In this document: positions 1-37,265 of the stretch, piece by piece
Position numbering within the stretch: the first letter of the stretch is position 1
How the letters are laid out: each line of letters begins with the position of its first letter
NCBI GenBank assembly: GCA_031271785.1
Contig: JAISUZ010000109.1
Span: 1 to 37,265 of the forward strand
Origin: Fibrobacter sp.
GTDB lineage: Bacteria > Fibrobacterota > Fibrobacteria > Fibrobacterales > Fibrobacteraceae
Direction of reading: 5' to 3'
Length of the DNA: 37,265 nucleotides
Translations under genes and position numbers: made by a program
The notes under the pieces: model-generated
What the model was told of the DNA's origin: nothing
Seen by the model: only the letters and a program-made list of their open reading frames with translations
Databases searched by the model: none

Positions 1-3000
1 ACCAATAAAACGCTTTATGACCCCAATAATTACTTTGCTTCGGATACAAGCCTCCGTAATTTATTTGACGGATACCGGTGGGTGCATAGCCCCAATTACG
101 GTTTGGCCACTGCTTTTGAAGCGCAGCGTTTTATTATGAATAATAAAAGCGCGAACCCGCTCCTGTTTGCCGATGAGCTGGATACCAATATCCATTACCC
201 TTCAAACTTTTCTTATCAGTTCTTTGGCCCTGCGGGCATTGATCCCTCCATTCGTTACATGCTTGTGGCGTGGAATAAAAATGATGCAGAGTTTATGATG
301 CAAAGAGAAATCATGTCCGATTCTCCTGTGCCCGGTTATTATGGAGGCCAGAATAACTACACCCCTTATGTAACGGATATGGAATTTTATGTGGCCCCCA
401 TAGTAACTCCCAATGTTGCCGCCAAAACGTATGAAAAATTCACGGCGCCGTTCCCCGCCGATACCAATTGGATTCCCGGTACTATTCCGGAAATACCGTG
501 GTGTCAAAGCGCCGGTATTCGCGAAGTGAACGGCTATGAAAAAACTTGTTATAAATACTATCGCGGCGCCTCCCGCTTGCGTTACGGCATTGGCGCATGG
601 GTGGATTCCGATTGGGTGAATACTTTCACGAATTACAACGATGAATTGTTCAGTTATGATTTTAGACAAAACATAAAAAATCCTGTTTCCGGGATATGGG
701 GAGGCGCTAATAACGACCCCTCCCGTTTCGAAGCCATACCGGAATTGGGTCGGGTGTGGAATGCGGCGGCTTCGGCTGTGGTATGGGATACCATTCAGGT
801 GGCGGCAAGAGATTTTAGTAATGAAGGTTGGTTTATTTCGCCGCGCCGGCTTAACAAAAGATACGTAAACGATACCACCACCCTGTTTGCGATCCGGTCT
901 CCCGATTTTACTCCCACCCTTGAACAATACGCGTCCAATTCCAATTGGGTAGTAAAATTTGATTCCGATTCTTCTATTACCAATGCCGGTGAACTCAAGG
1001 GCGCTAAAGATACCTTGGCGTATATTCGTTCTCAGGATACCACGAAACAAACCGATGCGCATGTTGTTTCCGGCGGCGTTGAGTTGATCACCCAAAAACG
1101 CATTTTCAGTCAAAACTCAAACCATGAAATGGTTCGGATTTTAGGTACGGATTCCGCCTGGTTAAGGAACATTCTGTTTACAGGCGCCGATTTACGCACC
1201 AGAGGCGATTCCGCACATTTGTATTTTGCGGCCGAACCTGATGTGGCGCGAACACAAATTACCGTGACCCGCACACATAATAACCCGGATAAGCGCGCCG
1301 AAGAAATGATTACCCTCCGCGGCCGTGTGCCGGGCGCCGGCACAAAGTACACATTATCTTATCTCAAAAACGGAAACCTCTTTAGCCTTGCGAGCGGAAC
1401 TCAGGAAGATTCCGCAACCGCAGAGTTCCCGTACCCAATCGAATATCTGCAAAATGCAAATAAACTCCAGGGCAACACCAGTTATTTCCTTACTTTCGGC
1501 GGCGCCGGGAATGAAAATGTGTTCTTTAAACAATTGGATGTGCGGATGGGAACATCGCTCGATAACACGAAAGACACTTTGATACAATCCATGTACCGGA
1601 ATGTTTCGGTGTTATTTCCGCCGGGAGCGTTTGAATCGCAAACCGATATAACGGTGCGCACCGCTTCGCTCGGCGATTACGGCGGTTACGAAACCTTTAG
1701 AGGTTTTGACCCCGTTGGCGTTGTTTTGGAAGTTTTGCCTCATCATCAGTTTCCGGATAGCGCCCAGCCGCAAGTTTCAATATGGCTTTCCAAAGAGGAT
1801 ATTCAAGGAAAAAATCCTCTCGATATAAAGGTTTACAAACCGGATACCACGCGCAATGAACTTGTTTTATTGAATCGGCAGGAACTCGGGTTCTACGATA
1901 AAGAGAAATCTCCCATTACCGGTTTTGACCAATGTACGGAAAGCGCGCCCTGTTTAAGCTCTCCGCCGGGTTTTGAATTTATCAAAGTCTCTGCAAGAAC
2001 CTCCAGTTTCTCCATGTTCATGCTTATGGATTCAAGCGATGCCCGTAACGCCAATGCCAAGCTGCAGGAACCCGGAGTCGAATTTGCTTGTAGCGACACT
2101 CTCCGCAGAGATACCACGCTTTGGATGGGCACTTACAACGGTTATCTGCAATACCCTTACCCATGCAACAGCAAGGCAAGTTACCTGCTCCAGCTCCGCC
2201 ACGGCAGTGAGGTCGTAAAAGAAACTCAGGGCTCTACCGCAGAAAATATTGTTTGGAACGTGCGCCGCGGAGAGATTACCGCCGCTCTCGATTCGTTCAC
2301 TACCCGTTTAACGGTGTTTGACCCGAACGGCAGTTCAAGCCAAATGCCAGGTCCTTTTGTTCGCGCGGATTCTATCCCTCCGGAAATCAAAGAACCGTTT
2401 GAACTTTTTGTTTTGGATTCGGGCGCGAGCAAGCGTGTGGTTGTCGAAGCAAATGTCGGTGATGCCGGAAGCGGTGTTGCGATGGTGAATATCCATTACT
2501 ATTTTGCCGGGCGTTTGGTAAAACTGGATGCCATTGCAAGCGATACCATTATCACCAGCGAATTGATTCTCGGCAAAGAGGAACAGGCCGATTGCATTGG
2601 CTGTAAAGTACAGGTGCAAATCACTGTGGAAGATGCCGGGCATAACTATGTAAAACGCACCGCTTACACGGAAAGCATTTATCCTTACCCGGCGTCGCTT
2701 GCACTTTGGTATCCGCTTTCGGAAGGTTCGGGTAACGTCACCCGGGAAATTCTCGGGAGCGGTATGGACTTAAGCCTGTTAAACGTTAAAAACCCCTGGA
2801 ATTACGGAACATCGGTTTACTTTTTCAATGCAAGCGACCACGCCGGCTCTTCTACTCAGTGGAACAATACGGATTCTTCCGCACTAAGCGTAGAGTTTAG
2901 TTACCGCGCCGGGGTTACCCATACCGGTTTTGATTATGCCATTCTGAACTGGGACGGAACCGATCCGTGGAGTATTGGCGTTACCCGTGTAAATGAATTG

Positions 3001-4926
3001 TTCTTTGAATACGATAATAAAAGAACGATCTTTGCGAACTCTCTTGCCGCCTCCAATGTGAACGCCCATTATGTGTTTACCGTTGATAGCGATTCAAACC
3101 GGGTTTCTCTGTATCGCGACGGCAAACACCTGGAGACGAAGCCTTTGGAAACGGCAAATCCGGGTAAACGCTTTATCTGGAATCAGCGAGGGAAACCGCA
3201 TCTTGGGCAAATATTCAATGTGCGCCCCGTAATGCCGGGAGCCATAGCAGCACTCCGGTTCTACCGCTCCGTTCTTGCCCAAGGCCAAGTAGAAGACCTC
3301 CACGAAGGTTTCCAAAATATTACGCAAGACGATTTTACCGTTGTTCGGGCCGTGGATATTTTAAACAGAGAAAACTTACTTGTGGATCAATCCTGTGAGT
3401 TGCCCGGCTTTGCGTTCCTGAAACAAAAAAATGCAAACGATAACGGAAGCATGACATGGAGCGTGAACCCCGGCAACAGAACTTACCAACTGTTTGTTTA
3501 CTCCCGCGGTTACCCGGGTCAAAATGCCGGCGTAGAGGTTTATCTCAATGGTACTTCAAAAGGTATTTATCCGGTATCCGATAAAGGCGTTTTTGAGGCG
3601 AATAAACTGGCGGGGCTCCGTATTCCCGGCGGCGCTCAGTCTATTAAAATCCGCCCCGTCGGGCAAACGGAAGTCGCGGCGCTCGCTCTCGCCTCGAGCA
3701 GTAAAAGCATAGCGGCCTCGCAGGTGAAATGGAATGAAGGCCGCTGGAAAACCCCGGAGCCGGTGGTGAACGTGCAGATGGCTTACCAGAACTTTGCGGA
3801 TAAATCGTGGGTTCGCCCGCAGTTTAAGTTCGCAAATACTTCCGGCGAGACCCTCCAAGGCGTTAAACTCCGTTACTATTACCGCGGCGAAGGGGCGGAG
3901 GTACTTGCAAAAACGTTCTACCCGGATGCTCCCATGAGTATTCATGCCGATGCCGGCGATGTGTATTACGCCGAGTTCACCCTCACCGAGGCGATCCCTC
4001 CTTACGGCGCGCCTTACTGGGCGAACGGGCCTCAAATGGGTTTGCATCGCACGGATTACCGCCCGTGGCACAGTGAAGACGATCCGAGTTTTGAGGCAAA
4101 TGTCACAAACGGTATTTTTGCCGAAATGGATAAAGTGGCGCTCCTTGATGAAGAGGGTAACTTACTCAATAGCTGGAGTTGCTTTGAAGCGGGCGGCGGC
4201 GTAAAAGAGCCCGTGCTCCCCAAAGTGCGCGCTCTTGCCAAAGACACAAAAATCACTTCGGATCAATCGAGCCTGATTCATTTGGCGGTAGAAAATACCG
4301 GAACCGCAGCCATTCAGGGTTTTGAGAGCCGCTATTACTTCCGTATCGAAAACGGTGAAATACCGGCTTGGAATGTTTACTATAATCCGAACGCCCAGGC
4401 GCAACTCGTAAAAGAGGACGGCGATCTTTATTATGTATCGTTCATATACGAGAACACTATTTTAAACCCCGGTGAAATTACCGAAAACGGAACCGGTGTG
4501 AGCTTTGAATTGTATTACCCGGATTGGAACACAAACTGGAATACCGGTAACGATCCGTCTCATGCCGGCATTTCGGAAACACTTGCTCCGGTAACCGCCG
4601 TTGCCGTGCTTGACCTGTGGGGGAATCTCCTGTGGGGAAGTATTCCGGGTGTAAATGAAAACGGTAATACTCCGCCTCATTCCCCTGTCATCCCATCCGG
4701 GAAACTCCGCATAGATAGCGATGGCGTTATCGTTCAAATAGATGTGAACGCCGTTTATATCCTTGAAGCGGTGAATGCCGCCGGTATCCCGTTACAAACT
4801 TTGTTTAACGGATCGTTAAGCGAAGGGGAGCACTTTATTTCTACCGAAAATAAAACTCTTTCCGCCGGGAATTATCTGGTGCTCCGCCGCGGAAATACTA
4901 TTATTTCCCGGGTATTGATACTATGA
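1..4926 (+). CDS. Giant secreted modular protein with LamG, tandem CBM3-like domains and T9SS-like C-terminal domain (5' partial)
   Basis: The frame is open from base 1 with no stop, so the true start lies upstream; an internal GTG at 82 is not a convincing start. At least 1,641 residues are present. A LamG/concanavalin-like module spans about nt 2690-3300 (starts LALWYPLSEGSG). Two related beta-sandwich modules follow at about nt 3760-4180 and 4215-4660. Both carry an N-[TS]-G, then Q-G, then R-Y-Y-[YF]-R pattern, a G-D-[LV]-YY strand and a W...DDPS or W...NDPS ending, which resembles CBM3 cellulose-binding modules. The last ~75 residues (nt 4695-4923) have the form of a type IX secretion sorting domain: YILEAVNAAGIPLQTL, then a G-E-H strand, SAGNYLVLR and a final short strand. 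I infer a cell-surface or secreted protein that binds polysaccharide. No catalytic domain was recognised in the visible part. The central region is unassigned. Confidence 0.8.
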   Translation, partial: TNKTLYDPNNYFASDTSLRNLFDGYRWVHSPNYGLATAFEAQRFIMNNKSANPLLFADELDTNIHYPSNFSYQFFGPAGIDPSIRYMLVAWNKNDAEFMMQREIMSDSPVPGYYGGQNNYTPYVTDMEFYVAPIVTPNVAAKTYEKFTAPFPADTNWIPGTIPEIPWCQSAGIREVNGYEKTCYKYYRGASRLRYGIGAWVDSDWVNTFTNYNDELFSYDFRQNIKNPVSGIWGGANNDPSRFEAIPELGRVWNAAASAVVWDTIQVAARDFSNEGWFISPRRLNKRYVNDTTTLFAIRSPDFTPTLEQYASNSNWVVKFDSDSSITNAGELKGAKDTLAYIRSQDTTKQTDAHVVSGGVELITQKRIFSQNSNHEMVRILGTDSAWLRNILFTGADLRTRGDSAHLYFAAEPDVARTQITVTRTHNNPDKRAEEMITLRGRVPGAGTKYTLSYLKNGNLFSLASGTQEDSATAEFPYPIEYLQNANKLQGNTSYFLTFGGAGNENVFFKQLDVRMGTSLDNTKDTLIQSMYRNVSVLFPPGAFESQTDITVRTASLGDYGGYETFRGFDPVGVVLEVLPHHQFPDSAQPQVSIWLSKEDIQGKNPLDIKVYKPDTTRNELVLLNRQELGFYDKEKSPITGFDQCTESAPCLSSPPGFEFIKVSARTSSFSMFMLMDSSDARNANAKLQEPGVEFACSDTLRRDTTLWMGTYNGYLQYPYPCNSKASYLLQLRHGSEVVKETQGSTAENIVWNVRRGEITAALDSFTTRLTVFDPNGSSSQMPGPFVRADSIPPEIKEPFELFVLDSGASKRVVVEANVGDAGSGVAMVNIHYYFAGRLVKLDAIASDTIITSELILGKEEQADCIGCKVQVQITVEDAGHNYVKRTAYTESIYPYPASLALWYPLSEGSGNVTREILGSGMDLSLLNVKNPWNYGTSVYFFNASDHAGSSTQWNNTDSSALSVEFSYRAGVTHTGFDYAILNWDGTDPWSIGVTRVNELFFEYDNKRTIFANSLAASNVNAHYVFTVDSDSNRVSLYRDGKHLETKPLETANPGKRFIWNQRGKPHLGQIFNVRPVMPGAIAALRFYRSVLAQGQVEDLHEGFQNITQDDFTVVRAVDILNRENLLVDQSCELPGFAFLKQKNANDNGSMTWSVNPGNRTYQLFVYSRGYPGQNAGVEVYLNGTSKGIYPVSDKGVFEANKLAGLRIPGGAQSIKIRPVGQTEVAALALASSSKSIAASQVKWNEGRWKTPEPVVNVQMAYQNFADKSWVRPQFKFANTSGETLQGVKLRYYYRGEGAEVLAKTFYPDAPMSIHADAGDVYYAEFTLTEAIPPYGAPYWANGPQMGLHRTDYRPWHSEDDPSFEANVTNGIFAEMDKVALLDEEGNLLNSWSCFEAGGGVKEPVLPKVRALAKDTKITSDQSSLIHLAVENTGTAAIQGFESRYYFRIENGEIPAWNVYYNPNAQAQLVKEDGDLYYVSFIYENTILNPGEITENGTGVSFELYYPDWNTNWNTGNDPSHAGISETLAPVTAVAVLDLWGNLLWGSIPGVNENGNTPPHSPVIPSGKLRIDSDGVIVQIDVNAVYILEAVNAAGIPLQTLFNGSLSEGEHFISTENKTLSAGNYLVLRRGNTIISRVLIL

Positions 4927-4946
4927 CACCCAAAAGAGGAACCAAT

Positions 4947-5579
4947 ATGAAACTGAAACTCACCTTGCTCGCCATTACCCTCTTCCTTGCCGCTTGTACC
5001 CCCACGAATGAAAACCCATGGAATGCGGAAACCGTATGCCCCGAATCGGCGCGCGGTTCTTTTCAGGATGAACGTGACGATCAATGGTATAACTACACCA
5101 CTATCGGCAATCAGGTATGGATGGCTGAAAATTTGAGTTATAGGGCAACCAATAGCTTATGCTATGATAATGACCCTGCCAACTGTGAAATTTACGGCAG
5201 AATGTACCAATTTTCAGATACCAGCGAATTTAAAACCATTTGCCCGCAAGGTTGGCATTTACCCACTCAAGCGGAATGGGATGAATTAACGGAAAGCATG
5301 GGAGGGGGGGAGAAAAAAGTAAGTGATAAATTAAGAACCAAAGAGGATTGGTGGAAAAGAGTATCAGGAACCAATGTATGTAATTTTACTGCATTGCCGG
5401 GAGGTACAACAGGTAAAATAGATGAATTTAATTTCATTAATACGTCCGCACACTGGTGGACTTCCACAAGAAGTGCGCGTGTAAAAGTTTATTCAGTAGC
5501 GGTATCAGGTTATTATGAAAGTACAGGCGGTATTGCTTCTCTCTGGTCTGCGAATTCCATCCGTTGTGTAAAAGACTAA
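4947..5579 (+). CDS. FISUMP-domain lipoprotein
   Basis: Start chosen at ATG 4947, six bases after AGAGGA, rather than the ATG at 4923 that overlaps the upstream gene. The product has 210 residues. It begins with a lipoprotein signal peptide and a lipobox LAAC with Cys17. The rest matches the Fibrobacter succinogenes major paralogous (FISUMP) domain: F-x-D-E-R-D, then IGNQVWMAENL, CYDNDPANCEIYGRMYQF, ICPQGWHLPTQAEWDEL, a W-W-T-S-T segment and a final S-I-R-C-V-K-D. FISUMP proteins are expanded in Fibrobacter and their function is not established; the fold resembles C-type-lectin-like/sulfatase-modifying-factor domains. It follows the giant surface protein by 20 bases and may be co-transcribed with it. 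This gene is the best taxonomic marker in the window. Confidence 0.9.
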   Translation: MKLKLTLLAITLFLAACTPTNENPWNAETVCPESARGSFQDERDDQWYNYTTIGNQVWMAENLSYRATNSLCYDNDPANCEIYGRMYQFSDTSEFKTICPQGWHLPTQAEWDELTESMGGGEKKVSDKLRTKEDWWKRVSGTNVCNFTALPGGTTGKIDEFNFINTSAHWWTSTRSARVKVYSVAVSGYYESTGGIASLWSANSIRCVKD

Positions 5580-5602
5580 CTAACCTTTTAAAGGAACTAT
5601 TT

Positions 5603-6244
5603 ATGAAACATATTTTATTCGTTATACTTTTTATTTGTTCATCTTCTTTCGCACTTACGCTTAAAGAGGTTCAAAATGAGTTGAGCAAAAAAGCGTTCAG
5701 CCAAGATACGATCGAAATGAAAATCCGCACCACCGTGGATTTTGCGTTCGGCAAACAGGTTTCCGATATTCATTTGGTGCAAAAAGGTGCAAGTAAAATT
5801 TATATGGAAATGAAAAGCCCTTTGCTGAACCAAAAAACACTGGTATCGGCGGGCAAAATTAAAACCATTGATATGAATACCAGAGAAGAAAAGGTTCTGC
5901 CTTATAATGGAACCGAACTTAATTTAAGCCAATACCGGGCGCCTAATCTTTTGGAAAGCGGCGAATGGAAACAACCCGAAAAGGTTTCCGGAAACATGTA
6001 CCTTATTCCGGGAAAAGAGGCGAACATTTACTATGATTCCAAATTAAAGCAAATCACCAAAGTGATCCAAACCGGAAATCCCGAGAGTAACACGGAAACC
6101 GACTTTACTTACGATGCCGTGACTAAGGATCTCAAAACCATAAAAACAACAGTGGACATTGGCGGAGTCATTACCAGTGTACTCGTAGAAATTCAAACCT
6201 TAAAATCCGCCAAGGACTTCCCGGATCGCTTTTTTGAGTTTTAG
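5603..6244 (+). CDS. Small secreted LolA-like protein
   Basis: Start at ATG 5603 with AAAGGAAC about eight bases upstream; an in-frame ATG at 5564 would overlap the FISUMP gene and lacks a ribosome site. The product is 213 residues with a clear signal peptide (MKHILFVILFICSSSFA) and no lipobox, so it should be periplasmic. The mature part reads as an unclosed beta-sheet of the LolA/LolB type: amphipathic strands such as KIYMEMKSPLL, KTLVSAGKIKTIDM and ANIYYDSKLKQITKVIQ. LolA-like proteins carry lipoproteins or lipids across the periplasm, but the family is broad and I cannot tell a true LolA from a paralogue. It sits 23 bases after the FISUMP lipoprotein gene. Confidence 0.6.
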   Translation: MKHILFVILFICSSSFALTLKEVQNELSKKAFSQDTIEMKIRTTVDFAFGKQVSDIHLVQKGASKIYMEMKSPLLNQKTLVSAGKIKTIDMNTREEKVLPYNGTELNLSQYRAPNLLESGEWKQPEKVSGNMYLIPGKEANIYYDSKLKQITKVIQTGNPESNTETDFTYDAVTKDLKTIKTTVDIGGVITSVLVEIQTLKSAKDFPDRFFEF

Positions 6245-6382
6245 CGTTATCGGGATACTACCCCGTCATGCTGAATTTATTTTACACACCGATTAGTTCG
6301 CGCTTGCATATAATGTCATCGCGAACGCGGGGCGCGTGCGGCGATCCGGGGAGGAACAATACAGAATCCGGATGGCTGCTTG
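6245..6382. repeat. Convergent intergenic gap with GTCAT-type repeats
   Basis: No gene is visible. Two dispersed-repeat fragments occur. At about 6265-6285 is a broken GTCATGCTGAATTTATTTT unit, related to the intact hairpin at 33739-33759. At about 6306-6348, GTCATCGCGAACGCGG...GCGGCGATCC has ATCGC paired with GCGAT. The CATATAATGTC start of the second unit recurs at 28500. These resemble GTCATTGCGAG...GCAATCC intergenic repeats that I recall from many bacteria; I could not confirm that here. Confidence 0.55.
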
Positions 6383-6482
6383 AGGGGGTAGCGAAAAACG
6401 GCGCGCAGAACCCGGCGACTGAAAGAAGCCGGTGAAGGTTCTGCGAAATTCGCCGGTTGAAGCGAGGGGGATACTTCCCCCT
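6383..6482 (-). repeat. Structured 3'-end repeat, copy A (bulged hairpin)
   Basis: Read on the minus strand this starts about 10 bases after the stop codon of the solute-binding protein gene. It has two parts. First is a GC-rich hairpin (6466-6471 with 6476-6481). Second is a bulged hairpin: outer 8-bp stem 6438-6445 with 6404-6411, 5-nt bulge, inner 5-bp stem CCGGC/GCCGG, and an 11-nt loop TTCTTTCAGTC. Copy B at 33224-33320 has the same layout, the same loop and inner stem, but a different outer stem. It may act as a terminator or 3'-UTR element. Confidence 0.8.
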
Positions 6483-6491
6483 TTACTTAAC

Positions 6492-8249
6492 TTAAGGAGT
6501 TGCCGGGACCGGTTTGATTTCCCAAAGCGCTTTGACGCTTGCGGCAATAATCAGGTTCTGCGGCGGCGCGTAAGGGTTTTCTTCGGTGGGGAAGTTGGTC
6601 CAGTGCTTTTCCGAGAATTGATAATATTGAGTGGGGCGGTACATGAGCGGGAGTACCGGAATTTCTTCCATAAAAATCCGGTTCAGTTCGCGGTAAGCCG
6701 CTTTGAGCGCAACGGAATCCGTCATGGACGGGATGCTTTCGAGAAGCAAATCCGCATTTTCGTTCCGGTAACGCCCCTGATTTGAGAAGGCGTCCTGGTT
6801 GAGAGGCGGGTTTCCGATGCTGTTCATTACCTGATCAAACCGGATCCAGGGGGTTGCGGCAGACAGGTCGGCGGTTTGGGTTTTCATGGATAAGTCGAAA
6901 GTGCCCAAGCGGAGATTCTTTTCCCAGGTGCCGTAATCGACAAAGCTTTCTTTGGCGGGAACTCCGATTTCGGCGAAAGAACCGATAACTACTTTGATGG
7001 CGTCTTCCCAGTCCGTCCAGCCTTGTGGGCATTCGATTTTCATTTCGCGGATTTTAACTCCGGCCGGGTCGAGTAACACGCCGGCGGAATCCCAGGTGTA
7101 ACCCGCTTCCTGCAGAATGGTTTTTGCTTTGGCCGGGTCGTAACGGTAACCGTATTTTTCGGCATCTTCGGCGTCGAAGAACACGCTTTCATTCCCGAAA
7201 GGAAGTATAAAGCCCGCTTGCATGGCCGGCGTATAATTGGAGACGGCGCGCTCTTTGATCTTCTCGAAGTTTACCGCATGAGCAAGAGCGCGGCGGAAAG
7301 CGACGTTATCGAAGGGTGCGGTTTGCGTGGCGATAAACAGGGTGGGGATAGAACCCGGCAAGTGGTAAGGTTCGTTTTCGCTCCAGGCGCGGATGTTATC
7401 GCGTTTCTTTTCCCAAATGCGCGGCATGAAAATAGAGGATTCGTCCAGATTCCCGCGGGTCATGGCGCTGTTAAAATGGTTGTTGCCGGAGTAGAGAGAG
7501 TGAATAATGTAAACGGGCGCCGGGAGCCGGTTGTTATACTTTACTTTTCCCCAGTAATCGTCCCGCCGTTTTAAGATGATTCTTTCCGCCGAATACGATT
7601 CCAGATTGTAAGGCCCGGAAACTACCGGCGAGGCGTTGTTTTTGAATTCCAAAATTTTGGCGTAATCGTAAACGCCGTTTTGCTTGGCCGCTTCGGCGAG
7701 AGGTTCAAAAATGTGTTTTGGGAGAATAGAGGTTTCCGACAGCAAATTCAAAAGGAGAAGCGGGTTCCTGTTTTCTTTTTTCATGTGGAATACAATGGAA
7801 TCGGCTTTGGCGATTTCGATTTTTTCGAGATAGGCCCAGCCGTTGTGGCGGGGGGTCGGGAAAATAGAATCCAAATGAAACGAATAGAATACGTCTTCGG
7901 CCGTGACGGGTTTTCCGTCGCTCCACTTGGCGCGGGTATCAAGTATTACGGAAATCGAAGAATCGTTTTGAGTGTAGCCGCTTGCAAGCATCGGTTCCGA
8001 TTCGCCGCTCAGCATGTTGTAAGAAACGAGCGATTCGTACATGATGCGAATGTTTCCGTCGATCGGGAAGTTCGGGTCGCCGGTCAAAGGATTGAACGTG
8101 GTGGGTGATGCCCAGTCAAACCCGCCGATGTAAAGCGTTTGCGAACGCGGGTAAGGGTCTTGTTCGGACTCCGCTTGCTTTTCTTCATCACAAGCGCTCA
8201 TGAGTAAAGACATGCTGCCTATCAAAATGATTTTTTTGAGAACGTCCAT
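6492..8249 (-). CDS. Family-5 extracellular solute-binding lipoprotein (DppA/OppA-like)
   Basis: Start placed at ATG 8249, preceded by TGGAGG at a 4-base spacing; the upstream in-frame ATG at 8276 has no such site. The product has 585 residues: a lipoprotein signal peptide with lipobox LMSAC (Cys20), then a full SBP_bac_5 fold. Recognisable family segments include TFNPLTGDPN, the AKWSDGKPVTAEDVFYSFHLD signature near residues 100-120, FRRALAHAVNFEKI and a late VLPLMYRPTQYY strand. Such proteins deliver oligopeptides or similar solutes to an ABC importer. No permease or ATPase gene is nearby, so the ligand and transporter are unknown. It lies 80 bases downstream of the TPR/PQQ gene on the same strand but has its own promoter-like box at 8285-8292. 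Its 3' end is followed by structured repeat copy A. Confidence 0.9.
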   Translation of the reverse strand: MDVLKKIILIGSMSLLMSACDEEKQAESEQDPYPRSQTLYIGGFDWASPTTFNPLTGDPNFPIDGNIRIMYESLVSYNMLSGESEPMLASGYTQNDSSISVILDTRAKWSDGKPVTAEDVFYSFHLDSIFPTPRHNGWAYLEKIEIAKADSIVFHMKKENRNPLLLLNLLSETSILPKHIFEPLAEAAKQNGVYDYAKILEFKNNASPVVSGPYNLESYSAERIILKRRDDYWGKVKYNNRLPAPVYIIHSLYSGNNHFNSAMTRGNLDESSIFMPRIWEKKRDNIRAWSENEPYHLPGSIPTLFIATQTAPFDNVAFRRALAHAVNFEKIKERAVSNYTPAMQAGFILPFGNESVFFDAEDAEKYGYRYDPAKAKTILQEAGYTWDSAGVLLDPAGVKIREMKIECPQGWTDWEDAIKVVIGSFAEIGVPAKESFVDYGTWEKNLRLGTFDLSMKTQTADLSAATPWIRFDQVMNSIGNPPLNQDAFSNQGRYRNENADLLLESIPSMTDSVALKAAYRELNRIFMEEIPVLPLMYRPTQYYQFSEKHWTNFPTEENPYAPPQNLIIAASVKALWEIKPVPATP

Positions 8250-8284
8250 AAAGCCTCCAATGATCAACGTCAACAAAATCCTTT

Positions 8285-8292
8285 TAAAGATA
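8285..8292 (-). promoter_or_regulatory. TAnnTTTR promoter-like box of the solute-binding protein gene
   Basis: Minus strand reads TATCTTTA, about 35 bases before the ATG at 8249 and just after the stop of the TPR/PQQ gene. It resembles the Bacteroidota -7 element TAnnTTTG. No clear upstream -33 element was seen. This is inferred from recurrence in front of several genes here. Confidence 0.4.
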
Positions 8293-8329
8293 TATTTCGG
8301 AACGCCAAGAGGAAACTTAAAGGCGAACT

Positions 8330-10843
8330 TTATTTCCGATTTTCCGAAAGCGGGAAGGCGTAAAGCAGTTTTTTAGGGGATGCGGAGAATAAAGTCCGGT
8401 TTAGAATGAGCGGCGGACCGGAGCCGCCGGGTGTTTTGAACCGCTGTTTCACGGTTCCTTCGGGCAAAGCGATGCCGATAATTTCGTTTTTCTGGTCGAT
8501 CCAAGCCATATTTTCATGGATGACCGGAGAAACAAAGATAGAGCCCTGCCCCTGATAGCTCCAGAGGTGATTGCCGGATTTGGTTTCATAGAGAGAAATG
8601 AGCTGCCCCGATTGCCCTGCGAGAAGGTAACTTTTCCCGGCGATGTTTAAGGTTTGGAGCGAGGCGATGCCTTGTTTCGTGTTGATTTCCGCTTGTTTTT
8701 CAAATTGAGGCGTGAGAATGCGGATTTGATTGTCGTTTAAAGTGATGACAAGCAAAGAATCCGCTTTTTGCAACCCCGCGACCGGAGTATGCAGCGGCGC
8801 GGTTTTTCGGAGAATTTGTCCGGAGTTTTCATCGAGCTGTAAAATTTCACCGTCGAGGCTTGCCACGCTTACCGTATTTTCATTTACCGTAAAGTGAAAC
8901 GGCAGGGTGAAAATTTTGCGCGACCAGGCGAATTGCAATTTTTGTTTCAGGACTTTGATTAAAAAACCGTTCCACGTGGAAATGTAAACCGCTTGGTTGG
9001 TGGCGTGCATTTGAAAAGGTTTTCCGGGGAGTTCCAAAGATTCCGGCGGTAAATTTTCGCGCCCGAAATGGTAAAAATTGAGTTTGAAGCCCGAAGCGAT
9101 TATGAACGATTGATCGCTGTAAAGCATTACGGGACTGTTTTCAAGTTTTCCGAGAGAGCGCACCCAACGCACGGTTCCGTTTTCCGGATTGATGTTTTGG
9201 ATGGATTCGGTGGCGACATCCACGGTGTATAAGTTTTGAGAATCGCCGAAAAGGGAGGGGTAGAGCGTGCGCGGAGAGGTGTGAAGCACTTTCACGTAAC
9301 GTGCTCCGATCACATGGCTGTAATGGTTGAGAATGGCGGGGGCGTGATCGGGGTCTTCGATGGAAAACCGGGCGACTTCCGACCAGGCGAGCTGCTGTTT
9401 TTCTTTCGGCGCGTCGCTTCGTTCCAGGGATACGGCGTGCAGAAACCAGGCGGTCGCATTGCCGGGTTCCAGGCGGAACAGCGAATCCAGAATGGTATCG
9501 ACTTGGCTCCAGTGGTTGTGTTGCGAAAGCCGGGATGCTTCTTCGGCGAGAATTTGGGAAACGAGTGGTTTTTTCCCGTAGTACAAAGGATTGATGGCGG
9601 CAAGCGTGTTGTTTGCAAGCGGCAGGAATGTGGTTTCGGCGATATAAACCGGAGGCGCGGAAAGGCGCTGTCCGAAATGGAATTTCCAAAGAGGAGCGAG
9701 GAGCGTGTCAAATACCGTGAGGGTTCCTTCTTGAGTAAATACGCCGAGCATTCCTTGATGCATGGGGTGAATTTCTTCGCCGCCGGTGGAAATTTTGGAA
9801 AGTGTATTTCCGTTTTCCAAATCCAGTAACAGGAGATTGCCGGAAGATTCGAGAACGGCGAGGTGTTTTCCGAAAAAGGAAACGTCTTCGATGTTTCCGC
9901 CCGAGATATGCCAGGCAGCTCCCCAGTTCCGCAGAGGTTTGTAAAACCAAATGGAATTTGCGGTAGTGAGAATAATGCCTTCTTGCCGCACGAGTACGTT
10001 TTGAATGGGACCCACTTGTGAAATCACCGCGTTTTCCGAACCGTCATTGACTTGAATCAGGTGCAGCGCGTTATCGGGGCAGTTTAAAATGAGTTGATTG
10101 GTATGAGAGAAAACACCGGAGAGCAGGCAGTCTTTATAGCGGTTATTGACGGAATAGCGCACGCCCTCGGCGCTTGCGAAAAAAAGTTCCCGCTCGGTAT
10201 TGACTACCGCCTGGTTCGGAGAGACAAGCAGAAATGAAGTGACTTGCGAATTTAAAGGATAGACGTTCCCTTTTTTTTGGGATTGGTGCGGCTGAAAATG
10301 CAAGGTAAAGTTATCGGGAAGGCTGAACCAAATTCCGGTAGAGGACACGGCGTGAACGATAGCGTTTTCCGGAATCAGCGCCGAAGGGCTGACCGTCCAT
10401 TTCTGATTCTGGAACCGGAAGAGCTGTCCGTTTTCAAGGACAATGGCCGGCGGTTCTCCCGGAAAAACGCGGGTGACGGGAGAGGTTAACTTGTGGTAAT
10501 TTTTGACGAGAGGTTCCGGAGACGAATCCAGCGCGGTGATTTTCCCGGCGAGGTAATAAGCGATTTTATCCGAAGTCGTGAGCGTGAGCGCTTCCCGGTA
10601 ATAGAAAAGCGCGGAAGAGTGATTCCCCGAGAGTTCGAAAATTTTTCCGAGATTAAAGAATGCGGCTTCTTTATCTTCAATGTCGCCTTCAACGGAAACT
10701 TTTTCGAGAATCGCCTGCGCTTCGGCGTACTCGCCTTTCATTTCAAAGAGATACAGAGCTTCATCAATCAATGAGGCCATGCCCGCGGCGTGAATTCCCG
10801 AACTCAGCAAAAAAATGCCGAGAAGGAATTTCTCTTTAAGCAT
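8330..10843 (-). CDS. Secreted TPR and PQQ-type beta-propeller protein
   Basis: 837 residues with an N-terminal signal peptide (MLKEKFLLGIFLLSSGIHA) and no lipobox, so probably periplasmic. Residues ~22-105 form TPR-like helical pairs (GEYAEAQAILEKV, AAFFNLGKIFELSGNHSSAL). Residues ~115-430 and ~510-837 are repeated four-stranded blades typical of PQQ/quinoprotein-like propellers, for example GTVRWVRSLGKLENSPVML and SGNHLWSYQGQGSIFVSPVI. A second helical TPR-like stretch (~435-500) separates the two propellers. The ATG overlaps the end of the response regulator gene by 8 bases, so translation is probably coupled. It is the last gene of the five-gene signalling unit. A scaffold or sensor role in the envelope is an inference; no enzymatic residues were identified. 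Confidence 0.75.
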   Translation of the reverse strand: MLKEKFLLGIFLLSSGIHAAGMASLIDEALYLFEMKGEYAEAQAILEKVSVEGDIEDKEAAFFNLGKIFELSGNHSSALFYYREALTLTTSDKIAYYLAGKITALDSSPEPLVKNYHKLTSPVTRVFPGEPPAIVLENGQLFRFQNQKWTVSPSALIPENAIVHAVSSTGIWFSLPDNFTLHFQPHQSQKKGNVYPLNSQVTSFLLVSPNQAVVNTERELFFASAEGVRYSVNNRYKDCLLSGVFSHTNQLILNCPDNALHLIQVNDGSENAVISQVGPIQNVLVRQEGIILTTANSIWFYKPLRNWGAAWHISGGNIEDVSFFGKHLAVLESSGNLLLLDLENGNTLSKISTGGEEIHPMHQGMLGVFTQEGTLTVFDTLLAPLWKFHFGQRLSAPPVYIAETTFLPLANNTLAAINPLYYGKKPLVSQILAEEASRLSQHNHWSQVDTILDSLFRLEPGNATAWFLHAVSLERSDAPKEKQQLAWSEVARFSIEDPDHAPAILNHYSHVIGARYVKVLHTSPRTLYPSLFGDSQNLYTVDVATESIQNINPENGTVRWVRSLGKLENSPVMLYSDQSFIIASGFKLNFYHFGRENLPPESLELPGKPFQMHATNQAVYISTWNGFLIKVLKQKLQFAWSRKIFTLPFHFTVNENTVSVASLDGEILQLDENSGQILRKTAPLHTPVAGLQKADSLLVITLNDNQIRILTPQFEKQAEINTKQGIASLQTLNIAGKSYLLAGQSGQLISLYETKSGNHLWSYQGQGSIFVSPVIHENMAWIDQKNEIIGIALPEGTVKQRFKTPGGSGPPLILNRTLFSASPKKLLYAFPLSENRK

Positions 10844-11546
10844 CGAATTTATAACCGGCTCCTCGAATGGAAAGAATGATTTTCGGATTGGTTTGATCGT
10901 CTTCGATTTTTTTTCTCAGATTGACGATGTGGTTGTCGATAGTGCGCGTAGAGGGCATGTTGTCCGGAGTGTACCCCCAAATATCCTGAAGAAGATCTTC
11001 ACGGAGTACGACCTCGCCGCGGTGCTGCCAAAAGTATTTCAAAATTTGAAATTCCCGGGCAGACATTTCGATAGGCTCGCCGTTTTTGGTGGCTTCGTAT
11101 TTTTTGAAATTCAAAGAAATATCGTGGAACGAAACTTCGTCGGGGAATGCGGTTACCGTTTCTTCTTCGGTATTTTTTTGCCCGGAACGCCTTAAGAAGG
11201 CCTTGACCCGCGCGAGAAGTTCCAGAATGGAAAACGGTTTGGTGACGTAGTCGTCGGCGCCCATTTCAAGCCCGGCCACCTTGCTTGTCTCTTCGGTTTT
11301 GGCCGTGAGCATAATGATGTAGCATTGCGGGTGCTTTTTCCGGATCACGCGGCAAACTTCAAACCCGCTTTTTTTCGGGATCATCAAATCCAGAATCACA
11401 AGATCCGGGAGGAACGAATCCGCTTTGGCGATCGCTTCTTCGCCGTCGGCGGCGGTTTCCACGATATAGTTTTCAAGTTCGAAATTATCTTGCAATCCGA
11501 TGCGGATAATTTCTTCGTCTTCGACAATCAGAATTTTATTTTGCAT
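10836..11546 (-). CDS. OmpR/PhoB-family response regulator
   Basis: Start at ATG 11546, one base after the stop of the kinase gene; the longer reading from 11636 runs back inside the kinase and is not credible. 236 residues. The receiver domain (~1-120) has the acidic cluster VEDEE, phospho-acceptor Asp53 in LVILDLMIPKKSG, a conserved Thr in MLTAKTEE and Lys in DDYVTKPF. The C-terminal winged helix (~130-235) has AREFQILKYFWQHRGEVVLREDLLQDIWGY and RTIDNHIVNLRKKIEDD, typical of the OmpR/PhoB class. All phosphorylation residues look intact. It is the evident partner of the adjacent kinase; target genes cannot be deduced from the window. Confidence 0.95.
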   Translation of the reverse strand: MQNKILIVEDEEIIRIGLQDNFELENYIVETAADGEEAIAKADSFLPDLVILDLMIPKKSGFEVCRVIRKKHPQCYIIMLTAKTEETSKVAGLEMGADDYVTKPFSILELLARVKAFLRRSGQKNTEEETVTAFPDEVSFHDISLNFKKYEATKNGEPIEMSAREFQILKYFWQHRGEVVLREDLLQDIWGYTPDNMPSTRTIDNHIVNLRKKIEDDQTNPKIILSIRGAGYKFDA

Positions 11547-11547
11547 G

Positions 11548-13599
11548 TTATTCCGCCTTTTTGAATCGAACGGTAAAATTGGAACCTTTTCCGGGACGGC
11601 TTTGGAGAGAAATCGACGCCCGGTGAGTATCGGCAACCCGTTTCACAATCGCGAGCCCCAGCCCGGAACCTTTGGTGCTTCGAGTCATTTCATCTCCAAC
11701 GCGGTAGAAGTCATTAAATATATTTTTTTGTTCCGACACGGGAATTCCGATACCTGTGTCGATGACGGAAAAAATAATTTTATGCTCGTCTTCTTCAAGG
11801 ATTATATCAATTTTGCCGGGAGGGTTGGTGTATTTAATCGCGTTTTCCACCAGGTTTTGCACCAGGCTGTAAATGGCCGTATAATCTCCGATAATAAAGC
11901 AATGCGGTTGGATTTTAATATTGAACGCAAGGTCTTTGCTTTTCATGAGTTCCTGAGTGGATTCCAAAAATTTTTCTACGCAAACCGCAAGGTCGAAACG
12001 TTCCCACCGGAACGCCGATTTTCCGTGTTCCATGCGGGTGTAGTTCAGAATCGCCGCAATCAAATTTTCAAGGCGCGTGGATTCTTTTCCGATGAGTTCG
12101 GAATATTCCTGAATTTTCTCCGTTTTCTGCACGCGCCCGCGCGCCATCATTTCGGCAAACATTTTAATGGAGGTGAGCGGTGTTTTAAGTTCGTGCGAAA
12201 CGCTCGAAAGAAAGTTGGCTTTCATGGAAAGCAGTTTTTGTTCTTGCGTGAGCGCGCGGAATGCAAAGAAACTCCCGAGTAAAACGGTTATGAGAGAAAG
12301 CGCGGACAAACTGTAAAGGAGAAACATTTTGTAGCGCGTGGCGCGGAGCATTTCCGACGAATTTCTTTTGTAAAGCGTGAGAGTCCAATTCAAATCGAGC
12401 CCGAGCGTTTTTTGAACCGCCACGTCGGAGGATAAATCTTCGGGATATTTTCCGGAAATAAGAGAATCGGAAACATCGGTAATAACATAGGGAATATTTT
12501 TCCATCCTCTCACTACCGTCTGCACTTGTTTTAAAAGCCGCTTTTTATATTGCTCCGGTTCGATCATGCCGATCACGACTTGATCTCCGGAAAGCCAGGG
12601 GTAAGACATTCTGAAAAAATGATTGGCGCCGTCTTGCTTATAAAAGATACCGTCTTTGGGAGAGGCGTTATCTTGAATGAGGTGAGAAAAGAATATTTCA
12701 TGGCGAATTAAAACATCGGCGTGGAAAAGCTGGCGGTTTAAATTTTCGCGGAGGTTCCAAAAGAGTTCTCTGGAATCGGCGGGTAAGTTTTCAAAGGAAA
12801 GAATAGTGTTAAAGGTTTTTTCAAAGAAAAAGCGTGCGGATTCGATGGTTTCAAATTCCTGAGAAGTTAAGAACCCTTTGAGAACGAAAAGCGTGTAATG
12901 TTCCGCTTCTTTCAGTTTCTTTTGCTTTACGAGAACTTCAAACCGCATGAGTTTGAGCGCGGGCAATAAGTTCGAGAGCAAATAACTTTGCGCATGAGGG
13001 AATGCTTCGAGGTCATCCAGGAGCTGAAAGACTTCATTGTAATTTTCTTCATGATAGCGTGTACGGACGAGCCCGAGAAGATTTTGAATTTGTTCTTCAT
13101 CGGTGATGGACGGCATTTGTCCGCGGCGAATATTGCGGATGGTTTTGGCGGGCGGGGAATGAGGATTACTTTGTTCTTCCTGAAAAATCCGGACTTCCAC
13201 CGGCGAGGCTTCCTGTGTGGAGAAATTGTTTTCCGGGTGAACTGTTCCGAGCGGGAGGCTCGGGTAAATCCGGTTTCCCTGATTAAACAGGAAAATAGCG
13301 CGAATGCCGTCCACATTTTTGATGGGAGTTGAGTTTTCGTTTTCTCTCAGATCGGGCGGTTGTTCGTAAAGCGTTTGAGATACCGCTTTGGTTTCCTGCA
13401 GAATTTTATTTTGCTCGCGGGTAATTGCGGTTTCGAGTTCGTTTTGAAAAGAAATGACATTCTCTTCAAAGTTCTTTTTTGCGAGGTAGAGTTCGTTTTG
13501 AATGCTTCGGAAACTGAGAACCGAAAGCACAACGGTCGGCAAAATAATAGCCCCGAAAAAAGTAGCGATCAATAGAGATTTACTGCGGCGCTCTCGCAT
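11548..13599 (-). CDS. Sensor histidine kinase with large periplasmic helical sensor
   Basis: 683 residues. One transmembrane helix lies at ~8-29 and a second at ~420-446, enclosing an unusually large periplasmic region of ~390 residues. That region contains a coiled-coil-like start, then helical pairs resembling TPR repeats (YNEVFQLLDDLEAFPHAQSYLL, KKLKEAEHYTLFVLKGF), then a beta-rich part before TM2. The cytoplasmic part has HisKA with phospho-acceptor His ~469 in SSVSHELKTPLTSI, and a HATPase_c domain with N box LVQNLVENAIKYTN, G1 box DTGIGI and G2 box GSGLGLAIVKRV, all intact. It starts six bases after the stop of the 54-residue membrane protein and ends one base before the response regulator. 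The signal is unknown. Confidence 0.93.
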   Translation of the reverse strand: MRERRSKSLLIATFFGAIILPTVVLSVLSFRSIQNELYLAKKNFEENVISFQNELETAITREQNKILQETKAVSQTLYEQPPDLRENENSTPIKNVDGIRAIFLFNQGNRIYPSLPLGTVHPENNFSTQEASPVEVRIFQEEQSNPHSPPAKTIRNIRRGQMPSITDEEQIQNLLGLVRTRYHEENYNEVFQLLDDLEAFPHAQSYLLSNLLPALKLMRFEVLVKQKKLKEAEHYTLFVLKGFLTSQEFETIESARFFFEKTFNTILSFENLPADSRELFWNLRENLNRQLFHADVLIRHEIFFSHLIQDNASPKDGIFYKQDGANHFFRMSYPWLSGDQVVIGMIEPEQYKKRLLKQVQTVVRGWKNIPYVITDVSDSLISGKYPEDLSSDVAVQKTLGLDLNWTLTLYKRNSSEMLRATRYKMFLLYSLSALSLITVLLGSFFAFRALTQEQKLLSMKANFLSSVSHELKTPLTSIKMFAEMMARGRVQKTEKIQEYSELIGKESTRLENLIAAILNYTRMEHGKSAFRWERFDLAVCVEKFLESTQELMKSKDLAFNIKIQPHCFIIGDYTAIYSLVQNLVENAIKYTNPPGKIDIILEEDEHKIIFSVIDTGIGIPVSEQKNIFNDFYRVGDEMTRSTKGSGLGLAIVKRVADTHRASISLQSRPGKGSNFTVRFKKAE

Positions 13600-13605
13600 G
13601 GCGGC

Positions 13606-13770
13606 TTAAGGGAAAAAGTACAGTAATTTGGCGACAATTTCCGGATGAATCCACCCGGAAATCAGATCGCTTGCCGCCGGAAAATATAATAGAGCTAAAG
13701 AAATTCCCGAAAGGAGAATCATGAAAACAAGCGATGCGTTCAGCAAAGCGAGCCGGGAGAGAATCCTCAT
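13606..13770 (-). CDS. 54-residue single-pass membrane protein
   Basis: A short reading frame of 54 codons plus TAA. The ATG overlaps the TGA of the LysM gene in an ATGA junction (4-base overlap), and the stop is six bases before the kinase ATG, so it occupies the gap between them exactly. The protein begins [20 protein letters not shown] and continues as one hydrophobic helix to about residue 31. A short amphipathic tail ends in KLLYFFP. I recognise no family. The tight junctions on both sides and the single clean membrane helix are the reasons to call it a gene. A role as an accessory subunit of the neighbouring kinase is only a guess from position. Confidence 0.7.
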
Positions 13771-14933
13771 TGAACCCGATTTGCCACGTGCGTTACGGAA
13801 ACGCGGTGGCCGATTTGAATGCCCCGGCTTGCGGAATAAATTTCACGAATTAAAACCGTTGAGTTTGTCGAATCCGCGTGAGTGATGATACCCCGCCCGA
13901 GCAAACGGGGCGGAATGGAAGCATCGGAGCGGTCTTCTTCCCAAATGGCGACACCGTCGCCTGCGTTATACTTGTCGGAAATTCCTTTATCGACGAGAAT
14001 GTAGGAGTAAGTGCCGATCACGAGCGATGGGTCCATGGCGTAACGGACGTAACCCATTTCATCGATAGTTGTTTCCTTCACGTTTTGGTAGCCGGAAACG
14101 TTGATGTATCTGATGTTATGTTTCTTTCTTGCTTTCGCGCTGTGGATACGGACGTCTTTGAATGCCTGAACGATGATTGCTCTGGAAAGCGTATCGCCGA
14201 TGGCGGTAATTTGGGCGTAACCGGACGGAACGAGCAAAGCGTATTTTTCAAAACCGTAATTTTTCAAATGGTTGACTTCGATGGCTTTGGCGTCCCAGAG
14301 TTCAATGAGGTCGCCTTTCTTCAGGTTTTTGTCCGTTTGTTTGCCGATTCCGATCACTATTTCGCTTTCGGGGATGTAAATCAAGGGCTTGGTCGGTTCT
14401 CCGGAAGAAACGGAAAGCCAGTTGAAGGCGTCTTTTAATTCCCGGATCGTTTTAACCACGGGAGAATGGGATTGGTAGTAGGCGTTGAAAATTTTGGGAG
14501 CCGGACGTTGCTGGTAAAAGTAAGTGTCTTTTTTTGAAGACGTGTCTTTCTTGTTCTTGTCTTTATCGCGGAGGTTCCCGAGCATATTTTCAAAATCGGA
14601 ATTACGGTCGCCGTCGCAGTTTACCGTGCCGCTTACGCCCTTGGGGAGGTTGGTATCGGCCGCTGTGGCAACACAGGGCTTTGAAGAACGCGGCGCTTGC
14701 TGCTGCATGGTATCGACCGCCATTTGCTCGCCCAGGTAAATGGAATCTCCCGGATAAATCCAATGAGGATCCTGAATGTGGCGGTTGTTTTCCCAAAGAT
14801 CGGGCCAGGCAAAGGGATCGTTCAAGAATTCTGCGCTCAAGTCCCAAAGAGTATCACCCTTTTTTACGAAATAAGCACCCACCGACAATGCGACGATGGC
14901 CAGAAAAAACGTAAGGAGCTTCACAGGATTCAT
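13767..14933 (-). CDS. Secreted LysM-domain protein
   Basis: 388 residues. An N-terminal signal peptide or anchor ([18 protein letters not shown]) is followed directly by one LysM domain at ~22-70: [25 protein letters not shown][17 protein letters not shown]. LysM binds peptidoglycan glycan strands. The rest (~110-388) is a long region with beta-strand character ([63 protein letters not shown]) of a type often found behind a single N-terminal LysM in periplasmic proteins. First gene of the five-gene unit. Upstream on the minus strand AGGAAG lies about 9-10 bases before the ATG. It may link peptidoglycan state to the downstream kinase; that is inference. Confidence 0.85.
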
Positions 14934-14992
14934 AGGCTTTTATCTTCCTAACACTATGTTATGTAATGAGTTATGTTAAATCTACCTTTAAT

Positions 14993-16258
14993 TTACCCTT
15001 TTCGGGTACGTGAGGGGGATTTTTGTTGAATAAAATGCGGCGTCTCGAAGGGCGATGTCTTCAAATTTTTGCTCTTGGGCGCTTTTTTCGGCGTTTTCGG
15101 AGCCAGCGCGAGTTTTCCGCCTAAAATTCCGGCGCGGTCGGGCACGAAAATAAAGGCGGCTTCAAAGGCGGGTTTTCCGGGTTCAAAGTCGAGCGGGAGG
15201 TATTTGCGGAGCATGTAGTTTTCCCGGCGGAACCGTTTGATTTCTTGAACGGCATTTTTCAGGTTGGACGAAATAAATACAATACGCTCCGGACAGGATT
15301 TTGCAATGGCGGCAATGACTCCGTGCGGCAGAGTTTCGCCGGCAGGCGGGTTCAAGAGAATTGTCCACTTGCCGTCATTTTCTTTTTTGGAGAAAAATCC
15401 GGTGATCCATTCGGGGGAAAGTTTATCGGAATGAAAATGAAAACCCGAAGCATTCGAAGCGTTGTGCTTTGCGGAAAGTTTTGCCGGAAGCCGGTAATCG
15501 AGAGTATCCACACTTGCAAACGATTCGGAGAGGCTCGCCCCCCAATAGGAACTGCCGGCATGGACTTCAAGCAAACGGTCGTCGTTTGCGGGGTGAATGA
15601 CTGATTTTAATTTCTGTGGAAATTCGATCCATGCCGCTTTACAGCGGGGAGTCCAATCCAAAATATGATAAACGAATCCGGTATTTGCAATGGGCAGGAA
15701 TTCGCTGCCGAAGCCGATGCGTAAATCCATCCGCATTGCGGCGGGCGGGTTCGAGGGGTCGAACGGAAGAAACGGACGGCATTGCACCAAGTGGCAGCAA
15801 AGCACCTCCGGATGGTTGCGTTCCAAATAAGAAAGAAATGTTTTAAACGCGCGCGCGCTATCGGAGCTTCGCAGCACGAGCTGCATGACAATACCGAAAC
15901 GGCCGTCTCCGGTGGAACGGATCCACATTTGGAGAAGCGCTTTTTTGAGCGTGGAAAGATGATCTTTGCGCAGCTGATCGTAAATCGCGTGAACGAGCGG
16001 AGGCGGCTGCATTCCTTTATAGGGCGGTTCGATCATGAGCATCCGGTGTTTGCCGCGGGTTTCGGAAATCAGGCGGAAATCCGCTTGCTCCGGAGCGGAA
16101 GCAACGGAGAACCAGGCGAGCGCTTTCCCGGGAATATGTTCTTCTTTCGCCCACCGGGCGAGATATTCTTTTTTCCCCTGAATTTCACTTGGGATTTCAA
16201 GAACCTGAGGAGTTTCTTTTTTAGGAACTTGTGAGAAGTTTGATTTTCTTTTTTGCAT
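14993..16258 (-). CDS. m5U-methyltransferase-like (TrmA/RlmC/RlmD) protein, probably catalytically degenerate
   Basis: 421 residues. The C-terminal half looks like the Rossmann-fold domain of the TrmA/RumA RNA uracil-5 methyltransferases: SAM motif I as LLEVHAGSSYWGASLSESF (family D-x-Y-C-G-x-G), TILLNPPAGE (family DPPR-x-G), and IVFISSNLKNAVQEIKRFRRENYML (family Y-[IV]-S-C-N-P...L...Y). The catalytic Cys of the S-C-N-P motif is Ser here, PPR is PPA, and the terminal H-x-x-E region reads PLDFEPGKPAFEAAFIFV without the His. The FxQ-x-N element is not obvious. The C-terminus is a Lys-rich tail. I therefore predict an inactive or altered enzyme, possibly an RNA-binding protein. It begins three bases after the helicase-like gene on the same strand, so they share a transcript. 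Confidence 0.6.
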   Translation of the reverse strand: MQKRKSNFSQVPKKETPQVLEIPSEIQGKKEYLARWAKEEHIPGKALAWFSVASAPEQADFRLISETRGKHRMLMIEPPYKGMQPPPLVHAIYDQLRKDHLSTLKKALLQMWIRSTGDGRFGIVMQLVLRSSDSARAFKTFLSYLERNHPEVLCCHLVQCRPFLPFDPSNPPAAMRMDLRIGFGSEFLPIANTGFVYHILDWTPRCKAAWIEFPQKLKSVIHPANDDRLLEVHAGSSYWGASLSESFASVDTLDYRLPAKLSAKHNASNASGFHFHSDKLSPEWITGFFSKKENDGKWTILLNPPAGETLPHGVIAAIAKSCPERIVFISSNLKNAVQEIKRFRRENYMLRKYLPLDFEPGKPAFEAAFIFVPDRAGILGGKLALAPKTPKKAPKSKNLKTSPFETPHFIQQKSPSRTRKG

Positions 16259-16261
16259 GGT

Positions 16262-18040
16262 TTAAGCCAGGAAACGAGGGAAACGCCAGGTGCATTCGTG
16301 AATCGGGAGCGGTTGGTTTTCTCTGAATTCGCCGCGGATTTGGAAAATATGCGGCCGCCCTTCCATGGGCGTGAGGGTGATTAAACTGTCGGCGCGGGCG
16401 GCGATTTGAGGGTATTCATCGGAATTTAACGCGGCGACAACCGCGCATCCGGTGAGACCGATGATCGAATCGAGCATTTGCATCATGAGTTGATGCGGCT
16501 CGCCGGCGGAGCGTGTGATTTTCGGGTGATAAAGCACCGAAGTCAGCGGGTCGATAATAATTAAGCGGTACGCGTGACCTTCGAGTTTCTGCGCGCCCTG
16601 AACGCGCTTGGCGATGAGCTGCGCGATTTCGAGCGGCGTGAGCATGGCGGTGTGGAGGTTCAAAAATCCGAGGCGCGGCGTGCTTGCTTTTAACCCCCGT
16701 TTTCCGGCAATGAGATGCAGGCGGTTGAGGAACGCGGCTTTGGTGCTGTCGAGGTTGATGTAGAGAACATCGTGCGCTGCCGTATCCAGACCGAGCCAGT
16801 TTTCTTCGTAACAAACCGAAAGCGCAAGGTCAATAAGCGCGTAGGATTTTCCCGATTTCCGCGGTGCGGACAACAGAAGAAATTCGCCGGCGTTCAACAC
16901 ATTTTCAATAACCGCCGCTTCTTTTTTGGGCGGGTGCTCGCTGTCGCTTGCGAGTTCGATAAGCGGTTTTCCGTCGAGGCTGTATTCCACCCAGTCTTGC
17001 CATTCGGTAAAACTTTTCGCGCCTTGCTTGAGAGAAATCAGGTATTGCTGCTTACCGTTGCGGAGAACGCCCGGCATGCGCGCCATGTAGTTCGGAGAAC
17101 GGTTCGCGAGATCAATGCGGAACCCCTGGCTTTCGAGAGTGGAGAATAAAAAGTCCACGCGGTCGTCGTACTGTTCGCGGTCGCCGGCGTCAATGAGGAT
17201 CCAGGCCTGTACGGAGTTTGCTCCGGTATTCACGAGAGCGGCGCACGGGAGGTTTAAGGCTTTGTAATAAGCGAGTTGCTTGGTGAGAGTCATTTTCGGA
17301 CTTTCGACCACCGCATAACGGTAACGCCACCGTTCGTTGTCTTCTTCGTCTTCGCTGCCGCGGCTTGCGTTTACGGAAATGAGCGCGCCTTCCGCGCCGT
17401 CCAAACTTTTCATGACTTTCCGGATGGCGTCGGATTGGTCGGTAATCACGGAAACTTTTTCCGTGGAGATTTCGGAAGTATTGGAAACCTTAAAATCAAT
17501 GTATTCGCCGGGGAGGAAAAGAGCTTCGAGAAGTTTCGATAAATCTTTGCGCCAGTCTTGAGTCGGCCATGGAATGGAAAGCGATTCCGGATCGATGCGG
17601 TGATTTTGAAGAAGTTCGAGAGATTTGGAATCGAGCCCAAGAGAAAGCAATTGATCGATGGAAAGCGCTGCCATGGAAGAAAATACGGCGGTGGAGTAAT
17701 TCGCGGGCACCATGACTTGGGCGGCCGGGTTTACTTGCGCTGCCGCCGCTCCCGCCGAAGCCGCGACGGCTGCCGCTTGGGCTTCCTGCTGCTTTTGAAT
17801 AGCGCGTTCGCGCTCTTGAGAACGCCGTTCCGAAGAAAACACACGCCGGACGATATTTTGAACCTGTTCGTCGTCGAGCCCTTCGTCTTTTGCTTTACCG
17901 CCGAGCTGGAAAACGGTTTCCATGTAAGTCCAGCCCTCTTTCTGAGCCGCTTCCGCGGCTTTAAAAAGAGCGTCTTTAATCTCTTTTTCGGAGTGAGAAT
18001 CTTTAATAAACCGGTTAATAATGTGTTTTGGCGTTTCCAT
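16262..18040 (-). CDS. Primase-like/RecA-like AAA ATPase (replicative helicase type)
   Basis: 592 residues. The N-terminal ~90 residues are helical and end in a Q/E- and then Ala-rich linker. A region at ~170-365 resembles the primase-polymerase (AEP/RepB-type) domains that precede AAA_25 ATPases: YRYAVVESPKMTLTKQLAYY, LPCAALVNTGANSVQAW, a D-D-R-V-D-F-L-F strand and NYMARMPGVLR. In the active families the second segment normally reads S-G-G-K-S-x-H-A-W; here His is Gln, and the acidic E-x-D pair is E-S-P. The ATPase at ~385-592 has Walker A APRKSGKS, DVLYINLDS and Walker B YRLIIIDPLTSVL, which look intact. Such proteins usually belong to plasmids or prophages, yet no phage or plasmid gene is nearby. 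A TAnnTTTA box lies six bases before the ATG and no Shine-Dalgarno site is seen, so the mRNA may be leaderless. Confidence 0.65.
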   Translation of the reverse strand: METPKHIINRFIKDSHSEKEIKDALFKAAEAAQKEGWTYMETVFQLGGKAKDEGLDDEQVQNIVRRVFSSERRSQERERAIQKQQEAQAAAVAASAGAAAAQVNPAAQVMVPANYSTAVFSSMAALSIDQLLSLGLDSKSLELLQNHRIDPESLSIPWPTQDWRKDLSKLLEALFLPGEYIDFKVSNTSEISTEKVSVITDQSDAIRKVMKSLDGAEGALISVNASRGSEDEEDNERWRYRYAVVESPKMTLTKQLAYYKALNLPCAALVNTGANSVQAWILIDAGDREQYDDRVDFLFSTLESQGFRIDLANRSPNYMARMPGVLRNGKQQYLISLKQGAKSFTEWQDWVEYSLDGKPLIELASDSEHPPKKEAAVIENVLNAGEFLLLSAPRKSGKSYALIDLALSVCYEENWLGLDTAAHDVLYINLDSTKAAFLNRLHLIAGKRGLKASTPRLGFLNLHTAMLTPLEIAQLIAKRVQGAQKLEGHAYRLIIIDPLTSVLYHPKITRSAGEPHQLMMQMLDSIIGLTGCAVVAALNSDEYPQIAARADSLITLTPMEGRPHIFQIRGEFRENQPLPIHECTWRFPRFLA

Positions 18041-18046
18041 AGGCTT

Positions 18047-18054
18047 TAAATGTA
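18047..18054 (-). promoter_or_regulatory. TAnnTTTR box of the helicase-like gene (possible leaderless start)
   Basis: Minus strand reads TACATTTA, then six bases, then the ATG at 18040. No ribosome binding site fits in that space. It is divergent from the box at 18087-18094 within a 61-base gap. Confidence 0.4.
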
Positions 18055-18086
18055 AATAAAAGTAAAATGGGTGTTCCGTTCCGACT

Positions 18087-18094
18087 TATATTTA
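18087..18094 (+). promoter_or_regulatory. TAnnTTTR box of corA (possible leaderless start)
   Basis: TATATTTA followed by seven bases and the corA ATG at 18102. No Shine-Dalgarno sequence separates them. Assignment rests on likeness to the Bacteroidota TAnnTTTG -7 element and on its recurrence in the window. Confidence 0.4.
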
Positions 18095-18101
18095 TGGTAC
18101 C

Positions 18102-18992
18102 ATGAGTCTTGAGCCCAATAAAATCCCGTTTTGGTTCCGCTTTGAAAGAAGCGGCAATATGGACGAGTTTCAGGAAGCCTGCCGGAAACTGGAATTGGAT
18201 CCTCTGATTATTGAAGATATGCTCAATGAGCAACACTTGCCCAAAGTGGAAATTTACGAGCATCTCGTTTTTTTAATCGCCCGGATTTTTCCGAATAAAG
18301 ATAATCTTGCGGAATCTTCCATGGTTTGTCTGATTCTCGGAGAACGTTTTGTTCTTTCTTATGAACCGGGATTTGCTTTTTACAACTCTTTATTGAATCC
18401 GCAGAAAATTCCAGAGCGCGCCTCCAAAAATCCGGAATCGCTTTTCCTTTTACTGTTCGACTGGGTGGTGGATTCGTATTTGCCGCTATCGACTTGTCTC
18501 CGCCGGCAAGCGGATATGATGGAAGAAGAAGCCCTGGATCAACCCGAAAAAGATTTTTCAGTCCGGTTTCAGCAGCTTTACAAAATTATCGGGAACTGCC
18601 GCCGCGCCGTTTCGATTCTCCACGAAGACTTTATGAGACTCACTCCTTTCAACACGCCGTTGATTTCAAAATCGTCTCAGCATATTTTGAATGATATTCA
18701 GGATCACTTGCGCGGGTCGGTTCAAGCGCTTGAAACCAACGCCTCCCTTTTGATCAGTACCCGCGGACTTTATCAAGATGCGGTGCGCCAGCGTCAAAGC
18801 GAAATTATTCAGCATCTCACGTTTATCACGAGCATTTTTATACCGCTCTCTTTTGTCACGGGCGTTTTCGGAATGAACTTTGCGAACCTTCCGCTCCTCG
18901 AATCGCCTTACGGTTATCTTATTGTTCTGATTGTCATGGTTTTAATTGCGGTGTGGATGTGGGCTTTCTTTAAACGCCGCCTGAAAGAATAA
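18102..18992 (+). CDS. corA: CorA-family divalent cation transporter
   Basis: 296 residues, usual for CorA. The cytoplasmic N-terminal part is mixed alpha/beta followed by long helices. The C-terminus has two membrane helices: TFITSIFIPLSFVTGVFGMN, carrying the signature G-M-N that forms the selectivity loop, and YGYLIVLIVMVLIAVWMWAFF, ending in the basic tail KRRLKE. CorA proteins are pentameric inner-membrane channels for Mg2+ (or Co2+/Ni2+; some relatives export Zn2+), and sequence alone does not settle the ion. Start ATG 18102 (MSLEPNK) lies seven bases after a promoter-like box, divergent from the helicase-like gene. ettA follows 37 bases downstream. Confidence 0.92.
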   Translation: MSLEPNKIPFWFRFERSGNMDEFQEACRKLELDPLIIEDMLNEQHLPKVEIYEHLVFLIARIFPNKDNLAESSMVCLILGERFVLSYEPGFAFYNSLLNPQKIPERASKNPESLFLLLFDWVVDSYLPLSTCLRRQADMMEEEALDQPEKDFSVRFQQLYKIIGNCRRAVSILHEDFMRLTPFNTPLISKSSQHILNDIQDHLRGSVQALETNASLLISTRGLYQDAVRQRQSEIIQHLTFITSIFIPLSFVTGVFGMNFANLPLLESPYGYLIVLIVMVLIAVWMWAFFKRRLKE

Positions 18993-18993
18993 T

Positions 18994-19001
18994 TATCTTT
19001 G
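18994..19001 (+). promoter_or_regulatory. TAnnTTTG promoter-like box of ettA
   Basis: TATCTTTG starts two bases after the corA stop and 36 bases before the ettA ATG. It is an exact match to TAnnTTTG. A GAGG ribosome site at 19021-19024 serves ettA. Confidence 0.4.
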
Positions 19002-19029
19002 GCTTGAATTTAGTACAAGCGAGGATATA

Positions 19030-20706
19030 ATGGCCGAAAAGTTTGTTTTTTATATGCACCGGATGACTAAAATTTATCCTCCGGGAAAAGAAGTATTAAA
19101 AGATATATCGCTCAGTTTTTATTACGGCGCTAAAATCGGAATCATCGGCACGAACGGTTCCGGAAAATCAACGCTCCTCCGCATTATGGCGGGGATCGAC
19201 AAAGAGTTCCAAGGGGAAGCCTGGATTGAACCCGGGCGCACGGCGGGCTACCTGCCGCAGGAACCGCAGCTTGATCCGAATTTAACGGTAAAAGAAAACG
19301 TGATGCTCGCGGTTGCGAAAAAGCAAGCGGTGCTTGACCGTTTCAATGAAATATCCATGAAGTTCGCCGAAGAAATGAGCAGCGAAGAAATGGACAAACT
19401 CATGGAAGAACAGGGGAAACTCCAGGATCAAATCGACGCCGAAGACCTGTGGAGTCTCGAACGGAATATTGAAATTGCGATGGACGCGCTGCGTTGCCCT
19501 CCCGGCGACTCGAGTGTGGTAAACCTTTCCGGCGGCGAACGCCGCCGGGTCGCGCTCTGCCGCCTGCTTCTCGAAGCGCCGGACTTACTGCTTTTGGACG
19601 AACCCACGAACCATTTGGACGCCGAGTCGGTGGCGTGGCTCGAACGCCATTTGCGGGAATACAAAGGCTCTGTGGTGCTTGTGACTCACGACCGCTATTT
19701 CCTCGATAACGTCACCGGCTGGATACTCGAACTCGACCGCGGCCGCGGCATCCCGTGGCAGGGGAATTACGCCGAATGGCTCGATCAGAAACTCGACCGC
19801 CTGAAGAACGAAGAAAAAGGCGAATCCGACCGCCAGAAACGCCTTTCCCGGGAACAGGAATGGGTCAAGCAAAGCCCGAAAGCGCGGCAAGCGAAGAACA
19901 AAGCGCGATTAAAAGCATACGAAGACTTGCTCTTACAGGATCAGCGCGAACAAATTAAAACCGCACAAATTCATATCACAAACGGAAAACGCCTCGGCGA
20001 CGTAGTGATCACCGCCGAGAATTTGCGCAAAGCCTTCGGTGAAAAACTGTTATTCGAAAACCTCTCCTTTGTACTCCCGCGCTCGGGAATTGTCGGTGTC
20101 ATCGGCCCGAACGGTGCGGGGAAAACAACGCTCTTTAAGATCGTCATGGGTGAAGAAAAACCCGATGCCGGCACGCTCAAAATCGGCGAGACGGTAGAAA
20201 TCATCTCCATGGAACAAGGGCGCGAAAGTCTCGACGACAGCAAAACCGTATGGGAAGCCATCACCGACGGGCGCGATGAAATCGTTATGGGAACGTTCAA
20301 AATGAACAGCCGCGCCTACTGCGGACTCTTCAACTTTACGGGCGCCGACCAGCAAAAGAAACTCTCCGTGCTTTCCGGCGGCGAACGCAACCGCGTACTC
20401 ATGGCAAAAAATCTTCAAAAATCCGGCAACCTCCTGTTCCTCGACGAACCCACCAACGATCTCGACATCGAAACGTTACAGGCACTCGAACAGGCGATCC
20501 TCAAGTTCGCAGGCTGCGCGGTGATTATCTCGCATGACCGCTGGTTCTTAGACCGCATCGCCACGCATATCCTCGCGTTTGAAGGCAACTCCTCGGTGGT
20601 TTGGTTTGAAGGCAACTGGTCGGAATACGAAACCGACCGCAAAAAACGCCTCGGCGAAGACGCGGAAAACCCAAAACCGATACGCTACAAAACGCTCACA
20701 CGCTGA
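19030..20706 (+). CDS. ettA: ABC-F ATPase, energy-dependent translational throttle protein EttA
   Basis: 558 residues, matching EttA length (~555). Two ABC cassettes are present with Walker A GTNGSGKSTL and GPNGAGKTTL, signatures LSGGERRRVALC and LSGGERNRVLMA, and Walker B LLLLDEPTNHLD and LLFLDEPTNDLD. Between them is the inter-domain linker with WVKQSPKARQAKNKARL, and the first cassette contains the arm insertion (EEMSSEEMDKLMEEQGKLQD). No membrane domain is present, as expected for ABC-F. EttA binds the ribosomal E site and gates entry into elongation in response to ATP/ADP. Start ATG 19030 has GAGG five bases upstream. The stop is followed after 10 bases by a GC-rich hairpin and T-rich run that could terminate the message. 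Confidence 0.95.
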   Translation: MAEKFVFYMHRMTKIYPPGKEVLKDISLSFYYGAKIGIIGTNGSGKSTLLRIMAGIDKEFQGEAWIEPGRTAGYLPQEPQLDPNLTVKENVMLAVAKKQAVLDRFNEISMKFAEEMSSEEMDKLMEEQGKLQDQIDAEDLWSLERNIEIAMDALRCPPGDSSVVNLSGGERRRVALCRLLLEAPDLLLLDEPTNHLDAESVAWLERHLREYKGSVVLVTHDRYFLDNVTGWILELDRGRGIPWQGNYAEWLDQKLDRLKNEEKGESDRQKRLSREQEWVKQSPKARQAKNKARLKAYEDLLLQDQREQIKTAQIHITNGKRLGDVVITAENLRKAFGEKLLFENLSFVLPRSGIVGVIGPNGAGKTTLFKIVMGEEKPDAGTLKIGETVEIISMEQGRESLDDSKTVWEAITDGRDEIVMGTFKMNSRAYCGLFNFTGADQQKKLSVLSGGERNRVLMAKNLQKSGNLLFLDEPTNDLDIETLQALEQAILKFAGCAVIISHDRWFLDRIATHILAFEGNSSVVWFEGNWSEYETDRKKRLGEDAENPKPIRYKTLTR

Positions 20707-20716
20707 GTTTTTTTAC

Positions 20717-20755
20717 GGGCGTGCCCCGCGCGTTGCGCGGGTCGGGCTCTATTTT
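20717..20755 (+). repeat. GGGCGTGCCC hairpin repeat, copy 1 (possible terminator of ettA)
   Basis: GGGCGTGCCCC, then a 7-bp hairpin CCCGCGC/GCGCGGG (20725-20731 with 20735-20741), then TCGGGCTCTATTTTC. The same frame, GGCGTGCCC-hairpin-CGGGCTGTATTTTT, follows the thioesterase gene at 24304-24346 with a different hairpin. In both places it stands just behind a stop codon in sense orientation and ends in a T-run, as a terminator would. GGGGCACGCC tails near 21185, 24846 and 33781 are its reverse complement. Confidence 0.65.
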
Positions 20756-20955
20756 CAGGGCGCTAAAGCGTCTGCGAATAAGTATCGCCGCAGACTTGGA
20801 AGTCATATAAGACTTTACGAACTGAATTGATGCGGTAAAACAACGTCAATACGCTTGCGTTTTATATTGGAAGAATTTGAGTTACATTTTCACATGAGCG
20901 CGGTTTCAATGGTTTGCACATCTATTGAGTTCGCACTTGCATGTAAGACTTTTCA
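20756..20955. other. Intergenic stretch without a gene
   Basis: No convincing reading frame. It contains CGAACTGAATTGATGCGG at about 20819, repeated nearly exactly near 21059. ATGAGCGCGGTTT with a following CAATG near 20893 recurs near 24641. TTTGCATGTAAGACTTTT near 20937 recurs near 33536. It appears to be built from fragments of the intergenic repeats described elsewhere. Confidence 0.5.
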
Positions 20956-21035
20956 AATGTGTGCCGCTACCTGGTTTTTCAAAACCTTTAGGCTGGAAGC
21001 CGCTCCGGTTTGGAAACCAGGTGGCGGCGCACATT
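20956..21035 (+). repeat. Long hairpin with conserved apex, copy E1
   Basis: Arms 20956-20977 and 21014-21035 pair over 22 positions, with 20 Watson-Crick pairs and two G-U wobbles (20962 with 21029, 20968 with 21023) and no mismatch. The apex contains TTTAGGCTGGAAGCCGCTCC with a small internal GGC/GCC stem. Copy E2 at 24655-24712 shares the apex but has completely different arms. The wobble pairs are G-U only when read as plus-strand RNA. Confidence 0.8.
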
Positions 21036-21102
21036 GAGAATCCTTTTTATGCCGGAGCGAACTGTATTGATGCGCAAAAAGTGTTGGAATTGCGCAAAAA
21101 TA

Positions 21103-21195
21103 CGTTAGGCAGGCGGAGGGTGCGCGCGAAGCGCGCAGTGCGCAGCACCGACCGGAGGGTAGCCCGGAGACACGCCGACCCGCAGGGGCACGCCC
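21103..21195 (+). repeat. AGGCAGGCGGAGGG repeat, copy D1
   Basis: About 80 bases nearly identical to copies at 24729-24809 and 33614-33693, all on the plus strand. It contains an internal hairpin GCGCGC-GAA-GCGCGC and GGTGC/GCACC. It ends ACGCCGACCCG, then after only a few bases GGGGCACGCCC (21185-21195). The preceding GTTGGAAT...ATACGT segment is shared with D2 but not D3. Reading frames across it are repeat-derived and not genes. Confidence 0.85.
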
Positions 21196-21274
21196 CTATT
21201 TTCGCTGTGCTCCGCTTTGGTGTAATCGGGAATGGCGGTGCGGTATGCAGGAGAGAAAAAACTAACTTTACCTT

Positions 21275-23848
21275 GTGAATATTTTTGATAATCTCAGTCA
21301 GGTGCTTCCTTCCGTTGAAAACCCAGCGCGTTATATGGGCGGAGAGGCAAATAGCGTTGTTAAAGACCCCGGAACGCTTCTCGCGCGGATGGCGTTTGTG
21401 TTTCCCGATTTGTATGAAATCGGGATGTCGAATAACGGGATGCGGATCCTTTACCATGTGGTGAACCGTGAGCCCGATTTGCTTTGCGAGGTGGCGTTTG
21501 CGCCGTGGGACGATATGGCGCGGCTGATGAAAGAGTATGAGATTCCGCTTTATACGCATGCGACCTATTCTCCGGTGAAAGATTTTGAGGTGGTGGGCAT
21601 TACGCTTCAGACCGAGCTTAATTTTACGAACGTTCCTTATGTTTTGGAGCTGGCGCATATTTCTGCTTGGGCGCGGGAACGCCGGGAGAACGAGCCGTTT
21701 GTGATTGCCGGGGGGCCTGCGATGGCGAACCCGGAGCCGGTTGCGGATTTTTTTGACGCGATGATTATCGGCGACGGGGAGGAGGCTCTCCCGAAAGTGC
21801 TCCAGATGGTGGGCGAGGCGCGGAAAGCGGGGCTTTCCCGCGAAGCGATTAAGCGGAGGCTTTCCGGGTTGGACGGTATTTATGTGCCGTCTCTCGTGCC
21901 TTTTACCGCAGGAGAATTCGGGCAGCAGATCCCTGAAGAGCCGGCGAAAGGTTCTTATGAAAGTACAAACGGCGTGCGCCGTCTTTATGTGAAAACGTTA
22001 AAGCGCGAAGATTATCCGGTGAAAAACCTGATCGGTAATATGCAGCTGGTGCATAACCGTTACAGTGTGGAGGTGATGAGAGGATGCGCGCAGGGCTGCC
22101 GGTTTTGCCAGGCGGGTTTTTGGTACCGTCCGTGCCGCGAGCTCGATAGCGATGATATTTTGGATATCGCCAAAGAAGGTTTGAAAGCGACAGGCGAGCG
22201 GGAACTCGGGCTTTTGAGTTTATCGACAGCGGATTACAGCGCGGTGGAAGCCCTGACGGATTCTTTGATTGAAGATTCGTTTTTTGATACGGTGGATGTG
22301 TCGCTCCCGAGTATTCGCGTGAGCAGTTTCGGACAAACGCTCGCCGGGAAAATCGCCGCCTTGAAAGGCGGACGGAGCGCGACCTTCGCGCCGGAAACCG
22401 GTTCGGAGCGCATCCGGAAAATGATCAACAAGACGATCAGCGACGAGGATATGTACGCGGCGGCGGAACACGCGTTTTCAAGCGGTTTCAATAAGATTAA
22501 GTTGTATTCGATGATCGGATTCCCGACGGAGAATCTCGAAGATATGGAGGCGTTCTGTACGCTGATTGAGAAACTGGTGACGATCGGGAGAAAGCATCTA
22601 CGCGGCGCGCAAATTACCGTGAGTATCGGGATTCTTATTCCGAAATCGTTTACGCCGCTTCAGTGGGCTCCGTTTATCGAGAAAGAAAAGGCGTTGGAAC
22701 ATATTCGTTTTGTGCGGGAACGATTTTTCCGGCACCCGAATGTGAAGATTCAATGGAGCGCGTGGGAAACTTCGCATTTGGAGGCGTTTTACAGCCGTGG
22801 CGACCGTTCGCTCGCGCCCATGATTTATGAGGCTTATCAGCGCGGGCTTATTTTTGAAAGCGATAACAAACGGATTTCTTACGAGGGCTGGCTCCGGCTT
22901 TGGGGAGATTTTTCCTATGATCCGTCTTGGGTTTACGCGGAACGAAGCGCCGAAACGGTGTTCCCGTGGGATTTTATTCATGCGGGCGTGAGCAAAGGGT
23001 ATCTCCGGCGCGAATGGGATAAAATGTTTGATCCGGAGGCGAAACCGGTGCCGAACTGCAAATGGGGAGAATGTCAGGCTTGCGGGATTCCGGGGCTCGG
23101 GAAAGACGTGCGCCTTGCGAAACCGCCTGAAAAGTACAAGGCGGAGAGCCGTACGCCGGAAGAAATCAAAAATTTGGTCGCCTCTCGCCGGCCGGTTCAG
23201 GGCGAATCGTTTTTGTACAAAATCACTTTCCGGAAAACGGGAATGAGCCGGTTTTTACCGCACCAGAATATGCTGAGTTTTTTTGAACGCACATTCCTTT
23301 GTTCGGGAATTCCCGTGAAGTTCAGCGAAGGGTTCAGTCCGAAACCGCGGATTGTGAATATGGGCGCGTTGCCGCTTGGGATTGAGTCGCTTTGCGAGGT
23401 GATCAGTATCGAGCTTTTGCAGAAGCTCGATTTATCGGCGGAAGCTTTAACTGCGTTGCTTGGAAAACTGAACGCCTTTTTCCCGCAGGGAATGAGGATT
23501 GATCGGGTAGAACCGCTTCACCAAAAAATTTCCAAGAATTTTCCGAAATCGATGGTTTACACTTATGTTCCGGAAAAAATGCCGGATGGGCTTGAGGAAA
23601 AATTTAAGAGTAAAACGCTTCCGGCGGTGCTGAATCACCGCGGCGTTTCTATCAATTTGAATGAACATATTTTAGATTTGAAAGAAGAATCGGGCGCGCT
23701 TGCGATTCAAGTGAAATGCAATGATCAGGGTGCGACGGTGAGTCCTTTTAACTTGTATGCGGGCTTGATGGGGCTCGATAACGACCCGACCCGTTTGGAT
23801 GAGGTTTCACGGCGTTTTTTGATTCGCAAAGTCGCGATGCTTTATTAG
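21275..23848 (+). CDS. B12-binding-like/radical SAM protein of the TIGR03960 type with C-terminal DUF2344
   Basis: 857 residues from a GTG start at 21275. No earlier in-frame start exists, and the N-terminal family segment PSVENPARYMGGEANSVVKD supports it; a GGAGAG site is rather far upstream. An N-terminal cobalamin-binding-like domain is followed by a radical SAM core with the cluster motif RGCAQGCRFC (C-x3-C-x2-C) at about residue 270, then SLSTADYS and FAPETGSERIRKMINK. After residue ~640 comes the DUF2344/TIGR03936 domain: YKITFRKTGMSRFLPHQNMLSFFERTF and GIPVKFSEGFSPKPRI. The fused architecture is widespread in bacteria. Its substrate is unknown; proximity to tRNA/rRNA modification or RNase G genes elsewhere has suggested RNA-related roles. 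It is followed after 9 bases by a thioesterase gene. Confidence 0.9.
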   Translation: MNIFDNLSQVLPSVENPARYMGGEANSVVKDPGTLLARMAFVFPDLYEIGMSNNGMRILYHVVNREPDLLCEVAFAPWDDMARLMKEYEIPLYTHATYSPVKDFEVVGITLQTELNFTNVPYVLELAHISAWARERRENEPFVIAGGPAMANPEPVADFFDAMIIGDGEEALPKVLQMVGEARKAGLSREAIKRRLSGLDGIYVPSLVPFTAGEFGQQIPEEPAKGSYESTNGVRRLYVKTLKREDYPVKNLIGNMQLVHNRYSVEVMRGCAQGCRFCQAGFWYRPCRELDSDDILDIAKEGLKATGERELGLLSLSTADYSAVEALTDSLIEDSFFDTVDVSLPSIRVSSFGQTLAGKIAALKGGRSATFAPETGSERIRKMINKTISDEDMYAAAEHAFSSGFNKIKLYSMIGFPTENLEDMEAFCTLIEKLVTIGRKHLRGAQITVSIGILIPKSFTPLQWAPFIEKEKALEHIRFVRERFFRHPNVKIQWSAWETSHLEAFYSRGDRSLAPMIYEAYQRGLIFESDNKRISYEGWLRLWGDFSYDPSWVYAERSAETVFPWDFIHAGVSKGYLRREWDKMFDPEAKPVPNCKWGECQACGIPGLGKDVRLAKPPEKYKAESRTPEEIKNLVASRRPVQGESFLYKITFRKTGMSRFLPHQNMLSFFERTFLCSGIPVKFSEGFSPKPRIVNMGALPLGIESLCEVISIELLQKLDLSAEALTALLGKLNAFFPQGMRIDRVEPLHQKISKNFPKSMVYTYVPEKMPDGLEEKFKSKTLPAVLNHRGVSINLNEHILDLKEESGALAIQVKCNDQGATVSPFNLYAGLMGLDNDPTRLDEVSRRFLIRKVAMLY

Positions 23849-23857
23849 AGAGGTATT

Positions 23858-24286
23858 ATGGAAAACCAGACAGAAAGAATTCCGGACTATTACAGCGAGG
23901 AGTTTGATATTCCCGAATCGGCCATTGATTATAATAATCATGTAAATAATGTGATTTATGTGCAGTGGATGCAGGATATTGCGATAAAGCATTCCGATTC
24001 CAAACATGCGGAAGTAGTGATGGATCGAATCGGCTGTACCTGGATGGTGCGAACCCACCATATTGAATACAGGTCGCAGGCGTTTTTCGGAGATCGTTTA
24101 CGGGTGACCACCTGGGTCGCGGAATATTCCAAAGTCACCTGCAAGCGCTGCTGTAAATTCGAACGCGTTTCCGACGGCGCGTTGATTCTTTGTTCTGAAA
24201 CCACTTGGGTTTTTGTAGATAAAAAAAGAGGCCGCCCGGCGGCGATTCCCGATGAAATAAAGGAATTATATACGGCGAAAGTGTAA
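23858..24286 (+). CDS. Hotdog-fold acyl-CoA thioesterase (YbgC/FadM-like)
   Basis: 142 residues. The start ATG is preceded by AGAGAGGTATT, giving a ribosome site at good spacing. The 4HBT signature is present near residue 25: ESAIDYNNHVNNVIYVQWMQD, with the D-x-x-x-H-[VM]-N-N pattern and catalytic-type Asp and a following long helix. Later strands IEYRSQAFFGDRLRVTTWV and LILCSETTWVFVDKKRGRPAAIP complete the fold. Such enzymes hydrolyse acyl-CoA or acyl-ACP in the cytoplasm; chain length cannot be read from sequence. It is probably co-transcribed with the radical SAM gene, without an obvious functional link. Terminator-like repeats follow the stop. Confidence 0.88.
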   Translation: MENQTERIPDYYSEEFDIPESAIDYNNHVNNVIYVQWMQDIAIKHSDSKHAEVVMDRIGCTWMVRTHHIEYRSQAFFGDRLRVTTWVAEYSKVTCKRCCKFERVSDGALILCSETTWVFVDKKRGRPAAIPDEIKELYTAKV

Positions 24287-24303
24287 ATGCCGGTAAGAAT
24301 TTT

Positions 24304-24413
24304 GGCGTGCCCGGCTCGCGATGCTCGCCGGCCGGGCTGTATTTTTGCGGTAACAGGTTACCTGCAAAAACGGAGCCGCGCTTACCGATTGCTTCGGGCA
24401 AGTAACTCGCGCG
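24304..24413 (+). repeat. GGCGTGCCC hairpin repeat followed by covarying hairpin F1
   Basis: Hairpin CCGGC/GCCGG (24311-24315 with 24327-24331, 11-nt loop), then GGGCTGTATTTTTG. A second hairpin pairs 24342-24348 TTTTTGC with 24364-24370 GCAAAAA and 24349-24354 GGTAAC with 24357-24362 GTTACC. Then CGGAGCCGC and, about 20 bases on, GGCAAGTAAC. The same flanks surround a different but equally paired hairpin at 37201-37230. Confidence 0.75.
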
Positions 24414-24654
24414 TCTCCGCCCTTCGGGTCACCATCCCTCACGCGTAAATCGGGTCGAAAATATTCAACCCCTGCCGACTTCATTGTAATGCTCAAATCA
24501 AAATCGGTATCATCAAACAATTGGATTTTTTCAGCATCAATGAAGTTGTACTTTCCTGTAAAGCTTTCCAGGTCTGCGCCGCCGCTTGGTGCGCCCCTGC
24601 ATTTCATACCTAAAGAGAACCTCAATGCCATTTTTTACCCATGAGCGCGGTTTT
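24414..24654. repeat. Intergenic gap with repeat G, copy 3
   Basis: No gene. At 24452-24471 GGGTCGAAAATATTCAACCC is a near-perfect inverted repeat (one change from the copy at 28571) followed by CCTGCCG, and resembles copies at 28571-28644 and 33435-33505 for about 70 bases with increasing divergence. The remainder holds CTTCGGG-rich sequence and no convincing open frame. Confidence 0.6.
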
Positions 24655-24712
24655 CAATGCTTCGAGACAAATTTTTAGGCTGGAAGCCGCTCCGGTTTGT
24701 CGCGGAGCGTTG
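24655..24712 (+). repeat. Long hairpin with conserved apex, copy E2
   Basis: Arms 24655-24671 and 24696-24712 pair over 17 positions, with two G-U wobbles and one A-G mismatch. The apex TTTAGGCTGGAAGCCGCTCC is identical to E1, but the arms share no sequence with the E1 arms. It stands directly in front of repeat D2, as E1 stands in front of D1. Confidence 0.8.
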
Positions 24713-24728
24713 GAATCGCGCGAAGATA

Positions 24729-24854
24729 CGTGAGGCAGGCGGAGGGTGCGCGCTTTGCGCGCAGTGCGCAGCACCGACCGGAGGGTAGCCCGGAGATACG
24801 CCGACCCGGCGCGGCGGTTTTCATGCAGGCGGTGCAAGTGGCGCCGGGGCACGC
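24729..24854 (+). repeat. AGGCAGGCGGAGGG repeat, copy D2, with 35-base insert
   Basis: The 80-base core is nearly identical to D1; its central hairpin reads GCGCGC-TTT-GCGCGC. Between the ACGCCGACCCG end and the GGGGCACGC tail (24846-24854) lie about 36 bases absent from D1 and unrelated to the insert of D3. It sits between the convergent thioesterase and peptidase genes. Confidence 0.85.
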
Positions 24855-24868
24855 ACAAATTAAGAATA

Positions 24869-27800
24869 TCAATACATCCAGCGAGCGTTGAAGCCCATGC
24901 CGATAGTGAAGCCGATGCGGGTGGGGCTTGCGACAGCGGGGATTACCGGGAGTTTGACGGGAGTCATTTTGCGGCCGCCGCGCCCGTTTTCGTTTTCTCC
25001 GATACGGTCGAGGCCGCGTGCGAGATTTAAGGAGATATCGAGCGGGACGTTGTAGAAAAGCGTGTTTGCCATGCGGAATTCGATTCCGACGCTTCTGTCC
25101 CAAAACCGGGTTTCTTTGAGTTTATCGAAAGGGATGCCGTGGTTGTTCCACGCGCTTCCGATTTGCGTATAAATGTCGATGAAGAAGTCGCGGGTGGCGA
25201 ATATCCAAAAATGTTTTCGGAAGTCTTCGTAAATGGGAAACAGGTAATGCACTTCGGCTTTCGCGACTTTCATACCGCTGCGGTTGAAGTCTTCGTTTGT
25301 GATTAAGTAGGGGTAGCCTTCGAGGATCAGCGGGTGATAGAAAAAGTCGTCGAGGGCGGTGGTGTCGCGGCTCGACCATTTTAAAATGCCGTTCAGGCTG
25401 ATTCCGGCGGCGAGGCGTGCGCCGGAGTGAATGGGGTTTTCGAGACTTCCGAAGAGAGCGCCGCCGATTTCGTGCAGTTGGTAAGTGCGGTAAACGGGTT
25501 TGACGATGCCGCTTGGCGTGACGGTGAAGCTTTCGGAGAAGGTGCCCGGGCGGTAAAGGTCGGAGAGGGCGTAACGGTAAGAGAGAATGAGTCCGTTGCC
25601 TTGCCCGGAGATGTTGCTCAGGTCTTCCGGAAAATCATTCAGAATGGAGAGTTCGAGCCCGGCGGAGAATTGTTTGTGGTAAGTCCATTGGAATTTGTCT
25701 TCAAAGAGGTTGAAATCCGCTGTGGAGTAATTTACGGAGGCGGCGAGGCTGTCGCCTTTTTTGAAGAGGCTGTAACCGGCGCTTCCGGAGACGTTATGCA
25801 GAGGCACGGCGTAACGCGTGGTACCCAGGGAATCTTCGTGGCTGCGCGGGTCTTCGTAGCGGATGGTGTCTTTCCCGACAATATTGCGGTGGCTGTAGGC
25901 GAGGCCGAGGGTGAGAGGCGTGCTGCGGTTTTCGATCCCGAAGAAAAAGTCGCGCGCCATGCGCGGATTGAGTCCGTCGCTTGTGATGTAATCAATACCG
26001 TTCCCGACTTCGAGCAGGAGGGCGATTTGAATAGAGTTGATGCCGAGCGCGTCTTTGAGGCTTACGGCGACACCTGCTTTCGGGATCGCTTTGCCGTCGG
26101 CGGCTACGTTAAAGTCGGGCGCGCGTTCTTCGACGCCGAATAAGGGAACTACCATGGGGATGGAGGGGATCGCTTTGTAATGGCGTTCGGTTCCTGAGAA
26201 ACTGATGGAGGCTTTTTCGAGTTCGGCGGTTTGTTTTTCGGGGAGATTGCCGGCGAGTATCAGAGGCGCGTGTTTTGGAATTTGAATTACGGAGTCTCGT
26301 TTGGTGATGCTCGTGTCCGGTGTGCAGATCCATTGCGGAATGGAGTCTGCGGTTAAAGAATCTTGAATGAGCGTATCTGCCGGCGGTATGGTTTCCGCGC
26401 AGGCGGTAATGAGTGTGTCGGAAACGCTGAAAACGGAATCGCGCGTTTCGGCAGGGTTTACATAGTCTAAGCGGTAAAGGGAAAAGCCGTCGGCATCGTA
26501 ACCGGTATAGAAAATCACGCCCGAATCGGCGGCGGGTGTGAAGGCGCCGCCGAGAACGTTGGTAAGCGCGCTGCTTTCGCCGGTAGCGAGATTTAAAGCA
26601 TATAAGTTAAAAATTCCGTTTTGATTGCCGGAATAGACGATGGTGCTTGAATCAATCCAGTTCGGGTCGCGGGCATCAATGTTCCCGGGTGTGAGGATTT
26701 TCAGGTTTTTCCCATTGCGGTTAATTAACGCCACGCCGCGGGTTTGATCGTCAAAGAAACCGAAGACAATTTGGGAACCGTCCGGGCTGAATTTCGGGCT
26801 GTAAATGTTGTAGTAAACAAATTGGGGATCCGGAATGAAAATATCTTGAATTTCACCGGGAGAATCTTTGAAACTCTCCGGAATGTCGATTTGGCTTAAG
26901 ACAAAGCGCGTGGAGTTTGATTCCCGCCGCGCGAAAATAATTTCATTTCGCTTGGGGCTGATTTCGGGGTAAACGGCGTCGGCAAACCGGGTGAGAACTT
27001 GTTTGTTCTCGTTGGTGTCGGCGAGGGCGATGTCAAAGTAGGCTTTCCCGTCGCGGTCGCGGTTTTGATAAGTCACATAAGCGAGAAGGGGGCCGCGTTC
27101 CGGAAATTCCCGGACGCTGATTCCCATGGAGAGCCAACTCTTTTCCGCTTTAAACCCGGATTCCGCGTAATCGTTGATGTTGATGGTTCCCTCGTAATCG
27201 AGAATCATCAGACTGTCGCCTGCATTTTCATCGCGCAGCGTATCGAGCGATTTCGGGAGTTTGAAAATCCCGCCGTCAAACCAGGGCCCGCCGAAATTGG
27301 AAACGCCGTAAACCGAATTTCCGGCAACCGCCGGAAAATCCTGATAGAACGCATCGGTCGTGATTTTTTCTCCGGCGACGAGCGCGCCGAGAGATTCCTT
27401 TTGCATTTCATAACGTACTTTCAGTTCTTTTTTCCAGGCTTCAAAAAGTTCGTCTTCGCCGCTATTCACGACTTGCCGGAGTGCGCCGTCTAGAGTCATG
27501 CGGTAAGGGCGCGAAAGCGAAGCCCAAATTTGAGGAATCACTTCATCACCGTATCTTTCGGAAAGGTAACGCACGAATGAAAAACCTTGTGTGTAGGTCC
27601 CGAGCTCGGCGAGAAGAGAATTATCGCTTGCCGCATGCATCCATTCGAGGTCGAGAATTTGATCGTTCAGGCTTGCGATGCGGAGAAGCATATCGCGGTG
27701 AGAATCCCAGGAATCGAAACCCATCCGCGCGCTTTCGTACTGAGCCGTGCCTTCGGCGAACCAGAGCGGGAGTAAAGTAAACGGAATAAAGGAAAGCAAA

Positions 27801-28273
27801 TCCTGTGTGTTCCTTTCGTTGTAATAATCCAGGAAAGAAAATTGAAACCCGTAAAGGAACGGCGGTAATTTACTCGCGTTCGTAATGCTGATTAAATGAG
27901 CAAACTCGTGCGTAACGACATCGGAAACCCATGAATGACTGCTGCGGAGTTTGAAATCCCAATTGGTGAGCCACAAGTGCATATTGTTTTCGCTCGGGAT
28001 CGCCTGCCCGTTGGAATAAAGCGCGTTGTGTAGCGAAATATGCGTTTTGCCCGAAAGACTCTTGCGGTAACGCATTGCGACCGAATCGTAAACCGCCTCG
28101 GTGTGCGCGGCGACAAGCTCCGCGTGGCTCGTGTATTCGGCCGGGTAATGAAAAATAAAATGCTCGGTGTCGGCAGACTTCCAGCGGACATGACTCTGAT
28201 TACCGTAAATAGAAAAACTCGCTACGGAGGTCGCGGCAGCGAGTAAGAAAAATAAAAGTGCGGTTTTCTTCAA
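24869..28273 (-). CDS. Metallopeptidase (HExxH)/TolB-like propeller/outer-membrane barrel fusion
   Basis: A TTG start at 28273 is preferred (1,134 residues). It has AAGGA nine bases upstream and places the signal peptide KKTALLFFLLAAATSVASF at the very N-terminus; the frame can be read back to ATG 28351 but only through a promoter-like AT-rich stretch. Residues ~25-310 form a gluzincin peptidase domain with zinc motif VTHEFAHLI and a downstream third ligand in LWFAEGTAQYES, both intact. Residues ~330-620 carry PD40/TolB-type blades (PEISPKRNEIIFARRES, SPKFSPDGSQIVFGF, DARDPNWIDSSTIVYSG). The last ~350 residues are alternating amphipathic strands with LEGYPYL and end in FTIGMGFNARWMY, like a D15/Omp85-type barrel. 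I infer an outer-membrane-anchored protease; substrate unknown. It stands alone. Confidence 0.82.
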   Translation of the reverse strand: MKKTALLFFLLAAATSVASFSIYGNQSHVRWKSADTEHFIFHYPAEYTSHAELVAAHTEAVYDSVAMRYRKSLSGKTHISLHNALYSNGQAIPSENNMHLWLTNWDFKLRSSHSWVSDVVTHEFAHLISITNASKLPPFLYGFQFSFLDYYNERNTQDLLSFIPFTLLPLWFAEGTAQYESARMGFDSWDSHRDMLLRIASLNDQILDLEWMHAASDNSLLAELGTYTQGFSFVRYLSERYGDEVIPQIWASLSRPYRMTLDGALRQVVNSGEDELFEAWKKELKVRYEMQKESLGALVAGEKITTDAFYQDFPAVAGNSVYGVSNFGGPWFDGGIFKLPKSLDTLRDENAGDSLMILDYEGTININDYAESGFKAEKSWLSMGISVREFPERGPLLAYVTYQNRDRDGKAYFDIALADTNENKQVLTRFADAVYPEISPKRNEIIFARRESNSTRFVLSQIDIPESFKDSPGEIQDIFIPDPQFVYYNIYSPKFSPDGSQIVFGFFDDQTRGVALINRNGKNLKILTPGNIDARDPNWIDSSTIVYSGNQNGIFNLYALNLATGESSALTNVLGGAFTPAADSGVIFYTGYDADGFSLYRLDYVNPAETRDSVFSVSDTLITACAETIPPADTLIQDSLTADSIPQWICTPDTSITKRDSVIQIPKHAPLILAGNLPEKQTAELEKASISFSGTERHYKAIPSIPMVVPLFGVEERAPDFNVAADGKAIPKAGVAVSLKDALGINSIQIALLLEVGNGIDYITSDGLNPRMARDFFFGIENRSTPLTLGLAYSHRNIVGKDTIRYEDPRSHEDSLGTTRYAVPLHNVSGSAGYSLFKKGDSLAASVNYSTADFNLFEDKFQWTYHKQFSAGLELSILNDFPEDLSNISGQGNGLILSYRYALSDLYRPGTFSESFTVTPSGIVKPVYRTYQLHEIGGALFGSLENPIHSGARLAAGISLNGILKWSSRDTTALDDFFYHPLILEGYPYLITNEDFNRSGMKVAKAEVHYLFPIYEDFRKHFWIFATRDFFIDIYTQIGSAWNNHGIPFDKLKETRFWDRSVGIEFRMANTLFYNVPLDISLNLARGLDRIGENENGRGGRKMTPVKLPVIPAVASPTRIGFTIGMGFNARWMY

Positions 28274-28522
28274 AATACGGAATCCTTCAAAAACAAGTTT
28301 AATATACAAAAACAGGAACGAAGACGGAATCGGATCAGGTCTTGTGGTCATTCACCGAAATGTTTGGATTTTGGAATGGATTTTGTGTCAGACAAGGCAA
28401 ACTTTCGCAGGAATACCGGTGGTATTTCAAGAAAATTTAACGACGTACGGCACAACCAGGCGGCGGTGTACGCTTGAAACGTTTTGTATGCCGAATCCGT
28501 CATATAATGTCTTTATGAACCG
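28274..28522. other. Upstream region of the peptidase gene and adjoining intergenic DNA
   Basis: No gene is supported. Minus-strand TATATTAA at 28299-28306, about 26 bases before the proposed TTG start, is a possible promoter box. CATATAATGTC near 28501 repeats the start of the repeat unit near 6307. Confidence 0.35.
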
Positions 28523-28523
28523 C

Positions 28524-28714
28524 ACGTCATTGCGAACGCGGAATGCATCCTTGCCATGACGTCTCCAAACGGGTCGAAAATATTCGACCCCTGCCGCCGT
28601 TGTTGTCATGTTTCAATTGTAAATCGAAATCCGGAATGACAAAACCGCGTTTTTGCGTGGTTTTAGAAGGGGTCGCGGCGCACGCAGTAGCCGCGAGGGG
28701 AAGGCTTTCCCCTC
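28524..28714 (+). repeat. GTCATTGCGA repeat, repeat G copy 1 and a GC-rich hairpin
   Basis: ACGTCAT at 28524-28530 pairs with ATGACGT at 28556-28562 around a TGCGAACGCGG core. Repeat G copy 1 follows at 28571-28644: GGGTCGAA (28571-28578) pairs with TTCGACCC (28583-28590), then CCTGCCGCCGTT and an outer TTGTCAT/ATGACAA pair. At 28695-28714, GAGGGGAA pairs with TTCCCCTC. All of it lies between the divergent starts of the peptidase and fmt, an unusual place for repeats that otherwise sit behind genes. Confidence 0.65.
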
Positions 28715-28796
28715 CTAAAAAGCAATAGATTCGGGAACCTTTCTCCCTTTTGGGTGCAGATGTTTCGGGAGCGGGAGACGGAAACCGAAGGCTAAC

Positions 28797-28804
28797 TATA
28801 TTTG
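28797..28804 (+). promoter_or_regulatory. TAnnTTTG box of fmt (possible leaderless start)
   Basis: TATATTTG, five bases, then the fmt ATG at 28810. No ribosome site fits between. It is an exact match to the Bacteroidota -7 consensus TAnnTTTG. Confidence 0.45.
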
Positions 28805-28809
28805 GATTT

Positions 28810-29742
28810 ATGAAAATTGTTTTTATGGGAACCCCCGGTTTTGCAGTGCATTTTTTAAGGCACCTTCAGGAGTCTTCTCACCGGGTTCTCGCGGTGGTGA
28901 CTCAGCCGGACAGGCCTTCCGGCCGCGGCCGCGCGCTCGTGCCGCCTCCTGTGAAGTCGGCGGCTCTTGACCTCGGGCTTCCGGTTTTGCAACCCGAGTC
29001 GGTCAAGGATCCCGCTTTCGCGGAATCGCTGCGCGCTTTGGATGCGGATGTTTTTGTGGTGGTCGCGTTTTCGATTCTCCCTGCGGCGGTTTTGAAAACC
29101 TCGAAATACGGGGCGGTGAATATTCACGGAAGTCTTTTGCCGCGTTACCGGGGCGCGGCTCCCGTGCAATGGGCGATTGCAAACGGCGATCAAGAGAGCG
29201 GCGTTACCGTGTTTTTGCTGGATGAGAAAATGGATCACGGACCGATTCTTGAACAGAGAACGGTGGCGATTACGGAAGACGATACCACGGAAAGTTTGCT
29301 TGAAAAAATGGTGGCGCCCGGCTGTGCGGCGCTGGATGCGGCTCTTGCGACTTTGGAGTCCGGGAATCTTCGGTTGTCCGCACAGAATCACACACAAAGT
29401 TCCGGCGCTCCGAAATTGAAAAAAACGGACGGGTTGATTCGTTGGGAAAGTGCCGCCGCGGAAATTCATAACCGTATCCGGGCGTTTACGCCTTGGCCCG
29501 GCGGCTTTACCGCTTTTAACGGGAAAACGGTTTACCTTCGGAAAACAAGCGTTCGGGAAAATACCGGTTCTTTGAAGCCCGGTGAAATCCGGATTGACGG
29601 CAAGGATATGTTTGCGGGCACAGGCAACGGTTTGTTACAAATTATCGAAATTCAGGTGGAAGGAAAGCGTTCCATGCCGGTGGAAGAATTTTTGCGCGGC
29701 GTGCAGCAAAAGGAGAAACTTTGGTTCAAAAATCCGGATTGA
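28810..29742 (+). CDS. fmt: Methionyl-tRNA formyltransferase
   Basis: 310 residues from ATG 28810 (MKIVFMGTPGFAVHFL); the longer frame from 28750 adds a stretch unlike the family. The formyltransferase core carries the catalytic Asn-His pair in AVNIHGSLLPRYRGAAPVQWAI and a later Asp in LDEKMDHGPIL. The N-terminal nucleotide-type fold has TQPDRPSGRGRALVPPPVK. The C-terminal OB-like domain starts near residue 205 with the family segment WESAAAEIHNRIRAFTPWPGGFT. The enzyme formylates Met-tRNAfMet for initiation, using 10-formyl-THF. The fmt-rsmB order is conserved in many bacteria; def, often upstream, is absent here. The next gene begins inside its last 22 bases. Confidence 0.96.
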   Translation: MKIVFMGTPGFAVHFLRHLQESSHRVLAVVTQPDRPSGRGRALVPPPVKSAALDLGLPVLQPESVKDPAFAESLRALDADVFVVVAFSILPAAVLKTSKYGAVNIHGSLLPRYRGAAPVQWAIANGDQESGVTVFLLDEKMDHGPILEQRTVAITEDDTTESLLEKMVAPGCAALDAALATLESGNLRLSAQNHTQSSGAPKLKKTDGLIRWESAAAEIHNRIRAFTPWPGGFTAFNGKTVYLRKTSVRENTGSLKPGEIRIDGKDMFAGTGNGLLQIIEIQVEGKRSMPVEEFLRGVQQKEKLWFKNPD

Positions 29743-30965
29743 ATGAGAGGCTGAACGCTTTTGAAGCGATTCGGAAATGGCTGACGCAGGGCACGTTCTT
29801 TAAAAGTCAGGCGCTTTCGCCTTTTGCCATGGAACTTTCGCTCGGCGTTTGCCGCCATCATTTGTTTTTTCTTTACGCGTTGAAAAAAAACGTACGGAAA
29901 ATGCCGGAACTCAAAACCCAGATTTTAATTGAGATGGGGTTTTACCAGTTATTTTATATGGACAGTGTGCCCGATTATGCCGCGCTTTCGGAAACAGTGA
30001 AAACGGCGCGGCTTGCAGAGGTGGGGGAGAATAATATTAAACTGATTACGGGCGTGCTGCGCGCGGTTCAGAAAAACGGATTTCCGGCATTGCCTCCTCA
30101 AAAAGTGGCGCGCATTTCTTTGCAGTATTCGGTTCCGGAATGGCTCGTGAGGCTGTGGCTCGATGAAGGCGGCGCGGAATATGCCGAAGCGCGGGCTCAA
30201 AAAACCGTTGAGAAGCCGGCGCAGTGGATTCGTGTGAACACGCGGAAGACAACGCTCGAGTCGGTTCGTAATGAGTTTCGGATTCAGGGGCGGGAATTCG
30301 GCGAGCGTTTTTTGGAAGTGCCGCCGGAAGTTAAAGTTTCAAGTTTATTGCAATCGCCGCTGTTTGCCGGCGGATTTTTTTCTTTTCAAAATCCGGCGTC
30401 GCTGGGGGTGGTTTCTTTGCTTTCCGTGGGTCCGGGAATGCGGGTCTGGGACGCCTGTGCCGCGCCCGGCGGGAAAACGGCGCTCCTTGCGGAAATGGAT
30501 TTTCCCTGCCGGATTCTCGCTTCGGATATTTCCGAAGCGAGAATAAAAAAGATGGACGATCTTTTTGCGCGGCTGCATTTGGACGGCATCGAAACCTGTA
30601 TTTTGGATGTTTTGAATCATTCGTTCGATGCGGAGTTCGACCGCATTTTACTGGACGTGCCCTGTTCCAATTTGGGCGTGGTTTCGCGCCGCCCGGAGTC
30701 GCTTTACCGTTTGAGTTCGGACGATTTAAAAAGTTTATCGGAAATGCAGTACCGGATTCTTGCCGCGGCATCGAAGGCCTTAAAACCGGGAGGCGTTCTC
30801 GTTTATGCAACTTGCAGCCCGGAGCCGAAGGAAACGACTCAGGTCATTCGCCGGTTTTTGCGGGAAAATCCTCATTTTGAAACCGCGGGAAAACCCCTGA
30901 ACTCCGAAACACCGGAACCCGGTTTCGATCAATTTTTCGCTCAAGCCTTGAAGAGAAACGCATGA
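29721..30965 (+). CDS. rsmB: 16S rRNA m5C967 methyltransferase RsmB
   Basis: A TTG start at 29721 with AGGAG about five bases upstream, overlapping fmt by 22 bases; no in-frame ATG gives a better N-terminus. 414 residues, near the E. coli length. The N-terminal NusB-like helical domain (~1-130) is followed by the m5C methyltransferase core: SAM motif VWDACAAPGGKTALLAEM, DVPCSNLGVVSRRPE with the motif IV Cys, and YATCSPEPKETTQVI with the motif VI catalytic Cys. Both cysteines are intact. The enzyme methylates C967 of 16S rRNA (E. coli numbering). Its stop overlaps the next start in an ATGA junction. Confidence 0.95.
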   Translation: MVQKSGLNERLNAFEAIRKWLTQGTFFKSQALSPFAMELSLGVCRHHLFFLYALKKNVRKMPELKTQILIEMGFYQLFYMDSVPDYAALSETVKTARLAEVGENNIKLITGVLRAVQKNGFPALPPQKVARISLQYSVPEWLVRLWLDEGGAEYAEARAQKTVEKPAQWIRVNTRKTTLESVRNEFRIQGREFGERFLEVPPEVKVSSLLQSPLFAGGFFSFQNPASLGVVSLLSVGPGMRVWDACAAPGGKTALLAEMDFPCRILASDISEARIKKMDDLFARLHLDGIETCILDVLNHSFDAEFDRILLDVPCSNLGVVSRRPESLYRLSSDDLKSLSEMQYRILAAASKALKPGGVLVYATCSPEPKETTQVIRRFLRENPHFETAGKPLNSETPEPGFDQFFAQALKRNA

Positions 30966-31528
30966 AAAAAATATTCGGAATCCTTTTTTTATTCCCGCTT
31001 TGGGTCTCGGCGCAGGAAATAAACCTCGAAGAAAAAGCTTTTTCGAGCGTGCGCCTCGCGGGCGAAGCCGGGTTTATTTACCCGCTCGGCGATCTCCGGG
31101 ACGCGATTGAAAATTCATATTACGGGCTTGCCGAATTCCGTTACCGTTATCGGGGTTCGTTCTGGGGATTTTTGCAGTTCGGTTATTCTTATGTGAGAAC
31201 TCACGATTGGGTAGAATTCCCGGGCGTTCACCAGTTTAACGGCAGAGTCGGGCTGGATGTTTCTGCGGAATGGATTCGCCCGCTCCGTTTCGGCGGCGGT
31301 TTCAGCTGCGTTTGGCTCCGCGCCGACGGCACGGATAAAGAAGTTGAAAACACCGAACTTTCGAGTAACGAATCCGAATTCGGTTGGTTTGCCCGCGCCG
31401 ATTTACCGATTTTGATTCTCGAAAATTATCAGGCGGGCGTGCGCCTTTACGGGGAACAAATCTGGTCTTTACCCGAAGCTTCCACTTCTATTTGGTTCGG
31501 CATTTATGTAGAAAGGAGGTTGTGGTAA
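30962..31528 (+). CDS. Small outer-membrane beta-barrel protein
   Basis: 188 residues. The ATG overlaps the rsmB stop (ATGA), so translation is coupled. Signal peptide MKKIFGILFLFPLWVSAQ, no lipobox. The rest is a run of about eight alternating strands rich in Tyr/Trp/Phe at strand ends (GLAEFRYRYRGSFWGFLQFGYSYV, VGLDVSAEWIRPLRFGGGFSCVWL, FGWFARADLPIL), closing with IWFGIYVERRLW. This resembles OmpA/OmpX-type eight-stranded barrels, but no specific family was recognised. Its last base is shared with the next start. Confidence 0.7.
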   Translation: MKKIFGILFLFPLWVSAQEINLEEKAFSSVRLAGEAGFIYPLGDLRDAIENSYYGLAEFRYRYRGSFWGFLQFGYSYVRTHDWVEFPGVHQFNGRVGLDVSAEWIRPLRFGGGFSCVWLRADGTDKEVENTELSSNESEFGWFARADLPILILENYQAGVRLYGEQIWSLPEASTSIWFGIYVERRLW

Positions 31529-33222
31529 TGAAACCGTTTTTCTTAATGATTTTATTTGCCGTGTTTGCCTTTGCGGAAATTCCGGCGGAGATGGAAGGGA
31601 TGGAAGCGGGTGTTCTCGGGAACGGAACGTATCTCACCACCGGCCCCACTTATACTTTTGACCGCCCTTCCCGTCAAGGCGGGATTCACAGTGCGAGCGA
31701 AGAATGGACTCCCGGAAAAACGCGCGACCGGATTCTTTTAAACCGGTTTGTACCGAATTCCTGGAATGTGCAGCCGGCGGGCGTTTGGCTTGCGACCGGA
31801 AACGAAGTCGGCGATTTAATGTATCAGTCGATCATCAATCAAGGTTACGGAGAAGGAAACCGAACGCCCATGATGGAAGTCGGTTTCAGAACGCCGAATT
31901 ATAAAGGATTTTGGGTGACGGCGCGGTTTATTCAGGCGGATCATTTTTCCACAAGCACGCTCCGGTGGCGCGACGATTGGATCGGCGATTGGGATTACGC
32001 GCTGTTCGGCGAAAACCTTCCGTTTATGAGTTCCGCTTACGCGGGCATTGGGTACGACACCCCGTTTTCCAGCGCCTCTATTCTTGCGGGCACCGAATAT
32101 TATTGGGTTTACGGAGAATCCGGCCGGTGGATTCCGGTGCATAACGAACCGCGGGTGGAATGGAATTTCAATGACCGCTTGCTTCATTTTTCGTACAACT
32201 GGGAAAAGCAACTCTACCAAAATAAAGCGGAAAATGAAAAGGGATGGCGGAGCGTGTGGAACACCACTCTTCGCTTAATGTGCGATCGCGATTGCGACGA
32301 TCCCCTGCTCTTAGGCGTCGGTTTTCATTACCGCAGCGTCAAAGATTCCGGCACCACTTATTTCGGGCTTCGCGATAACCGGGTGATTTTTCCTTTTGCG
32401 GAATTTGTGATTCGCCCATTACAGCCGCTTGAGTTTTCCGGTTTCGCCGGATGGAATCAACATGATTGGATGGTGAAAGACAGCGTGGAACTTCGCTTTG
32501 AAGCCGGCGAGTTTGTCAGGAATAAGTTCGGAATAAAAAATCATTTGGGTTCCTCGCTTAACCCGATGGGTGAAGATTATGAGTTTTTCGGAGAGGACAC
32601 GCTTCGTTTGTTCACCGATGGTTATATGCAGCTTCATCGTTTGTATTTGGATGTCGGGTATGTATCGCCGCGGCTTAAAATGGGAATTCATACGGCGGGT
32701 TGGATTGAGAAAGGCGCGGAAACTTTTGAACCGGATGCGTTTCATACGGTCTCTGCCGGCAGAGAAAAATACTCGCTTCGTACAGGGAATGTCTCGCGCA
32801 TCGACTCTTGGATTCGCGGCTTCTCCGCAGAAGCCGATGTCAAATTATGGTATCGGGAAATGTTTTCTTTCGGCGGCCGGTTCGGATTTGAGCGTATCGA
32901 CGGCGCCCGGAAACGCTTTGAAGTAGAGCCGGTGGAAAAATGGGTTCAGCTGGACGCCTCGTGGATTTTCAAAGGCGTATTTCACATAGATCATTCCTGG
33001 TTTTACCGGAGCGACGCCGCCTGGAATTTACGAACGGAAGAACCGTTTGTCGTGAAAGGCGGATGGTTTTGGAATATGAGTCTCTCGCAGCGATTCCCCG
33101 AATACAACCTCGCTTTAACCGGCACCATTTTACATGCCCTCACGGAAGACGACAAAATTCAAGTCCCCAACGGCGGTTACGACCGCACGCGATTCTTCTG
33201 CCGCATACAAAAGATGTTTTAG
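31528..33222 (+). CDS. Outer-membrane beta-barrel protein, 564 residues
   Basis: Start at ATG 31528 in a TAATG junction with the previous stop; a strong AAAGGAGG site lies about eight bases upstream and the signal peptide MKPFFLMILFAVFAFA follows. The longer frame from 31384 is antecedent overlap with the upstream gene and is not used. The mature part consists of many amphipathic strands with aromatic girdles (FWVTARFIQADHF, EYYWVYGESGRWIPVH, FSYNWEKQLYQN, WFWNMSLSQRF) and ends TRFFCRIQKMF with a C-terminal Phe, as needed for BAM recognition. No porin or receptor family was identified. Structured repeat copy B begins immediately after its stop. Confidence 0.75.
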   Translation: MKPFFLMILFAVFAFAEIPAEMEGMEAGVLGNGTYLTTGPTYTFDRPSRQGGIHSASEEWTPGKTRDRILLNRFVPNSWNVQPAGVWLATGNEVGDLMYQSIINQGYGEGNRTPMMEVGFRTPNYKGFWVTARFIQADHFSTSTLRWRDDWIGDWDYALFGENLPFMSSAYAGIGYDTPFSSASILAGTEYYWVYGESGRWIPVHNEPRVEWNFNDRLLHFSYNWEKQLYQNKAENEKGWRSVWNTTLRLMCDRDCDDPLLLGVGFHYRSVKDSGTTYFGLRDNRVIFPFAEFVIRPLQPLEFSGFAGWNQHDWMVKDSVELRFEAGEFVRNKFGIKNHLGSSLNPMGEDYEFFGEDTLRLFTDGYMQLHRLYLDVGYVSPRLKMGIHTAGWIEKGAETFEPDAFHTVSAGREKYSLRTGNVSRIDSWIRGFSAEADVKLWYREMFSFGGRFGFERIDGARKRFEVEPVEKWVQLDASWIFKGVFHIDHSWFYRSDAAWNLRTEEPFVVKGGWFWNMSLSQRFPEYNLALTGTILHALTEDDKIQVPNGGYDRTRFFCRIQKMF

Positions 33223-33223
33223 C

Positions 33224-33320
33224 GGGGGTACGTCCCCCTCGCTTCAACCCGGGTGACCGCGTTTTCTTACCCGGCTTCTTTCAGTCGCCGGAAAACGCGC
33301 CCGGTTTTCCGCTCCCCCCT
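33224..33320 (+). repeat. Structured 3'-end repeat, copy B (bulged hairpin)
   Basis: Begins directly after the stop codon. First hairpin: GGGGG 33224-33228 with CCCCC 33234-33238. Then CTCGCTTCAACC. Second hairpin: outer stem 33258-33265 (CGCGTTTT) with 33292-33299 (AAAACGCG), 5-nt bulge CTTAC, inner stem CCGGC/GCCGG (33271-33275 with 33287-33291), loop TTCTTTCAGTC. Copy A has an outer stem of CGCAGAAC/GTTCTGCG, so five of eight base pairs differ and all stay paired. Confidence 0.85.
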
Positions 33321-33338
33321 GGTTCGATCTGGCATGTA

Positions 33339-33505
33339 ACGTCATCACGAGCGATGCTCTCGCCATGACAGGAAAACGGACTGCCGCGCCTTCGGCTCGC
33401 AGTGACGGAAACCGGTTTTTTCATCCTAAAAACCGTGTCGAAAATATTCGACCCCTGCCGCCGTTATTGTCCTGTTTCAATTGTGAATCGAAATCCGAAA
33501 TCACA
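33339..33505 (+). repeat. GTCAT-type repeats and repeat G copy 2
   Basis: ACGTCATCACGAGCG...CGCCATGAC (33339-33369) and CTGCCGCGCCTTCGGCTCGCAGTGACG (33381-33407) belong to the GTCATTGCGAG-type family. At 33435-33454 TGTCGAAAATATTCGACC and its flanks are copy 2 of repeat G, with the CCTGCCGCCGTT continuation and GTTTCAATTG...AATCGAAATCCG shared with copy 1. No gene is visible. Confidence 0.65.
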
Positions 33506-33613
33506 TTTCTATTTATGCATCAATATTGATCGTGTTTGCATGTAAGACTTTTTAAGTGTGCATCGCAACTTTGTCCCAATTCCCTAAATTTCATGTCGGA
33601 GGAAGTCGGTTTG

Positions 33614-33791
33614 CGTGAGGCAGGCGGAGGGTGCGCGCGAAGCGCACAGTGCGCAGCACCGACCGGAGGGCAGCCCGGAGACACGCCGACCCGGTGCATT
33701 GTAGCGGCGTACCCTGAAAATTGATTGGATCCTGAAACATCCTGAATTTATTTCAGGATCAGAGCGACAGTAGATGCGCCGGGGCACGCCC
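33614..33791 (+). repeat. AGGCAGGCGGAGGG repeat, copy D3, with 87-base insert
   Basis: Core 33614-33693, nearly identical to D1 and D2. Between ACGCCGACCCG and the tail GGGGCACGCCC (33781-33791) lie about 87 bases not present in D1. The insert contains ATCCTGAA (33739-33746) pairing with TTCAGGAT (33752-33759). An alternative pairing of GATCCTGAA (33728-33736) with TTCAGGATC (33752-33760) also exists. The tail ends about 15 bases before the btuB -35 box. Confidence 0.8.
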
Positions 33792-33805
33792 ATCAAAAAA
33801 GAGAC

Positions 33806-33834
33806 TTGACATCATTTTTTCAATAAGCTAACAT
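33806..33834 (+). promoter_or_regulatory. Promoter of the B12 uptake operon
   Basis: TTGACA at 33806-33811, 17-base spacer, TAACAT at 33829-33834. The predicted transcript would start near 33841, just ahead of the cobalamin riboswitch. Unlike the other promoter-like boxes here it resembles the classical sigma-70 pattern. Confidence 0.55.
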
Positions 33835-33849
33835 TCCCATACATTTTTC

Positions 33850-34004
33850 ATGCCCTGAAAAGCCGAAACATTTTGTTTCGAGAGAATCCCGTGAAATCCG
33901 GGAGCGGTCCCGCCGCTGTAAGGGAGGACGAAACCGGCAAAAACCAATGCGGAAACGCGTGAAGGAGCCGGCAGTAGATCGATCCCCGAGCCAGAAGAAC
34001 TGTG
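33850..34004 (+). ncRNA. Cobalamin (adenosylcobalamin-type) riboswitch
   Basis: The conserved core is readable in order: GAATCCCGTGAAATCCGGGA, then GCGGTCCCGCCGCTGTAA; CCGGC paired with GCCGG around ACCAATGCGG...GTGAAGG; CCCCGAGCCAGAAGAACTG, which is the B12 box (33988-34003, consensus AGYCAGRAGACCTGCC with small changes). It lies in the leader of btuB, and the GAGAGGA ribosome site (34011-34017) follows within ten bases. Repression by translation block when B12 is bound is therefore plausible. Both btuB and the downstream lipoprotein should respond. Confidence 0.93.
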
Positions 34005-34020
34005 AAAAACGAGAGGAACA

Positions 34021-36021
34021 ATGCGAGTGACATTTATTTTGGCTGCCTTGGCAGTTTCTTTTGCGTTTGCTTCGGCGGACAGTGAACCTGATTCTGTTTT
34101 CAGAGATTTGGGTTCTTCGGATGTTCGGGCGCACACGCTTCAGAGTTTCCCTGATTTTTCCTTTTTTGAAATTCATTCCGAGGCCTGGGCCGGGAGAAAC
34201 GTTGAGATTTCCGATATTCTCGCCGAAGTGGCCGGCGTGGAATCGTATAAACAGGGCGGGATGGGTGCGTTTCAGAGCGTTTCGATCCGCGGGATCGCCG
34301 CCAAGGGAATATTAATTTGTATTGACGGCGTGCCGCTTGAGAATGCGGGCGGCGGCGCAATGAATTTGAGTTATATCGACTTGAATCAAATCGAAAAAAT
34401 CGAGATTTACAAGGGTTATATTCCGGCGCGTTTCGGCGGCAACGGAATGGGCGGCGCAATCAATTTCGTTTCCAAAAACTCCGTACAAACGAAAGGCGAG
34501 TTCGAGATCGGTTACGGGAATTTTAATACGCAAAAAATTTCCGGATTTTTTTCTGCTCCGCTCACGGACAGTCTCCGTTTTAACACTTCGCTTTCTTACC
34601 GCCGTTCCGATAATAATTTTCGGTTTTTTAACCGAAACGGAACGCCGTACAATACGGAAGACGATCGCTGGGAAGAGAGAAAGAATGCGGACTTCTCTCA
34701 AATTTCAGGAACACATTCTCTGGAGAAAATTTTTGCAAACTCAATCCTTTCGCGGTTCACGGTTTCTCATTCGGAGGAGGCCGGCGGTAACCCCGGCAGG
34801 GAAAGCAATCAAACGGTGGTCGCCGGGTTCAAAAGAAACTTTGTGCAAGGCATTTTATTCTCCGACTTTCCGCTTTTCCGCGCGCTGTCGCTTTCCGCTC
34901 AAGTTACGGCGCGCGCAGAGAAATCGAGTGCGCATTCTTATTACCCTCTGGATAAAATCGGTTACGCGCATCCCGGTTTTTTGGAATACGGCGTTTTCCA
35001 AACATCGCTTTACCCGGAAATCTCTTTGGATATTCATCCCGGCGTTTCGTGGAACGCTAACTTTTACTTCCGCGGGTTTCTGGATTATTTGGAGCCTCGC
35101 GACAGTCAAAAGATTACATCCAAATTAAAATGGGAATTGAAACGCACTTCCGGAGAAGCGGCGTTTGATTTTTCCAAAAAGTTTTCATCTTACTTTATTT
35201 GGAATGCGGATGTTTCCGCGAGATTCATCCGGGATCAATTTTACGGAGGAATTCTGCAAACACCCACGCAGCAAGATACGATTCCCGCTTCGAAAGAAAC
35301 GAACTTTTTCCCGTCTGCACGCACCGCTGCCGTCACGGCTTTTGCAAAAAGCCTTCAGGGTTTTGCTTCCGTGGGTTATTACGAAAGAGCGCCGCAAGTG
35401 ATGGAGCGTTACGGCGTTTATCAAAATGTGCTTCCGAACCCCGAACTCAAAGCGGAATCCGGATGGAATTATGAACTCGGACTGATGATCAAAACACCGT
35501 CGGAAAATCACTCCTTACAAATTTCCCTTTTTGAAACGCGTTTGAAAAACGGTATTGTCTGGTACACCGCCAATTCATTTTCAAAGCCGCTTAATTTATC
35601 GGAATCCAAAACGCAAGGCGTGGAACTGAATTTGCAAACAAAACCGTTTTCATTTTTGGAAGGCGGCATCCAAGGCTCGCTTCAAAACCCGAAGGATCTT
35701 TCGGCCGGTATTTACCGTCAAAAGCAACTCGCCGGCGAACCGCGTTATTCTTTTGCGGCAGAGACGCGCCTGTTTCTCCCCTTTCATTTGAGTTTTACCT
35801 GGAAAACGCATTACCGGAGTAAAGTTTTCAATGACCGCGCGAACAGACAAAGTATTCCGGCGGCATTCACCCATTTTTCTTCCCTTGCCTGGGAACTATT
35901 CCCCAAATCGAAAATGGAAGTTTCGGTGCAAAACATTTTAAATGAAACGCATCAAAATATTTACGCCGCCTATCCGCAGCCGGGAAGACAATTTTTCGCT
36001 TCTTTTAGCCAATGTTTTTAA
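34021..36021 (+). CDS. btuB: TonB-dependent outer-membrane receptor, BtuB-like
   Basis: 666 residues with signal peptide MRVTFILAALAVSFAFASA. Plug domain at ~55-165: ISDILAEVAGVESYKQGGMG, SVSIRGIAAKGILICIDGVPL, IDLNQIEKIEIYKGYIPARFG and GGAINFVSK. A 22-strand type barrel follows to the C-terminus, with TGRE-like SGWNYELGLMIKTP, and LNETHQNIYAAYPQPGRQFFASFSQCF as the final strands, typical of TonB receptors and ending in Phe. Substrate specificity for cobalamin is inferred from the riboswitch directly in its leader, not from the sequence of the receptor alone. GAGAGGA precedes the ATG. A propeller lipoprotein gene follows after 19 bases. Confidence 0.9.
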   Translation: MRVTFILAALAVSFAFASADSEPDSVFRDLGSSDVRAHTLQSFPDFSFFEIHSEAWAGRNVEISDILAEVAGVESYKQGGMGAFQSVSIRGIAAKGILICIDGVPLENAGGGAMNLSYIDLNQIEKIEIYKGYIPARFGGNGMGGAINFVSKNSVQTKGEFEIGYGNFNTQKISGFFSAPLTDSLRFNTSLSYRRSDNNFRFFNRNGTPYNTEDDRWEERKNADFSQISGTHSLEKIFANSILSRFTVSHSEEAGGNPGRESNQTVVAGFKRNFVQGILFSDFPLFRALSLSAQVTARAEKSSAHSYYPLDKIGYAHPGFLEYGVFQTSLYPEISLDIHPGVSWNANFYFRGFLDYLEPRDSQKITSKLKWELKRTSGEAAFDFSKKFSSYFIWNADVSARFIRDQFYGGILQTPTQQDTIPASKETNFFPSARTAAVTAFAKSLQGFASVGYYERAPQVMERYGVYQNVLPNPELKAESGWNYELGLMIKTPSENHSLQISLFETRLKNGIVWYTANSFSKPLNLSESKTQGVELNLQTKPFSFLEGGIQGSLQNPKDLSAGIYRQKQLAGEPRYSFAAETRLFLPFHLSFTWKTHYRSKVFNDRANRQSIPAAFTHFSSLAWELFPKSKMEVSVQNILNETHQNIYAAYPQPGRQFFASFSQCF

Positions 36022-36040
36022 CCTCAACCTAAGGAGACCC

Positions 36041-37135
36041 ATGAAAAAGAATCACTTACTCTTATTACTCGCGAGCCTTGCTTTTTTTGCTTGCAGTGAA
36101 ACCACCTCCCCAGAAAAAGACGATGACGTTTTCGAACCCGGGAAAAGTCTCGTATTCACATTCCACTCCGATTATACTTCGGGGGAACTCCGTTGGTTTT
36201 CTCCGGATTCTCTTCGCTTGTCCGAAAGTTCTCTTGAATTTAATCAGGATTCGCGGCTCGGCGCCATCGATTCTCTGCTTTTTGTTTTAGAACGTTACGG
36301 AGCCGATAATCTCGTGTTGGTGAACCCGAAACTCTTGCCGGAAGCAAGCGCTGTAGTTTACCAGAAAGCCCTCGAAACCGGCGCCAACCCGAGCGACCTC
36401 GTGAAAATCAACTCCGAAACCGCATGGCTCGCCCAGGAAAATTCTTCCGATCTTCTCAAAATCAACATGGAAGACGGAAGCACGAACGCTACCGTGGACT
36501 TATCCGATTTCGCTTACGCCGGGGCACTTTCCCCGAACCTTGTGGACCTTGAAATTTCGGGCGACACGCTTTTCGCGCTGATTCAGCGGCTTGACGGTTA
36601 CGACCCCGTGATTCCGGGAATGATTCTCCTTCTCTCCGCAAAAAACGGAAGCTTCCTGGATTCCATACCTTTACAGACAACAAATCCTTCCGCCATGGCG
36701 CTCCTCGACGGCAATATTTATGTAAGCACGCAAGGCGCGTATAACGCGGATTACGAACTGGAAGCCGATTCTCTCCGCGGTTTGGAACAAGTGAAGATCG
36801 CTGCAAAAACATCGGAACTATTTACCTCCGGAAAAGAACTCGGCGGCGGTGCACAAAGCCTAACCCTCGACCGTAAAAACAAAATCGCTTACACAAGCAT
36901 TTACGCCGATTACTCGGGCAACAAAATCGTAAGCGTAAATCTCAAAAACGGAGAAGTTTCAAACGTTGAATCGGTCGGCGGTTCAAGCCCTATACTCTAC
37001 GATGCGGAAAACGAAACGCTTTGGGTCGGCGACAATGCCTCTTCCGAAATTTTCGGACTCCGCGGAAAAACAAAACAAAGCGTGACAAGCTCCGAAATTC
37101 TCCCGCCTTACGGACTTGCGATCGTGAATTTTTAA
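36041..37135 (+). CDS. Beta-propeller lipoprotein, candidate BtuG-like B12-binding partner of BtuB
   Basis: Start at ATG 36041 with AAGGAGA four bases upstream; the frame extends back to 35942 only inside btuB. 364 residues. Lipobox FFAC with Cys18, followed by the acidic stretch SETTSPEKDDD, which could serve as a surface-export signal as in Bacteroidota lipoproteins. The mature part reads as repeated YncE/NHL-like blades: LRWFSPDSLRL, DLVKINSETAWLAQENSSDLLKIN, NLVDLEISGDTLFALIQRLDG, QSLTLDRKNKIAYTSIYAD, KIVSVNLKNGEVSNVES and ENETLWVGDNAS. Bacteroides BtuG is a seven-bladed surface lipoprotein that hands B12 to BtuB. The match here is in architecture, length and operon position; homology is not shown. 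Confidence 0.7.
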   Translation: MKKNHLLLLLASLAFFACSETTSPEKDDDVFEPGKSLVFTFHSDYTSGELRWFSPDSLRLSESSLEFNQDSRLGAIDSLLFVLERYGADNLVLVNPKLLPEASAVVYQKALETGANPSDLVKINSETAWLAQENSSDLLKINMEDGSTNATVDLSDFAYAGALSPNLVDLEISGDTLFALIQRLDGYDPVIPGMILLLSAKNGSFLDSIPLQTTNPSAMALLDGNIYVSTQGAYNADYELEADSLRGLEQVKIAAKTSELFTSGKELGGGAQSLTLDRKNKIAYTSIYADYSGNKIVSVNLKNGEVSNVESVGGSSPILYDAENETLWVGDNASSEIFGLRGKTKQSVTSSEILPPYGLAIVNF

Positions 37136-37184
37136 CTCGGAATCGGGAGTTCATTTATCATGGGCGGCTCCCTCCATTTCATTC

Positions 37185-37265
37185 CGGGACCGGGCTGGCA
37201 TTTTGCTAAGCAGCAAGCTGCCAAGCAAAACGGAGCCGCACTGATCTGTTCTTCAGGCAAGTAAC
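37185..37265 (+). repeat. Covarying hairpin F2 (runs to window end)
   Basis: CCGGGCTGGCATTTTGCT leads into a hairpin: TTTTGCT (37201-37207) with AGCAAAA (37224-37230), and GCAGC (37210-37214) with GCTGC (37217-37221). Then CGGAGCCGC and, about 20 bases on, GGCAAGTAAC at the window end. F1 at 24342-24413 has the same flanks and a different paired stem. It lies ~50 bases behind the propeller lipoprotein stop. The 50 bases between show nothing recognisable. Confidence 0.7.

Follow-up and report, generated by a model that had tools for sequence, protein, structure and literature searches.

Palindromic elements of Rickettsia and Wolbachia are short, dispersed palindromes, many of which lie in frame within functional protein genes, where they occupy non-structured segments (PMC10969869, PMC2996958). 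Such in-frame elements have been described mainly in these two genera, together with one archaeal case (PMC2996958), and the Rickettsia palindromic elements (RPEs) of R. conorii carry a terminal CGTC (PMC3733652). The element analysed here, from a Fibrobacter genome, shares with RPEs its short palindromic nature, its many dispersed copies and its in-frame insertion in functional protein genes, the latter seen in Treponema and others and not in its own genome. It differs from them in its hosts, in its ends (GGGGG and CCCCC or AACGCCCC, with no CGTC tag), in the conserved linkers that surround a freely variable hairpin, and in its occurrence on plasmids and ssDNA phages as well; moreover, no NCBIfam RPE model matched those insert-bearing proteins that had complete match tables, the tables of several others listing just the best 25 matches. 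To our knowledge, the mechanism by which in-frame palindromic elements move is not known.

Other described systems offer partial parallels. REP/RAYT systems, which involve a Y1 HUH transposase, also consist of dispersed palindromes with a bulged hairpin, and the G-rich strand of the element resembles them further by a GTAG beside the hairpin foot in most copies (CGCTAC in 47 of 71 own-genome copies), which is internal rather than terminal, and not invariant. The element is longer (~100 bp versus 20-40 bp), and it lies inside genes in other genomes. A search for Y1_Tnp (RAYT) genes gave no match in the own genome, which is 95.5% complete, and Y1/RAYT presence showed no significant association with the element across 61 genomes, on which grounds a Y1 transposase was rejected as the mobiliser. 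Integron attC sites, too, are imperfect palindromes; they are recognised in the form of folded ssDNA, and their stems vary while certain extrahelical bases are fixed. The element is likewise an imperfect palindrome with variable stems that would fold as ssDNA, but reading its sequence revealed neither the attC core sites RYYYAAC/GTTRRRY nor an apparent cassette array. Single-strand initiation sites (PAS/ssi) and the ssDNA promoters of plasmid leading regions are hairpins as well, located on the transfer strand of plasmids or on virion strands; the element differs from them by its high chromosomal copy number and its in-gene insertions. A search of the openly accessible literature yielded no published description of the family. 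Taken together, our data indicate that it is probably a mobile DNA element, short, palindromic, non-autonomous and apparently selfish, working like RPEs but not one of them.

The window, that is, the whole stretch of DNA analysed (37,265 nt, contig JAISUZ010000109.1 of Fibrobacter sp.), contains two copies of the element, at 6383-6481 on the minus strand and 33224-33319 on the plus strand, in the places given by the original prediction. The anatomy proposed for them also held: the 11-nt loop TTCTTTCAGTC is identical in both copies, and the 8-bp stem, CGCAGAAC/GTTCTGCG in one copy and CGCGTTTT/AAAACGCG in its counterpart, remains paired at each of the five columns that change. The 5-nt bulge is present, 5' of the inner stem, and a GC-rich first hairpin (H1) forms beside the bulged second one in both copies whether they are folded as RNA or as DNA. 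An extra 5-bp outer stem, stem a, had been missed; it reads CCGGG/CCCGG in one copy and CGGCG/CGCCG in the other, covaries too, and is set off from stem b by a second one-sided bulge of 4-5 nt. The second hairpin (H2) is hence laid out as stem a (5 bp), a 4-5 nt bulge, stem b (9 bp), a 5-nt bulge, the apical stem CGGC/GCCG and the 11-nt loop. RNA folding z-scores were -2.0 for the plus copy and -4.4 for the minus copy. Both copies start shortly after a stop codon and in sense orientation, as proposed: the TAG stop at 33220-33222 precedes the plus copy at 33224 by 1 nt, while the TAA stop at 6494-6492 is followed by ~10 nt and then by the minus copy, which ends at 6481. As for the upstream genes, the solute-binding protein assigned to the minus copy was recovered (SBP_bac_5, Pfam), and the outer-membrane protein assigned to the plus copy was not, the product there being a 612-aa protein with no Pfam match. 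The features, read from the sequence and scored where indicated with a covariance model (R1) built from 35 copies, are as follows.

33224-33319, plus strand: palindromic element copy 1, short form (H1 and bulged H2); R1 match of 109 bits, E 3.3e-20
33224-33238, plus strand: H1 hairpin GGGGG-TACGT-CCCCC; 90.7% of cells paired over 71 copies
33239-33248, plus strand: conserved linker TCGCTTCAAC; A33247 pairs with a T of the tail (covarying R:Y) and C33248 stands opposite T33305, forming the conserved C.T mismatch
33249-33253, plus strand: 5' arm of stem a, CCGGG, with partner CCCGG at 33300-33304; both-sided changes in 4 of 5 pairs
33258-33266, plus strand: 5' arm of stem b, CGCGTTTTC, with partner GAAAACGCG at 33291-33299; both-sided changes in 8 of 9 pairs
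33267-33271, plus strand: one-sided 5-nt bulge TTACC, the site of inserts of ~16-230 nt in other copies
33272-33290, plus strand: apical hairpin CGGC-TTCTTTCAGTC-GCCG; inner stem nearly invariant
33300-33319, plus strand: 3' arm of stem a, tail TTTTCCGCT and terminal CCCCCC
6383-6481, minus strand: palindromic element copy 2, short form; R1 match of 111.8 bits, E 8.2e-21
6466-6481, minus strand: H1 of copy 2, GGGGG-AAGTAT-CCCCC
6451-6455, minus strand: 5' arm of stem a of copy 2, CGGCG, with partner CGCCG at 6399-6403
6437-6445, minus strand: 5' arm of stem b of copy 2, CGCAGAACC, with partner at 6404-6412
6413-6431, minus strand: apical hairpin of copy 2, CGGC-TTCTTTCAGTC-GCCG

These two copies belong to a family of about 76-82 in the own genome (2.28 Mb, 112 contigs). 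The covariance-model search that the original prediction had recommended recovered 76 copies there at E <=0.001, so the two window hairpins are certainly more than chance; for the 17-nt core with up to three mismatches, 0.13 matches were expected by chance in the window and two exact ones were observed. In agreement with this, the pattern CCCCCTCGCTTCARCC gave 63 exact and 90 exact-or-near matches in the own genome, and none in the reversed control. Among the 71 own-genome copies that were aligned, 29 alleles of the stem and 21 of the loop occur in mixed combinations, and one pair of copies is identical while its flanks are unrelated. Neither target-site duplication nor flank complementarity rose above shuffled levels at the copies, none of the copies lay inside a large gene of this genome, and GC skew revealed no strand bias (22 of 50 positive); elsewhere such a bias was weak and not conclusive (64 of 160 positive, mean -0.020 ± 0.005). 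Regarding their surroundings, the 3' flanks of several copies (e.g. L005, L022, L024 and L029, and 33340-33380 in the window) share the dispersed repeats GTCATGTAATGTCATCGCGAAC and GTCATGTAAGACTTTTCAA, which places these copies in composite repeat regions.

The tip of H2 accepts other palindromes. In at least six own-genome copies the inner bulge carries inserts of ~50-210 nt that consist of a different palindromic repeat, while in foreign copies other palindromes occupy the same hairpin tip. Loci L002, L004, L025, L028, L029 and L031 of the own genome have repeats of a second palindromic family (TTCTTCGGGCATAAAAATCAGGGA ... ATCCC ... GAAGAACATGCCGG) nested in the bulge, and repeats of this family are also located just 3' of many copies of the element. 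At two Treponema loci (L182 and L187) the inner hairpin holds a palindrome of the type TTTCGACAAGCTCAACC / TTTCGACAGGCTCACCGG, again nested at the tip.

Outside the source genome, 60 relatives were searched, belonging mostly to the same family and in part to other classes of the phylum, and 33 of them gave R1 matches. Inspection of other genomes disclosed a conserved frame, GGGGGAAGTCTCCCCCTCGCTYCARCC - hairpin - GTYTTCCGCTACCCCC, in which the hairpin is wholly different from copy to copy; written in full, it reads GGGGG-CCCCC-TCGCTYCARCC-any hairpin-GTYTTCCGCTA-CCCCC, with ~80 distinct, hypervariable inner hairpins. A third hairpin (H3), followed by an A-rich linker and a C run, typically AACGCCCC, is present in 114 of 145 foreign copies, and its arms are fully paired in 106 of these 114, as GC/GC, AC/GT, TA/TA or CC/GG, and covary. 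The own-genome short form lacks H3, and its identity with the foreign long form would rest on H1, the linkers and H2. A scan of named genomes with the frame pattern yielded at least 120 stretches; among the matches listed, the frame-bearing taxa were Treponema, other Spirochaetota, a termite Prevotellaceae bin, Fibrobacter, Candidatus Fibrimonadaceae, a Bacteroidales bin and Candidatus Ancillula, with from one to at least 147 copies per genome, the latter in the Prevotellaceae bin. Some of these cross-phylum hosts are metagenome bins and possibly mis-binned, and isolates and complete plasmids carry the element as well: T. ruminis and T. bryantii bear the frame, and plasmid pTS1 of T. saccharophilum a related core type. 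The distribution is patchy, since the exact frame occurred in only two of 198 Spirochaetota genomes sampled. Several loci (L266, L267, L268 and L271, in Treponema carB, and L299, L295 and L300) have other core linkers (CTGCGCCCGCACTTCG..., CTGAGTTCGAGCC...GTCTCGCCCTA) and keep the H1, CTACCC, H3 and AACGCCCC parts; with these, the family forms a larger superfamily of core types. In the Prevotellaceae bin, pairs of copies facing each other ~600 bp apart (L091, 3178-3855; L160, 3591-4247) flank AT-rich simple repeats of the TAATCACTAA type and other tandem arrays.

Many Treponema copies lie in frame within housekeeping genes (carA, carB, aroC, gltB, XPB), in either orientation. A six-frame scan detected 31 long open frames that run through an element, some of them representing one copy counted on both strands, and all ten insert-bearing proteins that were scanned (MsbA-like ABC, ECF-type ATPase, CarB twice, AroC, MMPL, HsdS, GltB, CarA and XPB) keep recognisable Pfam domains around the insert or on both sides of it. 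AroC has ~33 residues more than the solved chain 4ecd where the alignment passes from one block to the next (query 98 to 139, 4ecd 99 to 107), and in CarA ~26 extra residues stand between blocks aligned to a solved chain. One interdomain linker in the Treponema carB set (AAGWKMIRPN...GVLFSVR) holds four plus and two minus copies of different core types and one remnant, while many carB orthologues have an empty site; these copies look like independent insertions. Elements have 3.8 of six frames open versus 3.9 in shuffled sequences, which speaks against selection for open reading frames within the element; tolerance of in-frame copies thus follows from length and composition. In two Treponema/Spirochaetia bins (L122 and L153), one methyltransferase-like gene carries the same insertion in minus orientation, which suggests inheritance of the in-gene copy.

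The pairing of H2 is maintained while its sequence changes. Over the 71 aligned own-genome copies, the covariation score was 0.471, compared with 0.104 in shuffled alignments and at most 0.125 with the partner slid; 95.3% of cells were paired and 12 pairs changed on both sides. Nearly all stem changes lead from one Watson-Crick pair to another. The R:Y pair of the linker is Watson-Crick in 70 of the 71 own copies and covaries in all 156 foreign ones, for which the search pattern left both sides free. Another explanation, which we regard as a real possibility though not the likeliest one, is that this covariation is unselected, quasipalindrome correction (template switching in a long hairpin) or recombination between copies having copied one arm onto the other; such a process is compatible with a mobile element and would make the pairing uninformative on function. 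It is favoured by the excess of both-sided cells (291 versus 85 in shuffles) over one-sided ones (~5), which leaves almost no intermediates, and by the reassortment of loops and stems among copies, the loop TTCTTTCAGTC being found with 10 stem alleles and the stem CGGCG/CGCAGAACC with seven loops. In addition, one copy (L045) has mismatched arms that resemble two different alleles, as might be left by hairpin rewriting at the DNA level, through template switching or recombination. Against it, neither the fixed bulges nor the conserved C.T mismatch has been corrected, and frame and pairing are both maintained from phylum to phylum. Inversion of the hairpin tip was clear in one case (CCGCC with GTA/TAC) and is not general.

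Occurrence on plasmids and ssDNA phages raises the alternative that the element is a functional ssDNA site of these replicons, such as a single-strand initiation/primase site or an ssDNA promoter, scattered to chromosomes by horizontal transfer. Searches by blastn with a Treponema-type consensus returned 10 plasmids and six microviruses, and follow-up searches 10 plasmids, a partly different set, and eight microviruses; a stricter H1-H3 pattern matched no virus. On plasmids of Sphingomonads the element adjoins ssb, ardC/zincin-like or ParB-nuclease genes and is co-oriented with them, and all eight microvirus (Microviridae) matches share one orientation, with the G-rich strand as the gene-coding strand. 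These orientations suggest recognition as ssDNA. On inspection of the sequence, the linker mismatches on the G-rich strand are purine-purine G.A, which could allow a continuous helix and would also fit such a site. Nevertheless, this explanation alone fails to account for 80-150 chromosomal copies and for in-gene insertions in both orientations, and the microvirus matches come from only eight of 50,697 phage records, mostly close relatives, and we consider it improbable. With similar reserve, we speculate that fixed linkers and a conserved mismatch clamping any hairpin might constitute an ssDNA recognition module common to ssDNA phages, plasmid leading regions and the chromosomes of at least five phyla, spreading selfishly by means of a conserved factor of host replication or priming in place of a transposase of its own.

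The original prediction had also considered a selected RNA, either a 3'-UTR regulator, a terminator or a processed small RNA, and had proposed to judge it by placement relative to gene ends and strand. Covarying stems would be expected of a cis-acting RNA (a 3'-UTR stabiliser, terminator or sRNA precursor), and for 21 of the 49 sense copies in the own genome a stop codon lies no more than 20 nt before the start. However, with simple ORF-based gene calls, foreign copies have the upstream gene in sense in 66 cases and in antisense in 64 (47 versus 46 for the downstream gene), and even in the own genome the upstream gene is sense in 49 of 82 (p = 0.10), so that the placement of the window pair 3' of sense genes reflects a modest local tendency and no rule. 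Antisense in-frame copies within genes argue in the same direction. The T run that a terminator would carry after its hairpin is broken, reading GTCTT instead of GTTTT in 26 of 71 own copies and interrupted in 119 of 156 foreign ones. Selection on RNA pairing would tolerate G.U and hence enrich it over A.C; the mismatches in stems a and b comprise six G.T and eight A.C among ~985 cells, small numbers with no such excess, and nothing points to pairing at the RNA level. The suggested comparison with Rfam returned no family for the element, the cobalamin riboswitch being the only match in the window at the gathering threshold and on six loci at E <=0.5. A 3'-UTR regulator or terminator does not fit these data, and a cis-acting RNA appears very unlikely. 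An HDV-like ribozyme topology, raised by the TCGC motif, was dropped on inspection. The riboswitch itself (33831-34021, plus strand; RF00174, 85.4 bits) lies directly 5' of a TonB-dependent receptor gene (34021-36021), presumably encoding a BtuB-like transporter. Lastly, a MITE of a DDE transposon would likewise be small, non-coding and dispersed, but with no target-site duplication or flank complementarity, and with GGGGG/CCCCC ends and internal hairpins instead of 15-30 bp terminal inverted repeats, it is scarcely credible.

We therefore return to a mobile palindromic element, which would be the folded ssDNA substrate mentioned in the original prediction; the many copies, two of them identical in unrelated surroundings, the patchy spread across phyla and the in-frame insertions in both orientations all fit it. 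The element is dispersed in ~80 copies, its frame is common to several phyla, its stems vary yet stay paired, and its tip accepts nested palindromes. The absence of a target-site duplication, of Y1/RAYT and of any other enzyme found counts against mobility, and so do the lean of own-genome copies to the 3' side of sense genes and the fact that none lies inside a large own gene. As a working model, the plus strand would fold into H1 (GGGGG/CCCCC), a linker and the bulged H2, whose stems are free in sequence, followed by another linker and a C run at the end. The element might move as this folded ssDNA, on the lagging strand, a plasmid transfer strand or a phage strand, where a trans-acting factor could recognise it. 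Stems of H2 may be rewritten arm from arm, so that any self-complementary stem would be kept, and surviving insertions would be those between genes or in permissive protein loops, as with RPEs.

These results warn that covariation in dispersed repeats is not proof of a functional RNA. They also account for hypervariable linker segments in conserved enzymes, such as that of carB in Treponema. Overall, an RPE-like family that crosses phyla and is present in cultured Treponema, ssDNA phages and mobilizable plasmids would provide a tractable system for finding the mechanism.
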